Positions 1 to 64,000 of a stretch of DNA of 64,000 nucleotides are shown here, one piece after another. Position 1 is the stretch's first letter. Every line of letters starts with the position of its first letter. Where the stretch lies: positions 62,001 through 126,000 of the forward strand of contig NZ_KB894805.1 in NCBI RefSeq assembly GCF_000374645.1, written 5' to 3'. The position numbers were made by a program, and so were the translations under genes. The stretch is from Arhodomonas aquaeolei DSM 8974. GTDB lineage: Bacteria > Pseudomonadota > Gammaproteobacteria > Nitrococcales > Nitrococcaceae. The notes beneath the pieces are model-generated. The model made no database searches. It worked only from the letters and a program-made list of their open reading frames with translations, and was not told the DNA's origin.

Positions 1-1536
1 CGGCATCCCGGCCTGCGCCAGCTCCTGATGTCCGCCGAGGAGGCGGCCGCCCTGATCCAGCCGCACATGACCGTGGCGATGAGCGGTTTCACCGGTGCCG
101 GCTATCCCAAGGCCGTCCCCCAGGCCCTGACCGAGCGCATGAATGCCGCCGCGGATGCGGGCGAGGGGTTTCAGCTGCGCGTGCTCACCGGTGCCTCCAC
201 CGCGCCCGAACTCGACGGTGCGCTGGCACGGGCCCGGGGCATGGAGCTGCGCCTGCCGTACCAGTCGGATCCGACCGTGCGCGAGCGTGTGAACGCCGGC
301 GAGCTCGAGTACATCGACATGCATCTCAGCCACGTGGCGCAGCACGCGTGGTTCGGCTATTTCGGCGAGATCGACGTGGCGGTGATCGAGGTCGTCGGCA
401 TCCGCGAGGACGGGGCGCTGATCCCGTCGTCTTCCGTCGGCAACAACAAGACCTGGCTGGAGCAGGCGGACCGGGTGATCCTGGAGGTCAACCGATGGCA
501 GCCCGCGGCCCTGGAGGGGATGCACGACGTCTATTACGGCACCGCGCTGCCGCCGCACCGCAAGCCCATCCCGCTGGAGCATCCGGACGAGCGCATCGGC
601 GAACCCTACCTCCACTGCCCGCCGGAGAAGGTGATCGCGGTGGTGGAGACCGACGCGCCGGACCGCAACTCGCCGTTCAGCCCGCCGGACGGGGTCTCGC
701 GTCAGATCGCCGCGCACCTGCTCGACTTCTTCGACCACGAGATCCGCCACGGCCGGCTTACCGAGCGGCTGCTGCCGCTGCAGTCCGGCGTGGGCAACAT
801 CGCCAATGCCGTGCTCGCGGGGCTCGCCGAGGGCGGTTACCGCGGGCTCACCGCCTACACCGAGGTGATCCAGGACGGTATGCTCGATCTGCTGCGCACC
901 GGCGTGCTGGACATGGCATCGGCGACCTCCTTCTCGCTGAGCACTGACGGGCTGGCGACCTTCGAGGAGGATATCGAGCAGCTGCGCGAGCGCATCGTGC
1001 TGCGTCCGCAGGAGATATCCAACCACCCGGAGCTGATCCGCCGGCTCGGCTGCATTGCCATGAACGGCATGATCGAGGCGGATATCTACGGCAACGTGAA
1101 TTCCACCCACATCGCCGGCAGCCGCGTGATGAACGGCATCGGCGGCAGCGGGGACTTCGCGCGCAACGGCTACCTCTCGGTGTTCATGTCGCCGAGCATG
1201 GCCAAGCGTGGCGGGATCTCCGCGATCGTGCCGATGGCGAGCCACGTGGACCACACGGAGCACGACGTCATGATCCTGATCACCGAGCAGGGGCTCGCCG
1301 ATCTGCGCGGGCTCTCGCCCAAGCAGCGCGCGCGCACCATCATCGCCAACTGTGCCCACCCCGACTACCGGTCGCTGCTGGAGGACTACTTCGAGCGGGC
1401 CTGCCGGGAGAGCTACGGGCGCCATACCCCGCACCTGCTCGACGAGGCCCTGGCCTGGCACCAGCGCTTCGTCGATACCGGAACCATGCAGCCGGAGGCC
1501 GGCGCGGCGCGCAGCGCCGGATCGGCACGGGCATGA
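1..1536 (+). CDS. Acetyl-CoA hydrolase/transferase family protein, probable succinate CoA-transferase (5' partial)
   Basis: The protein belongs to the class I acetyl-CoA hydrolase/transferase family, closest in my recollection to AarC/ScpC succinate CoA-transferases, which move CoA between acetyl-, propionyl- or succinyl-CoA and a carboxylic acid. The signature GFTGAGYPK lies near the visible N-terminus. Counting from the first ATG at 28, TEVIQDG places the likely catalytic glutamate at residue 279. The glycine-rich [10 protein letters not shown] motif and the [13 protein letters not shown]-terminal block are present. The frame is open back to base 1, and the nine codons before the ATG continue the alignment with AarC, so the true start lies just outside the window. 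The stop overlaps the next gene by four bases (ATGA), indicating co-transcription. Confidence 0.9.
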
Positions 1537-1988
1537 GGATCTGGGTGGACGCGGACGCCTGTCCCGTCCCGATCAAGGAGATCCTCTTCCGCGCCGCGGA
1601 ACGTACCTGCGTGAACGTCACCCTGGTCGCGAACCAGCCGGTCCACGTGCCGCGCTCGCGCTACGTCGACCGGGTGCAGGTGTCGGCCGGCTTCGACGTT
1701 GCCGACAGCGAGATCGTCCGCCGGGTGTCGGCGGGCGATCTCGTGATCACCTCGGACATCCCCCTCGCCGCCGAGGTGCTGGAGCGCGACGCCCGCGTGC
1801 TCACCCCCCGGGGCGAGCGCTACACCGAGGGCACCATACGGGCGCGGCTGACCATGCGCGACTTCATGGAGACCCTGCGTGCGAGCGGCGTGCAGACCGG
1901 TGGCCCGCCGGCGCTCAGCCAGGCGGACCGGCGCGCCTTCGCCGGTGAGCTCGACCGTCTGCTCAACGAACGTCTCCGCGGCGGCTGA
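1533..1988 (+). CDS. YaiI/YqxD family protein (DUF188/UPF0178)
   Basis: This 151-residue protein matches the DUF188 (YaiI/YqxD) family in length and sequence. It opens with [16 protein letters not shown], the conserved aspartate-rich N-terminal block. Later come [10 protein letters not shown] and a TPRGERYT block typical of the family. The fold is PIN-like, so a nuclease-type metal site built from the N-terminal aspartates is plausible, but no member's function is settled to my knowledge. The start overlaps the end of the CoA-transferase gene, suggesting translational coupling, although the functional link is unclear. It is followed by a roughly 200-base leader before the helicase gene. Confidence 0.85.
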
Positions 1989-2009
1989 CCCCGGTGCCGG
2001 CACGCCCGT

Positions 2010-2038
2010 GTGTCACCGCCGGCGGGACGTGATATAGT
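2010..2038 (+). promoter_or_regulatory. Candidate promoter of the rhlE-type helicase gene
   Basis: TATAGT at 2033-2038 is a good -10 hexamer with a weaker GTGTCA at 2010-2015, 17 bases apart. A start near 2045 would give a 5' leader of about 140 bases, which is common for DEAD-box helicase mRNAs and may carry RNA-based control. The spacing and -10 are seen; function is inferred. Confidence 0.35.
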
Positions 2039-2186
2039 CGCCACCGCTGGTACCCTCCGGTCGGTATCACCGTTTTCGCGGTTTTCCCTCAGGGCCTGCC
2101 CCGAATTCCCGATCTTCCAAGCCTGGACCGGACCCCGCACGCGGCCCCTGGCCGCCGGGTAGGCATCCCAGGAGTATTCCCAGAAC

Positions 2187-3446
2187 ATGTCATTCGATGA
2201 TCTCGGCCTCTCGGCCGCGCTGCTTCGTGCCGTGCGTGAGCAGGGCTACGACACCCCCACGCCCGTGCAGGCGCAGGCCGTACCGGCCATTCTCGGCGGC
2301 GGCGACGTCATGGCCGCCGCCCAGACGGGCACCGGCAAGACCGCCGGTTTCACCCTGCCGCTGCTCGAGCGGCTCATGCGCACGCGCACCGAGGGCCGCC
2401 GCCGCGCCGTGCGCGCGCTCATCGTCACGCCCACCCGGGAGCTGGCCGCCCAGGTCGAGAAGAGCGTGACTACCTATGGCCACCACCTGCCGCTGACCTC
2501 CGCGGTCATCTTCGGCGGCGTGGGCATGAATCCGCAGATCCAGGCGCTGCGCCGGGGCGTGGACATCCTGGTGGCGACGCCGGGCCGGCTGCTCGACCAC
2601 CTGGGACAGGGCAACGTGGACCTCTCCCGGGTTGAGACGCTGGTCCTGGACGAGGCCGACCGCATGCTCGACATGGGCTTCATCCACGATATCCGCCGGG
2701 TTATCCGCGCCCTGCCCACGGAGCGCCAGACGCTGCTGTTCTCCGCCACCTTCTCCGAGGAGATCGGCCGGCTCGCCCAGGGCATGCTGCGCTCGCCGAC
2801 CCGTATCGATGTGGCGCCGCGCAACACCGCCGCGGAGACGGTCAGCCAGACCGTCCACCCGGTGAGCCGCGGGGAGAAACGCTCGCTGCTGAGCCACCTG
2901 GTCCGCGACGGCGACTGGCGCCAGGTGCTGGTCTTCACCCGTACCAAGCACGGTGCCGACCGGCTTGCCAAGCAGCTCGACCGCGAGGGCCTCACCGCCG
3001 CGGCGATCCATGGCAACAAGAGCCAGGGGGCGCGGACCCGGGCGCTGGACGGATTCAAGCAGGGCCGGGTGCGCCTGCTGGTGGCCACGGACATCGCCGC
3101 CCGCGGCCTGGACATCGACCAGCTTCCCCACGTGGTGAACTTCGATCTCCCCAACGTCCCGGAGGACTACGTTCACCGCATCGGCCGTACCGGCCGGGCG
3201 GGCAACGGCGGCGAGGCGGTCTCGCTGGTCTGTGTCGACGAGCTCAAGCTGCTCAAGGGGATCGAGCGGCTGCTAGGCACGGATATCCACCGGCACACGG
3301 TGTCCGGCTTCGAGCCGGATCCCTCGGAGAAGCCGGAGCCCCTGTTCAAGAAGCCCTCGGGCGGTCGCCGGCGTTCCGGCGGTGGCGGGCGGCGGCGCAG
3401 CGACGCCTCGCCGCGGGGCGGCCGGGCCGCACGCAACGCCCGCTGA
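2187..3446 (+). CDS. rhlE: DEAD-box ATP-dependent RNA helicase, RhlE type
   Basis: RhlE-type helicases unwind structured RNA during ribosome assembly and mRNA turnover. The N-terminal Q-motif block ([10 protein letters not shown]) precedes Walker A AQTGTGKT (residues 45-52), PTRELA, the DEAD box (155-158), the SAT motif and, in the second RecA lobe, [10 protein letters not shown] and HRIGRTGR. After about residue 385 the protein ends in a Gly/Arg-rich basic tail typical of RhlE and used for RNA binding. Length (419 residues) fits the family. The gene stands alone, with a long leader upstream and a convergent EAL gene 21 bases downstream. Confidence 0.92.
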
Positions 3447-3467
3447 TACGGCGGCTGCGGGGCCGCG

Positions 3468-5306
3468 TTATGCCGCCCCGCTCCCGGCAGGGGGCGACCA
3501 GGCCGGCGCTGCCAGCAGCCGGCGGGCGTCCGCCGGGGCCGCCGGCCGGGCGATGTGAAACCCCTGGGCGGCGTCGCAGCCGAGCGCCTGCAGGCTCTGC
3601 AGCGTCGCCGCGTCCTCCACCCCCTCGCCGATCACGCGCTGGCCCAGGTCGTGGGCCATCTGAATCACCCGGTGCACGAGCGCGCGATCGCGGGGGCGTT
3701 CCGGCAGGGCATGGATGAAGGAGCGGTCCAGCTTGACCGCGGTTACCGGCAGGTCGCGGATGTAGGTCAGTGACGCGTAGCCGGTACCGAAGTCGTCCAC
3801 GGAGATGCCCACGCCCCGGCGACGCAGCCGCTCCAGCTGGCCCAGCCGAGGGGCGCCTACGTTCAGCAGGGCGGTCTCGGTGATTTCCAGCTCCAGGAGT
3901 GCCGCGTCGATGCCGTGCTCGTCGAGCGTGCGGTCGACGAAGTCCAGCAGCGTGTCGCTGTGCAGGTTACGGGCGGCGACGTTGACGGCCACCGGCACCC
4001 ACAGACCCGCGTGGCGCCAGGCGAGAATCTGTTCAATCGCTGTTTGCACGCTCCAGCGCGCGAACGGATCCACCAGCCGGGTCTGTTCCAGCAGCGGGAT
4101 GAACGCCCCCGGGCTGAGCGGGCCGTACTCCGGGTGATGCCAGCGGGCCAGCGCCTCCGCACCCAGCAGCCGGCCGGTGGCGAGATCCAGCTTGGGCTGG
4201 TAGACGAGATGGAACTGGCCCTCCGCCAGGGCCCGGTCCACCTCGCCGAGCAGCTTGAGCCCACGACGGTGGTCGCTTTCCCGGCGCCCGTCGTAGACGG
4301 CCGTGTCGCGGCCGGCGCCAGCGGCGCGGGTGGTGGCCACGTCGGCCCGCGCGATCATCTCCTCCGGGTCGTCGTCGGGCGACTCCGAGCAGGCCAGGCC
4401 GGTCGCTATGTCCAGGAACAGCGGGACGCCGCTGACGTCCACCGGGTGGCTGGCGATCCCGTCGATCACCGGCAGGAGGCGTTCGGCATCGTCCTGGCCG
4501 CGGGGATGAATCAGCGCAAGTCGGTCCGGCGCGCTGCGGGCGACGAAGGTCTCGTCGCCGAGGCGGTCGCGCAGCAGGCCGGCGAAGCGCTGGACGAGCT
4601 GACGGACGTGTCCCTGGCCGAAGGTCTCCACGAGCTTCTCGTGGTTGAGGATGCGGATGCTGAGCACCGTGTAGGTACCGGGCCCGGCGGGGAGGCCGAG
4701 CATGTTCGTTCCCCGCAGATAGGCGCGTGCGGCGCTGATATTGGGGAGCTCGGTTGCCGCATCGGTGAAACGCAGCCGCGTCAGCTCCTGCGTCTGCCGG
4801 CCCATGATCCGGAATGCCATCCCGGTGACCGCGCCGACCGTGACGTAGCCGGTCCCTGCGCTGCCCCACGAGAGTGCCGCTGCCGCGGTCACGGCCTCGG
4901 CGAGCGCCGCGCTGAGGGCCGGGCCCGCGAGCAGCGCGCACACGACGCCGGCGGCGATGCCGCCTGCCGGGCCGTAAATGCTGGCGGCCACGATCACGGG
5001 GACATAGAGGAAGTGACTGGCGGTAGCCGCCGCCCCGTCTGCCGAATAGAGCAGTGCGGCACCCAGGATGAGCAGTGTCATCAGGACCGCCGCCGGTGCG
5101 GGCGAGTGCCGTGTCGGCCATCGGTGCGGGCGGGATGCCGGTATCACGGGCGGTACCCCGCCGGTGGCATGATCGTCGGCGCCATTTGTCGTGATCCGGT
5201 TCTGCGAATGTCGCGTGAATGATGTTGCATTCTTTTGAATGACGTTCGATGAAGGGTCGTCACTGTCCGCGTGATTGTGATGTCCTTCGTCATTTCCCGC
5301 AATCAA
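3468..5306 (-). CDS. Membrane-bound EAL-domain protein with degenerate GGDEF domain
   Basis: This is a probable cyclic-di-GMP phosphodiesterase or receptor. A long polar N-terminus is followed by several hydrophobic segments (roughly residues 72-165) forming a membrane sensor region. Next comes a GGDEF-like domain in which the signature is replaced by SAPDR, so diguanylate cyclase activity is unlikely. The EAL domain begins with YQPKLDLATG; the EAL triplet is at residues 384-386 and DDFGTGYASL is intact, so hydrolysis is plausible. The chosen start at 5306 is uncertain, because the first 60 residues are low in recognisable content. The start codon lies only 13 bases from that of the divergent XRE gene, so the two share a promoter region. 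Confidence 0.82.
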   Translation of the reverse strand: MIAGNDEGHHNHADSDDPSSNVIQKNATSFTRHSQNRITTNGADDHATGGVPPVIPASRPHRWPTRHSPAPAAVLMTLLILGAALLYSADGAAATASHFLYVPVIVAASIYGPAGGIAAGVVCALLAGPALSAALAEAVTAAAALSWGSAGTGYVTVGAVTGMAFRIMGRQTQELTRLRFTDAATELPNISAARAYLRGTNMLGLPAGPGTYTVLSIRILNHEKLVETFGQGHVRQLVQRFAGLLRDRLGDETFVARSAPDRLALIHPRGQDDAERLLPVIDGIASHPVDVSGVPLFLDIATGLACSESPDDDPEEMIARADVATTRAAGAGRDTAVYDGRRESDHRRGLKLLGEVDRALAEGQFHLVYQPKLDLATGRLLGAEALARWHHPEYGPLSPGAFIPLLEQTRLVDPFARWSVQTAIEQILAWRHAGLWVPVAVNVAARNLHSDTLLDFVDRTLDEHGIDAALLELEITETALLNVGAPRLGQLERLRRRGVGISVDDFGTGYASLTYIRDLPVTAVKLDRSFIHALPERPRDRALVHRVIQMAHDLGQRVIGEGVEDAATLQSLQALGCDAAQGFHIARPAAPADARRLLAAPAWSPPAGSGAA

Positions 5307-5319
5307 TAGGACAGGGACG

Positions 5320-5607
5320 ATGGGACGTGGGGCTTACGGCAAGGCCGTTCGGCGCGTGAGGCAGTTCCGGGGCGTTGCCCAGGACAGCATGGCCCCGGCG
5401 ATCTCGCGTTCTTACATCAGCGAGCTCGAGCGGGGGCGCAAGCAGCCTACGGTGGTCAAGGTGGAGGATCTGTGCCGCGTGTTACACACGCCGCCGCTGA
5501 CCGCTTACATACTGGCGTTCGCGGATAGCCCCGCGGATGTCGACCGGGTGGTGGACGATGCCGCTGCGCTCGCGAAGCAGATCCTCAATACGGATTCGGG
5601 GTACTGA
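5320..5607 (+). CDS. Small XRE-family helix-turn-helix regulator
   Basis: This 95-residue protein is essentially a single Cro/C1-type helix-turn-helix domain. The segment RSYISELERGRKQPTVVKVE is the classic recognition helix and following turn of the family. It has no sensor domain. A good ribosome site (GGACAGGG) precedes the ATG. The gene sits back to back with the EAL gene upstream (13 bases between start codons), so it may regulate that gene and itself. Downstream it converges with the large GGDEF-EAL gene. Being embedded between two cyclic-di-GMP genes suggests a local regulatory role, but this is inference. Confidence 0.75.
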   Translation: MGRGAYGKAVRRVRQFRGVAQDSMAPAISRSYISELERGRKQPTVVKVEDLCRVLHTPPLTAYILAFADSPADVDRVVDDAAALAKQILNTDSGY

Positions 5608-5662
5608 TCAGGCCGGTCACCGGTTCCCGGAGGGCGTTGATGACCCGCCGGTCGTCACAGGG

Positions 5663-8600
5663 TCAAAGGGTGCCGTGGCGCTCCGCCAGACACTCCTCCA
5701 TCGCCTCGGCGGGCTGGGGCCGGCCGTAGAGGAACCCCTGGGCCGTGCGAACGCCGTGGGCCAGGAGCCATTCGGCCTGTGCACCGGTCTCCACGCCCTC
5801 CGGCAGGGCATCCATCTCCATGGCCTGTGCCACCGCGAGGATCGCCTTGACGATGGAGCGGTCGTGTTCGTCGTCGGGCAGTCCCCGGATGAAGGCCTTG
5901 TCGATCTTGAGGGTGCGGGCCCGGACGCGCTTGAGATAGGCGAGCGAGCTGTAACCGGTGCCGAAGTCGTCGATGGCGAGCTGGATGCCCATGTCGACGA
6001 GCCTGTCGATGTTGGCCATCGTCGTCCCGACATCCGCCAGGAAGCTCTGTTCCGTGATCTCGAGCTCCAGGTTCTCCGGGGCGAGCCCGCCCTGCTCGAG
6101 TGCCGCGGCGACACGGTCGGGCCAGTCCCGGGCCTGGAGCTGTGCGGCGGCTACATTGACGCCGATCCGTCGTACCGCCAGGCCGCGGCGGTGCCATTCG
6201 GCACACTGCCGGATCGCCTGGTGGAGCACCCACTCCCCCAGGGGCACCACCAGTCCGGTCTCCTCCGCGATGGGGATGAACTCCCCCGGTGACACCAGTC
6301 CCCATTCCGGGTGCTGCCAGCGCACCAGCGCCTCCACGCCGACGATCTCGGCACTGTTGAGCTCGACCTGGGGCTGATACCACAGCCGCAGCTCCCCGGC
6401 GTCGATGGCGACCTTGAGCGCCTCTTCCAGGCGTACCCGGTGCTGGACCTGCTCGTGCATGTCCGCCTGGAAGTACTCGATGCACCCGCGTCCCGCCTGC
6501 TGCGCCCGGTGCAGGGCGGTGGCGGCGCGGGTGAGCAGCTCGTCGGTGGTGCCGCCGTCCGCGGGGGCCATCGCGACGCCCATGCTGGCCGCCAGGCGCA
6601 GCGTCTGGCCGGATACGGTGATCGGTTCGGCCAGGGCGTCGATCAGCCGCTGGAGGAGGCGGTCGGCCTCGCGGCGCCTGCCCTGGCTCTCCAGCAGTAT
6701 CCAGAACTCGTCGCCGCCGGGCCGCGAGAGGGTATCGTCGGCATGGAGGTGGGCGCCCAGCCGTTCCGCGGCCTGCCGCAGCACGGTGTCGCCGGCCTCC
6801 GGCCCCAGGCTGTCGTTGATCGCACCGAATCCCTCCAGATCCAGCAGCACGACCGCGAGCGCGCGGTTCCGATGGCCGGAGGTGGCCAGTGCGTGCTCCA
6901 GGCGTTCGCGAAAGAACGCGCGGTTCGGCAGGCCGGTGAGGTGGTCGTGATAGGTGCGGTAGGTCAGCTCTTCCTGCGCCTGGTGGGCCTCGGTGATGTC
7001 GGCGAACACGGCGACATAGTTCTGCAGGGTGTCGTCATCGCCGCGCACTTCGGTGATCGTGAGCCATTCCGGATAGGTCTCGCCATTGCGGCGGCGGTTC
7101 CAGATCTGCCCCTGCCAGACGCCACGGTCGCCCAGATCGCGCCACATGCTGCGATAGAACCGGGTGCTCTGAACGCCGGAGTGGAGCAGGGCGGGGGTCT
7201 TGCCGAGGGCCTCGGATTCCGGGTAGCCGGTGATCCGGGTGAAGGCGTGGTTCACCGCGACGATGCGCTGCTGCGGGTCGGTGACCAGGATGCCCTCGGC
7301 GCTGTGCTCGAACACCGTGGCGGCGAGGCGCAGCTCGGAGAGCTGGCGTTCGTGCTCGGCGCGGATGCGCAACGCCTCCACGCCGAAGGCGATGTCATCG
7401 GCGAGTTCGCGGAGCAGGTCCGCCTCCGCGTCCCCGAATGCATGGGCGACGTCCGAGTACACGCTGAGCACGCCCCGGGGACGCCCGTCGAGGATGATCG
7501 GGACGGTAACGAGGGCGTGCAGGCCATGGGCGGTCGCGGCCTCGCGCCAGGGCCGGAAGCCCGGGTCGCTGTCGACCTCGTCGACGCGCTGGATCGCTCC
7601 GGTGCGCACGGCGGTACCGGCCGGCCCCCGGCCGAGGGGATCGTCCTCCGCCCAGCTCACGCGGATGGCGTGGAGGTAGTCCACGCTCACGCCGGAGGCG
7701 GCGACCGCACGTATGTTGCGGCTGTCGTCGTCCTCGCTCCAGCCGACCCAGGCCAGCGGGTAGCCACCGGTGGCGTCGGTCAGCGCCCTGCACACGCCGC
7801 TCAGCAGGCTGTCCACGTCCTCCGCGTGGATCAGTGCGATGTTCGCCCGGCTCAGTGAACGCAACGCGCGGTTCGTGCGCCGCAGCTCCGTCTCGCTGCG
7901 CTCGCGTTCGGTGAGGTCCCGGATCACGGAGATCATGAAGGTCTCGCCGCCGTAGGTGAGCATGCTGATGCCCACCTCCACCGGCCGGGTCGGGCCGTCG
8001 CGGGTGAGGGTGCGCGTCTCGAGCCGCATCGTTCCCTGTGCCCGGACCTCTTCCCAGTGGGCGGGCCAGTTGTCGTCGTCGAACTCGGTCGACAGGTCGG
8101 GGACGCGCAGGCTCAGCAGTTCCGGGCGCGTATAGCCGAGCATGGCGCAGGCGGCCTGATTGGCGTCGATGATCCGGGCGTCAGGGGCGACGCGGAGTAC
8201 GGCGTCGAAGCTGTGTTCCAGGGCGTAGCGGGTCAGCTCAAGCTCGCGCTCACGGCTGCGCAGCTCGGTGAGATCGGTGACGAAGGCGTAGGAGCCGGTC
8301 AGGTGTCCGTGCTCGTCGTAGAGACTGGTGGCGTGGAACAGTGCCGGTACCCGCTCGCCGTCGCGGGAGAGCAGCGTGATCTCGTAGCGGCGCGGTGCGG
8401 GGTCCTGGTGACGGAGGCCGGGGAGGCCGTCGTGTCCGACCTGATACTGGAAGTCGGCGCGGCTGGCGGGGTCGGCGAACTCGAAGGGCGGGCGCCCCCG
8501 GATCGTCTCCGGGGCGTAGCCCAGCCGTTCGGCCAGGGTGACGTTGACCTCGACGGTGCGGCCGTTGGGGTCGACCATCCAGAAGCCTTCCCGGGCCCGG

Positions 8601-8887
8601 TCGATGATGCCGTGCCAGAAGACGTCTACCTGTCGTGCGCGGTGGTGCTCCGCCAGTGCCAGGCCGGCGATGACCGTCGCGCTAAGCGCTACGAACGCCA
8701 GGCCCTTGTATGTCTGCCACTCCGACAGGGTGGCCTCGCCGGGGGCCATGAACGCCAGCAGCCGGTCCGATACCAGTATCCACACCAGTCCGAAGACGAG
8801 ATAGCCGCCGGCGACCACCATGGCGGAGTGCCATGGGAACCGTTTGTTTCGTGTTGTGTGCACCGCAGCGCCTTTACGCATCGACAC
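5663..8887 (-). CDS. PAS/GAF-domain GGDEF-EAL cyclic-di-GMP protein
   Basis: A 1074-residue membrane sensor. Two hydrophobic segments near residues 22-70 anchor it. Several PAS domains follow (for example GFWMVDPNGRTVEVN and GILVTDPQQRIVAVNHAFTR), with a GAF-like domain between them. The GGDEF motif at residues 724-728 is intact in SRPGGDEFW, and the EAL triplet is at 852-854 with DDFGTGYSSL downstream. Both synthesis and hydrolysis of cyclic-di-GMP are therefore possible, with the PAS/GAF region choosing between them. The start is followed closely by a basic stretch and the first membrane helix. It converges on the small XRE gene and lies 113 bases downstream of the PhoD-like gene on the same strand. 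Confidence 0.88.
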   Translation of the reverse strand: MSMRKGAAVHTTRNKRFPWHSAMVVAGGYLVFGLVWILVSDRLLAFMAPGEATLSEWQTYKGLAFVALSATVIAGLALAEHHRARQVDVFWHGIIDRAREGFWMVDPNGRTVEVNVTLAERLGYAPETIRGRPPFEFADPASRADFQYQVGHDGLPGLRHQDPAPRRYEITLLSRDGERVPALFHATSLYDEHGHLTGSYAFVTDLTELRSRERELELTRYALEHSFDAVLRVAPDARIIDANQAACAMLGYTRPELLSLRVPDLSTEFDDDNWPAHWEEVRAQGTMRLETRTLTRDGPTRPVEVGISMLTYGGETFMISVIRDLTERERSETELRRTNRALRSLSRANIALIHAEDVDSLLSGVCRALTDATGGYPLAWVGWSEDDDSRNIRAVAASGVSVDYLHAIRVSWAEDDPLGRGPAGTAVRTGAIQRVDEVDSDPGFRPWREAATAHGLHALVTVPIILDGRPRGVLSVYSDVAHAFGDAEADLLRELADDIAFGVEALRIRAEHERQLSELRLAATVFEHSAEGILVTDPQQRIVAVNHAFTRITGYPESEALGKTPALLHSGVQSTRFYRSMWRDLGDRGVWQGQIWNRRRNGETYPEWLTITEVRGDDDTLQNYVAVFADITEAHQAQEELTYRTYHDHLTGLPNRAFFRERLEHALATSGHRNRALAVVLLDLEGFGAINDSLGPEAGDTVLRQAAERLGAHLHADDTLSRPGGDEFWILLESQGRRREADRLLQRLIDALAEPITVSGQTLRLAASMGVAMAPADGGTTDELLTRAATALHRAQQAGRGCIEYFQADMHEQVQHRVRLEEALKVAIDAGELRLWYQPQVELNSAEIVGVEALVRWQHPEWGLVSPGEFIPIAEETGLVVPLGEWVLHQAIRQCAEWHRRGLAVRRIGVNVAAAQLQARDWPDRVAAALEQGGLAPENLELEITEQSFLADVGTTMANIDRLVDMGIQLAIDDFGTGYSSLAYLKRVRARTLKIDKAFIRGLPDDEHDRSIVKAILAVAQAMEMDALPEGVETGAQAEWLLAHGVRTAQGFLYGRPQPAEAMEECLAERHGTL

Positions 8888-9000
8888 GCCGTTGTCGAAC
8901 CAGCAGCATTCCCGTGCCCCACGGTGTGTCTTCGCGGGTTACCCCCACCCGCAGCGGACAGGGTAGGCCCGCCGGCTGTGGTGGTCCAGCGCCGGAAGGG

Positions 9001-10449
9001 TCAGGATAGCGCCAGGGCCGGCGTGGGACCCTGATTCTCGAGTTCCCACCAGGCTCGCCACCGTCCGGCGAGCCGTTCGAGCACCAGGTAGTTGCGCTCG
9101 GCGGTGTAGATCCCGCGCCGGCCCGGTAGCGGGTGGAGCCGGATCGGGTGGTCGGGCAGCGGCGCCTCGCCGGTGCGGGCGAGCGCGCCGAGGGCCGCCG
9201 CGTAGGTGCGGGGAGGCGGCGGGTGGGCGATGCCGGAGGCGACGAGCTGGTGCAGCGAGCCGGTGGCGGTATCGAGGGTGGCACGGGTGGCAAGGTGGAT
9301 CTCGCCGGAGAGCACGGTCACCGGCGTTCCCCCGCGCTCGCTCGCCGCAACGAGGGCGCCCAGGAACCGCCGCCACTCCTCGCGGTGGGCGCGGCTCTGC
9401 CACTGGTCGCGCAGGTCGTCCTCGTATTTCTGCATCCGCGGGACGAGGTGCAGCAGCGCCTCCACCCAGGACAGACGGGGTCCCAGTGCCGGGACGCTGG
9501 AGAGCACCATCACGCGGTCGTCGCCGGTGTCGGCGAGGGCGCCGCGGAACGCGGCCCAGCCCGGCTCGCCCATGACCCGGTCCGGCCGGCGCTCCGAACG
9601 CAGGTCCGGGGCGATGAGGCGCAGCCCGGGCAGTGTCAGCGCCCAGGTGAGGGTGTCCCCGGCGGGGTCGCGGCATATCGGCGGCAGTGCGGCGTCCGTG
9701 GTGCCGAGCTGGAAGCACAGGAACATCTCGCGGGCGACGGCGAAGACTCGGCGGCCCACCGGATCGTCCAGCATCGCCGCGGGCAGCGACCCCCAGCCGT
9801 CGCAGATGTCATGGTCGTCCCACATCGCGAGCGACGGCACCCGGGCCATGAGCCGGGCGGGGCCCGAGTGGCTGAAGATCTCCAGGTAGCGCGTGAACAG
9901 GAACGCCCGCAGGGCCTCTGTGACCGCCTCGCCCTCGCCGGGGGCCAGTGACCCGCGGCGGCCGTCGGCCCAGGCCGTCAGTGCCGGGTGCTCGTCGAGC
10001 ATCTCGTCGGCGTAGAGCTGGTCGCCGCCGTGGAGCAGGAGCTGGAATGGCCGTTCCGCGTGCGCCCGGGCGAGGCGTTGCCACAGGCGGTTGCGCTCGC
10101 CAAGCTCGCGTGCCCGGTCGCCGGCCTCCTGGCCGTTGCAGGAGACGTAGGCGAGGCGGATGTCGCCGTCGAGGGCGGCGTTCACGTCGTACCACGTTCC
10201 GCCGAAGCGGTAGCCGGTGTCGGCGCGGGCCGGCAGCGAGAAGCGGTAGGCCAGCACCGCACGGCCGTCCCGGTGCATCAGCGTCTCCGGCGTGACTTCG
10301 TCGTCGCCGCCGGTCAGTGTCGGTGCCCCCCGGTCCGCGGGGATTACGGCCAGGGCGGTGAGGTGCAGCCGCGCGCTATGGAAGTCGCGCACGAACAGGA
10401 TCGGCCCGGCCTCCACGGCCGTGGCGGCGGTGTCCTCGGGGCTGTTCAT
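9001..10449 (-). CDS. PhoD-like metallophosphatase family protein
   Basis: The central region carries the metal-binding signatures of the PhoD/alkaline phosphatase D-like calcineurin superfamily: AYVSCNG, LLHGGDQLYADE, MWDDHDICDGWG and VLSGEIHLAT. The protein is 482 residues, with an N-terminal beta-rich domain typical of PhoD. I see no signal peptide, so unlike classical PhoD it is probably cytoplasmic. The ATG at 10449 was chosen because the frame stays open far upstream through the neighbouring antiporter gene, where its translation is an overlap artefact. It lies 32 bases downstream of the CaxA-type gene on the same strand and is probably co-transcribed. Substrate unknown. Confidence 0.8.
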   Translation of the reverse strand: MNSPEDTAATAVEAGPILFVRDFHSARLHLTALAVIPADRGAPTLTGGDDEVTPETLMHRDGRAVLAYRFSLPARADTGYRFGGTWYDVNAALDGDIRLAYVSCNGQEAGDRARELGERNRLWQRLARAHAERPFQLLLHGGDQLYADEMLDEHPALTAWADGRRGSLAPGEGEAVTEALRAFLFTRYLEIFSHSGPARLMARVPSLAMWDDHDICDGWGSLPAAMLDDPVGRRVFAVAREMFLCFQLGTTDAALPPICRDPAGDTLTWALTLPGLRLIAPDLRSERRPDRVMGEPGWAAFRGALADTGDDRVMVLSSVPALGPRLSWVEALLHLVPRMQKYEDDLRDQWQSRAHREEWRRFLGALVAASERGGTPVTVLSGEIHLATRATLDTATGSLHQLVASGIAHPPPPRTYAAALGALARTGEAPLPDHPIRLHPLPGRRGIYTAERNYLVLERLAGRWRAWWELENQGPTPALALS

Positions 10450-10481
10450 CGCGGCCGCGGTTCCTCCCTTGGCTGCGGGGG

Positions 10482-11528
10482 TCAGGCCGGCGCCGTCGGG
10501 GGCAGGCTCGGTACCAGGTCGATCGTGCCGAAACTCTCCAGCGTGATCCAGACCAGGAGCACCGCGTAGGCGCCAAGCAGGGCCACGGACTCGTGCCGGC
10601 TCAAGACCATCCGGGTGCGCATGAGCAGAAACAGCAGCACCGTGGCACCGGTCAGGATGCCCATCAGCGGCGCGGCGACGGAGAAATTGATCACCGCCGC
10701 GCCGCCGAGCAGGATCCCGGCCGGGATGCACACCAGCAGGTCGAAGATGTTGCTGCCGAGGACGTTGGCGATGCTGGTGACCCCGCGCCCGGCGCGGGCG
10801 GCGCGCACGGAGACGAAGGCGTCCGGCACGGAGGTGCCGGCGGCGACCACCGTCATGCCCCAGAGGAAGCTGGGCGTGCCGAAGTATTCGCCGAAGTGCA
10901 GTGCGGCCTGCACCAGCGCCTCCACGCCGGCGACCGTGATCGCGAGCGACACTCCGAGCAGTGCCCACTCGCGCCCGGGGCGGATGTGCGAGGCGTCTAC
11001 CTCGGAGCTGTACTCCAGGGTGTCCTGGTACTGCACGAAGATGTAGAGCGCGTATACCGCGAGCGGGATCAGCGCCAGGCTGCGCGTCATCGAGCCGCTG
11101 ATGGCGCCGGCGGTGGCCTCCACCGGGTGGTAGATCACCGCGAAGGAGAAGCTCAGGGTCAGCACCGCGACCGCGATCATGTAGAACTGCGCCTCCTTGT
11201 AGACGAGGTCGCGGTTTGCGTGGAGCTGGCGCTTGCCCGAGAGCCCGCAGACGGCGGGGATGACCAGGATATTGAACAGTGCCGAGCCGACGATGGCGGA
11301 GACACCCAGCTCGAACTCGCCATGCACGAGCGTGGAGATCACGGTGGTGGAGAGCTCCGGGAAGCTCGAGCCGATGGCCACGACGATGGCGCCCTGGACG
11401 ATCTCCGGCAGCCTGTAGTAGGCGGACAGCCGTTCGGCGGCGCGCTCCAGCAGGCCGCTGCCCTTCCAGATGACGCCGGTGGCGATCAGGGCCACGGCGC
11501 TCCACAGCATCAGTGTGGTCAATGGCAC
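10482..11528 (-). CDS. Calcium/sodium antiporter, CaCA family (CaxA/YrbG-like)
   Basis: A 348-residue inner-membrane cation exchanger with about ten to eleven hydrophobic segments. The two inverted alpha-repeats of the CaCA family are visible: VAIGSSFPELSTT in the first half and AAGTSVPDAFVS in the second, each with the acidic ion-binding residue. It would exchange cytoplasmic Ca2+ for Na+ or H+. Length and repeat spacing match YrbG/CaxA proteins. It is followed after 32 bases by the PhoD-like phosphatase. A divergent isomerase gene starts about 100 bases upstream. Confidence 0.88.
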   Translation of the reverse strand: MPLTTLMLWSAVALIATGVIWKGSGLLERAAERLSAYYRLPEIVQGAIVVAIGSSFPELSTTVISTLVHGEFELGVSAIVGSALFNILVIPAVCGLSGKRQLHANRDLVYKEAQFYMIAVAVLTLSFSFAVIYHPVEATAGAISGSMTRSLALIPLAVYALYIFVQYQDTLEYSSEVDASHIRPGREWALLGVSLAITVAGVEALVQAALHFGEYFGTPSFLWGMTVVAAGTSVPDAFVSVRAARAGRGVTSIANVLGSNIFDLLVCIPAGILLGGAAVINFSVAAPLMGILTGATVLLFLLMRTRMVLSRHESVALLGAYAVLLVWITLESFGTIDLVPSLPPTAPA

Positions 11529-11627
11529 TCCCGGTGGTGGCGACGCACGGCTGCGGCGCTGACGCTACACTCGCGGTGGGCCGGGGTAAAGCGCCCGAAC
11601 GTGAACAGCCGCAACCGGGAGGGGCCG

Positions 11628-12251
11628 ATGGGCACGGCACTGGACTGGTACTTCGATGTCGTCTCGCCGTTCTCCTGGTTCGCGCTGCAGCGCCTGGACG
11701 CGCTGCCCTCGGAGCCGGCGCTGCACCCGGTGGTGCTCGGCGCCGTCCTCTCGCACTGGGGGCAGAAGGGGCCGGCGGAGATCCCGGGCAAGCGGCTGTG
11801 GACCTACCGGGTGTGCGTGCGCTACGCCCAGACCCACGGCATACCGCTGCGTTTCCCGGCGGCGCACCCGTTCAACCCGGTGCCCTACCTGCGCCTGGCC
11901 GTCGCCGCCGGGTGCGGACGCCGGGTGGTCCATCACGTCTTCGAGTACCTCTGGACCACCGGTGTCGATCCGCGCACGGAGGCGGCCGTGGCCGGGGCCG
12001 CCGAGCGGCTCGGGGTGTCGGTGGACGCGGCCGGCGAGGCGTCCGTGCGTGCCCGGCTGCGGAGTGAGACCGCGGCCGCCATCGAGCGCGGTGTCTTCGG
12101 CGTGCCCACACTGGCGGTGGGCGACGAGCTGTTCTGGGGCAACGACGGCATGGATTTCGCGCTGGCCTACCTCGCGGAGCCGGCGGTGCTCGACACCGCG
12201 GAGATGCGGCGGGTGGCGGCCTTGCCGGACGGGCTCGCCGACCGCGGCTGA
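11628..12251 (+). CDS. DsbA-family 2-hydroxychromene-2-carboxylate isomerase-like protein
   Basis: A 207-residue thioredoxin-fold protein of the DsbA/kappa-GST group that includes 2-hydroxychromene-2-carboxylate isomerase. It begins WYFDVVSPFSWFALQRL, where a serine replaces the CxxC of true DsbA, as expected for glutathione-dependent isomerases. The C-terminal FGVPTLAVGDELFWGNDGMD is the cis-proline region and glutathione site of the family. The ATG at 11628 follows a strong GGGAGGGG ribosome site; the frame continues upstream but that part overlaps the antiporter. Aromatic-degradation partners are not nearby, so the substrate is open. Confidence 0.85.
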   Translation: MGTALDWYFDVVSPFSWFALQRLDALPSEPALHPVVLGAVLSHWGQKGPAEIPGKRLWTYRVCVRYAQTHGIPLRFPAAHPFNPVPYLRLAVAAGCGRRVVHHVFEYLWTTGVDPRTEAAVAGAAERLGVSVDAAGEASVRARLRSETAAAIERGVFGVPTLAVGDELFWGNDGMDFALAYLAEPAVLDTAEMRRVAALPDGLADRG

Positions 12252-12259
12252 CCCCGGCG

Positions 12260-12388
12260 TTATTCCGTGTCGGTGGGCGGGTCCGGGGCGATCGGCGTCG
12301 CCGCCGTCGGGGCGGTGGCCCGGACGGCGGCGGTCACGGCGATCTGGACGGCGAGCAGCGCGGCGAGCGCGAGGATCAGGCGGCGCAT
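12260..12388 (-). CDS. 42-codon membrane-anchor ORF at the end of the Gld operon, possible truncated DUF4340-type remnant
   Basis: The frame encodes 42 residues: a hydrophobic helix after MRRL, then a Pro/Thr/Ala-rich tail. It begins two bases after the stop of the GldF-GldG fusion, the position normally held in this operon type by a DUF4340 protein, which also starts with one membrane helix. It ends nine bases from the convergent isomerase gene. It could be a real small membrane protein or the surviving N-terminus of a deleted DUF4340 gene. The frame, position and hydrophobic stretch are visible; the remnant idea is inference. Confidence 0.45.
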   Translation of the reverse strand: MRRLILALAALLAVQIAVTAAVRATAPTAATPIAPDPPTDTE

Positions 12389-12390
12389 CG

Positions 12391-15219
12391 TTATCCCTCC
12401 TCCGTGAGTATCCGGCGCAGGCGGCGGCGCCGGCGCCAGGCCGCGGCGCGCTGGACGACGAGCACCAGCAGCAGGCCGGCCAGCGCGGCCGCGTAGTTGC
12501 CGTACTCCACTAGCCGGCGGGTCTCGTCGCTCATCGGCCGGAGCAGCCGCGAGAAGCGGTTGCGCCCGCGCAGGGCGATCAGCGCCGGGTCCGCCAGCGA
12601 GGCCTCGACCAGGTTCTGCGCCATCGTCACCGGCTGCAGGTACTGGGTCTCCATGCTCCGCGCCATGATGTCCAGTGCGGAGTCGGTGAGGAAATTGCTT
12701 CCGCCGAACACGACCAGCCGCGTGCCCGCCGGTGAGTGGTCGATCAGCGGTGTGGCCCCGGCCGCGCCGTTGTCGTCCGGCCCCGGGGCGGGAGGATCGT
12801 CGAAGGCGGAGGTGAAGCGTCCCTGCAGCATGATCCCGAGGGTGCGCCGGCCGCGGTCCCGGGGCTGGGGGAAGCCGAGCAGCGGGTGGGCGTCGTAGTC
12901 CGGCAGCAGCGCGCGCTCGCCGCTGGTCCATGCCCGTGAGGAGCTCTGTACCAGCGGTGTGACGGAGAGTCCGCGGGCCTTCGCCGTGTCCACGTGGACC
13001 GGTGCGCTCCAGGCCATGGTGACCTGTCGGAGGTTGCCCAGCGCCGGCACGTCGGCGAGCCCGTCGCCGCGCACGTCGACGAACAGGGGGTAGTCCATGG
13101 TCCGCATGCTCACCTCGCCGTTGCGGCGCGAGGGCAGGGTGAGTGAGCCGCTCTGCGGGTCGAGGACGAAACGGTCGCTGACGGACACGCCGTTGTGCGC
13201 CAGCCACGCCGCCAGACCGGTGTCGCCGGGCTGCACGCTCAGTCCGTCCTTGGCGCTGACCAGTACCGGGCGGCGCGAGCCGGCGACGATCACCGTACCG
13301 CCGGTCATCAGGAACTGGTCGATGGCGAAGCGCTGGCGTTCGTCCAGGCCCCGCGGGGAGAGCACCAGCAGCAGATCGGTGCCGGTGGGCACGCGACCGT
13401 CGCGCAGGTCCGTGCGTGCGACCGTGGCGTGCTGCTCCAGGCGCTGGAGCAGGGTGCGGTAGGTCCGCCCGCCGGTACCGAGGCGCGCGCGCAGGCCCCT
13501 GGGCGGCCGGTAGACGGCGATGGTGCGCTGCTGGCGCGCGTCGAAGCGCCGGATGCCGGACTCGATCGCCTTGCGCAGGGTGTCGGGCTCGAGGTCCCGG
13601 GGCAGGTCGACGGTGACCGTGCGCCCGTTCTGCTCCAGGACCATGTAGAAATAGAAGCTGTTGTCGCGGTTGGCCCGGGTGGTCATCGCGCGGAAGCCGT
13701 ACTCGTCCCGGAGGCGGCGGGCGAGGGTGCCGTCGCCGGCCTGCGGATTGTCGAAGGACACGCGCAGCCGTCCGTCCGAGCGCCTGCGCAGGTCCGCGAG
13801 GATATCCTCGAGCGACCCCCGCAGCGTCGCCAGGGGGCCGGGCAATCCGGCCGCCGGCGAGACATAGCCGTGGAAAGTGACCGGCGCGTCGAGTCCGGTG
13901 AAGGGATTGCCGTTGTGGCGGGCCCGCCGTCGGACCTTGCGGATCGCCGAGGTCAGTGCGTACTCCGGGTTGCGCAGGGTCACGCGCACATCGCCGCCGC
14001 GCCCGCCCTTGATCGCCACCAGGTCGTGGTAGTCGAGGACCACGTGCTCGCCGCCGTAGCGCACGAGCACGTGGAAGTAGGCGCTCACCACCGAGGACTC
14101 GTAGCGATTCGCGCTCTTGAGCGACACCGGCTCGATGCCATAGTCCTCGCGGATGCGCCGGGCGAGGGACGCGTTTGTCTGCGGGTCCACGGTGTCGACA
14201 CTGACCCGCACGTCGCCGGCGCGGGCGTACTCGTCGAGGAGGTCGCGGAGCTGCGGAACCAGGGGCGCGAGCAGCGGGTGGGTCCGGCCGCTGAAGTAGC
14301 CGCGGATCACCAGCGGTCCGTCGAGGCCCGCGAGCTGGTCGCGGCTCGCCGCGGAGAGGGTGTAGCGATGCCCCGCGGTGAGGTCCGCCCGCGCGGTGGC
14401 GACGGGCTGCAGCCAGGCGTTGGCGATCAGGCAGTTGGCGGCGATCAGCGCGGTGACCGCGTACCACGCCCCGGCCCGGCGCCGGGAACCGCCGGCCCCG
14501 GCCCAGCGCAGCCGCTCGATGCCGAGGACGTTCAGCGCCAGGAAGGTGGCGGTGAGGCTGAGGTAGTAGTAGAGGTCACGCAGGTCAAGCACGCCCCGGC
14601 TGATGGCCTCGAACCGCGCGCCCGTGCCGATCAGTCGCATGGCGGCGGCGGTCGGCGCGGGGAACAGGGCGGTCAGCCAGTCGCTGCCGACGAGGTAGAA
14701 GCCGCCGGTGAGCAGCACGGTGGCGATCAGCGCGACCATCGGGTTGTCGGTGCGTGCCGAGACGAACAGCCCCATGGCGAGGTAGGCGGCGGCCAGGGCC
14801 AGGGTGGCGACGTAGCCGCCGATAACCGGCCCCGGGTCCAGGGGGCCGAGCCATGCCACCGTCACCGCCAGCGGCAGGGTCAGCGCCAGCGCGGTGGCGA
14901 CCAGCAGCAGCGCTGCCAGGAACTTGCCGGCGACCAGTGCCGGACTCGCCACCGGGGTGCCGAGCAGGACCTCCATGGTCCCCGCGCGGCGCTCCTCACT
15001 CCACGCGCGCATGGTCACCGCGGCGACCAGCGCGATCAGCAGCAGCGGCATCCACTCGAACAGTGGCCGGAGGTCGGCGATGCCCCGGGCGAAGAAGGCC
15101 TCGACCCAGAAGACCACGAACAGGCTGACGGCGAGGAACGCGCCGATGAACAGGTAGGCGGCGGAGGCCCCGAAGAGCAGCCCCGCCTCGCGTCGGAAGA
15201 TCTGCCGGATTCCACGCAT
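12391..15219 (-). CDS. Fused ABC-2 permease and GldG-type auxiliary protein
   Basis: A 942-residue protein combining two usually separate components of Gld-type ABC exporters. Residues 1 to about 240 form an ABC-2 permease with six hydrophobic segments and the conserved WSEERRAGTMEVLLGTP turn (GldF-like). From about residue 265 a further transmembrane helix leads into a large extracytoplasmic region (GldG/ABC_transp_aux), including RYTLSAASRDQLAGL and a duplicated alpha/beta module, and a final transmembrane helix precedes a basic tail. The start ATG at 15219 lies one base after the ATPase stop, indicating tight coupling. Such systems are named after gliding genes but are widespread in non-gliding proteobacteria with unknown substrate. 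Confidence 0.82.
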   Translation of the reverse strand: MRGIRQIFRREAGLLFGASAAYLFIGAFLAVSLFVVFWVEAFFARGIADLRPLFEWMPLLLIALVAAVTMRAWSEERRAGTMEVLLGTPVASPALVAGKFLAALLLVATALALTLPLAVTVAWLGPLDPGPVIGGYVATLALAAAYLAMGLFVSARTDNPMVALIATVLLTGGFYLVGSDWLTALFPAPTAAAMRLIGTGARFEAISRGVLDLRDLYYYLSLTATFLALNVLGIERLRWAGAGGSRRRAGAWYAVTALIAANCLIANAWLQPVATARADLTAGHRYTLSAASRDQLAGLDGPLVIRGYFSGRTHPLLAPLVPQLRDLLDEYARAGDVRVSVDTVDPQTNASLARRIREDYGIEPVSLKSANRYESSVVSAYFHVLVRYGGEHVVLDYHDLVAIKGGRGGDVRVTLRNPEYALTSAIRKVRRRARHNGNPFTGLDAPVTFHGYVSPAAGLPGPLATLRGSLEDILADLRRRSDGRLRVSFDNPQAGDGTLARRLRDEYGFRAMTTRANRDNSFYFYMVLEQNGRTVTVDLPRDLEPDTLRKAIESGIRRFDARQQRTIAVYRPPRGLRARLGTGGRTYRTLLQRLEQHATVARTDLRDGRVPTGTDLLLVLSPRGLDERQRFAIDQFLMTGGTVIVAGSRRPVLVSAKDGLSVQPGDTGLAAWLAHNGVSVSDRFVLDPQSGSLTLPSRRNGEVSMRTMDYPLFVDVRGDGLADVPALGNLRQVTMAWSAPVHVDTAKARGLSVTPLVQSSSRAWTSGERALLPDYDAHPLLGFPQPRDRGRRTLGIMLQGRFTSAFDDPPAPGPDDNGAAGATPLIDHSPAGTRLVVFGGSNFLTDSALDIMARSMETQYLQPVTMAQNLVEASLADPALIALRGRNRFSRLLRPMSDETRRLVEYGNYAAALAGLLLVLVVQRAAAWRRRRRLRRILTEEG

Positions 15220-15220
15220 G

Positions 15221-16141
15221 TCAGGCCTCGTTCTCCGTCTCGGCGAACATCGCCTCCAGGTCCTGGCGCCGGGGTTCCATGGCGTGCAGGCCAATGGCGT
15301 GCTCGTGCAGTCGGCGGGCGAGGGCCGGGGCGAGGGCGCCGGGGGTCCCGCTGTCGATGGCGAAGCGGTGCAGGCCCTCCGGTGCCGGCAGCGGCGTCAC
15401 CTCGCCGAGGCCGTCGAGACCGGCCAGCGCCGCGCGCAGCCTCTCCGCCCCGGTGTCGACGGTGAGCGCCAGTCCCGTGGGCCGGTCCAGGCTGTCCAGG
15501 GGGGCGTCCAGTGCCACGCGGCCGCGGCGCAGCAGCAGCACCCGGCCGCAGACCGCGCGCACCTCCTGGAGGATGTGCGTGGACACCAGCACCGTTGCAT
15601 CTTCTGCCAGCGTGCGGATGAGCGTGCGCATACCACGGATCTGGGCGGGGTCCAGGCCGTTGGTGGGCTCGTCCAGGATCACGACGGCCGGCTCGTGGAT
15701 GATGGCGGCGGCGACGCCCACGCGCTGACGATACCCCCGGGACAGGGTGGCGATGGTCTGGGCGGCGCGCCCGGCGAGGTCGGTGCTCGCCAGCGCGCGC
15801 CGCAGCGCCGCCGGTCGGCTACGGCGTGCAACCCCCTGGAGGGCGGCACGCTGGTCGAGATAGTCGGCGACCCTCATCTCCGGGTAGACGGGGCAGTTCT
15901 CCGGCAGGTAGCCGATACGGCGCTGCAGCGCCCGCCGGTGCCGGTCCATCGCCGCACCGCCGATGATTACCTGCCCGGCGCTGGGATCGAGCGCGCCGGC
16001 CAGCATCTTCATTACCGTGCTCTTGCCCGCCCCGTTGCGCCCGAGCAGGCCCACGACCTCGCCGCGGCCGATGCGGAAGGACACGTCCTCAACGGCGGTG
16101 ACACCGGCATAGCGCCGGGTCAGCTGCTGGCTCTCGATCAT
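15221..16141 (-). CDS. ABC transporter ATP-binding protein, GldA-like
   Basis: The 306-residue ATPase has Walker A GRNGAGKSTVMKM, a Q-loop GYLPENCPVYPEM, a signature region LSRGYRQRVGVAAA, Walker B VVILDEPTNGLDP and the H-loop STHILQE. These assign it to the ABC-2 exporter class. It energises the fused permease/GldG protein immediately downstream, whose start follows after a single base. The C-terminal 90 residues form the extra domain common in GldA-like ATPases. I chose the start at 16141 (MIESQQLTRRYAG) because it matches family N-termini; an upstream in-frame start would add residues without homology. Confidence 0.88.
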   Translation of the reverse strand: MIESQQLTRRYAGVTAVEDVSFRIGRGEVVGLLGRNGAGKSTVMKMLAGALDPSAGQVIIGGAAMDRHRRALQRRIGYLPENCPVYPEMRVADYLDQRAALQGVARRSRPAALRRALASTDLAGRAAQTIATLSRGYRQRVGVAAAIIHEPAVVILDEPTNGLDPAQIRGMRTLIRTLAEDATVLVSTHILQEVRAVCGRVLLLRRGRVALDAPLDSLDRPTGLALTVDTGAERLRAALAGLDGLGEVTPLPAPEGLHRFAIDSGTPGALAPALARRLHEHAIGLHAMEPRRQDLEAMFAETENEA

Positions 16142-16252
16142 GCCGACTCCCTGTGGCGTTGTGACGGCACGGCGTGCCGCCGGCGGGTATAGTGTGCCCC
16201 CGCGGGGCACTCCGCCAAGTGGCCGCGCTCAGCAACAACGCGACGGGGAGGA

Positions 16253-16594
16253 ATGATGGAGACGATCACGTTCGACGATTTCATGAAGGTGGAGCTGCGT
16301 GTGGGCCGGGTGGTCTCGGCGGAGCCGTTCCCCGAGGCGCGCCGGCCCGCCTATATCCTGCACGTGGACTTCGGCCCTGAGATCGGGCAGCGCAAGTCCA
16401 GCGCCCAGATCACCGCGCACTACACGCCGGAGTCGCTGGTCGGGCGGCAGGTGGTGGCGGTGGTGAACTTCCCGTCCAAACAGATCGGCCCGATCCGCTC
16501 GGAGTGCCTGGTCACCGGTTTCCATGACGACGACGGCGAGGTCGTGCTGTGCGTGCCCGACGGTGAGGTGCCGACGGGCACGCGGCTGCTGTGA
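16253..16594 (+). CDS. csaA: CsaA-type export-related chaperone / tRNA-binding domain protein
   Basis: A 113-residue single OB-fold protein of the EMAP/tRNA-binding family. It has FDDFMKVELRVGRVVSAE at the N-terminus and VVAVVNFPSKQIGPIRSECL in the core, both characteristic of CsaA. In Bacillus, CsaA binds preproteins and acts as a secretion chaperone; the gammaproteobacterial role is less clear. A GGGGAGGA ribosome site precedes the start, and tandem ATGs (16253 and 16256) are possible initiators. A TATAGT -10 lies at 16188-16193, followed at 16194-16210 by a short hairpin that would sit near the mRNA 5' end. A strong hairpin terminator follows. Confidence 0.88.
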   Translation: MMETITFDDFMKVELRVGRVVSAEPFPEARRPAYILHVDFGPEIGQRKSSAQITAHYTPESLVGRQVVAVVNFPSKQIGPIRSECLVTGFHDDDGEVVLCVPDGEVPTGTRLL

Positions 16595-16595
16595 G

Positions 16596-16630
16596 TTCCG
16601 TCCCGCCGGCACCGTGCCGGCGGGACGGAA
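16596..16630. terminator. Perfect hairpin between convergent csaA and alanine symporter genes
   Basis: Two 16-base arms (16596-16611 and 16615-16630) are perfectly complementary with a 3-base loop. It begins just past the csaA stop and ends four bases before the symporter stop, so it can terminate transcription from both sides. Confidence 0.75.
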
Positions 16631-16634
16631 GCCC

Positions 16635-17987
16635 CTACCGGCCGCTTTCCTCCCGGGCGAAGTAGTCGCGGGTGACCGCGAAGATCGTCCCGGAGAGCGC
16701 GAGCAGCGCAATCAGGTTGGGGATGGCCATCAGCGCGTTGAGCACGTCGGCGATCAGCCAGACGATGCCGAGCTTGGCCACCGCGCCGACGAACAGCAGC
16801 ACCACCCAGAGGTAGCGGTAGGGCATGATGGCCTTCACGCCGAAGAGGTACTCGGCGCAGCGCTCGCCGTAGTAGCTCCAGGCCACGATGGTGGTGAACG
16901 CGAAGATGATCAGCCCGAAGGTGACCACCCAGTTGCCGCCGGGCACGCCGTCGCCGAAGGCGACCGAGGTGAGCTCGGCGCCGCTGGTGCCGCTCTCCCA
17001 GGCGCCGGAGAGCACGATCACCAGCGCCGTCATGGTGCAGACGATGATGGTGTCGATGAAGGTACCGAGCATCGCCACCGTGCCCTGGCGCACCGGATCG
17101 TTGGTGCGCGCGGCGGCGTGGGCGATGGGGGCCGAGCCGAGGCCGGCCTCGTTGGAGAAGATGCCGCGGGCGACGCCGAAGCGGATCGCCGTCATCACCG
17201 CCGCGCCGGCGAAGCCGCCGGTCGCTGCCGTGCCGGTGAACGCGTCGCCGACGATGTGGGCGAGCGCCCCGGGCACCGCCTGGATGTTCACGACGATCAC
17301 CACCAGGGCGCCGAGTATGTAGACCACGGCCATCAGCGGCACCAGCCGCTCGGCGAGGCCGGCGATGCGGCGCACGCCGCCGATGATCACGAAGAACACC
17401 AGCACCGAGAGCACCAGCCCGGTGACCCAGGTGGGCACATAGAGGTTGGCCTCCATCACGTCGGCGACGGCGTTGGACTGCACGGTGTTGCCGATGCCGA
17501 AGGCCGCGACCATGGCGAAGAGCGCGAACAGCGCGCCGAGCCAGCCCCACTTCGCACCCATGCCGTTGCGGATGTAGTACATGGGCCCGCCGACGTAGCG
17601 GCCCTCCTCGTCGACCTCGCGGTACTTCACCGCCAGGACCGCCTCGCCGTACTTCGTGGCCATGCCCACCAGCGCGGTGATCCACATCCAGAAGACCGCG
17701 CCCGGGCCGCCGACGGCGATCGCTGTGGCGACGCCGCCGATGTTGCCGGTCCCCACGGTGGCGGACAGCGCGGTGGACAGGGCCTGGAACGGCGTGATCT
17801 CGCCCTTGTCCGCCTCCACGACGCGGCGGCCGCTCATGAGCTGGCGGAAGCCGTAGCCGATGCGCCGGATCGGCATCGCGCGCAGACCGATGGTGAGGTA
17901 GAGGCCCGTGCCCAGCAGCAGGATGAGCATGACGGGGCCCCAGACGAAGTCGCTTACGGAACCCAGCATCTCGCTAAGCGTTTCCAT
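16635..17987 (-). CDS. Sodium:alanine (glycine) symporter, AGCS family
   Basis: A 450-residue inner-membrane amino-acid carrier that imports alanine or glycine with Na+. Family signatures are visible: GPVMLILLLGTGLYLTIGLR at the first helix, ALSATVGTGNIGGVATAIA, MATKYGEAVLAVKYRE, GPMYYIRNG and VARGIFSNEAGLGSAPIAHA. About ten to eleven hydrophobic segments are present. The start METLSEMLGSVSDFVW at 17987 follows a CTGGAGA ribosome site; the frame runs further upstream without homology. The gene has its own roughly 330-base upstream region shared with the divergent MFS gene. I looked there for a glycine riboswitch and did not find one. Confidence 0.92.
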   Translation of the reverse strand: METLSEMLGSVSDFVWGPVMLILLLGTGLYLTIGLRAMPIRRIGYGFRQLMSGRRVVEADKGEITPFQALSTALSATVGTGNIGGVATAIAVGGPGAVFWMWITALVGMATKYGEAVLAVKYREVDEEGRYVGGPMYYIRNGMGAKWGWLGALFALFAMVAAFGIGNTVQSNAVADVMEANLYVPTWVTGLVLSVLVFFVIIGGVRRIAGLAERLVPLMAVVYILGALVVIVVNIQAVPGALAHIVGDAFTGTAATGGFAGAAVMTAIRFGVARGIFSNEAGLGSAPIAHAAARTNDPVRQGTVAMLGTFIDTIIVCTMTALVIVLSGAWESGTSGAELTSVAFGDGVPGGNWVVTFGLIIFAFTTIVAWSYYGERCAEYLFGVKAIMPYRYLWVVLLFVGAVAKLGIVWLIADVLNALMAIPNLIALLALSGTIFAVTRDYFAREESGR

Positions 17988-18326
17988 GAATGTCTCCAGA
18001 GCGCGTTCTTGTTCGGTGATCTTTCCCCGTTCCGGCGGCGTGGTCCGCCGCCAGCGTGAGAGTCTCGCGCCCGTGCGCCCGCGGTGCAATGGGGGGCCGA
18101 GTTGCCCCGGCCGACGCGCTCGCGCACCATGACGAACCGGCTATCGATATTGCCCCCCTCAGCGATCCCGTTGGCGGTCGTGTCCGGTTCGCCTGGCACG
18201 GGAATGCCCGCGACAACGCCCCCGTGCCCTGCCGGCAAGGTGGGCGGAGACGCCCCGGGGCCGGTGTGTGGTGACGGCCGTGGGCTGGTAATCCGTCCGC
18301 TGAATTTGCCCGGAGGAGGCTGCTGC
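17988..18326. other. Intergenic region between divergent transporter genes
   Basis: About 340 bases with no convincing gene. A GC-rich hairpin (GGCGG/CCGCC arms around 18033-18050) lies in the leader of the alanine symporter, and a strong GGAGGAGG ribosome site is at the right end. I see no clear sigma70 promoter or operator. Confidence 0.5.
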
Positions 18327-19559
18327 ATGCATCCGTACCGCAACCTCACGCTGCTCGCGCTCTGCCAGGCCGTGTTGATGACGGGCACGTCGCTGCTGGT
18401 GTCCACCTCGGCGCTGGTGGGCTCGGCACTCGCCGACTCGCCGGTGCTCGCCACGGTGCCCCTGGGATTGCAGTTCCTGGCGATGACCGTCGCCACCGTG
18501 CCGGTGTCGCTGTTCATGCAGCGCCATGGCCGGCGCGCGGGCTTTATGGCGGGGATGACCCTGGGGCTCGCCGGTGTGGCGCTGGCCACGGTCGCGATCC
18601 TGGAGTGGCAGTACTGGCTGTTCTGCGTAGCGGCGGTGCTGCTCGGCGCCTTCAACGGCTCCGGGCAGTTCTATCGCTTCGCCGCCGCCGACGTGGCCCC
18701 GCCGGAGCGCAAGGGCCGGGCGATCTCGCTGGTGCTCGCCGGCGGTATCGCTGCGGGCTTCCTCGGTCCGAACCTGGGGGCGTGGACGCGGACTCTGCTC
18801 GGTGCGGACTTCGCCGGCAGCTACATGGTGCTCGGCGGTGTCTACCTCGTCGGCCTGCTCGCCATCGCCGGGCTGCGGATCCCGTTGCCGCCGCCCCGGG
18901 CCCGGGGCCACAGCGGCCGGGGGCTGGCGGCGATCGCCCGTCAGCCGCGGTTCGTGCTCGCCGTGGCCACCGCCGCGGTGGGCTACGGCGTGATGAACCT
19001 GGTCATGGTCGCCACACCGCTGGCGATGCGGGCCCAGGCACACCTGTTTCCGGATACCGCCTTCGTGATCCAGTGGCACGTGCTCGCGATGTTCGTACCC
19101 TCGTTCTTCACCGGCGAGGTCATCCGCCGGCTGGGGCTGCTCAAGGTGATGGCCCTGGGCGTGGTACTGATGGCCGTCTGCGTGGGCATCAACGTCAGCG
19201 GCACCGGCGTGTGGCATTACTGGGCGGCGCTGGTCTGTCTGGGCGTGGGCTGGAACTTCATGTTCATCGGCGGCACCACCCTGCTCACCGAGACCTACAC
19301 CGAGGCGGAGAAGGGCCGGGCCCAGGCCTGCAACGACTTCATCGTCTTCGCCACGGTGACGCTCACGGCGCTGTCCGCCGGCTCGCTGCTGGACGGGGTG
19401 GGCTGGTCGACGCTTAACCTGAGCGTCCTGCCGTTCCTCGCTGCGGTGCTCGCCGGCATCGGCATCGTCGCCGGTGCGCCGACCATGACAGCCCGCAACG
19501 GCTCGCGTAAGGTAAGCCCGGAGTCTGGCGACAACCCATTGAAATCCGGGAACCCATGA
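18327..19559 (+). CDS. MFS transporter
   Basis: A 410-residue major facilitator with twelve predicted helices. The first half shows the MFS cytoplasmic loop as MQRHGRRAGFMAGMTLG, a variant of the GxxxDRxGRR motif, and FAAADVAPPERKGRAISLVLAGG in the fourth-to-fifth helix region. The C-terminal LLTETYTEAEKGRAQACNDF is shared by a group of poorly characterised proteobacterial MFS proteins. The start at 18327 follows GGAGGAGG; a longer frame upstream has no homology. Its stop overlaps the DUF2452 gene (ATGA), so the two are translationally coupled. Substrate unknown. Confidence 0.85.
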   Translation: MHPYRNLTLLALCQAVLMTGTSLLVSTSALVGSALADSPVLATVPLGLQFLAMTVATVPVSLFMQRHGRRAGFMAGMTLGLAGVALATVAILEWQYWLFCVAAVLLGAFNGSGQFYRFAAADVAPPERKGRAISLVLAGGIAAGFLGPNLGAWTRTLLGADFAGSYMVLGGVYLVGLLAIAGLRIPLPPPRARGHSGRGLAAIARQPRFVLAVATAAVGYGVMNLVMVATPLAMRAQAHLFPDTAFVIQWHVLAMFVPSFFTGEVIRRLGLLKVMALGVVLMAVCVGINVSGTGVWHYWAALVCLGVGWNFMFIGGTTLLTETYTEAEKGRAQACNDFIVFATVTLTALSAGSLLDGVGWSTLNLSVLPFLAAVLAGIGIVAGAPTMTARNGSRKVSPESGDNPLKSGNP

Positions 19560-20140
19560 GCAAGAACCCGAATCCCCAGGGCAAGGGCGGGGCGCCGGTT
19601 CTCGCCACCCTAGAGGCGCAGCGTGCGGCGGTGGCGGCGGTGCCGCCGAAGCACATCGAGCAGGTGTCCACGGAGCTGTTCACCTCGCTGTTCGTGCTCG
19701 AGAGCGACTTCCGCTTCCGGCCCGTGCCCGGCAAGCGCTACTACCTCTACCGCAAGCCCGAGCGTTACTGGCTCTCCATGATCCCGCCGCAGGAGTGGGG
19801 CGGGGGCGAGGCGGTGACCGGGCGGTTCATCGGCGCCTGCGAGCTGCAGCCGGACATGACCTGGACGCTGGAGCTCGACGAGGCGGTGGCCGCGGACGAC
19901 GCATTCATGAATGAACTCGCCGAGCGCCGGGCCGCCTTCGAGCGCCAGTTGGGCGATGTCGAGGCCGTGGACGACGTACTGCCCGTGCACGAGCGCCGCT
20001 TCACCTTCTACCGCCGCGCCTTCGCCTTCGCCCTGGCGCACTCGCTGGGCCGTTCGATGGAGCAGTCGGGGATCGCGGGGCTGTCCTACGAGGAGGCCCA
20101 GGGCCGGCTCGCCCACGAGAGTGGCGAGGCGGATCGCTGA
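19556..20140 (+). CDS. DUF2452 family protein
   Basis: A 194-residue soluble protein starting MSKNPNPQGKGGAPVLATLE; the NPNPQGKG opening is the hallmark I associate with DUF2452. The middle contains KRYYLYRKPERYWLSMIPPQEWG and a C-terminal GLSYEEAQGRLAHES. I see no signal peptide, membrane segment or catalytic motif. Function is not known. The four-base overlap with the MFS gene and the short gap to the NfeD-like gene indicate one transcript. Confidence 0.7.
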   Translation: MSKNPNPQGKGGAPVLATLEAQRAAVAAVPPKHIEQVSTELFTSLFVLESDFRFRPVPGKRYYLYRKPERYWLSMIPPQEWGGGEAVTGRFIGACELQPDMTWTLELDEAVAADDAFMNELAERRAAFERQLGDVEAVDDVLPVHERRFTFYRRAFAFALAHSLGRSMEQSGIAGLSYEEAQGRLAHESGEADR

Positions 20141-20150
20141 CGGTACTGCG

Positions 20151-20534
20151 GTGCGCCGGTCGCTGCCGCTCCGCTACGCCCTCATCCAGCTCCCGGAGCT
20201 CGCGCTGGTCGCGGTGCTGCTCGTGCTCGCCGTGCGTGCGGGCTGGTTCGCCGCGAATACAGCGGCCGTGGTGGCGGGACTGTGGCTGATCAAGGAGATC
20301 GCGCTCTATCCGCTCTACCGCCATGCGCTCCGCGACGACGCCCCCACAGGCGGCGCCGCGCTCACCGGCCAGCGCGCGGTGGCGCGCACCGAGCTCGCAC
20401 CGCACGGCTGGGTGAGCGTGCGCGGCGAGCGCTGGCGGGCCCGCGCAGTGGACGGGGGGTGCATTGCCGCGGGGACGGCGGTCGAGGTGGTTGCCGCGGA
20501 CGGCCTGACGCTCACCGTGCGCCGGTCAGGGTAG
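20151..20534 (+). CDS. NfeD-like membrane protein with OB-fold tail
   Basis: A 127-residue protein with two hydrophobic helices (about residues 9-45) and a C-terminal beta-rich OB-type domain. The segment TGQRAVARTELAPHGWVSV followed by GERWRARA is the NfeD C-terminal signature. NfeD proteins partner with membrane proteases or flotillin-like scaffolds, but neither is adjacent here. No ATG fits; a GTG at 20151 is the best start, with a weak ribosome site, ten bases after the DUF2452 stop. The 3' end overlaps the convergent MFS gene by nine bases. Confidence 0.75.
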   Translation: MRRSLPLRYALIQLPELALVAVLLVLAVRAGWFAANTAAVVAGLWLIKEIALYPLYRHALRDDAPTGGAALTGQRAVARTELAPHGWVSVRGERWRARAVDGGCIAAGTAVEVVAADGLTLTVRRSG

Positions 20535-21794
20535 CGGCTCGCGGCTGCCGTCGGGCATGGAGATCATCACCGCCAGCGCGACCAGCGAGACCGCGGCGAG
20601 GAAGCCGGCGGGGGCGCTCGCCAGCCCGGTGGCCTCGATCAGCCACGTCGCGATCATGGGCGTGGCGCCGCCGACGACGCCCAGGCCGAGATTGTAGGCC
20701 ACGGAGTAGCCGGACAGGCGGTCGGTGGCGGGAAAGAGCTCGACGAACATCGCCGGTGCGGAGCCGAGGGGGACGGCGAGCAGGATCACCAGCGTGAACT
20801 GCACGGTGACGGCGCCCCAGACGCCGTCCCGGGCGAGCCAGCCGTAGAGTGGCAGGGCAACGGTGGTCATCACCGCCATGGCCGCGGTGATGAAGTGTGT
20901 GCGCCGTAGCAGATGGTCGCCGATCCAGCCGGAGACCGGGATCAGCACCAGCAGCAGCGCCGTCGCCGCGGTATTGATGCGCAGCGCCTCGGCGAGGGGC
21001 ATGCCGGTCTGGTCGTGCAGCCACTCCGGCAGGTAGACCAGCGGCAGATAGAAGAGCACTCCGTAGGCCGAGGCAAACAGCACCGCCTGTATCATCTGCC
21101 GGCGGTTGGCGGTGAACGCCTCCAGCAGCGGTGAGGTGTCCTCGCGCTCGCGGTGGTGGCGCTGAAAGTGTTCCGAGCGGGGCAGGTGGCGGCGCAGCAC
21201 GATGGCCGCGGTGCCGAGCACGCCGCCGAACAGGAACGGCAGCCGCCAGCCCCAGGCCAGCACCGTCTCGTGGGCGAGCACCGTGGTCACCAGGGCGGCG
21301 ACGCCGGCGCCGAGGAGCATGCCGAACATGCTGCCGGTGTTGGCCCAGCTCCCTGCAAAGCCCCGGCGCCCGGGGTCGGCGGTCTCCACGAGATAGGTCA
21401 CGGAGCTGCTGAACTCGCCGCCCACGGACAGTCCCTGCACGATGCGCACGAGCACCAGCAGCACCGGCGCCCACAGGCCGATAGTCTCGAACGTGGGCAG
21501 GCAGCCGAGCAGCAGCGTCGGCAGCGCCATCATCATCACCGACACCAGCATGGTACGGCTGCGCCCGATGGTATCGCCGAGCCAGCCGAATACCCCGGAG
21601 CCCAGCGGCCGCATGATGAAACCGGCGGCGAACACCCCGTAGGTGGCGATCAGCGAGGCGGTGGGGTTGTCGCCCGGGAAGAACAGTCCGGCGAGGATGC
21701 CGGCCATGTAGCCGTACAGGGCGAAGTCGTACCACTCGACGACGTTACCGATGAAGCCGGCGAGCAGGGCGGTGTGGCGCTGGCCGATCTCCAT
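20526..21794 (-). CDS. MFS metabolite:H+ symporter (ProP/KgtP-like)
   Basis: A 422-residue twelve-helix symporter of the metabolite:H+ family that includes ProP, KgtP and ShiA. GFIGNVVEWYDFALYGYMA is the family-specific first helix. GSGVFGWLGDTIGRSRTML is the inter-helix loop, and VQGLSVGGEFSSSVTYLVE is a further signature. Likely substrates are small carboxylates or betaine/proline; in a salt-tolerant organism an osmolyte is possible, but nothing proves it. The start at 21794 has a GAGGAG ribosome site. It lies divergent from mltF. Confidence 0.88.
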   Translation of the reverse strand: MEIGQRHTALLAGFIGNVVEWYDFALYGYMAGILAGLFFPGDNPTASLIATYGVFAAGFIMRPLGSGVFGWLGDTIGRSRTMLVSVMMMALPTLLLGCLPTFETIGLWAPVLLVLVRIVQGLSVGGEFSSSVTYLVETADPGRRGFAGSWANTGSMFGMLLGAGVAALVTTVLAHETVLAWGWRLPFLFGGVLGTAAIVLRRHLPRSEHFQRHHREREDTSPLLEAFTANRRQMIQAVLFASAYGVLFYLPLVYLPEWLHDQTGMPLAEALRINTAATALLLVLIPVSGWIGDHLLRRTHFITAAMAVMTTVALPLYGWLARDGVWGAVTVQFTLVILLAVPLGSAPAMFVELFPATDRLSGYSVAYNLGLGVVGGATPMIATWLIEATGLASAPAGFLAAVSLVALAVMISMPDGSREPLP

Positions 21795-22021
21795 GCGGGT
21801 CTGTCTCCTCGTGTCCTCAGGTTCTTGTGGTGCCGGGCAGACCGCGGATTCTACACGCGAGGGGCGGGCCTGTGGGGACTGGTACACTGGCGCTGAACCG
21901 TGTGTTCCATCCCCGTCCCGGCGCATTCGCGTGCCCGCGGCAGCCGCCGCTGGACTCGCGGTGGGGCGGCAGGACTCATGGCTGGTTGTAATGGTTGTCC
22001 GGTGACCGAGGGGGTGACGCC

Positions 22022-23425
22022 ATGACGGGCTTCCGCGGCGGCGCTCTGGCCGCAGCCCTGCTGTTCGCACTACTGCTGGCGGTGACCCTGCCGCTGTCCG
22101 GCCAGGGGAGTGGACCGCGCAGCCTCGCGGCGATCCGGGCTTCCGGTGAGCTGGTGGTGCTCACGCGCAATGCGCCCACCACCTACTACATCGGCCGTGA
22201 CGGCCGGCCCACCGGCCCGGAGCACGATCTGGTCGAGGCGTTCGCCGAGCACCTGGGCGTGTCCGTGCGCTACCGCGTTGCGCCCACCGTGGATGCGGTG
22301 ATCGAGGGTATGGCCGCCGGCGGGGCGGACCTGGCCGCGGCGGGGCTGACCATCACCGGGCCACGCCGGGAGCGTTTCCGTTTCGGTCCGCCCTACCAGC
22401 CGGTGACCCAGCAGGTGGTCTGCCGGCGGGACAATGTCCAGCCGGAGTCCGTTGCGGATCTGGCCGGGCTGGACCTGGTGGTGATCGCCAACAGCAGCTA
22501 CGTCCAGCGGCTGCGGGCGCTCAAGGCCGATGGCCACCCGGATCTGGACTGGCGCACCACCGAAGCGGTGGACACCGAGACGCTGCTGGCCCGGGTCTGG
22601 CGCCGGGAGATCGACTGTACGGTGGCGGACTCCAATATCGTCGACATCAACCGCCGCTACTACCCGGAGCTGATCGCGCCGTTCAACCTCAGCCGCGAGC
22701 AGCACCTGGGCTGGCTGATGCCCGCCGGCGCCGAAGCCCTGGACCAGGCCGTCAGCGACTGGCTCGACGACTTCCGGGCGCAGGAGGGCCTGGCGCTGAT
22801 CCGCGACCGCTACTACGGGTTCTTCCAGGTCTTCGACTATGTGGATATCGCCCGCTATGTGCGTCGCATCGACGAGCGGTATCCGCGGTTCCGGGCGTTC
22901 TTCCGCGAGGCCGCCGAGCGCTATGACCTGCCGCCGCTGCTCCTCGCCGCCCAGGCCTACCAGGAATCCCACTGGCGTGCGGACGCCCGCAGCCCCACGG
23001 GCGTGCGCGGGATCATGATGCTGACGCGCTCCACGGCGCGGGCGATGGGTGTGAAGGACCGGCTGGACCCGGAGCAGAGCATCATGGGCGGTGCGAAGTA
23101 TCTGGCGCGGATGAAGACGCGCTTCGATGACGGGGTCGAGGAGCCGGATCGCACGTGGCTGGCCCTGGCGGCCTACAACGTCGGTCGGGGGCACGTCCAC
23201 GACGCCCAGGTGCTCGCCCGTCAGCGTGGACTGGATCCCCACCGCTGGCACGACATCAAGCAGGTGCTCCCGCTGCTTGCGGACAAGCGCTACTACCGGG
23301 ATCTGAATCACGGCTACGCGCGGGGCACGGAGCCGGTGCGTTACGTGGGCCGGATCCGCGAATACCTGCACGTGCTCCGTGCACGCCTGACGGACGGGAA
23401 CGGGATGGGGCCGGGGGCCGGCTGA
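22022..23425 (+). CDS. mltF: Membrane-bound lytic murein transglycosylase F
   Basis: MltF cleaves peptidoglycan glycan strands. A signal/anchor helix (about residues 8-27) leads into a periplasmic solute-binding-like domain (SGELVVLTRNAPTTYYIG onward) and then a C-terminal SLT domain. The SLT catalytic region is LLLAAQAYQESHWRADARSP, with the glutamate of QES as acid catalyst, followed by GVRGIMMLTRSTARAMGV and LALAAYNVGRGHV. The order and length of 467 residues match E. coli MltF. I see no lipobox, so it is probably anchored by its helix. The stop lies inside a terminator hairpin. Confidence 0.92.
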   Translation: MTGFRGGALAAALLFALLLAVTLPLSGQGSGPRSLAAIRASGELVVLTRNAPTTYYIGRDGRPTGPEHDLVEAFAEHLGVSVRYRVAPTVDAVIEGMAAGGADLAAAGLTITGPRRERFRFGPPYQPVTQQVVCRRDNVQPESVADLAGLDLVVIANSSYVQRLRALKADGHPDLDWRTTEAVDTETLLARVWRREIDCTVADSNIVDINRRYYPELIAPFNLSREQHLGWLMPAGAEALDQAVSDWLDDFRAQEGLALIRDRYYGFFQVFDYVDIARYVRRIDERYPRFRAFFREAAERYDLPPLLLAAQAYQESHWRADARSPTGVRGIMMLTRSTARAMGVKDRLDPEQSIMGGAKYLARMKTRFDDGVEEPDRTWLALAAYNVGRGHVHDAQVLARQRGLDPHRWHDIKQVLPLLADKRYYRDLNHGYARGTEPVRYVGRIREYLHVLRARLTDGNGMGPGAG

Positions 23426-23435
23426 AGGCCCCCGG
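23411..23435. terminator. Hairpin terminator between mltF and peroxiredoxin
   Basis: Nine-base perfect arms (23411-23419 and 23427-23435) enclose the mltF stop codon and lie 13 bases from the convergent peroxiredoxin stop, so the hairpin may serve both genes. Confidence 0.6.
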
Positions 23436-23447
23436 TGCCGGGCCGCC

Positions 23448-23924
23448 TCAGAGCTTCTGGAGGACCGTCTCGGCGCTGCTCGCGTCGACGCCCTTGGGGT
23501 CGACGCCGATATACTCCACCACGCCGTCGTTGGCGACGAGTGCGAAGCGCTTGCAGCGCGTGCCCATGCCCATGGCGCTCACGTCCATGTCCAGGCCGAG
23601 GGCGTGGGTGAACTCCGCGTTGCCGTCGGCGACCATGGTGATGCGCTCGGCGTTCTGGTCCTTCTGCCAGGCATCCATGACGAAGGCGTCGTTCACCGCC
23701 ATGCACGCGATGGTGTCCACGCCCTTGGAGAGGATCTCGTCGGCGTGAACCACGAAGCCGGGCATGTGGGTGTTGGAGCAGCCCGGGGTGAACGCGCCGG
23801 GAACCCCGAAGAGCACGACGCGCTTGCCCTTGAACAGCTCGTCGGTGGAGATGTCCGCGGGGCCGTCGGGTCCGTTGGTCTTGAGCGTGGCCCGCGGCAG
23901 GGTGTCACCGATTGCGATGGTCAT
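23448..23924 (-). CDS. Peroxiredoxin, Prx5/AhpE-like
   Basis: A 158-residue thiol peroxidase that reduces peroxides with electrons from thioredoxin, glutaredoxin or glutathione. The catalytic block VPGAFTPGCSNTHMPG puts the peroxidatic cysteine at residue 49, and the GAFTPGCS form is characteristic of the Prx5 group. Later regions (VNDAFVMDAWQKDQ, FTHALGLDMDVSA, GTRCKRFALVANDGVVEYI) also match. Other cysteines at about residues 74 and 123 are not in the usual resolving position, suggesting a glutathione-dependent or 1-Cys mechanism. It stands as a single gene. Confidence 0.9.
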   Translation of the reverse strand: MTIAIGDTLPRATLKTNGPDGPADISTDELFKGKRVVLFGVPGAFTPGCSNTHMPGFVVHADEILSKGVDTIACMAVNDAFVMDAWQKDQNAERITMVADGNAEFTHALGLDMDVSAMGMGTRCKRFALVANDGVVEYIGVDPKGVDASSAETVLQKL

Positions 23925-24034
23925 GGTCGTCTCCCGGTCGGGTGGTGGGTGTGTCCCGCTACACTACTAACCCGATCCCGGTGGACGCTACCTCGTCGCG
24001 CGCCGTGTGGTGCGCGACGCGCCGATGCCCGCAC

Positions 24035-24541
24035 TCAGTCCACGGATACCGGCGGGTCCATGTCGTCGTCCCAGCCCGCGTCGGGTTCGGGATACAGTGC
24101 CATCCAGCTCTCCAGCTCCGCGGCGTGTTCCGACTCCTCGGCGGCGAACTCGGCGGCGAGGCCGCGCAGCGTCGCGTTACCGGTGTTCCGGGCGCAGTGG
24201 TCGTAGAAACGGTGGGCCGCGGTCTCCGCGGCATGGGCCAGGCGCAGGGCGTGGGCCGGCGTCATCAGATAGTGGCTCGCCGACATCTCCGCCGACTCCG
24301 GGCTCTCGTCGTCCGGCCACTGGTACTCCCAGGGCTTGAGCTGTGGCAGCCCGCCCTCGGACTCGGCGCGCTCGCGGGCCTCCGCCAGGTGCAGCCGCGA
24401 GAAGTGGGCCATCTTGCGGAACAGGTCCACCACGTCCGGATTGTTGTGGACCTCCAGCGCGTCGGCGAGCTCGTCGTAGCGCTGGGCGGCCTCGTCCTCC
24501 AGTGCGACGGCGTGGGCGAGGAACAGGGGCACAGATTCCAT
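24035..24541 (-). CDS. Ferritin-like / rubrerythrin-type protein coupled to korAB
   Basis: A 168-residue helical protein with ferritin-like diiron motifs: EDEAAQRYDELADALE in the first half, and later AETAAHRFYDHCAR and EFAAEESEHAAELESW, the latter an ExxxH pair. The C-terminal tail is acidic. It lacks the rubredoxin domain of classical rubrerythrin. The ATG overlaps the korB stop by one base (TGATG); a GTG one codon upstream is an alternative start. Being locked into the kor operon suggests it protects the oxygen-sensitive enzyme by removing peroxide or oxygen, or handles iron for its clusters. That role is inference. Confidence 0.75.
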   Translation of the reverse strand: MESVPLFLAHAVALEDEAAQRYDELADALEVHNNPDVVDLFRKMAHFSRLHLAEARERAESEGGLPQLKPWEYQWPDDESPESAEMSASHYLMTPAHALRLAHAAETAAHRFYDHCARNTGNATLRGLAAEFAAEESEHAAELESWMALYPEPDAGWDDDMDPPVSVD

Positions 24542-25377
24542 CACTGTTCTCCTGCGGCCAGGGCGAACTGCCCGGCGATGCGGTCGAGGTCCGCCGCTTC
24601 CGCCCGGTCGGGGGTGTAGGGCGGCGCGTCGCTGCGGTAGAGCAGGCCCTGGGTGAAGTTGTCGTCGTCCATGAGCTGGGCGAAGGCCGCACGGCGGTCC
24701 GAGGTGGTCTCGAAGCCTTCGTGGACGTGCTTCTTGTACTCCATCTGCTCGGGCCGGTAGGTGATGCAGGGGGAGAGCACCTGGATGAAGGAGAAGCCGG
24801 GGTGCTCGATGCCCTGGGCGATGAGGTGGGCAAGGCCGTTGGGGTCACCGGAGAAGCCCCGGGCGATGAAGCCCGCGCCGGCGCTGAGCGCCAGCTCCAG
24901 CGGCCGGAGCGCCGGGATATGCGTGCCCTCCGGGGTGAGCTTGCTGCCTTCCCAGTCCGCCTCCGTGGTCGGCGAGGCCTGGCCCTTGGTCATTCCGTAG
25001 ACGGCATTGTCCATGACGACGTAGGTCAGGTTGGCGTTGCGGCGGCAGGCGTGCAGGAAGTGGTTGCCGCCGATGGAGAAGCCGTCGCCGTCACCACCCA
25101 TGGCGAGCACGGTCAGCTCCGGGCGCGAGACCGCCAGTCCGGTGGCCACCGGCAGGGCCCGCCCGTGAACGCCGTGGAAGCCGTAGACCGCGGCGTACGC
25201 GGGCAGCCGCGCCGAGCAGCCGATCCCGGAGATGAAGGCCACCTCTTCCGGCGCCAGCGACAGCCCCGACAGCGCCTTGGTCATGGCGTTGAGGACACCG
25301 AAATCGCCGCAGCCGGGGCACCACACCGGCTTGACGCCGGACTTGAAATCCTTGGGCCTGAATTCGCACGTGCTCAT
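24541..25377 (-). CDS. korB: 2-oxoacid (2-oxoglutarate) ferredoxin oxidoreductase beta subunit
   Basis: The 278-residue beta subunit binds thiamine diphosphate and a [4Fe-4S] cluster. VWCPGCGDFGVL, GIGCSARLP and SPCITY supply the cluster cysteines. AMGGDGDGFSIGGNHFLHA is the thiamine-diphosphate motif, followed by MDNAVYGMTKGQASPTT, typical of KorB. With KorA it would convert 2-oxoglutarate and CoA to succinyl-CoA, CO2 and reduced ferredoxin, or run in reverse. The start at 25377 overlaps the korA stop by one base (TGATG), so both subunits are translationally coupled; the frame continues upstream inside korA without meaning. Confidence 0.92.
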   Translation of the reverse strand: MSTCEFRPKDFKSGVKPVWCPGCGDFGVLNAMTKALSGLSLAPEEVAFISGIGCSARLPAYAAVYGFHGVHGRALPVATGLAVSRPELTVLAMGGDGDGFSIGGNHFLHACRRNANLTYVVMDNAVYGMTKGQASPTTEADWEGSKLTPEGTHIPALRPLELALSAGAGFIARGFSGDPNGLAHLIAQGIEHPGFSFIQVLSPCITYRPEQMEYKKHVHEGFETTSDRRAAFAQLMDDDNFTQGLLYRSDAPPYTPDRAEAADLDRIAGQFALAAGEQ

Positions 25378-27104
25378 CACGCCGCCTCCCGCTTCGCCAG
25401 CTCCCGCAGCTCGGTGACGATCTCGCCCGGGCGCATGGGCAGCGGCCCGGGCCGGTGGAACGCCACCAGCTCCGCGCTGATGTCGTAGTGGCCCCGCAGG
25501 TACGCGAGGAACTGTCCGCCGTGGTTCTGCTCGACCACCAGGGCCCGCTCCACCCCGGCCAGTGCCCGGGCCATGTCCGCCGGGCGTGTCGGCGCGAGCA
25601 GCCGTACGGAGATCAGCCGCACGTCGATCCCGTCGGCGGCGAGCCGGTCGACGGCCTCGCGTGCCGCCGCGGTGATCGACCCCCAGGTGATCACGGCGAG
25701 TACGCCGTCGCCCTCGATGTCCGCCCAGTAGTCGCCGTAGCCGTGGCGTTCCAGCTTGTCCCGGCGCTTGTCGAGCTGGGCCTGGTGGTGAGCGGCCTGG
25801 GACGAGGGGGTGCCGGTCTCGCCGTGTTCGAGGCCGTCGGCGGTGTAGGCGCCGCCGGGCATACCGGGCAGGCTCATGGGGGAGACGCCGTCCTCGGTGA
25901 CGCGGTAGCGGCGGTAGTCGTTCGCCTCGCCTTCCGAGGGGGTGCGCCGCGCGGTATCGACGTCCCGCAGCGCCGGCTCGGGCACGATGGCGCGGCCCTG
26001 GCCCATGGCCTGGTCGCTGAGCACGAGCGCCGGTGTCTGCAGGGCCTCGCTCAGCGAGACCGCCCACTGGGTCGCGTTGATACAGTCCGTGACGCCGTTC
26101 GGCGCGACCACCAGGTGCGGCGCGTCGCCATGGAGGCCGTGGACCGCGATATCGAAATCCCCCTGCTCCGACTTGGTGGGGATGCCGGTGGACGGCCCGC
26201 CGCGCATGACGTCGACCACGACCATCGGCGTTTCCGAGGCCACGGCAAGCCCCAGCGTCTCGGTCATCAGTGCGAGCCCCGGACCCGAGGTGGCGGTAAG
26301 CGAGGGTGTGCCGCCGAAACTCGCGCCCACGCACATGTTCGCCGAGGCGAGCTCGTCCTCCGCCTGAACCAGACATCCGCCGACGCGCGGGAGCTGCGGT
26401 GACAGCCATTCAAGCACGTCAGTGGCGGGCGTGATGGGGTAGGCGGCAACGAAGCGTACACCACCGCGCAGTGCCCCCAGGCCCGTGGCCTCGTTACCGC
26501 TGATCAGCCAGCGCGGGGTGTGCGCGGCGGTCAGTGGCTCCGGCGTCTCACCGAGGGTGGCGGCCGCCTCCCGGCCTTCCTCCAGGCAGCGCAGGCCGCT
26601 GGTCACCGCCGCCTCGCCGCGGCGGGCGAGGGTCTGGTGTACGCGGGCCTCCAGGGGCTCCACCGGCAGGCCGGCGAGCGCGGCGAGCACACCGAGGGCG
26701 ATCATGTTCACGCGTCCGCCCTCAATGCCCTTGGCCATCTGCTTGAGCGCCACCTCAGCGGTGCGTGGTCCCGCACCGGCTATGGGCGCCGGCAGGGGGC
26801 CGGCGTCCGGGTCGTGGAGCACGAGGGTGCTGGCGTCGATGGGTATCTCGGCGGCGAAGCGTTCGATGTTGCTCCAGTCGAAGGCGAGCACGAGGCGGTA
26901 GGTGTCCGGCGGGGCCTCCACCGGCCGGGATGACAGGCGCAGCAGCGCTGCGGCCTCGCCGCCGCGGATCTGCGGGCCGAAGGAACGGGTCATCAGGCCG
27001 TACCAGCCGGCGTCGCCGGCCGCGGAGAGCAGCAGCTGGCCGGCGGTCATCACGCCGGTGCCGCCACTGCCCATGATCGCCAGTGAGATGGAGCCGTCGG
27101 GCAT
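25377..27104 (-). CDS. korA: 2-oxoacid (2-oxoglutarate) ferredoxin oxidoreductase alpha subunit, gamma-alpha fusion
   Basis: A 575-residue subunit in which the gamma domain is fused ahead of the alpha domain. Residues 1 to about 190 are gamma-like (IMGSGGTGVMTAGQLLL, SFGPQIRGGEAAALLRLS). From about 195 the alpha domain follows (LISGNEATGLGALRGGVRFV, AYPITPATDVLEWLSPQL, SLTATSGPGLALMTETLGLA). The C-terminal portion carries the transketolase C-like fold. This is the two-subunit KorAB layout common in proteobacteria. A candidate FNR/ANR box and -10 lie upstream (27138-27178), implying induction at low oxygen. Pyruvate or a branched-chain oxoacid cannot be excluded as substrate. Confidence 0.9.
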   Translation of the reverse strand: MPDGSISLAIMGSGGTGVMTAGQLLLSAAGDAGWYGLMTRSFGPQIRGGEAAALLRLSSRPVEAPPDTYRLVLAFDWSNIERFAAEIPIDASTLVLHDPDAGPLPAPIAGAGPRTAEVALKQMAKGIEGGRVNMIALGVLAALAGLPVEPLEARVHQTLARRGEAAVTSGLRCLEEGREAAATLGETPEPLTAAHTPRWLISGNEATGLGALRGGVRFVAAYPITPATDVLEWLSPQLPRVGGCLVQAEDELASANMCVGASFGGTPSLTATSGPGLALMTETLGLAVASETPMVVVDVMRGGPSTGIPTKSEQGDFDIAVHGLHGDAPHLVVAPNGVTDCINATQWAVSLSEALQTPALVLSDQAMGQGRAIVPEPALRDVDTARRTPSEGEANDYRRYRVTEDGVSPMSLPGMPGGAYTADGLEHGETGTPSSQAAHHQAQLDKRRDKLERHGYGDYWADIEGDGVLAVITWGSITAAAREAVDRLAADGIDVRLISVRLLAPTRPADMARALAGVERALVVEQNHGGQFLAYLRGHYDISAELVAFHRPGPLPMRPGEIVTELRELAKREAA

Positions 27105-27137
27105 GGGAGGAACTCGCTAGAGACGGGTGACTCCGGC

Positions 27138-27178
27138 ATTCTAGCGGGCATGCGCGAGGTCAACTTGATCTGGCGCAA
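27138..27178 (-). promoter_or_regulatory. Candidate FNR/ANR-dependent promoter of korAB
   Basis: Read on the minus strand, TTGCGCCAGATCAA (27178-27165) matches the TTGAT-N4-ATCAA dyad in one perfect and one partial half. TAGAAT (27143-27138) is a good -10. The box centre lies about 41 bases before the predicted start site, the class II geometry of FNR activators. Sequence and spacing are seen; regulation is inferred. Confidence 0.55.
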
Positions 27179-27223
27179 GAGTGCCCGGAAAGGCCCTGCC
27201 GCGGTGCCGTTCGGGTGCCCCGG

Positions 27224-28501
27224 TCAGGCCGTTTGCGCCTGCGGGGCGCGCTCGCGGGTCAGCGCTACCAGGATCGTGCCCGCGATGCTCCAGGCGAGCA
27301 TCAGCGCGAAGCCCTCGGTATAGGCGTGGAGCGGATAGATGTGCGTCCCGCCGCGGAGCGTGCCGTCCCAGTTCCAGTCAAGCACCACGCCGATCGCCGG
27401 TTGCAGCAGCATGGGCGCGATCAGCACGCCGGTATTCACGACACCGCCCACCGTGCCCGCGCACTCCGCCGGCACTGCCTCCCGGGCCTGGGCGAAGCCG
27501 ATGATGATGCCGCCGGCGGCGAACCCGGCGAGCGCGAGTACCGCGGCGAGAGCCATCGGCGGCAGCGCCGGTATCAGGATGACCGCCGCCCATGCTGCGG
27601 CGGATGTGGCGAAGGCGGCGATATACAGGGGGCGGCGGCGGCCGAGCCGGTCCGAAAGGGCGCCGAGCAGCGGGCCGCCGAGGGCCCAGGTCACCAGCAG
27701 CAGGGTGCAGTAGCTGGTGGCCTCGGTGCGGCTGAAGCCATAGTGCGTGACCAGGAACGGTACGCCCCACAGCCCGGCGAAGGTCAGCACCGGTCCGGCC
27801 AGTCCGCCGGGGGCGAGTGTGAGCAGCCAGGTCTCGCGGTAGCGCAGCACGGTCGCGAGGCTCTCGCGGGCGCCGGGGCCGTCGCCGTGGGCCACCGCGG
27901 CGTGGCTGCGATAGCCCGCCGGCGCGGGATCGTCGCGGACCACCCACCAGATCGCGGCGGCGAGTATCGCGGTGCCCACCGCGACCCCGGCCATGACCGG
28001 GCGCCAGCCCACCGTGGTGACCGCGGCGGCGAGCGGAACGCCGGCGGATACCGCCCCGATGATCCCCACCAGCAGGGCGCTGCCCATGGCGAACGCGAAC
28101 TGCCTCGGTGCCATCCAGTGGCTGGCGAGCTTCATGATGCACACGAATGCCACCGCGACGCCGCCCCCCACCACGGCCCGTCCGATCCCGGCGAGCCAGA
28201 ATTGCGGCGCGAGGGAGAAGAGCAGGCCGCCGGCGGCGGCCGCCACGCTGCCGGCCGTCAGCAGCCGGCGCGGTCCCCAATTGTCCGCCAGAAGTCCGGT
28301 TGGGATCTGCATGGCCGCGCAGGTATAGAAGTAGAACGCCGAGAGGTTGCCCAGGCCGGCGGCGCCGATGGCGAAGTCGCTCATGAGCTCGTCGCCCATC
28401 ACCCCGGTGGCCACGCGCTGAAAGAAGCCCACGAGGTAAAGACACGCCCCGAGTCCCCAGATCAGCCAGGCCAGGCCCGCGGGCGGGTGGCGATGTGTCA
28501 T
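27224..28501 (-). CDS. MFS transporter
   Basis: A 425-residue twelve-helix major facilitator. YLVGFFQRVATGVMGDELM in the first helix and LPADxxG-type loop MQIPTGLLADNWGPRRLLTA are visible, and the second half carries GALSDRLGRRRPLYIAAF. The sequence resembles a group of proteobacterial MFS permeases related to the sugar-phosphate/nitrate-like antiporters. No substrate-defining residues are recognisable. It is monocistronic, with the phasin terminator upstream and the korA promoter region downstream. Confidence 0.82.
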   Translation of the reverse strand: MTHRHPPAGLAWLIWGLGACLYLVGFFQRVATGVMGDELMSDFAIGAAGLGNLSAFYFYTCAAMQIPTGLLADNWGPRRLLTAGSVAAAAGGLLFSLAPQFWLAGIGRAVVGGGVAVAFVCIMKLASHWMAPRQFAFAMGSALLVGIIGAVSAGVPLAAAVTTVGWRPVMAGVAVGTAILAAAIWWVVRDDPAPAGYRSHAAVAHGDGPGARESLATVLRYRETWLLTLAPGGLAGPVLTFAGLWGVPFLVTHYGFSRTEATSYCTLLLVTWALGGPLLGALSDRLGRRRPLYIAAFATSAAAWAAVILIPALPPMALAAVLALAGFAAGGIIIGFAQAREAVPAECAGTVGGVVNTGVLIAPMLLQPAIGVVLDWNWDGTLRGGTHIYPLHAYTEGFALMLAWSIAGTILVALTRERAPQAQTA

Positions 28502-28595
28502 GCGCTGCCTCCGTCCAAACCGGCGAGTCTACTGCCGCCGGAGGATGCAGGCCAGAATCATTCGAACGAAAACGGGGGGAGTGCGGGAAGGAAAG

Positions 28596-28623
28596 GCCGC
28601 CGCGGGTGTCTCCCCGCGGCGGC
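28596..28623 (-). terminator. Terminator of the first phasin gene
   Basis: Eleven-base perfect GC arms (28596-28606 and 28613-28623) with a six-base loop, followed on the minus strand by a pyrimidine-rich TTTCCTT tract, just after the phasin stop. Confidence 0.7.
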
Positions 28624-28634
28624 CACACGGACTA

Positions 28635-29018
28635 TCAGCTGGCCTTCTGGCTGCTGGTGGCCTTCTGCGCGGCCTTGGTCGCGTTGGTGACGTTCTGCTG
28701 CACGGCCTTCTGGGCCTTCTCCGTGAACTCCTGGTTCAGGGCGACGACCTTCTCCGCATCGCCCTTGAGCCGGTCGGTCACGCTCTGGGCGAGCTTCTGC
28801 TGGCTTTCGACATAGTCCTGCACGCCCTTCTGGTCGCGCACGTTGAGCAGCGCGCGCAGCTGCTGCACGCCCATGTCGGTGTAGGCCTTGCCCGCCTCGA
28901 ACTGCACCTCGGCCAGCTTCTCGAAGTGGTCGAGGGCCATGACCGTCAGGTCGCGCGTCGGGGTGAGGAGGTTCTTCTCGATCTGCTGGTTGAACTGGTC
29001 GAAGTTGAGCTGATTCAT
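28635..29018 (-). CDS. Phasin family protein (polyhydroxyalkanoate granule coat), copy 1
   Basis: Phasins coat polyhydroxyalkanoate storage granules and control their size. This 127-residue protein is almost entirely amphipathic helix and starts MNQLNFDQFNQQIEKNLLTP; it carries VMALDHFEKLAEVQFEAGKA and the C-terminal GDAEKVVALNQEFTEKAQKA. The last block is nearly identical in the second phasin at 32197, so the two are paralogues. The ATG at 29018 has an AAGAGGTGG ribosome site; an upstream in-frame extension is AT-rich leader. It is a single-gene transcript with its own promoter and terminator. Confidence 0.88.
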   Translation of the reverse strand: MNQLNFDQFNQQIEKNLLTPTRDLTVMALDHFEKLAEVQFEAGKAYTDMGVQQLRALLNVRDQKGVQDYVESQQKLAQSVTDRLKGDAEKVVALNQEFTEKAQKAVQQNVTNATKAAQKATSSQKAS

Positions 29019-29074
29019 GGTTATCCACCTCTTTCCTTGTGAGAGCCGTGATCCATTGTGGTTATTCTGACTGG

Positions 29075-29103
29075 ATCGTAGCAGCGGTGGTGATGCGCTG
29101 CAA
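29075..29103 (-). promoter_or_regulatory. Promoter of phasin copy 1, shared design with copy 2
   Basis: On the minus strand, TTGCAG (29103-29098), a 17-base spacer and TACGAT (29080-29075) form a sigma70-type promoter. The -35, the first part of the spacer and the -10 are repeated in front of the second phasin. The conserved ATGTTGCAGCG around the -35 could also be a regulator site. Confidence 0.6.
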
Positions 29104-29132
29104 CATTTTTGATCGAATGCCTTTTTTATTGC

Positions 29133-29149
29133 GTAACGTTCCTGTAACG
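29133..29149. promoter_or_regulatory. Direct repeat GTAACG, candidate operator
   Basis: Two copies of GTAACG (29133-29138 and 29144-29149) are spaced 11 bases apart, one helical turn, in the AT-rich region between phasin 1 and the HbpS-like gene. Such spacing suits tandem half-sites, but no regulator is identified. Confidence 0.25.
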
Positions 29150-29280
29150 CACTGACTGGCGGTATCTTTGTTTTTATCGGTTCAAAGGTGAATCCATTTC
29201 GCGTCGTGTCATCCCGCCTTGTCGGGGGCCCGTTCCCATGGTTCGGTTTCCCTGTGGCCGACGGCTTGGGGTAGGCTGCC

Positions 29281-29301
29281 GGTGTCCTGATCCAGGACAC
29301 C
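29281..29301. promoter_or_regulatory. Palindrome upstream of the HbpS/GlcG gene, candidate operator
   Basis: The arms GGTGTCCTG and CAGGACACC flank a three-base centre (ATC) and are perfectly complementary. The site lies 57 bases before the start of the HbpS-like gene, a usual operator position. It could instead be a small RNA hairpin, but a T-tract is absent. Confidence 0.45.
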
Positions 29302-29358
29302 AGTCCGGCGTCTCGGCGCCGGGGCGAAGCAATCGATGGATACGGGGAGGACTGCTCA

Positions 29359-29811
29359 ATGGCCGGATTTCACAAGCACCGGACGCTGCTGCCGCTGGAG
29401 TCGGCGCGAGTGATCGCCCGCGAAACGCTGAAGGCGGCGCGGGATCGTGACCTCAAGCCCATGACCGTGGTCGTCGTCGACGGCGGAGGGCATCCGGTGG
29501 TGGTCGAGCGCGAGGACGGCGCCGGGACCGTGCGCTTCGAGGTCGCCCGCGGCAAGGCGTCGGCCGCTCTGGGCACGGGCGTGGCCAGCGGAGCCCTCGG
29601 CGCCGCCAACGCCGAGCGTCCGGCCTTCCTCGCCGCGGTCAGCGGCGTCGCCGACAACGGCGCGGTGCCGGTGGCCGGCGGCGTGCTCGTGCTCGACGGC
29701 GAGGGCCTGGTGATCGGCGCCGTCGGCGTCAGCGGTGACGCCTCCGACGCCGACGAGGCCGTGGCGGTGGCCGGCATCGAGGCCGCAGGCCTGGCTGCCA
29801 GCGCCTCCTGA
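29359..29811 (+). CDS. GlcG/HbpS family heme-binding-like protein
   Basis: A 150-residue protein of the GlcG/HbpS (DUF336) family. Matching blocks are VVVVDGGGHPVVVEREDG, FEVARGKASAAL and a long glycine-rich GVSGDASDADEAVAVAGIE near the C-terminus. Members include the Streptomyces heme-degrading HbpS and many orphan GlcG proteins of glycolate operons. No signal peptide is visible, so it is probably cytoplasmic. A palindromic operator candidate lies upstream. It stands alone and converges with the alcohol dehydrogenase. Heme binding is a family inference only. Confidence 0.8.
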   Translation: MAGFHKHRTLLPLESARVIARETLKAARDRDLKPMTVVVVDGGGHPVVVEREDGAGTVRFEVARGKASAALGTGVASGALGAANAERPAFLAAVSGVADNGAVPVAGGVLVLDGEGLVIGAVGVSGDASDADEAVAVAGIEAAGLAASAS

Positions 29812-29844
29812 AGACGATTCCCGCCCGCTGCTGATCCCGGGACG

Positions 29845-30843
29845 CTACGGGATCAGCACCGCCGCGCCCTCCAGGTTGCCGTCACGCAGGTCCCGGAGGG
29901 CCTGGTTGGCCTCGCCCAGCGGATAGCATTGCACATGGGTCGTCACCGGTACGGCCGGGGCCACGCGCATCAGTGCCTCGCCGTCCGCGCGGGTTAGGTT
30001 GGCCACCGAGCGGATGCTGCGCTCCTCCCAGAGGATGCGGTAGGGGAAGGCCGGTATCTCGCTCATGTGGATACCGGCGCACACCACCCGTCCGCCCTTG
30101 GCCACGGCACGGAGCGCGGCGGGCACCAGCGATCCCACCGGTGCGAAGATGATCGCCGCATCCAGCGGCTCCGGCGGCGCGTCCGTGGACGTCCCCGCCC
30201 ACTCGGCGCCGAGACGCCGGGCGAATGCCTGCGCACGGGTATCGCCCTCGCGGGTGAAGGCGAACAGCCGACGGCCCTCGTGGCGCGCGATCTGGGCGAC
30301 GATGTGCGCGGCCGCGCCGAAGCCGTAGAGGCCCAGCCGCGTACCGTCGCCGGCCATGCGCAGGGCGCGTTGTCCGATGAGCCCGGCGCACAGCAGCGGG
30401 GTGGCCTCGGCGTCGCCGTAGGGCTCGGGGATCGGGAAGCAGAAGCGCTCGTCGGCGACGGTGTACTCGGCATAGCCCCCCTGGAGCTGGTAGCCGGTGA
30501 AACGGGCGTCGTCGCAGAGGTTCTCCCGGCCGCTGCGGCAGTAATCGCACTTGCCGCAGACGTGGCCGAGCCAGGGCACGCCGATCCGGTCGCCGATGCC
30601 GTAGCGCTCTGCGCCCGGACCGACGGCGTCGACGGTGCCGACGATCTCGTGGCCGGGGATCAGGGGCAGGGTGGGGTCGGGCAGGTCGCCGTCGACCACG
30701 TGCAGGTCGGTACGGCAGACCGCGCAGGCGCGTACACGCAGGCGGATCTGTCCCGGGCCCGGCTCCGGTACCGGCCACTCCTGCGCCTCCAGAGGCCGGC
30801 CCTGTGCCGGCAGCACCATCGCCCTCATGCGCGCTTCGCTCAT
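29845..30843 (-). CDS. Zinc-dependent alcohol dehydrogenase family protein
   Basis: A 332-residue medium-chain dehydrogenase. The catalytic zinc ligands are Cys43 (CAVCRTDLH) and His65 (GHEIVG). The structural zinc loop has cysteines 96, 99, 102 and 110 (CGKCDYCRSGRENLC). The coenzyme fold carries LGLYGFGAAAHIVAQIA. The sequence resembles the AdhA-like zinc-binding group that reduces aldehydes with NAD(P)H. The start at 30843 follows GGAGGCG. It is probably transcribed alone or after nnrS, whose stop is 61 bases upstream on the same strand. Confidence 0.88.
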   Translation of the reverse strand: MSEARMRAMVLPAQGRPLEAQEWPVPEPGPGQIRLRVRACAVCRTDLHVVDGDLPDPTLPLIPGHEIVGTVDAVGPGAERYGIGDRIGVPWLGHVCGKCDYCRSGRENLCDDARFTGYQLQGGYAEYTVADERFCFPIPEPYGDAEATPLLCAGLIGQRALRMAGDGTRLGLYGFGAAAHIVAQIARHEGRRLFAFTREGDTRAQAFARRLGAEWAGTSTDAPPEPLDAAIIFAPVGSLVPAALRAVAKGGRVVCAGIHMSEIPAFPYRILWEERSIRSVANLTRADGEALMRVAPAVPVTTHVQCYPLGEANQALRDLRDGNLEGAAVLIP

Positions 30844-30904
30844 GGTCACGCCTCCGCTGCGTGGGGATCCGTCCATTGTGGCACAGCCGCCGGCCGGCGC
30901 GGCG

Positions 30905-32032
30905 TCACAGGCGGCGGAACCACCCCGTGGCGAAGGCGGCCCGCCAGCGTTCCCGCGAGAGATTGAACAGCAGCCGGGCGACGAGCACGAAGGCGAGGCT
31001 CCACAGGCCGACGGCCACCGGGATCAGCCCCGGGGCGAACTGCGCCAGCGTCGCCACGGCAAGCAGGACCGTCGCGACCGGCAGCAGCCGGATGCCGGCC
31101 ACACCCTGGCGGGCGCGCTGCAGCGCGATCCGTGCCATCAGGTGCAGGCCGAAGGTGCCCAGGCCGCCGATGAGCAGGACATGAAGCATCGTTCCCGCCC
31201 GCAGCGGAGCGGCGACCCACGCAACAGCGAGGCCGAGTAGTCCGGCGCCGGTCCAGGCGTGGGCCGTGATCAGCCCCTGCACGTCCGGCTGGTGTCTCAG
31301 CGTCCACGGCCGCCAGCGAAAGACCCGCCACAGTGCCGCCGCCCCCGCCGCGGCGACCGGGACCGCCGCTGACGGCGCATGGTAGGGCAGCAGGACCGCA
31401 CCGGCGGTGATACCGAGAAGAATGACCGCCTCGGTCGCCGGCTGGACGGCGGCCATGCCGGTGCGCTCCGCCGTGGGCCAGGCACCGCCGGTGGCGGGCG
31501 CGACCACCCGTCCGCCAAGGAATACGACCACCGTGCTGGCCAGCAGTGCTGCCTCGACGAGTGTGCTCGGCTGCCAGGCCGGCGGCAGCACGCCGTCCGC
31601 CAGGGCCGCGGTCGCGAGAGTGCCGCCCGTGGCGAGCAGGGTCAGTCCGAACAGGGTGCTGTGCCACCGCCTCAGGCCGCCGAGAAAACGGGGTGCGGTC
31701 ATCAGCGCGATCGCGACGGCAAAGGCGGCGTTGAGCGCCATCGCGGGTTGCGGCCATCCCCAGGCGGCGACGCGGCCCGCGAGCCATAGCCCGGCGAGGG
31801 CGGCAGTACCCGCCGTGCCGGGGCCCGCGGGCAGCAGGAAGCCGGCGATCACCGCGAGGAAATAGCCGATGAGGAGCTCGAGCCCGTGGGCCGCCGGCGA
31901 GCCCAGCAGCGGCGGCCAGCTGCCGTAGGCCATCGCGAACACGCTGACCGGCACGCTCACGGCGGCGTAGACGGCGGCCAGGGGAAAGAAGACGGTCTGG
32001 GGATCGAGGTTGGGCGCGGCCGGGCGGGCCAT
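30905..32032 (-). CDS. nnrS: NnrS family membrane protein
   Basis: NnrS proteins are multi-helix heme- and copper-binding membrane proteins expressed during nitric-oxide stress and denitrification. This one has 375 residues and about eleven to twelve hydrophobic segments. It shows AHGLELLIGYFLAVIAGFLL near the N-terminus, FLGGRVVAPAT in the middle and GTMLHVLLIGGLGTFGLHLMARIAL near the C-terminus. These histidine-containing positions match the family. The start follows AAGGAGT. No NO-reductase genes are in the window, but its presence fits a low-oxygen, nitrogen-oxide-tolerant lifestyle. Confidence 0.88.
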   Translation of the reverse strand: MARPAAPNLDPQTVFFPLAAVYAAVSVPVSVFAMAYGSWPPLLGSPAAHGLELLIGYFLAVIAGFLLPAGPGTAGTAALAGLWLAGRVAAWGWPQPAMALNAAFAVAIALMTAPRFLGGLRRWHSTLFGLTLLATGGTLATAALADGVLPPAWQPSTLVEAALLASTVVVFLGGRVVAPATGGAWPTAERTGMAAVQPATEAVILLGITAGAVLLPYHAPSAAVPVAAAGAAALWRVFRWRPWTLRHQPDVQGLITAHAWTGAGLLGLAVAWVAAPLRAGTMLHVLLIGGLGTFGLHLMARIALQRARQGVAGIRLLPVATVLLAVATLAQFAPGLIPVAVGLWSLAFVLVARLLFNLSRERWRAAFATGWFRRL

Positions 32033-32140
32033 GGCGGCACTCCTTGCGGGCTCCGTGGCGCGGAGGATGATACACCACGGCCGCCGCGGGGTTGTATCCG
32101 GGAGGGGCGGTGCAGCGTCGTCGGGTAGGGGTAGGAAGGC

Positions 32141-32171
32141 AAAAAAAAGCGCCGGTCGGGGACCGGCGCTT
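32141..32171 (-). terminator. Intrinsic terminator of the second phasin gene
   Basis: On the minus strand an 11-base perfect stem (32171-32161 pairing with 32157-32147) with a three-base loop runs directly into eight Ts. This is the clearest Rho-independent terminator in the window. Confidence 0.92.
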
Positions 32172-32196
32172 GGGTTCCGTGCGTCAGGCGCGGGCC

Positions 32197-32559
32197 TTAC
32201 TTGGTGCCGGCGGCCTGGGAGACGGTCTTGGCGTTCTCCTGAACGGCCTTCTGCGCCTTCTCGGCGAACTCCTGGTTCAGCGCTACGACCTTCTCCGCGT
32301 CGCCCTTGACGCGGTCACGGATGGTCTCCGCGGCCTTCTGCTGCTGCTGCCAGTAGCTCTGCACGTCCGAGGCATCCTTGATGTCCATCGCGGAGCGGAC
32401 CTGCTGGATGCCGAACTCGGTGTACGCCTTGGCGGCGTCGTACTGCACCTCGGAGAGCTTTTCGAAGTGATCCACGGCCATGGTCGCGTAGGCACGCATG
32501 GGACCGAGGACGGTCTTCTCGAACTGCTCGGTAAACTGACTGAAGTTCGTGTTCGTCAT
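32197..32559 (-). CDS. Phasin family protein, copy 2
   Basis: A 120-residue paralogue of the phasin at 28635. It has the same layout: MTNTNFSQFTEQFEKTVLGP, MAVDHFEKLSEVQYDAAKA and the shared GDAEKVVALNQEFAEKAQKA block. It would coat polyhydroxyalkanoate granules. It has its own promoter (nearly identical in design to copy 1), a predicted hairpin at the mRNA 5' end and a strong intrinsic terminator, pointing to a short, abundant, stable transcript. No polymer synthase is in the window, so the phasins are separated from phaC. Confidence 0.9.
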   Translation of the reverse strand: MTNTNFSQFTEQFEKTVLGPMRAYATMAVDHFEKLSEVQYDAAKAYTEFGIQQVRSAMDIKDASDVQSYWQQQQKAAETIRDRVKGDAEKVVALNQEFAEKAQKAVQENAKTVSQAAGTK

Positions 32560-32585
32560 GATGAGCCTCCTAGGCTTTTGAGTTC

Positions 32586-32615
32586 ACAAGGCCTGATCGA
32601 ACTCATCAGCCTTGT
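32586..32615 (-). promoter_or_regulatory. Stem-loop at the predicted 5' end of phasin 2 mRNA
   Basis: ACAAGG/CCTTGT and CTGAT/ATCAG arms form an 11-base-pair stem with one bulged base and a seven-base loop. The predicted transcription start (about 32617) lies right at its base. A hairpin at the 5' end commonly protects mRNA from decay. The structure is seen; stabilisation is inferred. Confidence 0.5.
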
Positions 32616-32623
32616 TGCGATGC

Positions 32624-32652
32624 AGCGTAGCAAAGCGTTTGACGCGCTGCAA
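32624..32652 (-). promoter_or_regulatory. Promoter of phasin copy 2
   Basis: TTGCAG (32652-32647 on the minus strand), a 17-base spacer and TACGCT (32629-32624). The -35 region, spacer length and the CGC after the -35 equal those of the phasin 1 promoter. Confidence 0.6.
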
Positions 32653-32741
32653 CATCGCTTGAGGACCGTCCGTCAGCGACCAGTGGCAGCCCTCGTCCGC
32701 GCTCCCGGGCCGTTCCCGGCGGTTGCAATCCCACACGGATC

Positions 32742-32776
32742 TGTTTTACTCAATAAATATTTATATATAAAACAAC
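32742..32776 (+). promoter_or_regulatory. AT-rich promoter island before the GMC dehydrogenase operon
   Basis: About 35 bases that are almost all A/T in otherwise GC-rich DNA, including the palindrome ATAAATATTTAT and TATATA/TATAAA hexamers that could act as -10. It lies 40 bases before the dehydrogenase operon. Such islands often mark strong promoters or sites of nucleoid proteins. Confidence 0.4.
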
Positions 32777-32816
32777 ATGGCGGTGAGCCGTGTGGGCAAA
32801 AACGAGAGGAGCCGAG

Positions 32817-33374
32817 ATGCCGCTGGATCGCCGAACGTTTCTGAAGGGGGCCACCTCCGGGGCCGTGCTGTTCACTGTCGGTGGTGTGCCGGCCTGGCTG
32901 ACACCCCGCGAGGCCCGGGCGGAGGGCGCCGATCTGCGCACGCTCACGCCGGCCCAGGCCCGGGCCCTGACCGCCTACGGCGAGGTGCTGCTGCCCGGTG
33001 CGGACGAGGCGGGTCTGGCGCACTACCTGGATGCACAGCTCTCCGTGGACCCGGCGGAGAGCCTGCTCATGATCCGTTACCTGGACGTGCCCGCGCCGTG
33101 GAACGGCTTCTATAGCGGTGTCGCCCATGCCCTCGATGCCCTCGCGCAGCGGCGTCACGACTGCCCCTTCGCCGAGCTGTCCGCCGACGCGGCCCACGAT
33201 CTCGCCGGCGTGATCGCCGGCGGCGAGGTGGCGGACTGGGCGGGGCCGCCGGCCGGATTCGCGCACTTCGTGCTGCGTGCCGACGCCGTGGACCTGGTAT
33301 ACGGCCGGCCTGAGGGCTTCGACGCCCTGAACGTGCCGTACATGGCCCACATCGACCCGGAGGCGGTGGCATGA
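32817..33374 (+). CDS. Tat-exported small subunit of a gluconate dehydrogenase-type complex
   Basis: A 185-residue protein with a twin-arginine signal (DRRTFLKGATSGAVLF) and cleavage likely after AREARA. The mature part resembles gluconate 2-dehydrogenase subunit 3 (TPAQARALTAYGEVLLPGAD). In this family the small subunit escorts the FAD-bearing large subunit through the Tat pore. The start at 32817 follows GAGAGGAGC. The stop overlaps the start of the GMC gene by four bases, so the subunits are made together. Confidence 0.8.
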   Translation: MPLDRRTFLKGATSGAVLFTVGGVPAWLTPREARAEGADLRTLTPAQARALTAYGEVLLPGADEAGLAHYLDAQLSVDPAESLLMIRYLDVPAPWNGFYSGVAHALDALAQRRHDCPFAELSADAAHDLAGVIAGGEVADWAGPPAGFAHFVLRADAVDLVYGRPEGFDALNVPYMAHIDPEAVA

Positions 33375-34933
33375 AGCGGATGAAGATGGTGGACGCGGTC
33401 ATCGTCGGCGCCGGTGCCGCGGGGGCCTTCTATGCCCGCCACCTGGCGGAGTCCGGCCGTTCCGTGGCGGTGCTGGAGGCGGGGCCGGGCTGGCAGCACA
33501 CCGATCTGCAGAGCAGCCTCATCTGGGCCCGCCGCCTGCGCTGGGGGGGAGAGCGGGTGGCGACAACCGGTGAACATCCCTTCGGCTACGGGTTCAACGC
33601 CGGCTGGGGCAACGGCGGCGCGGCGACCCATCACTACGGCACCTGGCTGCGCCTGGACGAATCGGACTTCGAGATGCGCAGCCGTTTCGGCCGCGGTCGG
33701 GACTGGCCGTTCGACTACGCCACCCTGCGCCCGTACTACGACCGCATCCAGAAGGCCGTCGGCCTGTCCGGGGACGCGGAGGCGGAGATCTGGCGCCCGG
33801 CGGGCGATCCCTACCCGATGCCGCCGCTTGCCACCTTCGGTCAGGCCGAGGCCATCCGTCGCGGCTTCGAGGCCATGGGCATGCACACGGCGCCCATGCC
33901 CATGGCGATCAACTCCCAGCCCTACGCCGGACGGGCCGCGTGTATCTATGACGGCTGGTGCGACGCCGGCTGCCCGACGGGGGCGCTCTACAACCCGCTG
34001 GTCCGCGATGTCCCCGGGGCGCTGGCCGCGGGCGCCGAGATCCGCAACCATGCGAGCGTCATCCGTGTGACCAGCCGCAACGGCCGCGCTACCGGTGTCG
34101 AGTACGCGGATGCCGACGGTGAGCGTTGTTTCCAGCCCGAGTCCGTGGTCGTGCTGGCGGCTTCTGCGGTGCACAACCCCGCGATCCTGCTCAACTCCGC
34201 CAGCGACGACTGGCCGGACGGCCTTGCCAACCGCAGCGGCCAGGTGGGGCGCGGGTTCATGACCCACTCGGTGGCGGGAATCTACGGCCTGTTCAAGGAG
34301 GACACCGAGCCGTTCATGGGGGTGAGCGGCGCCCAGCTGAGCTGCCGCGACGGCTACGGCAAGGACCGGGAGCAGGGCTTCGGCAGCTACCAGTGGCTGA
34401 TCGCCCCGGCGATGAAGCCGAATGGTCTCCTCGGCATGGCGGTCACCCGGGCGGACCTCTACGGTGACGCCCTGCATGCGTTCATCCGGCGGGCCTCCCA
34501 CCACATGGCGAACATGCTCGCGATGGGCGAGGACCTCCCCGACCCGGATAACCGGGTCGTGCTTGGCGAGGGGCGTGACGGCTACGGCCGGCGCCCCGCG
34601 AAGGTGGTTCACCGGTTCACCGACGACGCCATGGCGGTGCACCGCCACGCCCGTGAGGAGGGGCTCGCGGTGATGCGGGCCGCCGGGGCGGACGAGGCCT
34701 GGGCGGGGCCGCTGGGCACGGCGCACATGATGGGTGGCACGCCCATGGGCAGTGATCCTGCGGATTCGGTGGTGGACGGCTACGGGCGCAGCCACGATGT
34801 GCCCAATCTCGTGCTGGCGGGCACTGGCCTGTTCCCCACCGCCGGGGCGAACAACCCGACCTACACCATGTATGCCGTGGCGCTGCGGGGCGTCGAGCGA
34901 CTGATCGACGACTGGGATGCCGTCGCCGCCTGA
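33371..34933 (+). CDS. GMC-family FAD dehydrogenase, large subunit
   Basis: The 520-residue flavoprotein belongs to the glucose-methanol-choline oxidoreductases. The N-terminal dinucleotide motif GAGAAG is at residues 13-18. The active-site region includes HMMGGTPMGSDP (His452) and TAGANNPTYTMYAVAL (Asn494 region). It has no signal of its own and is presumably exported as a complex with the Tat-bearing subunit encoded just upstream. Homologous dehydrogenases oxidise gluconate, sorbitol or other sugars and alcohols in the periplasm and pass electrons to a cytochrome c subunit, which is absent here. Substrate is not predictable. Confidence 0.85.
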   Translation: MKRMKMVDAVIVGAGAAGAFYARHLAESGRSVAVLEAGPGWQHTDLQSSLIWARRLRWGGERVATTGEHPFGYGFNAGWGNGGAATHHYGTWLRLDESDFEMRSRFGRGRDWPFDYATLRPYYDRIQKAVGLSGDAEAEIWRPAGDPYPMPPLATFGQAEAIRRGFEAMGMHTAPMPMAINSQPYAGRAACIYDGWCDAGCPTGALYNPLVRDVPGALAAGAEIRNHASVIRVTSRNGRATGVEYADADGERCFQPESVVVLAASAVHNPAILLNSASDDWPDGLANRSGQVGRGFMTHSVAGIYGLFKEDTEPFMGVSGAQLSCRDGYGKDREQGFGSYQWLIAPAMKPNGLLGMAVTRADLYGDALHAFIRRASHHMANMLAMGEDLPDPDNRVVLGEGRDGYGRRPAKVVHRFTDDAMAVHRHAREEGLAVMRAAGADEAWAGPLGTAHMMGGTPMGSDPADSVVDGYGRSHDVPNLVLAGTGLFPTAGANNPTYTMYAVALRGVERLIDDWDAVAA

Positions 34934-34934
34934 A

Positions 34935-34976
34935 TTGATCGGGGTCAACTGCCCGGGACCTCCGGCGGGGTAGGGT
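34935..34976 (+). promoter_or_regulatory. Near-consensus FNR/ANR box with class II -10 before the DUF2946-oprC genes
   Basis: TTGATCGGGGTCAA (34935-34948) fits the ANR/DNR pattern TTGAT-N4-GTCAA exactly. TAGGGT at 34971-34976 is positioned as a -10 hexamer, which would put the box centre at about -41.5. The next gene starts 42 bases further on. Confidence 0.65.
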
Positions 34977-35017
34977 CGCCATATTTCAGAAAGATATATG
35001 GATATTCGGATAACACC

Positions 35018-35431
35018 GTGACCAACCCCGCCATCCACCGCCTGCACCGGCGCCCCGCCTGGGTGATCGGCCTGTGCCTGCTCATGCTGATGAACATGAG
35101 CATGCCGCTGGCCACCGCCCTGGGTGCCGGTGCGGCCGACGATGGCTGGGTCACCATCTGCACCGGTGACGGCTTCCGCCAGGTCCGGCTCGCTACGCTC
35201 CTCGCCTCGGACGACGACGGTTCCGCCCCCCAGAGTTGCCCCCTGTGCCCGGACACCCCGGGCTGTCACAGCATGGGTGCCGCCCCGGCACCGCCGCCCG
35301 CCGGCGGTGACGGCGGCGGCATCCGCCGGCCTTTCGACGATCCCCGGCCGCCGATTGCCCCGGCGGCCGAGGTGTCTGACTGGCCGGTGCCGTCCCAGGC
35401 GCGTCCCCGCGCGCCCCCCGTCCTGTCCTGA
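35018..35431 (+). CDS. DUF2946-type small secreted cysteine protein
   Basis: A 137-residue protein with a signal peptide (hydrophobic core around residues 15-35). It continues DDGWVTICTGDGFRQVRL and then CPLCPDTPGC, a cysteine pattern typical of DUF2946 proteins, and ends in a proline-rich low-complexity tail. DUF2946 genes commonly sit beside copper receptors and copper chaperones, and here the next gene is an OprC-type receptor. A role in periplasmic copper handling is therefore likely but inferred. An FNR/ANR box lies upstream. Confidence 0.7.
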   Translation: MTNPAIHRLHRRPAWVIGLCLLMLMNMSMPLATALGAGAADDGWVTICTGDGFRQVRLATLLASDDDGSAPQSCPLCPDTPGCHSMGAAPAPPPAGGDGGGIRRPFDDPRPPIAPAAEVSDWPVPSQARPRAPPVLS

Positions 35432-35580
35432 CCGCGCCGCGGTAACACCGCCCGTGCCGGCCCTCCCACTGCGGACCGCGTCCCCGCAGTGCCGGTGGTG
35501 TGGGCCGGTGGTGCCGCGGCGTGTCCGTTTCCAGCGTCAGTAGCGATCCGAAACGCCTGCAGGACAGGAGGCATCCGATC

Positions 35581-37581
35581 ATGCCCGTAACCCGTATCGC
35601 CCGCCGCCGCGCGCCCGTGGCCGGCGGCTTTTTCGCGGCCGCCGTCGCCGCGTGTCCGGCCGTCGCGGCCGAGCCCGGAGACACATCCATCACCGTGGAG
35701 GACGTCGTCGTCACCGCCCCGATGATGGGCGATCCCTTCACCGTGGTGACCGACCCGCGCCGGCCCCGCCAGCCGGTGCCGGCCCCCGATGGCGGCGCCT
35801 ATCTCAAGCCGATTCCCGGATTCAGCCTCTCGCGCAAGGGCGGGACCAACGGCGACCCGGCCCTGCGCGGCCTGGGCGGCTCGCGGCTGAACATCGGCGT
35901 GAACGACAGCGCCATCCCCGGCGGTTGCCCCCACCGCATGGACCCGCCCACGGCCTACGTGGTGCCGGAGGCCTTCGACCGCATCACCGTGCTCAAGGGG
36001 CCGCAGAGCGTGCGCTACGGCGCCAGCGTCGCCGGGACCGTGCGCTTCGAGCGCGACACCGGGCGCTTCGAGGCACCCGGGACCCGGGCCGTGTTCAGTG
36101 CGCTCGGTGGCAGCTTCGAGCGCAATGACCAGCTCGTGGACATCACCGCCGGCAATCGCTCCGGCTACCTGCGCGGCATCGCCACCCGTTCGGAGGCCGG
36201 GGACTACGAGGACGGCGACGGCGAGACCGTGCACTCGGCGTTCGAGCGCTGGAGCACCACCGCCATCGCCGGCTGGACCCCGGACGCGGACACCCGGGTG
36301 GAGCTGACTTACGAGCGCGGTGACGGCGAGGCCGCCTACGCCGACCGGAGTATGGACGGTGCCGCCTTCGATCGCACCGGCGTGAGCCTTCGGGCCACCC
36401 GTGAGAACATCTCGCCGCTGATCGCCCGGGTGGAGGCGACGCTCTACCGCAACGAGATCGATCACGTCATGGACAACTACACCCTGCGCGACACCGCGCC
36501 GTCGGTGTACCGGGTGATGAACCCCCGCCGGGTGACCCGGGGCGGGCGGATCGAGGCGACCCTGGACCTGTCCGCGGCGACGGCGCTGGTGACCGGCGTG
36601 GACTATCAGCACAGCGCCCGCGACGGGCGCATGGCCATGAGCGCCACCGGCGAGCCCGCGCTCGGCGACCGCGAGGACGTCGCCACCTTCCGCCAGACCG
36701 GGGTGTTCGGCGAGCTCGCGCACTACCTCGGTGCCCGGGACCGTGTGGTCGTCGGCGCCCGCGCGGACGAGGTCACGGTCACCGCCGACAGGCAGGTCAC
36801 CATGATGGACCCGGACGGCTACGGCGGTGTCGCCGCGGGCACCGACGACAGCGACACCAACCTCAGCGGCTTCACCCGCTGGGAGCACGAGCTCGCGGCG
36901 AGCCCGGCCAGTGTCTATCTCGGCCTCGGTCACGCCCAGCGCTCGCCGGATTTCTGGGAGCGCGACCGCGACTTCCCCCTCGACCCGGAGCGGGCCACAC
37001 AGCTCGATGCCGGCTGGCAGTACCGCGGCTCACGGCTGACCACCACCGTGGCGCTGTTCTACAGCCGTATCGACGACTACATCCTGATCACGGATGACGG
37101 CGATGACGCCCGCAACATCCGGGCACGGACCGTCGGTGGTGAGCTGGACCTGCGCTACGCGCTGACCACGCGCTGGGCGCTGACCGGCACGGTGTCCTAC
37201 GTCCGCGGCGAGAACCGCACCGACGGCGTGCCCCTGGCGCAGATGCCGCCGCTGGAGGGCACCCTGGGTCTGCGCTACGACGACGGTCCCTGGTCCGGCG
37301 GCGTGCTCCTGCGCGGCGTTGCCCGCCAGGACCGTATCGACCCGGGCAGCGGCACCATCTACGGCACGGACATCGGCGAGACCGGCGGCTTCGGCGTGGT
37401 GTCCGTGAACGCGGGCTATCGTCCGGGCGAGCGCTGGACGGTCACCGCCGGGGTGGACAACCTGTTCGACCGCACCTACGCCGAGCACCTCGCCTCGGGA
37501 TCGGCGGACGCCGGTACCCGTACCGGGCGCGTGAACGAGCCCGGGCGCAACGCCTGGGTCAAGCTGACGGCGCGTTTCTGA
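35581..37581 (+). CDS. oprC: TonB-dependent copper receptor, OprC/NosA family
   Basis: A 666-residue outer-membrane receptor. After a signal peptide, the TonB-box region (ITVEDVVVTAP) leads to the plug domain. The stretch VNDSAIPGGCPHRMDPPTAY, with its Cys-Pro-His and Met-Asp, is the hallmark of OprC/NosA copper receptors. FDRITVLKGPQSVRYGASVA is the standard plug motif, and the barrel ends in the aromatic KLTARF. OprC imports copper, and NosA is linked to copper supply for nitrous-oxide reductase. The start follows ACAGGAGGC. It is probably co-expressed with the DUF2946 gene 150 bases upstream. Confidence 0.9.
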   Translation: MPVTRIARRRAPVAGGFFAAAVAACPAVAAEPGDTSITVEDVVVTAPMMGDPFTVVTDPRRPRQPVPAPDGGAYLKPIPGFSLSRKGGTNGDPALRGLGGSRLNIGVNDSAIPGGCPHRMDPPTAYVVPEAFDRITVLKGPQSVRYGASVAGTVRFERDTGRFEAPGTRAVFSALGGSFERNDQLVDITAGNRSGYLRGIATRSEAGDYEDGDGETVHSAFERWSTTAIAGWTPDADTRVELTYERGDGEAAYADRSMDGAAFDRTGVSLRATRENISPLIARVEATLYRNEIDHVMDNYTLRDTAPSVYRVMNPRRVTRGGRIEATLDLSAATALVTGVDYQHSARDGRMAMSATGEPALGDREDVATFRQTGVFGELAHYLGARDRVVVGARADEVTVTADRQVTMMDPDGYGGVAAGTDDSDTNLSGFTRWEHELAASPASVYLGLGHAQRSPDFWERDRDFPLDPERATQLDAGWQYRGSRLTTTVALFYSRIDDYILITDDGDDARNIRARTVGGELDLRYALTTRWALTGTVSYVRGENRTDGVPLAQMPPLEGTLGLRYDDGPWSGGVLLRGVARQDRIDPGSGTIYGTDIGETGGFGVVSVNAGYRPGERWTVTAGVDNLFDRTYAEHLASGSADAGTRTGRVNEPGRNAWVKLTARF

Positions 37582-37662
37582 GCCCGTGAACCGTCGCCGG
37601 GACGATGCGACGTCCCGGCGGTGTCCCCGATACCGTGTCATGCGCCGCCCCGCGGGCGGCGT

Positions 37663-38256
37663 TCAATCGGCGACGCGCTGCCACAGCGCGGCGAGCTCCG
37701 CGCTGGAGTGGGCCCCCATCTTGCGCATCGCGGCCGCGCGGTGGACCTCCACGGTGCGCACCGCGACGTGCAGGCGTTCGGCGATGGCCCGGTTGGTGAG
37801 CCCGTCGCGGACGAGCCTGGCGACGTGGCGTTCGCGCTCACTCAGCGTCGTCGCCCGCTGCGCCAGTATCCGCACCTCCCACGCCGAGCGCGAGCGCGCC
37901 AGCGCTGTGTCCACCGCCGCGATCAGGCGGGTGCCGTTCACCGGTTTCTGGAGGAAGTCCGCCGCGCCCTGCTTCATCTGCTCGACCGCGGTGGGTACGT
38001 CCCCGTGGGCGGTGAGTATCACCACGCCCAGGGGGCTGCGGCGCTCCCGCAGCGCCGCGTGCACTGCCGTGCCGTCCATCCGCGGCATGCGCAGGTCCAG
38101 GATCACGCAGCCCGCGGCCTCCAGCGTCGCGCCGGCGAGGAAGTCCGTGCCGGCGGACCAGTAGGTCACGCCGTAGCCGTAGCCCTCGAGCAGGAACCGG
38201 CACGCATCGCCCGTGGAGGCGTCGTCGTCAACCAGGTGGATGTCCGGCTCAGGCAT
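37663..38256 (-). CDS. ttrR: Tetrathionate response regulator TtrR, LuxR-type
   Basis: A 197-residue FixJ-type response regulator. The receiver domain has the acidic pocket at residues 10-12, the phosphorylated aspartate at 54 (VILDLRMPRMDG) and Lys104 (FLQKPVNG). The C-terminal LuxR helix-turn-helix reads LSERERHVARLVRDGLTNRA with VAVRTVEVHRAAAMRKMG. The gene overlaps ttrS by eight bases and lies divergent to ttrBCA, exactly the Salmonella arrangement, so it should activate the reductase genes when tetrathionate is sensed. Start chosen at MPEPDIHLVDDD. Confidence 0.88.
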   Translation of the reverse strand: MPEPDIHLVDDDASTGDACRFLLEGYGYGVTYWSAGTDFLAGATLEAAGCVILDLRMPRMDGTAVHAALRERRSPLGVVILTAHGDVPTAVEQMKQGAADFLQKPVNGTRLIAAVDTALARSRSAWEVRILAQRATTLSERERHVARLVRDGLTNRAIAERLHVAVRTVEVHRAAAMRKMGAHSSAELAALWQRVAD

Positions 38257-39979
38257 CGTCGTCTGTCTCCAGGGGGAGTCGCAGGGTGATCTCGGCACCG
38301 TCGTCCCGGTTCGCCAGCGCGATGGCGCCGCCCTGGGCCGTCATCAGCCGGCGACAGATGAGCAGGCCCATGCCGAGCCCCTCGGGCCGGGTGCTGCGGA
38401 AGCCCACGAAGGGCTCGTCCAGGTGGGCCGCCGGGAAGCCGCCCGCAGCGTCGCGTACCCGGATCATCGCGGTATCGTTCGCCGTCCCCGCCTCGATCCA
38501 TAGCGGACCGCCGCAGCCGGTAGTGGCGTATGCCTCGATTGCATTGGTCACCAGGTTGCCGAGGACCTGCTCGAGGGCGTGGGGCTCGGCGCACGCGGTC
38601 AGCTCCGGCGGCCGGACGTCGACGGACACGGTGACGTCCCGCCGGCGCAGCGGGTGCTCGTGCAGGGCCAGTGCGTGGCGGATCAGCGGCCCCAGCCGAA
38701 CCGGCCGGTTCGGCGGCGTTTCGCGCCGCAGCGACGCCCGGGTGCGGGCGACCACGGCGGCGCCGCGCTCCGCCTGGTCGTCGATCCGGTGGAGTATCGG
38801 CAGCAGGGGATGGGCGGGATCGTCCCGGCGCAGGCGCACGAGGCAGCCCTCGGCGTAGTTGCGGATCGCGGCCAGGGGCTGGTTCAGCTCGTGGGCGAGT
38901 TCCGTCGCCATCTCGCCGACCAGGCTCGCGCGCTGTGCCGCGGCCAGCTCGCGCTCCCGCGACTGGAGCCGGGCATGCGTGGCGTGGAGCTGGCGTGCCC
39001 GCCGCCGGGCCAGGGCCTGCAGCCAGCAGTGGTGCAGCAGCCCGAGCAGGGCGAACAGGGCGGCGAGCACGACCAGCGCCCGGTTCCTGGCCACCCAGGC
39101 GGCGATCTGTTCGGACAGCGGCGGGCGCATCGGGTGGAGCGAGAGCTCGTCGAGCAGCCGCTCGACCCGGGCCTGGGAGACCGGTGCCCCCCAGCGGCCG
39201 CCGTCCTCGGCGGGCATGCGCAGAAGCGCCCGGGCCACCGCCGAGTTCAGGGCCTCGGAAGTGCCGGGCAGGGCGGCGAACGACCATGCCGGATAGAGGG
39301 CGGTGCTGGTGAGGCAGTCCCCGGCCGTGTCGTGGATCATCAGCGCCCGGAAGTCGGTGCGCGCCACCAGCTCCTCGGCATCCATGCGCTCGAGCAGGCA
39401 GGCCGGCGCTATGGCGGCGTCGACGTCGCCCCGCTGCAGGCGCAGGAGCAGGCGGTCCACGGGGTAGCCGAGGAAGCGCAGGTCGTAGGCCTCGCGGGCG
39501 TCGATCCCCTGCCGGGCGAGCTCGGCGCGGAGCAGCAGGAAACCGCCGAATGCCCGCGGGTGTACCGCGGCCACCGGCCGGCCGTCGAGGGATTCCGGGT
39601 CCCGGTACCGGCTGTCGGCGCGTACCAGCAGTACCGAGCCGGTGGCGTGACGGGCGGAGCCGCGGTCCGCCGGACGCAGGGTCGCCAGCCGCGTGAGGCG
39701 GTAGCGTGGTGCCAGCATCCCGTACTGTCCCGGCTGGGTCAGCAGGAAGTCCAGATCGCCGTCGTCCAGTGCCCGTGCCATCCCGTCCAGGTCGAGGGGA
39801 TGGATCTGGAAGCGTCGCCCTGGCAGTGCGTCCCGGAGGTAGTCCATCGTCGGTGTCCAGCGCTCCAGCGCGCGGCCCTCGCCGCGGTAAGCGAGCACGC
39901 CCACGGTCAGCGGCTCCGCCGCGCCCGCCGCCGTGCCCAGCAGCAGCATCACGCCGAACACGAGCCTGGAAATCGCCAC
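38249..39979 (-). CDS. ttrS: Tetrathionate sensor histidine kinase TtrS
   Basis: A 576-residue membrane kinase. A signal sequence is followed by a periplasmic phosphonate-binding-like sensor domain (LTVGVLAYRGEGRALERW, FLLTQPGQYGML). A transmembrane helix near residues 305-330 leads to the dimerisation domain with the phosphorylated histidine at 363 (ATELAHELNQPLAAIRNYAE) and a HATPase domain (VLGNLVTNAIEAY, GLGMGLLICRRLM). The layout is that of TtrS. The best start is a GTG at 39979, preceded by GGAAGGTGAGG; the frame is open further upstream but runs into ttrB. Confidence 0.88.
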   Translation of the reverse strand: MAISRLVFGVMLLLGTAAGAAEPLTVGVLAYRGEGRALERWTPTMDYLRDALPGRRFQIHPLDLDGMARALDDGDLDFLLTQPGQYGMLAPRYRLTRLATLRPADRGSARHATGSVLLVRADSRYRDPESLDGRPVAAVHPRAFGGFLLLRAELARQGIDAREAYDLRFLGYPVDRLLLRLQRGDVDAAIAPACLLERMDAEELVARTDFRALMIHDTAGDCLTSTALYPAWSFAALPGTSEALNSAVARALLRMPAEDGGRWGAPVSQARVERLLDELSLHPMRPPLSEQIAAWVARNRALVVLAALFALLGLLHHCWLQALARRRARQLHATHARLQSRERELAAAQRASLVGEMATELAHELNQPLAAIRNYAEGCLVRLRRDDPAHPLLPILHRIDDQAERGAAVVARTRASLRRETPPNRPVRLGPLIRHALALHEHPLRRRDVTVSVDVRPPELTACAEPHALEQVLGNLVTNAIEAYATTGCGGPLWIEAGTANDTAMIRVRDAAGGFPAAHLDEPFVGFRSTRPEGLGMGLLICRRLMTAQGGAIALANRDDGAEITLRLPLETDDDA

Positions 39980-40015
39980 AGACGCCTCACCTTCCGTGCG
40001 GAAAACCCGGATTGA

Positions 40016-40057
40016 TTGTCCCAGATCAAGCCACACCCGGATATGTGGAAAACCACA
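40016..40057 (+). promoter_or_regulatory. ttrB promoter region: FNR/ANR-like box and short palindrome
   Basis: TTGTCCCAGATCAA (40016-40029) has one perfect FNR half (ATCAA) and one weaker half, and shares CCAGATCAA with the korA site. Downstream, TGTGG-AAAA-CCACA (40044-40057) is a perfect small palindrome overlapping the expected -10 and may be a TtrR or other operator. Both lie between divergent ttrS and ttrB. Confidence 0.45.
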
Positions 40058-40117
40058 ATACCGGCGCCGTGCGCGGCGGCACAGCATGATCGCGACATCA
40101 TCTTTCGGAGCGTGATC

Positions 40118-40879
40118 ATGGACCCAAGCAGACGCGAGTTCCTGCGCCGGGCCGGGGTGCTCACCGCCGGTGCGGCGACGATCCCCCTCAGCGAGGCCCG
40201 GGCGGCGATCAACGAGCAGCCGCCACGCCGCGGCGGCGATCCGGAACGCCGCTACGCGATGCTGATCGACCTGCGCCGCTGTATCGGCTGCCAGGCCTGC
40301 ACCGTGAGCTGCTCGCTGGAGAACCGGCCCCCCATCGGGCAGTTCCGCACCATCGTCCACCAGTACGAGGTGGCGGAGTCCGACGGCGACGGCGTCGCCA
40401 GCTTCATGCTCCCGCGGCTGTGCAACCACTGTGACGAGCCGCCGTGCGTGCCGGTCTGCCCGGTGCAGGCGACGTTCCAGCGCCGTGACGGCATCGTGGT
40501 CGTGGACAACGAGCGCTGCGTGGGCTGCGGCTACTGCGTGCAGGCCTGCCCCTATGACGCGCGCTTCATCAACCACGAGACCCGTACCGCCGACAAGTGC
40601 ACCTTCTGCGTCCATCGCCTGGAGGCGGGGCTGCTGCCCGCCTGCGTGGAGAGCTGCGTGGGCGGGGCCCGGGTGATCGGCGACCTGCGCGACCCGGACA
40701 GCACCATCAGCCGGATGCTGCGCGAGCACGAGGACGACATCCGCGTGCTCAAGCCGGAGATGGGGACCCGGCCGCACGTGTTCTATCTCGGCATGAACGA
40801 GGCCTTCGTCGAGCGCGTGGACGGCCAGCCCGGGCTGTGGTTCCAGCCGGAGCATGCCGCAGAGGAGGCCACGGCATGA
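40118..40879 (+). CDS. ttrB: Tetrathionate reductase iron-sulfur subunit TtrB
   Basis: A 253-residue Tat-exported electron-transfer protein. The twin-arginine signal is SRREFLRRAG. Four [4Fe-4S] clusters are supplied by motifs beginning with Cys55-58-61-65 (CIGCQACTVSC), followed by CNHCDEPPCVPVCP, CVGCGYCVQACPYDA and CTFCVHRLEAGLLPACVESC. It passes electrons from the membrane quinol subunit TtrC to catalytic TtrA on the periplasmic side. The start at 40118 was chosen to give the Tat signal at the N-terminus. It overlaps ttrC by four bases. Confidence 0.92.
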   Translation: MDPSRREFLRRAGVLTAGAATIPLSEARAAINEQPPRRGGDPERRYAMLIDLRRCIGCQACTVSCSLENRPPIGQFRTIVHQYEVAESDGDGVASFMLPRLCNHCDEPPCVPVCPVQATFQRRDGIVVVDNERCVGCGYCVQACPYDARFINHETRTADKCTFCVHRLEAGLLPACVESCVGGARVIGDLRDPDSTISRMLREHEDDIRVLKPEMGTRPHVFYLGMNEAFVERVDGQPGLWFQPEHAAEEATA

Positions 40880-41943
40880 CGATCACGGAGATCATCGTCC
40901 CCGCCCAGGACGTGGCCTGGCTGCCCTGGGCGGTGCAGTACTTCTTCTTCATCGGGCTGAGCACCGCCGCGGCACTGCTGGCGTCGGCGGGCGAGGCGGG
41001 CGGCCCGCTGCGGCGGCTGCAGCCGGCGGCGGTGCTGGTCGCCGTCTCCGCCGGGGTGGTCGCGCCGGTGGCGCTGCTCGCTGACCTCCACCAGCCCGGG
41101 CGGTTCTGGCACTTCTACGCGCATTTCACGCCATGGTCGTGGATGTCCATCGGCTCGCTGCTGCTGCCGGCCTACGTGGCGGCCCTGCTGGCCTACGCGG
41201 TGGCCTGGCAGCACTGGCGCGGCGGGGCGGGGCGGCGGCGCACCGCTCTCGCCCTGGCGGTGGTGCTCGCGGTGCTGGCGCTCGCGGTGCTCGTCTACAC
41301 CGGCGCCGAGGTCATGATCGTGCGTGCCCGCCTGCTCTGGCACACCTACTGGCTGCCGCTCAACTTCGCGCTCACCGCACTCGTGGGGGCGGTCGGGGCG
41401 GTGCTGTTCACCCTGCGCTGGTCCGGCGTCGCCTCCGGGGACGACTACTGGCTGGCGAACCGGGTCCAGCTCGCCGCGCTCGTGGCCACCGCCGCGGCCG
41501 CCGTCGGCTGGGCGGTGACCGGCGCGCTCGGCCTCGGCGCCGGCGGCGGGGCGTCGTTCGCCGAGGCGCTGCGCCTCGCCGTCGAGCAGCCGTTCTGGCG
41601 GGTGATGTACGCCGGCTCGGCGGCCGTGGGGGGGCTGCTCATCGCGGGGACGGCGCTCGCGCTGCGCCGCCCGGCGCTGCTCGCGCACAGCTGGTGGCTG
41701 TCGGTGCCGGCGCTGCTGTGTACCTGGTCGTTCCGCTGGGTCGTGTTCATCAACGTGCAGACGGTGCCCAAGTACGGCGCCGGGCTCTATCCCTACGAGC
41801 TGCCTCTGGGCAGCGACGGTCTGCTCGGCATCGTCGCCACCTTCGGCCTGTGGGTCGCCGTCGTGATCATCGTCTCCACCGTCGCCGCCCGCTGGCCCCA
41901 GGGTCCGGCGGCGGCCGCTCCCCGGGAGGTCGCTCATGGATAA
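40876..41943 (+). CDS. ttrC: Tetrathionate reductase membrane subunit TtrC, NrfD-like
   Basis: A 355-residue integral membrane protein with about nine helices of the NrfD/PsrC family, which oxidises quinol and hands electrons to TtrB. Visible family features are QYFFFIGLSTAAALLASAG, LLADLHQPGRFWHFYAHFTP, and TYWLPLNFALTALVGAVGAV. The C-terminal helices include FRWVVFINVQTVPKYGAGLYP, typical of TtrC. The start overlaps ttrB and the stop overlaps ttrA by eight bases, so all three are translationally coupled. Longer in-frame sequence upstream lies within ttrB. Confidence 0.9.
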   Translation: MTITEIIVPAQDVAWLPWAVQYFFFIGLSTAAALLASAGEAGGPLRRLQPAAVLVAVSAGVVAPVALLADLHQPGRFWHFYAHFTPWSWMSIGSLLLPAYVAALLAYAVAWQHWRGGAGRRRTALALAVVLAVLALAVLVYTGAEVMIVRARLLWHTYWLPLNFALTALVGAVGAVLFTLRWSGVASGDDYWLANRVQLAALVATAAAAVGWAVTGALGLGAGGGASFAEALRLAVEQPFWRVMYAGSAAVGGLLIAGTALALRRPALLAHSWWLSVPALLCTWSFRWVVFINVQTVPKYGAGLYPYELPLGSDGLLGIVATFGLWVAVVIIVSTVAARWPQGPAAAAPREVAHG

Positions 41944-44900
41944 AACACGCCGCAATCTGCTCAAGGGCGGGCTCGCCGCCGGCGGTCTCGGTGTCTTCGC
42001 CGCCGGCTATGCCGGCCCCGCCGTCAACGCCGTGAGGGGGCTCGTCCGCGGTACCGCCGGGGTGCCCACGCAGGACCGCATCGCCGGCAACGCGCTGCCG
42101 CCGGAGTGCCGTATCGACCCGGAGACCGGGGCGGTCACCATGGCCGAGGGGCAGGTCGTCAGCCTGACCCAGTGCTTCGGCTGCTGGACGCTGTGCGGCG
42201 TCCGCGCCCGTGTGGACACCACGGGCAACCGGATCCTGCGCATCGCGGGCAACCCCTACAATCCGCTCTCCCACGAACGGCCCGAGGACTACACCACACC
42301 GGTGCGCGAGGCGTTCGCCCGGCTGGGCGGCGAGTCCGGCCTGGACGGGCGCTCAACGGCCTGCGCCCGCGGCGCCGCCATGCTGGAGCAGCTCACCAGT
42401 CCGTACCGTGTCACGCAGCCGCTCAAGCGGGTGGGGCCGCGGGGCGGTGGCCGCTGGCAGACCATCAGCTTCGAGCAGCTCGTCGAGGAGGTGGTCGAGG
42501 GCGGCGATCTCTTCGGCGAGGGCCACGTGGACGGGCTGCGCGCGGTACGCGATCTGGATACCCCGGTGGATCCCGAGAGCCCCGAGTACGGCCCCCGGGC
42601 GAACCAGCTGCTGTTCACCACCGGCGCCAACGAGGGGCGGGATGCGCTGGTCCGGCGTTTCACCTTCAACGCCTTCGGCAGCCGCAACTACGGCCACCAT
42701 GGTGCCTACTGCGGCTTCGCCTTCCGCGCCGGCTCCGGCGCCTGGCTCAACGACATGCGCAAGTACGCCCACGTCAAGCCGGACTGGGAGCACGTGCGTT
42801 TCGCGCTGTTCATGGGCACGGCGCCGGCGCAGTCCGGCAAGCCGTTCAAGCGCCAGGGCCGGCAGCTCGCGAGCGCCCGGGCCGAGGGCCGGCTGGAGTA
42901 CGTGGTCGTCTCGCCGGCGCTGCCGAACAGCTCCAGCCTCGCCAGCCAGCCCGGCAATACCTGGCTGCCCATCCGGCCCGGTGGGGATACGGCCCTGGCC
43001 ATGGCGATGATCCGCTGGATCATCGCCCACGAGCGCTACGACGCCCGTCACCTCGCCCAGCCGGGGCCCGCCGCCATGGCCGCCGCGGGCGAGCCGAGCT
43101 GGGGCAACGCGACGCACCTGGTGGTCAGCGAGCCGGGGCATCCGCTGGAGGGCCGGCTGCTGCGCGGCAGCGACCTGGGCTGGCCCGCCGACGGCGACGA
43201 CGAGGTGTTCGTGGTCGCCGACGCCTCGGACGGCCACTGGCGGGCGCACACCGCCGCCGCGCCGGCGCGGCTGTTCGTGGATACCACCGTGACCGTCGAC
43301 GGCAGCCCCGTGCGGGTGAAGTCCGCCCTGCAGCGGCTCCGCGAGGAGGCGGAGCGGTTCACGCTGGCGGAGTACAGCGCCGAGTGCGGTGTGCCGGTGG
43401 CGGCCATCGAGGCCCTGGCGCGGACATTCACCAGCTACGGCAAGCAGGCGGTGGTGGATGCCCACGGCGGGCTGATGAGCGGCAACGGCTTCTACTCCGC
43501 CTTCGCGGTGATGATGCTCAACGCCCTGGTGGGCAACCTCAACGCCCGCGGCGGCACGGCCCTGGCCGGTGGCCACTACCCGGAGTTCGGCCGGGGGCCG
43601 CGCTATGACCTCAAGACCTTCCCGGGCATGGTCAAGCCGAAGGGGGTGTTCCTCTCGCGCAGCCGCTTCCCCTACGAAAAGACCAGCGAGTACCGCCGCA
43701 AGGTCGAGGCCGGCGAGTCGCCGTATCCGGCGCGGGCGCCGTGGTACCCCTTCTCGCCGCCGATCCTGACCGAGCACCTGGCCTCCGCGCTCGCCGGCTA
43801 TCCCTATCCGGCCAAGGTCTGGATCAACCACCTGGCGAACCCGCTGTACGGCCAGGCCGGTCTGCGCAGTGCGGTGGCGGAGCGGCTGAAGGACCCGCAG
43901 CGCCTGCCGCTGATGGTCGGCGTGGATGCCTTCGTCAACGAGACCAATGCGTTCGCGGACTATATCGTCCCGGACACCATCACCTACGAGAGCTGGGGCT
44001 TCACCGCGCCGTGGTCCGGCGTGCGGCGAAAGACGAGCACCGCGCGCTGGCCGGTGGTCGAGCCGCGCACGGCGCGCACCGCCGAGGGCGAGCCGGTGGC
44101 GCTGGAGAGCTTTCTGGTGGCGGCCGCCAGGCGCCTGGGGCTGCCGGGCTTCGGCGACGGCGCGATCCCGGACGCCGACGGCGGGCTCCACGGTTTCCAC
44201 CGCGCGGCGGACTTCTACCTGCGTGCGGTGGCGAACGTCGCCCATGTCGGCGAGCCGGTGCCGGAGGCGGACGACGACGACCTCGCCGTCACCGGCGTCA
44301 CCCGTCTCGAACCCGATCTCACCGGGATCCTGACGGCCGGCGAATGGCGGCGTGCCGCGTATGTGCTGGCCCGCGGCGGCCGTTTCGGGGCCGAGCCGGA
44401 AGGCGACGCCCTGCCGCGCTGGGAACGCGGCCAGTGCCTGTGGAACGAGACCGTGGCGGCGAAGCGCCATGCCGTGACCGGCGAGCGCTTCAGTGGCTGC
44501 CCGACGTGGTATCCGGCGCGGCTCGCCGACGGTAGCGATGCGCGCGAGGCGTTCCCGGCGCAGTCGTGGCCGTTTCGGCTGACCGCCTACAAGTCGAACC
44601 TGCAGAGCTCGTCGTCCATCGGTTCGCCCCGGTTGCGCCAGGTCCACCCGGAAAACCCCGTCGGCATCAACCGCCGGGACGCCGAGCGGCTCGGCATCGC
44701 CAACGGCGAGGCGGTGATGCTGGTGACCCCTGGCGGGCGGGTCTCCGGGGTGGCATTGCTGCGCGACGGCGTCATGCCCGGCGTGCTCGCCGTGGAGCAC
44801 GGCTACGGCCACCGCGAGCTCGGTGCCCGCGCCCACGTGGTGGATGGCCGGGAGACGCCCCACGACCCGGCGCTCGGCGCCGGCGTCAACCTCAACGACC

Positions 44901-45007
44901 TCGGCATCGTCGACCCGACCCGCGAGGCACCCAACGGCTGGGTCGACTGGGCCTGCGGCTCGGCGGTGCGGCAGGCGCTGCCCGCGCGGCTGGAACGGGC
45001 CACCTGA
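41936..45007 (+). CDS. ttrA: Tetrathionate reductase catalytic subunit TtrA (molybdopterin)
   Basis: This 1023-residue protein is the large Mo-bisMGD subunit, which reduces tetrathionate to thiosulfate in the periplasm. A Tat signal (KTRRNLLKGG) starts it. The [4Fe-4S] ligands are Cys80, Cys83, Cys87 (CFGCWTLC) and Cys143. The molybdenum ligand is probably Cys259 (HHGAYCGFAF), as expected for TtrA/PsrA-type enzymes. The C-terminal cofactor domain includes SSSIGSPRLRQVHPENPVGI and AVEHGYGHRELG. Length fits TtrA. A strong hairpin follows the stop, separating it from the porin. A role with other polysulfur substrates cannot be excluded. Confidence 0.92.
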   Translation: MDKTRRNLLKGGLAAGGLGVFAAGYAGPAVNAVRGLVRGTAGVPTQDRIAGNALPPECRIDPETGAVTMAEGQVVSLTQCFGCWTLCGVRARVDTTGNRILRIAGNPYNPLSHERPEDYTTPVREAFARLGGESGLDGRSTACARGAAMLEQLTSPYRVTQPLKRVGPRGGGRWQTISFEQLVEEVVEGGDLFGEGHVDGLRAVRDLDTPVDPESPEYGPRANQLLFTTGANEGRDALVRRFTFNAFGSRNYGHHGAYCGFAFRAGSGAWLNDMRKYAHVKPDWEHVRFALFMGTAPAQSGKPFKRQGRQLASARAEGRLEYVVVSPALPNSSSLASQPGNTWLPIRPGGDTALAMAMIRWIIAHERYDARHLAQPGPAAMAAAGEPSWGNATHLVVSEPGHPLEGRLLRGSDLGWPADGDDEVFVVADASDGHWRAHTAAAPARLFVDTTVTVDGSPVRVKSALQRLREEAERFTLAEYSAECGVPVAAIEALARTFTSYGKQAVVDAHGGLMSGNGFYSAFAVMMLNALVGNLNARGGTALAGGHYPEFGRGPRYDLKTFPGMVKPKGVFLSRSRFPYEKTSEYRRKVEAGESPYPARAPWYPFSPPILTEHLASALAGYPYPAKVWINHLANPLYGQAGLRSAVAERLKDPQRLPLMVGVDAFVNETNAFADYIVPDTITYESWGFTAPWSGVRRKTSTARWPVVEPRTARTAEGEPVALESFLVAAARRLGLPGFGDGAIPDADGGLHGFHRAADFYLRAVANVAHVGEPVPEADDDDLAVTGVTRLEPDLTGILTAGEWRRAAYVLARGGRFGAEPEGDALPRWERGQCLWNETVAAKRHAVTGERFSGCPTWYPARLADGSDAREAFPAQSWPFRLTAYKSNLQSSSSIGSPRLRQVHPENPVGINRRDAERLGIANGEAVMLVTPGGRVSGVALLRDGVMPGVLAVEHGYGHRELGARAHVVDGRETPHDPALGAGVNLNDLGIVDPTREAPNGWVDWACGSAVRQALPARLERAT

Positions 45008-45008
45008 G

Positions 45009-45041
45009 GCCCGCCCGGGCCGCAGCGCGGCCCGGGCGGGC
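45009..45041 (+). terminator. Strong hairpin after ttrA
   Basis: Fifteen-base perfect arms (45009-45023 and 45027-45041) with a three-base loop start two bases after the ttrA stop. No long T-tract follows, so it may attenuate rather than fully stop readthrough into the porin gene, or protect the ttrBCA mRNA 3' end. Confidence 0.65.
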
Positions 45042-45121
45042 GTTACCGCATCACACCGGCACCGGCCGTCCGCCGGTGGCCGCCGTGCGCCAACGATTCA
45101 TACCTTTCGGAGACCATCACC

Positions 45122-46408
45122 ATGACACACGGTCACACGCGTCTCGCCACCGTCGCCCTCGGTCTGTGCGTCGGCATCGGCTGGGCCGGGCTCGCCCGCT
45201 CCGCCAACTGGCTGATGCTGCAGGGCACCGAGCGCGCGGAGAATCCGCCCCTGGCCCGGGTTTGGGGCTTCATCCAGCCGGAATACCAGCGCGACTTCAG
45301 CGACAGCGGGCCGGGGGATGCCTACATCCCGCCGAAGCTGATCGGCCCGGGGCTGGACGAGCAGTCCGGCTTCAACATCAAGCGCGCCCGTGTGGGCGTG
45401 CGTGGCGCCGCGCACCCGGGGGACCCGCGGATCAACTACTTCGTGCTCGCGGAGTTCGGCAACAACGGCCTCACCAACGGTGGGCGCTACGACAGCTACA
45501 GTCCCCAGCTCACCGATGCCAGCGTGACTGTGAACGCCATCGACGGTGCGCGGGTGCGTGCCGGTCTGTTCAAGACACCGGGCTCGGAGGAGGGGATGCA
45601 GGGCATCATCGCGCTGCCCTACGTCAACTACACCACCGTCACCAACCAGCTCCTGCTCGAGCGCTTCCCCGAGGCCGGGGAGACGAACGTCCCGCCGCAG
45701 TCGACCCCGGACGCGGACATGAACGCCTTCTCCAACCCCGTCGGGGCGTTCCGCGATACGGGCGTGCAGGTCTTCGACGCCTTCGACGCCGGCCGCTGGG
45801 AGCACAGCTACGCGGTGATGCTCGGCAACGGCAGCGGCGTGCAGATGGACGAGTCGGACGGTGACGAGGACCTCTATCTCTACTGGTCCTCCGCGTACCT
45901 CTTCGACGGTCCCGGCGGCGGCCCTTTCCGGCCGACGCTGAAGTTCTTCGGCTGGTACCAGGGCGGCGAGCGCACGGACGCCTATGACAGCAGCCGGACG
46001 CAGGACCGCGTCCGCTACGGTGTCGGCGCGTACTACCTCCGGCGTCCGTTCCGGGTGAGCGCGGAGTTCATGCAGGGCAAGGGCATGATCTTCCAGGGCC
46101 AGCACGCTCCGGAGAAGCTGTTCAACGACTATCGCGCTCGCGGCGGCTACATCGAGGGCGCCTACTTCGTCCCCGGCACGCCCTGGGAACTGCAGCTGCG
46201 CTACGACGCCTACCGCCGCAACCTCGACCAGCCAACCCGGGCCACCTTCGAGACCTGGACGGCGGGCGTGCAGTACCACTTCACGAAAAAGACCCGGGCC
46301 ACGCTCAACTATGCGGTACGGGACTTCAGCTCCGAGGCCGCCGGGCCCGACGCCCACCTCGACGGGGTGGGGGACAGGCTTGCGCTGCAGCTCACCGTGC
46401 TGTTCTGA
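45122..46408 (+). CDS. Outer-membrane porin, phosphate-selective OprO/OprP-like
   Basis: A 428-residue beta-barrel protein with a signal peptide (cleavage near GLARSANW). It contains the OprP/O-type features FNIKRARVGVRGAAHPGDPR and GARVRAGLFKTPGSEEGM, and ends in the outer-membrane C-terminal phenylalanine (LQLTVLF). It follows ttrA on the same strand after a hairpin and faces tsdA. Placed between the two tetrathionate/thiosulfate loci, it may admit these anions across the outer membrane. That link is inferred from position; the anion-porin class is seen. Confidence 0.8.
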   Translation: MTHGHTRLATVALGLCVGIGWAGLARSANWLMLQGTERAENPPLARVWGFIQPEYQRDFSDSGPGDAYIPPKLIGPGLDEQSGFNIKRARVGVRGAAHPGDPRINYFVLAEFGNNGLTNGGRYDSYSPQLTDASVTVNAIDGARVRAGLFKTPGSEEGMQGIIALPYVNYTTVTNQLLLERFPEAGETNVPPQSTPDADMNAFSNPVGAFRDTGVQVFDAFDAGRWEHSYAVMLGNGSGVQMDESDGDEDLYLYWSSAYLFDGPGGGPFRPTLKFFGWYQGGERTDAYDSSRTQDRVRYGVGAYYLRRPFRVSAEFMQGKGMIFQGQHAPEKLFNDYRARGGYIEGAYFVPGTPWELQLRYDAYRRNLDQPTRATFETWTAGVQYHFTKKTRATLNYAVRDFSSEAAGPDAHLDGVGDRLALQLTVLF

Positions 46409-46436
46409 GCCGCCGGGGCGCAGTCGCCCCGGCGGC
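46409..46436. terminator. Bidirectional hairpin between porin and tsdA
   Basis: Twelve-base perfect arms (46409-46420 and 46425-46436), four-base loop, directly after the porin stop and five bases from the convergent tsdA stop. Confidence 0.75.
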
Positions 46437-46441
46437 GGCGC

Positions 46442-47419
46442 TCACTGTGCCTTCGCCCCGGTGCCGATGGTGTGCCCGTCGCGCTCGTCACCGTAGAGGC
46501 AGGTGTGGTTGTGCCAGTCGCGGTCGGTGCTGGCGATATCGCCCTCGAAGCGTGGGTCCTGCGGGCGTTCGTGGCTGTTGATATAGGCGGCCACGTCCCA
46601 CGCCTCCTGGTCGCTGAGTACGCCTTCGGCGGCCGCCGGGTTCGCCTTGCCGAGCGGCATGTTGTACTTGATGAAGGCCGCGGCGGTGTTGATGCGGTGC
46701 ATGCCGGCGCCCCAGTTGTACGCCTTCGGGCCCCACAGCGGCGGGAAGATCTGGGTGCCGTCGGCGGCGAAGCGGCCGCGGCCGTCGTCGCCGTGGCAGA
46801 TGGCGCATTCCTTGGTGTAGACGGTCTTGCCGCGGTCGATGCTGTAGCCGCCGTCCGGCTTCGGCACCGCCTTGTAGCCGCGGCCCGGGGCGGCCTTGCC
46901 GACGGTCAGGCCCTGGGCCATCCAGAACATGTATGCCTGCATGTCCTTGAGGACCTGGCTGTCCGGCGGCGGTGGATGGCCGGCCTCGGAATCCTGGGCG
47001 TTCATGGAGTAGGTGAAGCAACCGCGGATGCGCTCGTCCATGGTGTTCACGTGGTCGTTCTTGCCACGGTATTTCGGGTAGACGGGCCATGCGCCCCACA
47101 ACGGCGCGGAGTTGGCGACGGTGCCGCCACCGACGTGGCAGTTGGCGCACTCCTGGCCGTTGCCGACGTACTGACCGGCGTTCTTGCGGGTATGGATGAA
47201 TGCCTCGCGGCCGCGGCGCACGGAGTCGCCGAACGCGCCGTCTGGGATGGCGTCGGGGGAGGGGGCCTGGTGGTAGCCCGCCTCGCCGGCGTCCGGGCTC
47301 GGGGCCAGCTCCTTCTGGGCGCGCAGGTCGTCGGCGGCATGGCCGGCACCGGCGGCGAACGTGAGCGCGAGGCCTAGCGCGACGGCGGCCGGGATCGCGG
47401 CGTGCATGCGGGTCGTCAT
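46442..47419 (-). CDS. tsdA: Thiosulfate dehydrogenase / tetrathionate reductase TsdA, diheme cytochrome c
   Basis: TsdA joins two thiosulfates to tetrathionate, or runs the reverse, in the periplasm. A signal peptide ends near AGHAADD. Heme motifs are CANCH (91-95) and CAICH (205-209). Cys134 in RGCFTYSMNAQ matches the unusual cysteine ligand of heme 1 known from Allochromatium TsdA, and FIKYNMPLG carries the methionine-type ligand region of heme 2. Length (325 residues) is typical. It lies downstream of the diheme c4 gene and is convergent with the porin and the ttr locus, so this organism can move between thiosulfate and tetrathionate in two ways. Confidence 0.9.
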   Translation of the reverse strand: MTTRMHAAIPAAVALGLALTFAAGAGHAADDLRAQKELAPSPDAGEAGYHQAPSPDAIPDGAFGDSVRRGREAFIHTRKNAGQYVGNGQECANCHVGGGTVANSAPLWGAWPVYPKYRGKNDHVNTMDERIRGCFTYSMNAQDSEAGHPPPPDSQVLKDMQAYMFWMAQGLTVGKAAPGRGYKAVPKPDGGYSIDRGKTVYTKECAICHGDDGRGRFAADGTQIFPPLWGPKAYNWGAGMHRINTAAAFIKYNMPLGKANPAAAEGVLSDQEAWDVAAYINSHERPQDPRFEGDIASTDRDWHNHTCLYGDERDGHTIGTGAKAQ

Positions 47420-47448
47420 GATGGTTCTCCTCTCGGTTCCGCCGGCGC

Positions 47449-48093
47449 CTACTGCCGGGTGGCGGGCAGCGCGGCGAAGTATTCGGCCACGGCGGCTGCC
47501 TGGTCCGCCTCGAGGCGTCCGGCGACAGAGGCCATCAGGCCGTGGGGGTCGTCGTGGCGGTCGCCAGACTGCCAGGCCTCGATCTGGTTGCGCAGGTAGT
47601 TCGCGTGTTGGCCGGCGAGTGGCGGGAACACGCTACCCACGCCGCGGCCGTCCGGGCCATGGCAGGTGGTGCAGGCGGGCACGCCCTGCTCCCAGAGGCC
47701 GTCCTGGGCGATGCGCCGGCCCTGCGGGTGGTCGCCAGGCGTGCCGCCATCGCCGGCGGGGGGCGCCATCTGCGCGTAGTGCTCGGCGACCGCGGCGATG
47801 TCGGCGTCGGATAGCGCCGAGGCGGTCGGCTTCATCACCGCGTTGACGCGGCGGCCGTCGGCGAAGGCGTGGAGCTGGGCGGCCAGGTACTCTGCGGGCA
47901 GGCCGGCCAGCCGCGGGTAGCCGGCGGCGGCGTTACCGCCGCCGTCCGCACCGTGGCAGCTCGCGCAGGGCGGGGCGCCGTCGCCATTGCCGCTGCTGGC
48001 GACGGTCGCGCCGCGGTCGGCGCCGACCGCGGCCAGGGGAACGGTGAACGCCAGGGCCACAAGGGCCCGGCGCATTCCATGGAATGCGGGCAT
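47449..48093 (-). CDS. tsdB: Diheme cytochrome c4-type electron acceptor, TsdB-like
   Basis: A 214-residue periplasmic protein with a signal peptide and two cytochrome c domains: CASCH (43-47) and CTTCH (141-145), each followed by PRLAGLPAEYLAAQLHAF or PPLAGQHANYLRNQIEAW, the c4 repeat. It lies 29 bases upstream of tsdA on the same strand, the usual position of TsdB, the electron-transfer partner of TsdA. It would carry electrons towards a terminal oxidase, or back. The start at 48093 follows GGAGGAGGAG. Confidence 0.85.
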   Translation of the reverse strand: MPAFHGMRRALVALAFTVPLAAVGADRGATVASSGNGDGAPPCASCHGADGGGNAAAGYPRLAGLPAEYLAAQLHAFADGRRVNAVMKPTASALSDADIAAVAEHYAQMAPPAGDGGTPGDHPQGRRIAQDGLWEQGVPACTTCHGPDGRGVGSVFPPLAGQHANYLRNQIEAWQSGDRHDDPHGLMASVAGRLEADQAAAVAEYFAALPATRQ

Positions 48094-48123
48094 GGGTCTC
48101 TCCTCCTCCGGGATGCGCCTGGG

Positions 48124-48453
48124 TCAGTCCTGCTCGCTGGCGCAGTCGCTGCACAGCGTGGCGGTGGGCAGTGCCTCCAGCCGATCGGCGGCGATGGGAC
48201 CGCCGCAGGACTCACAGGTCCCTCCCTGGCCCTGGTCGATGCGGGCGAGGGCGTGGCGGATCTGCTCGACGCGCTCGCGGCTGGTCTGCAGCAGCCGCTC
48301 GACGACCTCGTCGTTCTCCAGCTCGATGGCCTGCTCTTCGGTATCGCGGTCGAGGGCGCCGTCGGCGCGGCGGACGTGGCGCTCGTAGCCCTCGATCCGT
48401 TCGAGCTCCTCGCGCTCCATGGCCTTCAGTCGGGTCACGCGGTCTTCGCTCAT
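48124..48453 (-). CDS. DksA/TraR-type zinc-finger protein
   Basis: A 109-residue protein with an N-terminal coiled-coil (EREELERIEGYERHVRRADG) and a C-terminal zinc finger CESCGG...CSDC. It is shorter than classical DksA (about 150) and nearer the YbiI/TraR group. Acidic residues at the coiled-coil tip would let it insert into RNA polymerase's secondary channel. It is the first gene of what looks like a three-gene operon with tsdB (30-base gap) and tsdA, an unusual setting. Start chosen at MSEDRVTRLK; the frame continues upstream into non-coding sequence. Confidence 0.8.
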   Translation of the reverse strand: MSEDRVTRLKAMEREELERIEGYERHVRRADGALDRDTEEQAIELENDEVVERLLQTSRERVEQIRHALARIDQGQGGTCESCGGPIAADRLEALPTATLCSDCASEQD

Positions 48454-48522
48454 CGGGTAGTCCCTGTTCCGTGGTTGTCGTCGGTTGTCGTCTCCGGCCC
48501 CCACCCTCATCGTGGCGGATAG

Positions 48523-48536
48523 ATGATCCGGGTCAA
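48523..48536. promoter_or_regulatory. FNR/ANR-like box between dksA-like and ydcH-like genes
   Basis: ATGATCCGGGTCAA differs from an ideal ANR box at one base. It lies 70 bases before the DksA-like start. On the plus strand it is followed by GATACT at 48561-48566, about two bases off ideal class II spacing. On the minus strand the same bases resemble a -35 (TTGACC), so the reading is ambiguous. Confidence 0.35.
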
Positions 48537-48562
48537 GCGGTCCTGCCGCTGCCGGGCCATGA

Positions 48563-48747
48563 TACTGATCTTCTCAGAGGTCTTGTCTCGTGTCTGAGCG
48601 CTCTGGCGCTCCCTTCGGGCTGGACCGTGCGCCGATGGGACTGCGTTGCTCGCCGCTCATGGTGCCGGTTATATCGCGCGCCTGGCGTCTTGCCCCATTG
48701 GCGCACGGTCCGGCTGACGCATGACAAGACCTCTGAGAAGATTAGTA
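48563..48747. repeat. 185-bp inverted-repeat element (MITE-like)
   Basis: The ends 48563-48587 and 48723-48747 are complementary over 25 bases with one mismatch. Inside, 48622-48640 and 48693-48711 pair over 19 bases with two mismatches. There is no coding capacity and no clear target-site duplication. It lies in the leader of the YdcH-like gene. It could be a non-autonomous transposable element or a long RNA hairpin. Confidence 0.65.
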
Positions 48748-48780
48748 ATCCCCGAACGGTCACAGCGAGAAGGCGTAACG

Positions 48781-49023
48781 ATGCAGATCGAGAAACACGA
48801 CCTCGTCCACGAGTTCCCCGAGTTCCGCGAGCGTATCCACGAGCTCAAGATGAACGACCGGCATTTCGCGCGGTTGTTCGACGAGTACCACGAGGTGGAT
48901 CATGAGGTGCGGCGCATCGAGGAGGGCAACGAGACCCCCTCCGACGACTACGTCGAGGATCGCAAGAAGCGCCGCGTCCAGCTCAAGGACGAACTCTACG
49001 CCATGCTCAGCGACGGCCAGTGA
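48781..49023 (+). CDS. YdcH family protein (DUF465)
   Basis: An 80-residue helical protein. The N-terminal block HDLVHEFPEFRERIHELKMN and NDRHFARLFDEYHEVDHEVR are characteristic of DUF465/YdcH. The family has no assigned function; it forms small alpha-helical hairpins rich in charged residues. The start at 48781 follows a GAAGG-type site. The upstream region carries the inverted-repeat element, and a hairpin terminator follows the stop. Confidence 0.85.
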   Translation: MQIEKHDLVHEFPEFRERIHELKMNDRHFARLFDEYHEVDHEVRRIEEGNETPSDDYVEDRKKRRVQLKDELYAMLSDGQ

Positions 49024-49030
49024 CCGCCGC

Positions 49031-49054
49031 GGAGCGGCCCTGCAGGGCCGCTCC
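49031..49054. terminator. Bidirectional hairpin between ydcH-like and OYE genes
   Basis: Ten-base perfect arms GGAGCGGCCC/GGGCCGCTCC with a four-base loop TGCA. It starts eight bases after one stop and ends 15 bases from the other. Confidence 0.65.
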
Positions 49055-49068
49055 GTGCCCGGCCGGGA

Positions 49069-50181
49069 CTACGCGGTGGCCGCTTGCTCCATGAACGGGT
49101 AGTCGGTGTAGCCGCGTTCGTCGCCGCCATAGAAGGTGCTGGAGTCCGCCTTCTGCATCGGCGCGTCCAGGGCGATGCGCTGCACCAGGTCCGGGTTGGA
49201 GATGAACGAGCGTCCGAACGCGACCAGGTCGGCGTAGCCGCTGGCGACGGCCTCGCCCGCCATTGCCGGGGTGTAGCCGTTGTTCGCCATCCAGCAGCCG
49301 GGGAAACGCCGGCGCAGGGCGGCATAGTCGAAGGGCTGGAACTCCCGGTCCCCCCCGGTCGCGCCCTCGATGATATGCACGTAGGCGAGGCTGCGGGCGG
49401 CCAGGCCGTCGACGACGTGCTCGTAGAGCGGTGTCGGGTCGCTCTCGCTGATCCCGTTGGCCGGGGTCACCGGAGAGATCCGGATGCCCACCCGGCCGGC
49501 ACCGACGGCCTCGACGATGGCGTCCGTGACCTCGAATAGCAGACGGGCGCGGTTCTCGATGGAGCCGCCATAGTCGTCGGTGCGCTGGTTGGCGCCGTCC
49601 TTGAGGAACTGCTCGATGAGATAGCCGTTGGCGGCGTGGATCTCCACGAGGTCGAAGCCGGCGTCGCGGGCGCGCTCGGCGGCCCGGGCATAGTCGGCGA
49701 CCAGTCCGGGGATCTCCGAGGCCTCCAGCGCCCGCGGCTCGGAGACGGGCTCGAAGCCATTGGCGGTATAGGTCTTGGCCTCGGCGCGTATCGCCGAGGG
49801 GGCGATCGGCGCCTCGCCGTTGAGCAGTGACGTGTGGGAGATACGGCCCACGTGCCAGAGCTGCAGTGCCATACGGCCGCCGGCCTCGTGCACGGCGTCG
49901 GTCACGCGGCGCCAGCCGGCCACCTGCTCGTCGCTGTGGATGCCGGGGGTATAGAGATACCCCTGGCCGTCCGGTCGGATCTGGGTCGCCTCGGCGACGA
50001 TCAGGCCGGCGCCGGCGCGCTGGCTGTAGTACCGGGCCATCAGCTCGGTGGGGGCGTTGCCCCCGCCGGCGCGGTTGCGGGTAAGCGGGGCCATGACGAT
50101 GCGGTTGGGGACCGCCACGTCACCGACCCGGAGCGGCTGGAACAGGGGCTCGACGGCGGGATTGCGGGGTGACGACTGCAT
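49069..50181 (-). CDS. Old yellow enzyme / N-ethylmaleimide reductase family alkene reductase
   Basis: A 370-residue FMN flavoprotein with a TIM-barrel fold. It uses NAD(P)H to reduce activated double bonds of electrophiles, and sometimes nitro-esters. Typical motifs are NRIVMAPLTRNRA, the substrate-binding HAAN (His182-Asn185) followed by Tyr187, LKDGANQRTDDYGGS, and VAFGRSFISNPDL. It closely resembles NemA. The upstream region has a TATACT -10 around 50218 on the minus strand. No NemR-type regulator is adjacent. Confidence 0.9.
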   Translation of the reverse strand: MQSSPRNPAVEPLFQPLRVGDVAVPNRIVMAPLTRNRAGGGNAPTELMARYYSQRAGAGLIVAEATQIRPDGQGYLYTPGIHSDEQVAGWRRVTDAVHEAGGRMALQLWHVGRISHTSLLNGEAPIAPSAIRAEAKTYTANGFEPVSEPRALEASEIPGLVADYARAAERARDAGFDLVEIHAANGYLIEQFLKDGANQRTDDYGGSIENRARLLFEVTDAIVEAVGAGRVGIRISPVTPANGISESDPTPLYEHVVDGLAARSLAYVHIIEGATGGDREFQPFDYAALRRRFPGCWMANNGYTPAMAGEAVASGYADLVAFGRSFISNPDLVQRIALDAPMQKADSSTFYGGDERGYTDYPFMEQAATA

Positions 50182-50275
50182 GTTGCTCCCTGAATTTGAT
50201 CGTTACACGGACTGTTAGTATAAGAACAATTGATCCGTCCGTGAAACCCCCGCCCGCGCTGTCCGGCTGTCGCCG

Positions 50276-50938
50276 TCAGCCCGCGAACAGCCGCGAGAAG
50301 AACCCGCGCCGGCGCGACGAGCTGGCCGCCACCTGTGCCCGGGCGTGCTCGGCAGCGGTCTCCACGAGGTTGTGGAAGTCCTCGTCCACCGGCTCCGCAA
50401 GGGTCCGTTCCTCGCGGCTGAAGGCGCTGCCTTCGCCCTCGACCCCGGCCTCCAGCATCGCGTCCGCCCACGCGATCAGGCCCTGGCGGACGGTCTCCAG
50501 CACCGTGGGGATGGCCGTCTGGGGCAGGGCGAGGGATAACCGGGTGTCGAGTCTGGCCTCCTGCTGAAGGGCGGCGAGCTCGTCGCCGTCGAACTCCATC
50601 CGCGCTGCCCCGCGCGGGCCCTGCTCCTCGATCTGGGTCTCCAGGTCCTCCACGCCGGTGCGCAGCTCGAAGTGCGACAGCCGCGAGGCCATCGCCGGAG
50701 AGATGGGGGCCTGGATCCAGCCGTCGCCCGGGCGCCAGGCGATCAGCACGCCGCCGTCGCCACGGCGGTAGTCCGGCAGGGTGGCATCATGGGCATAGCC
50801 GTTCAGCTCCGTCTTGAGCCAGTCGAGCGTATGCCGGGTGCGCAGCACCGTGGCGAGCAGCACCGCCCGCTGGACCAGCGGGGCCACCCGGCCACCGGAC
50901 TGCGCCTCGTCGCGAATCTCCGCGATCACGCAGGCCAT
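50276..50938 (-). CDS. AbiTii-domain protein of unknown function
   Basis: A 220-residue cytoplasmic protein. Its N-terminal 60 residues (VIAEIRDEAQSGG, LVQRAVLLATVLRTRHTLDW, LKTELNGYAHDATLPDYR) match the AbiTii domain, found at the start of abortive-infection type II and other poorly understood proteins. The rest is helical and ends in a basic SSRRRGFFSRLF tail. Start at 50938 follows GAGGAGGAG. It stands alone between an OYE reductase and an AEC transporter, with no toxin or nuclease nearby, so a defence role is open. Confidence 0.7.
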   Translation of the reverse strand: MACVIAEIRDEAQSGGRVAPLVQRAVLLATVLRTRHTLDWLKTELNGYAHDATLPDYRRGDGGVLIAWRPGDGWIQAPISPAMASRLSHFELRTGVEDLETQIEEQGPRGAARMEFDGDELAALQQEARLDTRLSLALPQTAIPTVLETVRQGLIAWADAMLEAGVEGEGSAFSREERTLAEPVDEDFHNLVETAAEHARAQVAASSSRRRGFFSRLFAG

Positions 50939-51089
50939 GGGCTCTTCTCCTCCTCGTTGTCCCGCCGATCCGGGGTGGCCGGCGGTGTTATGCTGTTGTT
51001 TTACCGCCATAGTAGCGGCGGATCGACAGCTACTGTGTGAAGCGCATCACCCTCGACGGGGTTGTGTCCACCGATCAAGGAGGCCCGTC

Positions 51090-52025
51090 CTGCTCGCCAT
51101 CCTCAATGCCCTGGCCCCGGTGTTCTTCGTCATTGCGCTGGGCTGGGGGCTGACCCGAACCGGCTTTCTCTCCGAGCGCTCCCTGCGCGAGCTCAATCGT
51201 GTGACCTACTGGGTGGGGCTGCCGTCGCTGCTCGTGCAGCGCATCGCCTCCGCGAACCCGGAGTTCGGCGCGGTCACCGGGCTGCTCGCGGTCGCCATCG
51301 GTGCCACCGTGGGCGGGATCCTGATCGCCTACGTGGCGGCCCGGATGCTGGGGTTGCCGGCCTCGGCGACGGGGACGTTCGTGCAGGGCGTCTTCCGTGG
51401 CAATCTCGCCTTCATCGGGCTGCCGGTGGTGATCTATGCCTTCGAGGCGGTTGAACGGGCGCCGGTGGCAGCGGCGCAGTCCAGCGCGCTGCTGCTCTTC
51501 GGTCCGCTGGTGGTGCTCTACAACATCGCCGCCGTCGTGGTGCTGCTCGCCGGCCGCGGCGGTGGGGCCGGGATGATCCGCGGACTGGCCTACGGCCTGG
51601 TGACCAATCCTATCCTCATCGCCTGCGCGCTGGGGCTGGGGCTCGCCCTGGCCGGGGCGACGCTGCCGGTGATGCTGGACCGCAGTCTCGCCGCGGTGGG
51701 GCAGATGGCACTGCCCCTGGCGCTGGTGTGCATCGGCGGTACCCTGTGCACGTCCCGCGTGCGCGGGCGGGTGCGCTGGGCGCTGGCCGGGGCGGTGCTC
51801 AAGGTTGCGGCGCTGCCGGCGATAGGGGCGCTCCTTGCCTGGGCGCTGGGGCTGTCGCCGGCTCACACGCGCATCGCGCTGATCATGCTGGCCTGTCCGG
51901 CAGCGTCCGCCTCCTACGTGCTGGCACGCCAGCTCGGCGGCGACGAGGCTCTGGCCTCCAGCCTGATCCTGCTGAGCAGCCTGCTCGCCGTGCCGGCGAT
52001 GATCGTGGTCCTGGCGTTCACCTGA
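51090..52025 (+). CDS. AEC (auxin efflux carrier) family transporter, probable CTG start
   Basis: A 311-residue transporter with about ten helices. Recognisable features are LAPVFFVIALGWGLTRTGFL, VYWVGLPSLL-like TYWVGLPSLLVQRIA, FRGNLAFIGLPVVIYAF and the C-terminal ALIMLACPAASASYVLARQL. AEC proteins move small organic acids or malonate-like compounds. There is no ATG, GTG or TTG near the expected N-terminus; AAGGAGG at 51077-51083 lies six bases before a CTG at 51090, which gives the family length. Followed after 11 bases by the DUF3301 gene. Confidence 0.82.
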   Translation: MLAILNALAPVFFVIALGWGLTRTGFLSERSLRELNRVTYWVGLPSLLVQRIASANPEFGAVTGLLAVAIGATVGGILIAYVAARMLGLPASATGTFVQGVFRGNLAFIGLPVVIYAFEAVERAPVAAAQSSALLLFGPLVVLYNIAAVVVLLAGRGGGAGMIRGLAYGLVTNPILIACALGLGLALAGATLPVMLDRSLAAVGQMALPLALVCIGGTLCTSRVRGRVRWALAGAVLKVAALPAIGALLAWALGLSPAHTRIALIMLACPAASASYVLARQLGGDEALASSLILLSSLLAVPAMIVVLAFT

Positions 52026-52036
52026 GGGGGGAGGCG

Positions 52037-52378
52037 ATGACACCGCCCGGGTTGCTGCCGCTGACGCTGCTTGCCGCCCTCGCCATGGCCTGGTGGGTGA
52101 ACCTCCGTGCGCGGGCCGCGGCGCTGGGACGCTGCCGGCGCGTGTGCACCCGGCGCGGCGTCACCCTGCTCGACGATACCGTGGCCCTGGAGCGCTACTA
52201 CCTCGTACGCGACGCCACCGGGCGGCTGCGTCTGGGGCGGGTGTACCGCTTCGAGTTCAACGGTCCGGAGCAGGAGCGCGGCCGCGGCTGGGTCCGTCTC
52301 GCCGGGCCGGTGGTGGTCGCCGTCGCGCTGGAGCGCGCCGACGGCGGCGCGGATGTGGAGCACCCGGGCACCGAATAG
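52037..52378 (+). CDS. DUF3301 family membrane-anchored protein
   Basis: A 113-residue protein with one N-terminal membrane helix (LLPLTLLAALAMAWWVNL) and a small cytoplasmic domain. The block CTRRGVTLLDDTVALERYYL followed by GRLRLGRVYRFEFNGP matches DUF3301, a family common in gammaproteobacteria with no known function. Its ATG follows GGGGGAGG, and it is close behind the AEC transporter, so the two probably share a transcript. Confidence 0.8.
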   Translation: MTPPGLLPLTLLAALAMAWWVNLRARAAALGRCRRVCTRRGVTLLDDTVALERYYLVRDATGRLRLGRVYRFEFNGPEQERGRGWVRLAGPVVVAVALERADGGADVEHPGTE

Positions 52379-52470
52379 CCCGCTGACCGTAACCCGTCAT
52401 AACCGCGTCACCGCACTGCCACCTGCCCGGGGCACGCTGAGGCCGTTGCAACCACGGCGAGGGTGCGTCG

Positions 52471-53019
52471 ATGCGGCCGACACGGGCGATTGCAGGCTGG
52501 GGACGGGTCATGACGGCGGAGCGGGCGTTGTGTCTGCACGCCAACCGCGCCTGCCGGTTCACCACGGTGCGCTGGCTGTTCACCGGGGTCAGCCGCCTGG
52601 GCGACGGGGTATTCTGGTACGTGCTCATGCTCGTGCTGCCCCTGACCCAGGGGCGCGCCGGAGCGGAGGCGAGCCTGCGTATGGCGGCGTTCGCGCTGGC
52701 GGGGCTAGCGGCCTACAAATGGGTGAAGGCACGCACGGCGCGGCCGCGCCCCTGCGCCACGGACGCCGGCATCCGCTCGGCGACGCGCATGCTCGACCAG
52801 TACAGCTTCCCCTCCGGCCATACCCTGCATGCGGTGGGCTTCACCACCGTGGCGGCGGCCCACTTCCCGGCACTGACCGGGGCGCTCGCCGTGCTTACCG
52901 TGCTGATCGCCTGCTCCCGGGTGGTGCTCGGCCTGCACTATCCCACGGATGTCGCCATGGGGGCCGCGATGGGCTACGCCATCGCCCGCGGCGTGCTCGA
53001 GGTGCCCGCGGCGTACTGA
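52471..53019 (+). CDS. PAP2-family phosphatase (lipid phosphatase-like)
   Basis: A 182-residue membrane protein with about five helices and all three PAP2 signatures: KARTARPRP, PSGHTLHAVG and SRVVLGLHYPTDV. The two active-site histidines (PSGHT and GLHYP) are intact. Such enzymes remove phosphate from phosphatidic acid, phosphatidylglycerol phosphate or undecaprenyl pyrophosphate. The ATG at 52471 has a GAGGGTG site; an internal ATG at 52510 is also possible. The gene is followed by a long repeat-bearing intergenic region. Confidence 0.85.
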   Translation: MRPTRAIAGWGRVMTAERALCLHANRACRFTTVRWLFTGVSRLGDGVFWYVLMLVLPLTQGRAGAEASLRMAAFALAGLAAYKWVKARTARPRPCATDAGIRSATRMLDQYSFPSGHTLHAVGFTTVAAAHFPALTGALAVLTVLIACSRVVLGLHYPTDVAMGAAMGYAIARGVLEVPAAY

Positions 53020-53044
53020 TCCGGCCGCGATCGTTACCGCAGCT

Positions 53045-53341
53045 CGGCTGCTGACGGCCACCGACATCCTCCGTTTCACGCGGTTTGATGTTGGCTGCCA
53101 GGAGCAGCCAACCTACGGGAACTCGCGTAGGTCGTGCGCCGCAGGCGTGCGACATTCCGGCGTGCTCATTGAAGATGTCGCACACAGCACGCGGCCGTGC
53201 ACGACCTACCGGTCTGCCAGGAGCGGCCAACCCGCGCGGCCTGTCACCGCCCGGGATTCCTGCCGTAGATCGGCTGCTCGAGGCAGCCGACACTCTCCGT
53301 TTCGCCGCGTTGGATCTTTGCGGCCTGGGGCGGCCAGCCTA
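53045..53341. repeat. Degenerate palindromic repeat cluster (REP/BIME-like)
   Basis: Two 71-base direct copies (53045-53115 and 53271-53341) agree at about 52 positions by hand count. A third partial copy is at 53212-53232. Between them, GTAGGTCGTGC...GTGCGACATT (53127-53156) is repeated in inverted form at 53175-53209. Hairpins such as GTTGGCTGC/GCAGCCAAC (53090-53112) and CGGCTGC/GCAGCCG occur within the copies. No gene is present in the region 53020-53439. Confidence 0.7.
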
Positions 53342-53439
53342 TGCCGCCCGCCACGACGCGGATCCGGTGCCGAAGATCGCGCACGAGTTACTGCGCCGGC
53401 CCTTGGGCTTGTCGCCGCGCGCGGATACCCTGTCGGGCC

Positions 53440-55800
53440 ATGACCGAGAGCGCGCCCCAACTCCCCATTGACGTCATCGAGCCGTCCTTCCGTACCGCCC
53501 TGGCGCAGGGGCCGGTGGTGGTGTCCGCGGCCACAGGCTCGGGCAAGTCCACGCGGCTGCCGCTGTGGGCGCGGGGGCAGGGGCGGGTGCTGGTGATCGA
53601 GCCGCGCCGGCTCGCGGCCACCAGCCTGGCCGGCTTCGTCGCGGGCAACCTGGGCGAGTCGCCCGGCGGCCGGGTGGGCCATGCCATCCGCGGTGATGTC
53701 CGCCACGGTCCGGACAGCGAGGTGGTGTTCGTCACACCCGGTATCGCCCTGCGCTGGCTGGCGGCGGACGGGCTTGCCGGTTTCGCCACTGTCGTGCTGG
53801 ACGAGTTCCACGAGCGGCGCTGGGACACGGACCTGCTCCTGGCGCTGCTGCGTGCCCGCACGGAGGGGCCGCGGCTGGTCATCACCTCCGCGACGATTCA
53901 GGGCGAGCGCCTGGCGGGCCACCTCGGTGCCGAGCTGCTGGAGGCGGCGGGCCGGGCCTATCCCGTGAGCGTCCACCACCTCGGCGACGATCCCAGGGGG
54001 ATGCCCGACAGCCGTGAGCTGAAGACCCGCCTTGCGCCCGCAGTGGAGCGGGCCCTGGCGGAGACGGAGGGGCACGTGCTCGTGTTCCTCCCCGGCCGCG
54101 GGGAGATCGCGGACGCGGCGCGGGCGCTCGGCGGGGTCCAGGCGGAGGTCATCGCGCTGCACGCGGGCGCGCCGGCGGCGGACCAGCGCCGGGCGTTGAG
54201 CCCCGAGGGGCCACGCCGGGTGATTCTCGCCACCAACGTGGCGGAGACCTCGCTCACCGTGCCCGGCGTCACCGCCGTGGTGGACAGCGGCCTGGAGCGG
54301 CGCACGATGCGGCGCAACGGCCGCACCGTGCTGGCGCTGCAGGCGGTCTCCCGCGCCAGTGCGGACCAGCGCAGGGGGCGCGCCGGACGAACGGCCCCCG
54401 GCGTATGCCTGCGCCTGTGGGGCGAACGCGCGCCGCTCGCCGAGATCACGCCGCCGGAGGTGGTCCGCGAGGATCTCACCGAGCTGGTGCTGGCCGCCGC
54501 GTGCGCCGGGCGGGATGCCGCGGCGCTCGAATTCCCCGAGGCGCCGCCGGACAACGCGCTTGCCGCCGCCCGGGCGCGGCTGCAGGCCATCGCTGCGCTG
54601 GACGAGACGGGTACGGTGACGGAACGCGGCCGCCGGCTGTTCTCGCTGCCGGTGGACGCCTGGCTCGCGCACCTGGTGGTGGCGATGCCGGACGCCGTCA
54701 CGGCGGCCTTCATGGCCGACCTCGCCGCGGCGCTCTCTGCCGGCCGGGGGCTGGCGTCCCCGCCCGGCGATCCGGACGAGCGCGAGCGCCTGGGCAAGGC
54801 CCTGGGCCGGCGTTGCGATGCGACGCTGCGGGTGGCGGCGCTTCGCGGTGTCGATCTGCCGGGGGTGCGCGTGGACCGGCGCCAGCGGACCGAGGCCGGG
54901 CGGCTGGCCGCGCAGCTGCGCGAGGCCATGGACCTGCCGGGCACCGCCGGCGAGGACGCGGATCTCGCCACGCAGGCCGGCACCGCGCTCCGCGCCGCCG
55001 CGGTGGCGATGCCGGAGCTGGTGCACGTGCGCCGCACCAAACGTCGGGAAGCACTGGCGAACGGGCAGGGCGAGGCGTTCCCGGTTGGCGACAGCCTGTT
55101 CGGCGAGGAGGACGAGGCCGCACTGGTCCTCGACGATCACAGTGTCCCCGGCCGTCGCGGCACGCGGCAGAACGTCACCCTGGCCACCTGCCTGTCGCCG
55201 TTGCCGCTGGATGCGCTCCCTGAGCTGGGGATCACGGAGACCCGTCCCGGGCCTGCCGCGCTGGAGGACGACGCCCTGGTGGGTACGGTGGTCCACCATT
55301 ATGCCGAGCGCACCATCCGCGAGGACCGCGAGGTCCTGACCGGCCCGGCGGCCCGGCGGGCCGCGGCCTCGCTGATCCTGGAAGACCGGCTGCTCGCCCC
55401 GGCGGGTGAGCGCCTGCGCGAGGATATCGATGCCTGGGCGCTGTACGTCGCGCTGGGCCACGGCGAGGGCGGGGTGCCCGAGCCGCAGGCGTGGCTCGCG
55501 GCCCGGCTGGGTGAGCTCGGCATGGAGGAGGGCGCGGATCTCACGCTCATCGAGCCGGGGGATCTCGCATTCGATGGCGTCCCGGGGTGGGAAAGGGACT
55601 GGTTCGACCGCACGTATCCCCGTGAGGTCCGGCTGACCGACCTCCACATGCGCGTGCACTATGATGTCCGTCGCCGGGAGGTCATCGCCGAGAAGGTCTC
55701 CGGCGTGCGCAAGCGCGACCCCCGGCGGTGGGAGCTGCCGGTATGGTCCGGCTGGCGGGTGAAGTTCCGCCAGGCGAGCCGCGAGGTGGAGGTGCGGTGA
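53440..55800 (+). CDS. hrpB: ATP-dependent helicase HrpB
   Basis: A 786-residue DEAH/RHA-type helicase. Walker A is AATGSGKST (31-38) and motif II is DEFH (121-124) in LDEFHERRWDTD. The sequence also shows TSATI, NVAETSLTVPGV and QRRGRAGRTAPGVCLRLW. The helicase core is followed by the HrpB C-terminal region (LEDRLLAPAGERLREDIDAW, GWRVKFRQA at the end). HrpB binds RNA/DNA, but its cellular role is not settled. Length is normal for the family. The start at 53440 gives the expected N-terminus. A TTG-start fxsA gene follows. Confidence 0.92.
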   Translation: MTESAPQLPIDVIEPSFRTALAQGPVVVSAATGSGKSTRLPLWARGQGRVLVIEPRRLAATSLAGFVAGNLGESPGGRVGHAIRGDVRHGPDSEVVFVTPGIALRWLAADGLAGFATVVLDEFHERRWDTDLLLALLRARTEGPRLVITSATIQGERLAGHLGAELLEAAGRAYPVSVHHLGDDPRGMPDSRELKTRLAPAVERALAETEGHVLVFLPGRGEIADAARALGGVQAEVIALHAGAPAADQRRALSPEGPRRVILATNVAETSLTVPGVTAVVDSGLERRTMRRNGRTVLALQAVSRASADQRRGRAGRTAPGVCLRLWGERAPLAEITPPEVVREDLTELVLAAACAGRDAAALEFPEAPPDNALAAARARLQAIAALDETGTVTERGRRLFSLPVDAWLAHLVVAMPDAVTAAFMADLAAALSAGRGLASPPGDPDERERLGKALGRRCDATLRVAALRGVDLPGVRVDRRQRTEAGRLAAQLREAMDLPGTAGEDADLATQAGTALRAAAVAMPELVHVRRTKRREALANGQGEAFPVGDSLFGEEDEAALVLDDHSVPGRRGTRQNVTLATCLSPLPLDALPELGITETRPGPAALEDDALVGTVVHHYAERTIREDREVLTGPAARRAAASLILEDRLLAPAGERLREDIDAWALYVALGHGEGGVPEPQAWLAARLGELGMEEGADLTLIEPGDLAFDGVPGWERDWFDRTYPREVRLTDLHMRVHYDVRRREVIAEKVSGVRKRDPRRWELPVWSGWRVKFRQASREVEVR

Positions 55801-55831
55801 CCGGCCGCCCAGTTATCAACGGAGTAGAGCC

Positions 55832-56296
55832 TTGCCATTACTGATTCTGCTGCTGTTCATCGGTGCGCCGCTGATGGAGCTGTACGTCCTCATCGAGGTG
55901 GGGAGCGCCATCGGTGCACTGCCGACCATCGCCCTGTGTCTGCTCACCGCGGCGGCCGGTACCGCGCTGCTGCGCCAGCAGGGGCTGGAGACACTCACCC
56001 GCGCGCGGGCGAACATGAACCGGGGCAGCGTGCCCGCCATCGAGCTTTTCGAGGGCGTGGCGCTGGCACTGGGCGGTGTCCTGCTGCTCACTCCGGGATT
56101 CATCACGGACGTGTTCGGGTTTGCCTGCCTTATCCCCTGGACACGACGGTTCCTGATCCGCTGGGTGCTGCGCCACGTCCACGTGAGCTACGGCCCGCCG
56201 CCGGGAAATGGGCCCGGGGGCGGCTACGGCCAGCGTGGTCACCGTGACGTCATCGAGGGCGAGTTCCAGCGCAGGGATCCGCGGGACGGGCAGTGA
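55832..56296 (+). CDS. fxsA: FxsA family membrane protein
   Basis: A 154-residue inner-membrane protein with three to four helices. It has PLLILLLFIGAPLMELYVLI at the N-terminus, TALLRQQGLETLTRARANMN, and LLLTPGFITDVFGFACLIP, all typical of FxsA. In E. coli FxsA relieves exclusion of phage T7 by the F plasmid PifA protein when overexpressed; its normal role is unknown. The start is TTG at 55832 with GGAG upstream. The C-terminal tail is Gly/Arg-rich. It overlaps the CPBP gene by four bases. Confidence 0.88.
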   Translation: MPLLILLLFIGAPLMELYVLIEVGSAIGALPTIALCLLTAAAGTALLRQQGLETLTRARANMNRGSVPAIELFEGVALALGGVLLLTPGFITDVFGFACLIPWTRRFLIRWVLRHVHVSYGPPPGNGPGGGYGQRGHRDVIEGEFQRRDPRDGQ

Positions 56297-56982
56297 GCGC
56301 CCGCTCCCGGACGCCGGGGCGGCTCGCCGCCCTGGCGGATCTGTGTCTCGCGCTGGCCCTGGTGCTCGCCGCGGGCAGTGCCGCGCCGCTGGTCGTCGCC
56401 GGGTTCGCGCCGGCGAGCGGGCTGATCGGCGTGGTCGTGGCGCAGGGCGTGGTGATCCTCGCCGGCCTCGCGCTGCTCTGCTACTGGCGCGGGGTCACCT
56501 TCACGGGGCTTGGCCTGGTTGCTCCCGGCTGGCGGGACGTGCTGCGCGGCGTACAGCTGCTGGTGATCGTCTTTGCCGTCAACATTCTGCTGCGGCTGTT
56601 CGTCATGCAGCTCTTCCCGGACGCCGTCAGTGGCCAGCTTGCGCGCATCACCGAGCTCGGCAACCGGGTCGCCGGCGGGATAGGCGTGCCCGAGCTCCTG
56701 GGCCTGAGCCTGTTTATCGGCCTCTACGAGGAGCTGCTCGCGCGCGGCTTCCTGCTCCAGCGCGCCCGCGCGCTGCTCGGCGGCCTGTGGGGGCCGGTGC
56801 TGCTGTCCTCCCTCCTTTTCGGCCTCGGCCACGTCTACCAGGGGGCGTTCGGCGTGATCCAGACCGCCCTCGTCGGTGCCATACTCGCCGTCGCCGTCCT
56901 CCGTTACGCCAGCCTCTGGCCCGCCATCATCGCCCACGCGCTCATCAACGCCGTGTCGCTCTGGGTGCTTGCGGCGACGTAG
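56293..56982 (+). CDS. CPBP-family intramembrane glutamic protease
   Basis: A 229-residue membrane protein of the CPBP/Rce1-type family. The catalytic EE pair is at residues 146-147 (FIGLYEELLARGFLL), His180 lies in LFGLGHVYQG and His215 in HALINAVS, the canonical three motifs. About seven hydrophobic segments are present. Bacterial members process signalling or bacteriocin-related peptides, or act as membrane immunity proteins; no peptide gene is adjacent. GTG start at 56293 overlaps the fxsA stop. Confidence 0.85.
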   Translation: MSARSRTPGRLAALADLCLALALVLAAGSAAPLVVAGFAPASGLIGVVVAQGVVILAGLALLCYWRGVTFTGLGLVAPGWRDVLRGVQLLVIVFAVNILLRLFVMQLFPDAVSGQLARITELGNRVAGGIGVPELLGLSLFIGLYEELLARGFLLQRARALLGGLWGPVLLSSLLFGLGHVYQGAFGVIQTALVGAILAVAVLRYASLWPAIIAHALINAVSLWVLAAT

Positions 56983-57011
56983 CCGTCCCGGCGCTCTCTG
57001 GACAATCCCTG

Positions 57012-57061
57012 CCATGCCGTACAGCCTTCACGCTCGGGCCGGTCTTTCGTGTACGGCATGG
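57012..57061. repeat. Inverted repeat downstream of the CPBP gene
   Basis: CCATGCCGTACA (57012-57023) and TGTACGGCATGG (57050-57061) are perfect 12-base inverted repeats separated by 26 bases. It lies 50 bases before the next start and could be a terminator-like stem, an operator pair or an extragenic palindrome. Confidence 0.5.
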
Positions 57062-57111
57062 TGCCGGTGATAAGCACGGATGCGCATTCGTGAGACGGTG
57101 AGGGGACGGGC

Positions 57112-57615
57112 ATGCGGCGGATATCCGATTCCAGGCGCCAGATGCAGGGCGGTCTCACCCGCGCGACCGGACCGGGGCGTCGTATCCTGCTGGCGTTCTG
57201 TCTGGTCTGCGGCATCGCGGCGGTCACGCTCAGTGCGCTGGCCGGCCGGTTCGAAGTGGCCGCCTTCCTGCCGTTCGCCGGTGCACTACTCGTGTGGCAG
57301 TGGCAGAGCATGTTCACCGGGCTGGTCGACGACGTCTACGATGCCGGCGATGCACTCGTGATGCGCGACGGACGCGATACCGAGCGAGTGCCCCTGTCCG
57401 GCCTTGCGGACGTGGATTTCCGCTGGTGCCCGCTAAGCGGCAGCAGCCAGCGGGTTCTGCCCGTGCTGCACCTGACGTTGCGGGAGTCGTGCCGCTTCGG
57501 CAGCGCGGTGCGGTTCATCGCCCGGACGGCGCACAGCGGCCCTTCCGCGGCCGCGCAGGAGGCGGCGGGAGAGCGCATGGCCGAGGATCTCCGGCGACGC
57601 ATCGATCGGGCGTAG
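57112..57615 (+). CDS. Hypothetical membrane protein with PH-like C-terminal domain
   Basis: A 167-residue protein of unrecognised family. Two hydrophobic segments (about residues 26-62) form a hairpin anchor, followed by a soluble domain with DALVMRDGRDTERVPLSGLA, a pattern resembling bacterial PH-like domains placed after two membrane helices. The tail is charged and helical. The start follows GAGGGGACGGG. It is followed 50 bases on by another membrane protein of unknown function, so the two may be co-transcribed. Confidence 0.6.
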   Translation: MRRISDSRRQMQGGLTRATGPGRRILLAFCLVCGIAAVTLSALAGRFEVAAFLPFAGALLVWQWQSMFTGLVDDVYDAGDALVMRDGRDTERVPLSGLADVDFRWCPLSGSSQRVLPVLHLTLRESCRFGSAVRFIARTAHSGPSAAAQEAAGERMAEDLRRRIDRA

Positions 57616-57666
57616 CGCGCACGCTGCGGTAAAACCAACACCACAACGCCCCCTCTGGATCCCGAT

Positions 57667-58470
57667 ATGAGTACGTCCGTCGTTTCCTTCACCCCCATCG
57701 ATGGGCCGTTCGCGCCCTATGCCATGGGCGTGTATCCACGCGTCGCCCTCGCGCCCGCGGACGACCGGCCGTGGGCCGCTATCGGCGGCGGAGGCGGAGG
57801 AGGAGGTGGTGGTGGTGGTGCAGCCGGCGGTGGTACCGGTAGTGGCGGTTCCGGCGACGGGCCATTCGCCAGGGTGATGTTCGCAGTTATCGCGATAATG
57901 GTTGTGATCCAGCTCTTCGTGACTTTCGTGCCGGAGCCGGAGGATATCGACCGGCGTCTGGTGGAGGCCGTCATGGTGCTTCCCGGGAGCAAGGTGGATG
58001 CCCTTGACGAGATGTTCATGCGGGCGGAGTTCTCCACCCCCGAGCAGCGTCGCGCGGTCCTCGACAAGCTGCTGGATATCACCGATCCCACGGATATCAG
58101 GGAGGGAAGTGTCCATGTGCTCGCACGCTCGGACGCCCGGCGTCAGCTGATGGACAGGGCGAAAGACCGTTACCGGCAGCAGATCGAACGCGCCGGCCTG
58201 GGCGAGTTCTCCACGGCGAACCTGTCCAGCCTCCGTGCCGGCGACCCGCGAACCGAAACCGTGCTCCTGGGCTTGATCGTCACCCGCCCCGCCGAGAACG
58301 GGGAGACCTTCTCGGGTGGCAAGTGGGAGACACGCGACTTCCTCTGGAGCCTGACCGGCTCCAGCTCCAGGGGGCCGCTGGCCCTGTATCTCTACTACGC
58401 GCCGGACCCCGGGAAGACGCTGAGCGAGTCGGTGGCCAATCGGCTGCTTCAGCGGCTTGGTGATGTGTGA
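57667..58470 (+). CDS. Hypothetical protein with polyglycine linker and one membrane helix
   Basis: A 267-residue protein of no firmly recognised family. It opens with a non-polar, non-signal stretch, then a run of 12 consecutive glycines and further Gly/Ser-rich residues (about 40-65), a single transmembrane helix (ARVMFAVIAIMVVIQLFVTF) and a charged domain of about 180 residues that is probably cytoplasmic or periplasmic. The C-terminal block with LLGLIVTRP and LALYLYYAPDPG resembles DUF1517-type proteins, which also carry a Gly-rich linker, but the match is weak. Start ATG follows a poor ribosome site. Confidence 0.55.
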   Translation: MSTSVVSFTPIDGPFAPYAMGVYPRVALAPADDRPWAAIGGGGGGGGGGGGAAGGGTGSGGSGDGPFARVMFAVIAIMVVIQLFVTFVPEPEDIDRRLVEAVMVLPGSKVDALDEMFMRAEFSTPEQRRAVLDKLLDITDPTDIREGSVHVLARSDARRQLMDRAKDRYRQQIERAGLGEFSTANLSSLRAGDPRTETVLLGLIVTRPAENGETFSGGKWETRDFLWSLTGSSSRGPLALYLYYAPDPGKTLSESVANRLLQRLGDV

Positions 58471-58612
58471 CGAGAGCGCGTGCTCCTGGGGGCAGAGGTG
58501 CTGGATGCCGGGCCGCCTTATTGAGACCGTGGACAGGTCCGGCTTGCATGCCTGTCCCGGTAGCGAGAGGCTTTCGTGTACCCGTACCCGGCGCGTCCGA
58601 GGTTGAGAGCCT

Positions 58613-59146
58613 GTGAAGACCCTGCTTTCCTGTGCCCGCCTGTTTGTCCTGCTTGGCACGGCGCTGCTGGCCGTGCAGGTGCCGTTCTATGTGGGCCAGT
58701 ACGGGGAGACGCTCGCCGCACACTATGCGGAGTCGCAACGGAGCCTGGGACAGTTCCAGGACGAGGCGGACCGGTTCTTCGACGGCAGCATCGCCGAGCT
58801 GGTGTCGCACTATCGCGACAGTGACGACGAGGTGTTCCAGGCGGGCGGCGAAAGCATCCAGGCGATCTATCACCGCAACCTGGTGCTGGAGCGCAGCCTG
58901 ACGCGGTACCGGACGGGGCCGGTGAGTGCGTATACGCAGGCCCTGGTCAGGCCGGTGCCGGAGATCAAACGGGCGGTGCTGAGCGATTACTCCTACGTCA
59001 TCCGGCTGGATCCCGGGGCGATCGTGTTCGGCCTGGGGGTCGGTGTGGCGCTGACGCTGGTGCTCGAGCTGCTGGCACGTGGCGGGATGTTGCTGGTTCG
59101 GTCGGCGCGGCGGCGGAGACGGGCGGTTTCCCGAGGCCGGGCCTGA
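58613..59146 (+). CDS. DUF2937-like membrane protein
   Basis: A 177-residue protein with an N-terminal hydrophobic helix, a helical loop domain (LGQFQDEADRFFDGSIAELV and a coiled region) and a C-terminal helix (GAIVFGLGVGVALTLVLELL) ending in an Arg-rich tail. This layout, with VPFYVGQYGETLAAHYAESQ after the first helix, resembles DUF2937. No function known. GTG start at 58613 follows a GAG-type site. It precedes murI by 130 bases with a separate promoter between. Confidence 0.6.
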   Translation: MKTLLSCARLFVLLGTALLAVQVPFYVGQYGETLAAHYAESQRSLGQFQDEADRFFDGSIAELVSHYRDSDDEVFQAGGESIQAIYHRNLVLERSLTRYRTGPVSAYTQALVRPVPEIKRAVLSDYSYVIRLDPGAIVFGLGVGVALTLVLELLARGGMLLVRSARRRRRAVSRGRA

Positions 59147-59215
59147 CCTGCATCAGGGGCCCCGACCGTCGAGAGCCCTTCCCTTACCCCCTCGAATGAA
59201 GGGCGCCGGGCCTCG

Positions 59216-59244
59216 TTTGGTGCGGTTCGGTGCGGGGGTATACT
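59216..59244 (+). promoter_or_regulatory. Candidate murI promoter
   Basis: TATACT at 59239-59244 is a strong -10; TTTGGT at 59216-59221 is a weak -35 with 17-base spacing. A start near 59251 gives a short 30-base leader for murI. Confidence 0.4.
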
Positions 59245-59280
59245 GCAGGGGTCGCTCACACTTGGCCGTATCCGCCCCTG

Positions 59281-60105
59281 ATGCAGTCCGAACAACCGAT
59301 CGGGATTTTCGACTCCGGTGTCGGCGGTCTCTCTATCGCCCGCGGCATCCGCGGGCTGCTGCCGGCGGAGGACGTGCTCTACATCGCCGATTCCCGCCAC
59401 GCGCCCTACGGCGACAAGCCCCACGACTTCATTCTCTCACGCTCGATGGCGCTGACGGCGTATCTGGTGGAGCAGGGCGCAAAGGCGGTGGTGGTGGCCT
59501 GCAACACCGTGACCCTGGCGACGATACGTGCGCTGCGCGAGCGTTTCGAGGTGCCCATCGTCGGCGTGGAGCCGGGGGTGAAACCGGCGGTGCTGGCGAG
59601 CCGCAGCGGAGTGATCGGCGTGCTGGCCACGGCGTCCACCGTTGCCAGTCCGGGGATCCGGTCGCTGATCGGGCGGTTCAGCGCGGGCAAGCGCGTGCTC
59701 CTGCAGCCCTGCCCGGGGCTGGCGGACCAGGTGGAGCGGCTCGCGCTGGATACGCCGGAGACCCGCTCGCTGGTATCGCGTTATCTCGAACCGCTGATCG
59801 AGGCGGGGGTGGACACGCTGGTGCTGGGGTGCACGCACTATCCCTTCCTCACGCCGCTGATCCGCGAGCGGGTCGGGTCGGACGTGGAGATCATCGAGAC
59901 GGGGGAGGCGGTGGCGCGGGAGGTCCGGCGCCGGCTGGCCGAGGACGATCTGCTTCGTGACGAGTTTTCCGGGGCCGCCCCCGGCAGCCGGCTGTTCACG
60001 AGCGCCAGGGAGGCCGGTACGCAGCGGATTCTGGAGGCACTCTGGCCGTATCCGGCGGCCATTTCCGTGTTGCCGGGGCTGCCGAGCGTGCCTGCACGGA
60101 CCTGA
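59281..60105 (+). CDS. murI: Glutamate racemase
   Basis: MurI makes D-glutamate for peptidoglycan. The 274-residue protein has both cofactor-free catalytic cysteines: Cys74 in VVACNTVTLA and Cys184 in VLGCTHYPFL. Asp11 in FDSGVGGLS and the ADSRHAPYGDKP loop are also conserved. Length is standard. The start at 59281 was chosen to put the DSGVGG motif ten residues in. A hairpin follows downstream, and the next gene is convergent. Confidence 0.93.
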   Translation: MQSEQPIGIFDSGVGGLSIARGIRGLLPAEDVLYIADSRHAPYGDKPHDFILSRSMALTAYLVEQGAKAVVVACNTVTLATIRALRERFEVPIVGVEPGVKPAVLASRSGVIGVLATASTVASPGIRSLIGRFSAGKRVLLQPCPGLADQVERLALDTPETRSLVSRYLEPLIEAGVDTLVLGCTHYPFLTPLIRERVGSDVEIIETGEAVAREVRRRLAEDDLLRDEFSGAAPGSRLFTSAREAGTQRILEALWPYPAAISVLPGLPSVPART

Positions 60106-60171
60106 CCGGCGCCATATCCAGCGGTGACGGCCCGCGCGGGGCCGCTTGCGTGATCGCGAGGGCCGACGGCA

Positions 60172-60191
60172 GCCGGCCGTGAATGGCCGGC
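60172..60191. terminator. Hairpin between murI and the large oxidoreductase gene
   Basis: Seven-base GCCGGCC/GGCCGGC arms with a six-base loop, 66 bases after murI and 16 bases from the convergent stop. Moderate stability, no T-tract. Confidence 0.45.
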
Positions 60192-60207
60192 CCCGGTCCC
60201 CCGCGGT

Positions 60208-63200
60208 CTATCCGCCCGCCGGGTTGTCCGCCTGGGCCTCCCGCTCGAAGACGTAGTCCAGCCACTGGCCGGTGAGGCGGTCGGTGAGGCGGTTCTGCTG
60301 CTGCCGCGCGGAGAGGTTGTCGATGTCGATCCACGACAGCGGCTGGTCCTGGCCGGCGCAGGTGAATACCGGGCGGGTGCGCTCGCCGGTATCCGGGTCG
60401 ATCTGCCACTGCAGGCACTGGGCGCACACGCCCTTCATCATGCACTGCATGGGCGAGCCGACGGTGCCGAAGGCCTCCACACCGGGGGCGAAATAGCTGC
60501 GCAGCTCGCCCTTGAGTGCGGCCTGGAAGCCCTTGAGCAGTCCGGTCCCGCCCATGACCATAACCCGGTCCACGTCCGACAGCGGGATGCCGTCGGCGGG
60601 GCCGACCTCGCCGTCGCCGTAGCGGCGGACGAGGTCGAGCATGTCCGTGGCGACGAGGCTGGTGTCCTGCGGCCGGCGGGCCTCGATGGTGGGCTCGCCG
60701 GCGGTGCACCAGAGGATCTGGTCCGCGCCGCCCTCCAGCTCGTCCTGGTGGTCCACGTCGCCGGCCCTGCCGAAGGCGGCGACGTAGAGCACGCGGTTGC
60801 CCGCGGCACGCAGGGCGGCGCCGATGTCGAGCATCACCGCCGCGCCCCAGCGCCCGGCGACGACCATGATGGTCTTGCCGGTGGGCATGTCCGTGGGCGC
60901 GCCGGTGGGGCCCATGAGTACCAGCGGGTCGCCGGGCTGGAGCCGGCCGACGAGCCGCGGGCCGGCGCCCCACTGGAGGATCATCAGCCGGATGCAGTCG
61001 CCGTCGACGCCGGTGCCGCTGACCGTGAGCAGCGGGACCTGGAGTCGTGTGCCCTCGACCACCGGGCTGGTACTCTCGAAGGTCTGCAGCCGGAAGAACT
61101 GGCCGGCGCGGAAGTTCCGTGCGGCGAGGGGGGCACGTACCCAGACCTCGGTCATCGCCGGATTCTCGCGGTTGACCGAGACCACCCGGGCGCTGAACTG
61201 CTCGTCCATCTCGGCAAGGAAGCCCGCGGCGCTGGCGTCCGAGGCCTGCGGTTTGGACTGCACCGAGCGCAGGATCTGCGGATAGCTGCGCTTGGCGGAG
61301 GCGATGGCCTTGACCACGCTGCCATTGAATGCCGGGTGGGTGTCGCCGATGAAGCTCACCCGGTGGCCGTCCTCGTCATAGGAGGTGAACGGCCCGAACT
61401 CCGGGGACTTGCAGTGATCGGCGTCCTCCACGGGCTGGAGCTCCTCGCGCCGGGCGATGTGCGGGAGGAAGTGGTTGCCGTTGAGCGCGAAGGTGCGCGG
61501 GTACTCGCGCTCGTAGATGGTGTTGGGCACCGTGCCCGCGGCGACGAAGATCGAGCGGGCGTCCAGCGTCACCTCCTCGCGGGTGGCGAGCCAGCGCCCC
61601 TCGACGCGCTGCATGCGCCGGCAGACCAGCGACTTCACGTGGTCGTACCGGTCCACGTCCGCGTACAGCGGCTCCAGGCCCTCCGCGTAGAAGAGCCCCT
61701 CCTCCATGGCCTTGGTGAGCTCCTCGTGGTTGCGCGTGTACGCCGGCGAGGCGTTCATACCCTTGCGGTAGGCGATGGTCACGCCGCCCCACTCACGCAG
61801 CAGCGGCGCGAAGTCCGGCGCCTCGCCGGCGGCCGCGGCGCGCTCGCGCTCGGCGCGCACCGCCCGGCCGTGGGCAAGGAATTCGGCGAGGGTCTCGCGG
61901 TCCTCGTCGTTGAGCGAGGCGGTCACGGCCTCCTCGCCACGGGCGGCGGTGAGGGTCTCGTAGCGGTGGAGGACCTTCTCCACCTGCTTGATGTAGTAGG
62001 CCTGCACCTCAGTGGCGGTGTCGACGCCGGTGAGTCCGCCGCCGATCACCACCGCGGGCAGCCGTACCTGGAGGTTGGCGAGGCTGGAGTCTTTGCCTGC
62101 GCCGGTGAGCTGCAGCGCCATGAGGAAGTCGTTCGCCTGGCGCATGCCGCGGGCGAGGCTGTTGCCCATGTGCAGGACCCGCGGCAGACCGGCGCCGGTG
62201 GCGATGGTGACGTGGTCGAACCCGAGCCGCCAGGCGTCCTCAAGGGTGACGGTGCCGCCCAGGCGCACGCCGCCGTGGACGCTGAAGTTCGGCCGCCGGG
62301 CCAGGGTCAGGTAGATGAGCTTGAGGAAGTTCTTGTCCCAGCGCACGGTGATGCCGTACTCGGCGACGCCGCCGAAGCCCATCAGGATGCGCTCGTCGAG
62401 GTCCTCCACCAGGTCGGACCAGCGTTCCACCGGCTCCTCCAGCAGCGCCCGAGGCAGGGGCTCGATCTTGAGCCCGTCCACGCCCACCACGGTGCAGCCC
62501 GCCTGGGTGAGGTGATGCGCCATGGTGAAGCCCGCCGGGCCCATGCCGGCCACCAGCACCCGGCGGCCGTTGTCCGCCGCCGGCAGGAACTGCTCGGCGC
62601 GCAGGGGGTTCCAGCGGGTGAACAGGTGGTAGAGCTCCACGCCCCAGGGCAGGTCGAGGACGTCGGTGAGGCAGCGCGTCTCGATCTGCGGGATATCCAC
62701 CGGGTCCTGCTTCTGGTAGATACAGGCCTTCATGCAGTCGTTGCAGATGCGGTGGCCGGTGGCGGGGATCATGGGGTTGTCCACCATGGCCACGGCCAGC
62801 GCGGCGAGGGTGTGTCCGTCGCGCTTGAAGGAGTGCATCTCGGAGATCTTCTCCTCGACCGGGCAGCCGGTGAGGGTGTTGCCGAGCGGGTCCTCCTTGA
62901 GGCCGAGCTCCGGGGAGCCCTTCTTCTCCGGGAAGCCCTTGGAGCAGAAGTCGCCGTCGTGCTCGTGGCAGTAGATGCAGTAGTGCACCTCGCCCTGAAC
63001 GGCGCGGGCGCTGGCGCGGCCGTCCGTGAGCCCGAAGCCGTCGCGGCGGCGCTTGTGGCCCTCGCCGGCCTCGCGGCGTGCGACGCCGTCGCCGGTCTCC
63101 TGCAGCGGCACCAGTGCGGTGTGGTCGACGCGCTGGGGCAGCCGGAAGCTGGTCCAGCCGGCGACGGTGCGGGCGGCCTCCGGCTCCTTGCGTGCGAGCT

Positions 63201-63702
63201 TGCACCAGGCGGTGACGCGCTCGATGGCCTCGGCGTTGGCGTCGCTGTCGGCCAGCAGGCCCATCGCGTAGGTGGCGACGCGGTGCTCGCGGTCGCCGTC
63301 GTGGCCGCCGGTGCGCTCCTCGAGCCAGGCGTCCAGCTCTGCGAAGGACGTCTCCACCGGCCGGCGGTGTTTTTTGACCCGCCGCTGGACGAACTCCTGC
63401 TTGAAGCCCATGACCACGTCGTGGGAGAGGGTGGCGGCGCGGGCGCGGTCCAGCGCGGCGCCGATGTCGAACAGCTCGCCGAGGAATTCCTCCAGTTCTG
63501 GGCCCAGCTCCAGCAGCAGCGCGCTGGTCTCCGTGGCGGACAGGGGTTCGCCGCGGCGGTAACGCAGCAGGCGGGTGGCGAGTTCAGGCGCCCGGGCGGC
63601 GAGGCGGTCACGGAACAGCGCGTCAAGTCGGGCGAGGCCGCCGGGCTGCTGAAGGGCCTCGAAGCTCAGGCCGAAGCGCTCGAGTGCGGAGTCGAGATTC
63701 AT
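60208..63702 (-). CDS. Large FAD/iron-sulfur pyridine nucleotide oxidoreductase, single-chain Nfn/GltD-PyrK-like fusion
   Basis: A 1164-residue protein with a composite design. Residues 1 to about 215 are helical with no recognised motif. Next is a cysteine cluster (Cys242, 245, 253, 280), then a GltD-like [4Fe-4S] motif (Cys320-323-327 and a later cysteine). Two Rossmann folds follow (VAGMGPAGFTMAHHL near 376 and VVIGGGLTGVDTATEV near 550), as in glutamate synthase small subunit/NfnB. The last 300 residues are a ferredoxin-reductase module (FRAGQFFRLQ, VMGGTGLLKGFQAAL) ending in a [2Fe-2S] pattern Cys1087-1093-1096-1115, like PyrK/NfnA. It may link ferredoxin to NAD(P)H. I do not know its substrate. 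Confidence 0.75.
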   Translation of the reverse strand: MNLDSALERFGLSFEALQQPGGLARLDALFRDRLAARAPELATRLLRYRRGEPLSATETSALLLELGPELEEFLGELFDIGAALDRARAATLSHDVVMGFKQEFVQRRVKKHRRPVETSFAELDAWLEERTGGHDGDREHRVATYAMGLLADSDANAEAIERVTAWCKLARKEPEAARTVAGWTSFRLPQRVDHTALVPLQETGDGVARREAGEGHKRRRDGFGLTDGRASARAVQGEVHYCIYCHEHDGDFCSKGFPEKKGSPELGLKEDPLGNTLTGCPVEEKISEMHSFKRDGHTLAALAVAMVDNPMIPATGHRICNDCMKACIYQKQDPVDIPQIETRCLTDVLDLPWGVELYHLFTRWNPLRAEQFLPAADNGRRVLVAGMGPAGFTMAHHLTQAGCTVVGVDGLKIEPLPRALLEEPVERWSDLVEDLDERILMGFGGVAEYGITVRWDKNFLKLIYLTLARRPNFSVHGGVRLGGTVTLEDAWRLGFDHVTIATGAGLPRVLHMGNSLARGMRQANDFLMALQLTGAGKDSSLANLQVRLPAVVIGGGLTGVDTATEVQAYYIKQVEKVLHRYETLTAARGEEAVTASLNDEDRETLAEFLAHGRAVRAERERAAAAGEAPDFAPLLREWGGVTIAYRKGMNASPAYTRNHEELTKAMEEGLFYAEGLEPLYADVDRYDHVKSLVCRRMQRVEGRWLATREEVTLDARSIFVAAGTVPNTIYEREYPRTFALNGNHFLPHIARREELQPVEDADHCKSPEFGPFTSYDEDGHRVSFIGDTHPAFNGSVVKAIASAKRSYPQILRSVQSKPQASDASAAGFLAEMDEQFSARVVSVNRENPAMTEVWVRAPLAARNFRAGQFFRLQTFESTSPVVEGTRLQVPLLTVSGTGVDGDCIRLMILQWGAGPRLVGRLQPGDPLVLMGPTGAPTDMPTGKTIMVVAGRWGAAVMLDIGAALRAAGNRVLYVAAFGRAGDVDHQDELEGGADQILWCTAGEPTIEARRPQDTSLVATDMLDLVRRYGDGEVGPADGIPLSDVDRVMVMGGTGLLKGFQAALKGELRSYFAPGVEAFGTVGSPMQCMMKGVCAQCLQWQIDPDTGERTRPVFTCAGQDQPLSWIDIDNLSARQQQNRLTDRLTGQWLDYVFEREAQADNPAGG

Positions 63703-63938
63703 GTGTCAGTCGGATCGCTGTGGCAGTTGATTCGGGATCGCGACGCAGGGCCGCGGCAGAATGCAAGGATGCGGCGGCGCCGTCGTCCCATCAAGTCAAT
63801 CCGCGTGCGGTTTTTGCCGGGCGGTGGCAGGCGCGACCCCGGGGCGGTGATACCGGGCTGATATACTGCCACGCTTTGCCCGTTATGGCCCCGGCGGTGG
63901 TGGGCCGCCGGGCCAGGTGTGGCGTGAAGGCGAGGGCG
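63703..63938. other. Divergent promoter region at the right edge
   Basis: About 236 bases with no gene. TATACT at 63862-63867 is a good -10 on the plus strand with a weak -35. No clear operator is visible. An arginine-rich reading frame on the minus strand (63791-64000) is probably not coding. Confidence 0.4.
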
Positions 63939-64000
63939 ATGGAAGGCAGACGGATGCGCGCGCAGGCACGGCGCCGCCGGCGGCGCGGCGTCGCGGGCAT
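63939..64000 (+). CDS. Start of a gene cut by the right window edge (hypothetical)
   Basis: An ATG at 63939 preceded by GAAGGCGAGGG opens 20 codons of uninterrupted, very arginine-rich frame (MEGRRMRAQARRRRRR and on), which reaches the window edge. The basic start could precede a membrane helix. A TATACT -10 lies 70 bases upstream. Too short to name. Confidence 0.35.
   Translation, partial: MEGRRMRAQARRRRRRGVAG

Follow-up and report, generated by a model that had tools for sequence, protein, structure and literature searches.

A single-chain Nfn-type oxidoreductase of Gammaproteobacteria and its possible role in place of Fpr

Nfn enzymes and related families

NfnAB (NfnI), known from P. furiosus (5jca) and T. 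maritima (4ylf), pairs a large module resembling GltD, which has an FAD site and the ligands of two [4Fe-4S] clusters, with a small module that resembles FNR/PyrK and contains a [2Fe-2S] motif. The archaeal NfnII/Xfn (5vj7) is likewise built of two subunits, and its small half is without the GGGxG loop. According to PMC8097209, NfnII shows plain NADPH:ferredoxin reductase activity and has a blocked NADH site, and the P. furiosus enzyme is apparently non-bifurcating. PMC6085437 states that NfnII was proposed to bifurcate using an acceptor other than NAD+. Fused Nfn homologs were surveyed by Liang et al. (2019, PMC6405883). The homologs in that survey are 40-90% identical to C. kluyveri NfnAB. 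Its "pattern C" comprises uncharacterised single-chain forms, Proteobacteria included, in which the NfnB-like part comes first and the NfnA-like part is C-terminal, and which exceed the remaining fused forms by about 200 aa in length.

The protein analyzed here is encoded in a 64,000-nucleotide stretch of the Arhodomonas aquaeolei genome, the whole of which we call the window. It has the pattern C order, but is longer still (1164 aa) and probably more distant, with 25% identity to P. furiosus NfnI-L. The preliminary description suggested an undescribed enzyme. This does not hold for the architecture, since the domain order matches pattern C and the NCBIfam model NF005128 (PRK06567) is related; it does hold for the biochemistry, on which no paper was found in the open-licence PMC literature. 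A weak sequence match was also obtained to the 963-aa "NfnA" (9n5u) of the Thermococcus sibiricus NfnABC complex, for which nothing relevant was found in the same literature.

The best stretch matching NF005128 spans residues 10-711, including the helical N-terminal domain (E 4e-178), but the protein scores 594.3 bits against a cut-off of 1072. Of 299 genomes sampled across the phylum, 13 match the model at 1e-60 and none scores above the curated cut-off. The model is named "putative bifunctional glutamate synthase subunit beta/2-polyprenylphenol hydroxylase", and according to PMC5481527 a protein with this type of name was assigned a glutamate synthase role in Neorickettsia. The GltD-like fold would suit a glutamate synthase small subunit. 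However, the genome carries a separate, normal GltD of its own, the small-subunit model TIGR01317 gives 50.2 bits against a cut-off of 447.7, the NfnS-like half is extra, and no neighbour of any kind is conserved in 88 loci. We therefore disfavour this role, which is hardly credible, and the glutamate synthase naming of the closest family looks wrong.

Domain architecture and cofactor sites

The gene is an intact ORF on the minus strand, with its ATG at 63702 and a stop ending at 60208 (Table 1). Its GC content is 0.709, compared to 0.710 for the window, and its GC3 is 0.947. The preliminary description had the 1164-residue single chain right and did not give the strand. In the AlphaFold model (pLDDT 89), an NfnL/GltD-like and an NfnS/PyrK-like module follow a helical domain in one chain, and the NfnAB comparison proposed earlier places the model close to NfnI-L (VIA-align to 5jfc_L over model residues 215..816: Z 22.1, rmsd 2.5, 438 aligned, 25% identity) and NfnI-S (Foldseek to 5jca_S: TMt 0.87, rmsd 3.0). 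The first Foldseek match for the large half is NfnII/Xfn. Profile matches of the small module are 5jca_S, 4ylf_A and 1ep3_B, and by sequence it is nearer to NfnI-S (8.8e-7) than to Xfn-S, where the match is weak (E 0.11). Sequence, model and fold search thus bear out the fusion of a GltD-like core to a PyrK-like module as first described, but the term flavodoxin-reductase used for the latter fits less well than ferredoxin-reductase (FNR/PyrK)-type.

Table 1. Positions of the described features in the window
Feature	Residues	Coordinates	Strand	Basis
korB-type beta subunit (context only)		24541..25380	minus	
korA-type 2-oxoacid:acceptor oxidoreductase alpha subunit (context only)		25377..27104	minus	
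Whole gene, single-chain Nfn-type oxidoreductase, 1164 aa		60208..63702	minus	intact ORF, homologs, AlphaFold model
All-helical N-terminal domain	1-184	63151..63702	minus	AlphaFold model, pLDDT 95.4
GltD/NfnL-like module (predicted two [4Fe-4S], FAD, NADPH)	186-816	61255..63147	minus	VIA-align to 5jfc_L
C242, C245, C253, C280, C320, C323, C327, E341, predicted ligands of two [4Fe-4S]	242-341	62680..62979	minus	hhalign to GltD
Second Rossmann motif GGGLT and Y645-R646, predicted NADPH site	550-647	61762..62055	minus	invariant residues, alignment
NfnS/PyrK-like module	838-1122	60337..61191	minus	Foldseek 5jca_S; profile matches
AGRWG at the position of the NfnS GGGVG dinucleotide loop	949-953	60844..60858	minus	alignment
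C1087-x5-C1093-x2-C1096-x18-C1115, predicted [2Fe-2S] ligands	1087-1115	60358..60444	minus	63/63 invariance

The protein belongs to a coherent gammaproteobacterial family carried by 25 of 140 genomes in a class-wide sample (hereafter carriers). Homologs are found in 39 of 59 relatives, some of them split over contigs and three of the listed matches containing one stop, and full-length identity is 70-77% within the same family group and 52% to a more distant class member. Of 80 loci, 12 were left out of the alignment, some of them full-length and several partial; a stop in the matched range removed 6 of the remaining 68, leaving 62 homologs, and these and the window protein form the 63 rows in which invariance was scored.

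The seven cysteines and E341 are invariant in 63/63 sequences, and hhalign pairs them with the motif of the genome's own GltD, an alignment from which we predict the ligands of two [4Fe-4S] clusters. The cysteines from C242 to C280, described earlier as an additional cluster, are accordingly ordinary GltD-type ligands, and an extra cysteine domain was rejected; what is new is an insert of ~23 residues between C253 and C280 that splits the first cluster motif relative to GltD. G554-T558, Y645 and R646 are also invariant in 63/63 and align to GltD. This GGGxT and YRR/K motif, which we take to be the NADPH site of the large module, is interrupted by a helical insert of ~65 residues (about 567-634 by the helices of the model).

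In the small module, the four cysteines predicted to bind [2Fe-2S] are invariant in 63/63 sequences, although the Pfam DHODB [2Fe-2S] model has no match on the genome. The first ligand position is Cys here and Asp in the 4ylf_A and 5vj7_B fragments; an Asp(Cys)3 ligation is reportedly named in the title of a cited reference. The dinucleotide loop, which reads GGGVG in P. furiosus NfnI and T. maritima and GAYTG in Xfn, is AGRWG in the window protein. GGGxG is missing here and in 43 of the 62 homologs, and kept in 19 of the 63 sequences, which from the alignment may mean that the chemistry of the family is not uniform. Residues at the a-FAD motif position vary among homologs.

Compared to NfnI, the protein therefore has the ligands of two [4Fe-4S] clusters, the NADPH motif and the NfnS/PyrK module, and differs in its single chain with L before S, the helical N-terminal domain, the two inserts, the lack of GGGxG and the four-Cys motif in place of Asp-Cys3. 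With NfnII/Xfn it shares the Nfn fold with an altered NADH loop. A bifurcating transhydrogenase of NfnI type in one chain would use its GltD-like half for NADPH, its NfnS-like half for NAD+ and the distal [4Fe-4S] cluster for ferredoxin. The retained cluster ligands and NfnS fold, the 19 sequences with GGGxG and the similarity of the S-like half to NfnI-S are consistent with such an enzyme. We nevertheless consider it unlikely, as the loop is absent from the window protein and most homologs, the first [2Fe-2S] ligand is Cys rather than Asp, and the membrane transhydrogenase PntB is present as well in most carriers (19 of 25, compared to 66 of 115 non-carriers). Because of the missing loop, the bifurcation to NADH considered in the preliminary description is unsupported.

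The N-terminal helical domain noted earlier is real, and its residues R49, F78, E139, W166 and W183 are invariant in the 63 rows. Pfam gives no family for it in the window protein and scattered single matches in other members, and a PDB fold search gave no convincing match (best Foldseek E 0.9, best VIA Z 4.5); no fold match was thus found, which does not in itself establish a new fold. Our guess is that the domain serves docking or oligomerisation.

Gene neighbourhood and distribution

A KorC-like 2-oxoglutarate:NADP+ system exists in Azoarcus evansii. The window of the Nfn-type gene also contains korAB, in which korB shares its first 1 or 4 nt with the end of korA, according to which start codon is taken for korB. 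The preliminary description held that korAB in the window makes a ferredoxin-linked partner plausible, and the protein could on this basis be the electron-transfer subunit of KorAB. However, the pair is about 33 kb away, neither korA nor korB was matched in the flanks of 94 loci, and POR_N shows no co-occurrence (10 of 25 carriers, 50 of 115 non-carriers; Fisher p 0.83, tree-corrected p 0.29) and does not lie within 10 kb of the gene in the class sample. The ordinary SucA is moreover present in 21 of 25 carriers, compared to 90 of 115 non-carriers. As the genes are neither neighbours nor co-occurring, a korAB partnership was rejected, and a KorC-like role is strongly disfavoured and very improbable. 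From the counts above, replacement of SucA was also rejected, as was that of the membrane transhydrogenase, PntB being no rarer among carriers.

No conserved operon was found in 88 loci (L007-L094, some from one genome), the commonest real neighbour cluster occurring in 8 of them. To judge from where their representatives lie, the ORF clusters with the largest membership consist of shadow ORFs of the gene. murI, a divergent transporter, a HEAT-like ORF, FdxA and the genome's four FNR-type genes were labelled by eye without a family search.

Fpr, the E. coli ferredoxin/flavodoxin-NADP+ reductase, resembles the Nfn-type protein in its proposed physiological role, but has 248 aa and no GltD half, and the two are anti-distributed. 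Fpr homologs (E <= 1e-15) occur in 2 of 25 carriers and 50 of 115 non-carriers (Fisher p 0.0005), counting four weak matches among the 52 (1e-24 to 1e-17: G059, G068, G142, G159), all in non-carriers. The A. aquaeolei genome has no Fpr match. Tree correction used a FastTree phylogeny of SucA, which covers the 111 of 140 genomes having SucA and hence 21 of 25 carriers, with two entries being fragments; the anti-occurrence persists on it (Pagel LR 14.1, p 0.007, parametric bootstrap 0.004). An independent-pairs test on the same tree agrees in direction, with 3.8 opposite and 0.1 same pairs, but does not reach significance (median p 0.125, and 0.25 when the two traits are swapped). Among the 59 relatives, a set clumped by family and sharing 5 genomes with the class-wide one, Fpr is found in 7 of 39 carriers and 14 of 20 non-carriers (p 0.0001). 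This anti-occurrence is a correlation.

The proposed check for ferredoxin genes found FdxA in 25 of 25 carriers compared to 90 of 115 non-carriers (Fisher p 0.008), an association that the tree-corrected test leaves weak (Pagel p 0.075, bootstrap 0.022). FdxA is common throughout the sample. In some lineages fdxA adjoins the gene: it lies <=5 kb away in 3 carriers of the class sample against 0.17 expected (p 0.0007), a count in which one FdxA gene (G065) was scored as two matches. At L022 an in-frame ATG overlaps the end of fdxA by 13 nt, and at L052 an in-frame ATG lies 19 nt past it. Fisher tests were run on five families, Pagel tests on three and proximity tests on four; after Bonferroni correction Fpr stays below 0.05 by Fisher and Pagel, and FdxA stays below it in the Fisher and proximity tests and above it in the Pagel test.

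Proposed function

With both Nfn halves in one chain and the cluster ligands present, the ferredoxin-linked NAD(P)H enzyme of the preliminary description is also our best reading. We propose, with a probability of roughly 0.5, that this member of the Nfn lineage is an NADPH:ferredoxin oxidoreductase in one chain, of NfnII/Xfn type rather than NADH-coupled NfnI, and that it replaces Fpr. NADPH would bind in the GltD-like module, at its second Rossmann fold, and reduce the FAD of that module, and the electrons are probably passed to ferredoxin. The enzyme may substitute for Fpr, which carriers mostly lack, and would provide biosynthetic enzymes with reduced ferredoxin. In the clade of the window protein the NfnS-like half has kept its [2Fe-2S] ligands but has no NADH loop; it could serve as a second exit by which electrons reach a further partner, or could be a remnant with a structural or regulatory function.

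Alternatively, NADPH oxidation could be bifurcated, with the [2Fe-2S] cluster passing the high-potential electron to some acceptor that is not NAD+, in line with the proposal for NfnII mentioned in PMC6085437. The four cysteines are invariant despite the varying NAD loop, and the cluster looks selected without NADH. Still, no acceptor gene travels along and no neighbour is conserved in the 88 loci, and P. furiosus NfnII is apparently non-bifurcating (PMC8097209), making this reading doubtful. A bolder version, a single-chain flavin bifurcator outside anaerobes, is a quite doubtful proposition; here NADPH electrons would go to FdxA and, through the four-Cys [2Fe-2S] cluster, to a high-potential non-NAD+ acceptor docking on the helical domain, and the enzyme would be a general ferredoxin-charging one in carriers. 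Judged from the 25 carriers among the 140 sampled genomes, it would have this role in roughly a sixth to a fifth of the families of Gammaproteobacteria.

For the NADPH:ferredoxin oxidoreductase that we prefer, the setting is that the source of reduced ferredoxin is unclear in many Gammaproteobacteria, because 88 genomes of the class-wide 140 are without an Fpr match. The family is a concrete candidate for the missing ferredoxin-reducing enzyme in about a quarter of these (23 of 88). The other 65 of the 140 genomes have neither enzyme, and other reductases must therefore exist. If our reading is true, a misleading database name (glutamate synthase/polyprenylphenol hydroxylase) would be corrected, and an Nfn-type machine studied mainly in anaerobes would extend to bacteria of which many are aerobic. 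Methylococcales and Acidithiobacillus, among the carrier groups, are aerobes.

Predicted cofactor sites and fold of the Nfn-type chain

The Nfn-type gene is an intact minus-strand open reading frame of 1164 codons, running from its ATG at 63702 to the last base of its stop codon at 60208, with a GC content of 0.709 compared to 0.710 for the window, and a GC3 of 0.947. Its 5' neighbour is a divergent transporter-like gene and its 3' neighbour a convergent murI-like gene (both labelled by eye), and the gene therefore stands alone. The preliminary description placed both Nfn halves in one chain, and this is borne out by the AlphaFold2 model (mean pLDDT 89.4, pTM 0.90). Its top Foldseek matches were the large chains of NfnI, the bifurcating NADH-coupled Nfn, and of its relative NfnII/Xfn (TMt 0.82-0.83), and the C-terminal part matched the small chain of NfnI (TMt 0.87, rmsd 3.0); VIA-align against 5jfc_L gave Z 22.1 and rmsd 2.5 with 438 aligned. 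A survey (PMC6405883) lists fused Nfn homologs that, like our protein, carry the NfnA-like part C-terminally; they come from Proteobacteria and Actinobacteria, are called "pattern C" there and remained uncharacterised. Since the homologs in that survey are 40-90% identical to C. kluyveri NfnAB, it probably did not include the present family.

When the window protein is aligned with homologs from 62 of the 80 loci (63 sequences in all), C242, C245, C253, C280, C320, C323, C327 and E341 are invariant in the middle part. By hhalign (probability 95.9), these seven cysteines and the glutamate match those in the cluster domain of the separate GltD encoded by the same genome, relative to which an insertion of about 23 residues separates C253 from C280. 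A glutamate ligand for one cluster is likewise reported for glutamate synthase (PMC8097209). Because these residues align with those of GltD, the cysteines previously taken for an extra domain are the ordinary first half of a GltD-type cluster domain. Also invariant are the FAD motif GxGPAG, the second dinucleotide motif GGGLT, Y645-R646, and the four cysteines that close the C-terminal part (1087, 1093, 1096 and 1115). The NADPH-binding domain is interrupted by a helical stretch about 65 residues long (about residues 567-634), an insert that GltD lacks.

Residues 1-184 form a helical domain (pLDDT 95.4, pTM 0.71 when modelled separately) for which we found no Pfam family; Foldseek matches reached E 0.9 at best, and VIA matches Z 4.5. 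NF005128 matches residues 10-711, which places the domain in a wider family. As a name, "glutamate synthase beta" conflicts with the separate GltD and with the profile score.

Distribution, Fpr and ferredoxin

Of 59 relatives, 39 have a homolog (in a few cases split across contigs), as do 25 of 140 genomes (137 genera) in a class-wide sample; the two sets overlap by five genomes. The gap is clean, with 25 carriers at E 1e-300 or better and the remaining 115 without a match at 1e-30. The closest named homologs (71-73%) belong to Ectothiorhodospiraceae and Nitrococcus genomes or MAGs, and further ones to Acidithiobacillus, Ignatzschineria, Legionellales and Coxiella MAGs, Methylococcales, Myxococcus and Archangium. 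Two genomes, G076 and G048, have two copies each, and fdxA lies about 3.4 kb upstream of one of the G076 copies.

Carriers differ from non-carriers in Fpr, the standard ferredoxin-NADP reductase, which occurs in 2/25 carriers vs 50/115 non-carriers of the class-wide sample (Fisher 0.0005) and in 7/39 vs 14/20 of the relatives, a set clumped by family. Kinship was corrected for on a FastTree SucA tree of the 111/140 genomes having SucA (21/25 carriers), where Fpr is found in 2/21 carriers vs 42/90 non-carriers. Pagel's dependent model was better (LR 14.1, 4 df, p 0.007), and in its fit Fpr is lost about 10 times faster in carriers. In a parametric bootstrap, based on the 2524 of 20000 simulations in which a similar number of genomes had Fpr, gene and Fpr occurred jointly in a mean of 8.3 genomes vs 2 observed (p 0.004). 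The stricter independent-pairs test gave the same direction without reaching significance (median p 0.125; 0.25 when the two traits were swapped). The simplest account is that the protein is a predicted single-chain NADPH:ferredoxin oxidoreductase of Nfn descent, which would pass electrons from NADPH to ferredoxin in place of Fpr.

The ferredoxin FdxA is present in 25/25 carriers vs 90/115 non-carriers (Fisher 0.008), with a weak positive association on the SucA tree (Pagel p 0.075, bootstrap p 0.022). In three carrier genomes fdxA is no more than 5 kb from the gene vs 0.17 expected (p 0.0007), the same count being 0 for POR_N, 0 for SucA and 1 for PntB; two of these have a divergent arrangement in common, which may be one event. 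FdxA was matched in the flanks of 6 of the 94 loci searched (L093 is the locus of genome G057). The gene directly follows fdxA in an Acidithiobacillus MAG (L052) and a Proteobacteria MAG (L022), in L022 with overlapping ends provided that the chosen in-frame ATG is the start, and fdxA is 2-4 kb away in L010 and L030 (Acidithiobacillus) and L060 (Coxiella MAG). In both L022 and L052 a repeat protein, HEAT-like by eye, precedes fdxA, making a three-gene unit possible.

The preliminary description took a ferredoxin-linked partner to be plausible because korAB is in the same window; korA and korB are located 33 kb away. We found no tblastn match to korA or korB at 1e-10 in the 94 homologous loci, searched with flanks of at most 8 kb and in many cases less. 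POR_N, the domain scored for korA-type enzymes, occurs in 10/25 carriers vs 50/115 non-carriers (Fisher p 0.83), with no association after correction on the SucA tree (p 0.29). With neither adjacency nor POR_N co-occurrence, the korAB link fails the co-occurrence test proposed along with it.

The NADH side of the NfnS-like half

The dinucleotide loop reads GGGVG in NfnI-S and T. maritima NfnA, GAYTG in Xfn-S and AGRWG in the window protein, whose S-like half shows no special affinity to Xfn by sequence. GGGxG is kept in 19/63 sequences (mostly Methylococcales, one Myxococcus, two other Gammaproteobacteria) and replaced in diverse ways in the other 44. Classical NADH-coupled bifurcation is possible in the clade keeping GGGxG and unlikely for the window protein, which resembles NfnII in lacking this motif. 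P. furiosus NfnII acts as a plain NADPH:ferredoxin reductase and has its NADH site blocked (PMC8097209), and NfnII has also been proposed to bifurcate with an acceptor other than NAD+ (PMC6085437). The four predicted [2Fe-2S] cysteines are constant in 63/63 sequences although the loop varies, and because they persist where the NADH loop is gone, a bifurcating version of the enzyme with a second acceptor is a possible alternative to plain NADPH:ferredoxin oxidoreduction. A sub-clade (L066-L075 and L077-L085; mostly Methylococcales, one Myxococcus) keeps a GGGLG loop, mostly with a longer N-domain, and its chemistry may differ from that of the window protein's clade.

Other genes of the window

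The genome has SucA in addition to korAB, and the rubrerythrin-like gene is immediately 3' of korAB. Next to the TtrA-like gene are genes for a phosphate-selective-porin-like protein and for two c-type cytochromes, of which one carries a SoxA/TsdA-type domain.

Coordinates of the features discussed (window positions unless a locus is named)
Feature	Position	Strand	Remark
Nfn-type gene	60208-63702	-	1164 aa
Helical insert	about 61801-62004	-	
korAB pair, 2-oxoacid:acceptor oxidoreductase family	24035-27104	-	TIGR03710; includes rubrerythrin-like gene
Rubrerythrin-like gene	24035-24544	-	
TtrA-like tetrathionate reductase catalytic subunit	41936-45007	+	NF011567, 1497 bits, under cut-off 1750
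Genes beside TtrA-like gene (porin-like protein, two c-type cytochromes)	45122-46408, 46442-47419, 47449-48093	+, -, -	
Repeat protein and fdxA, L022	1110-2398		
Repeat protein and fdxA, L052	6687-7960
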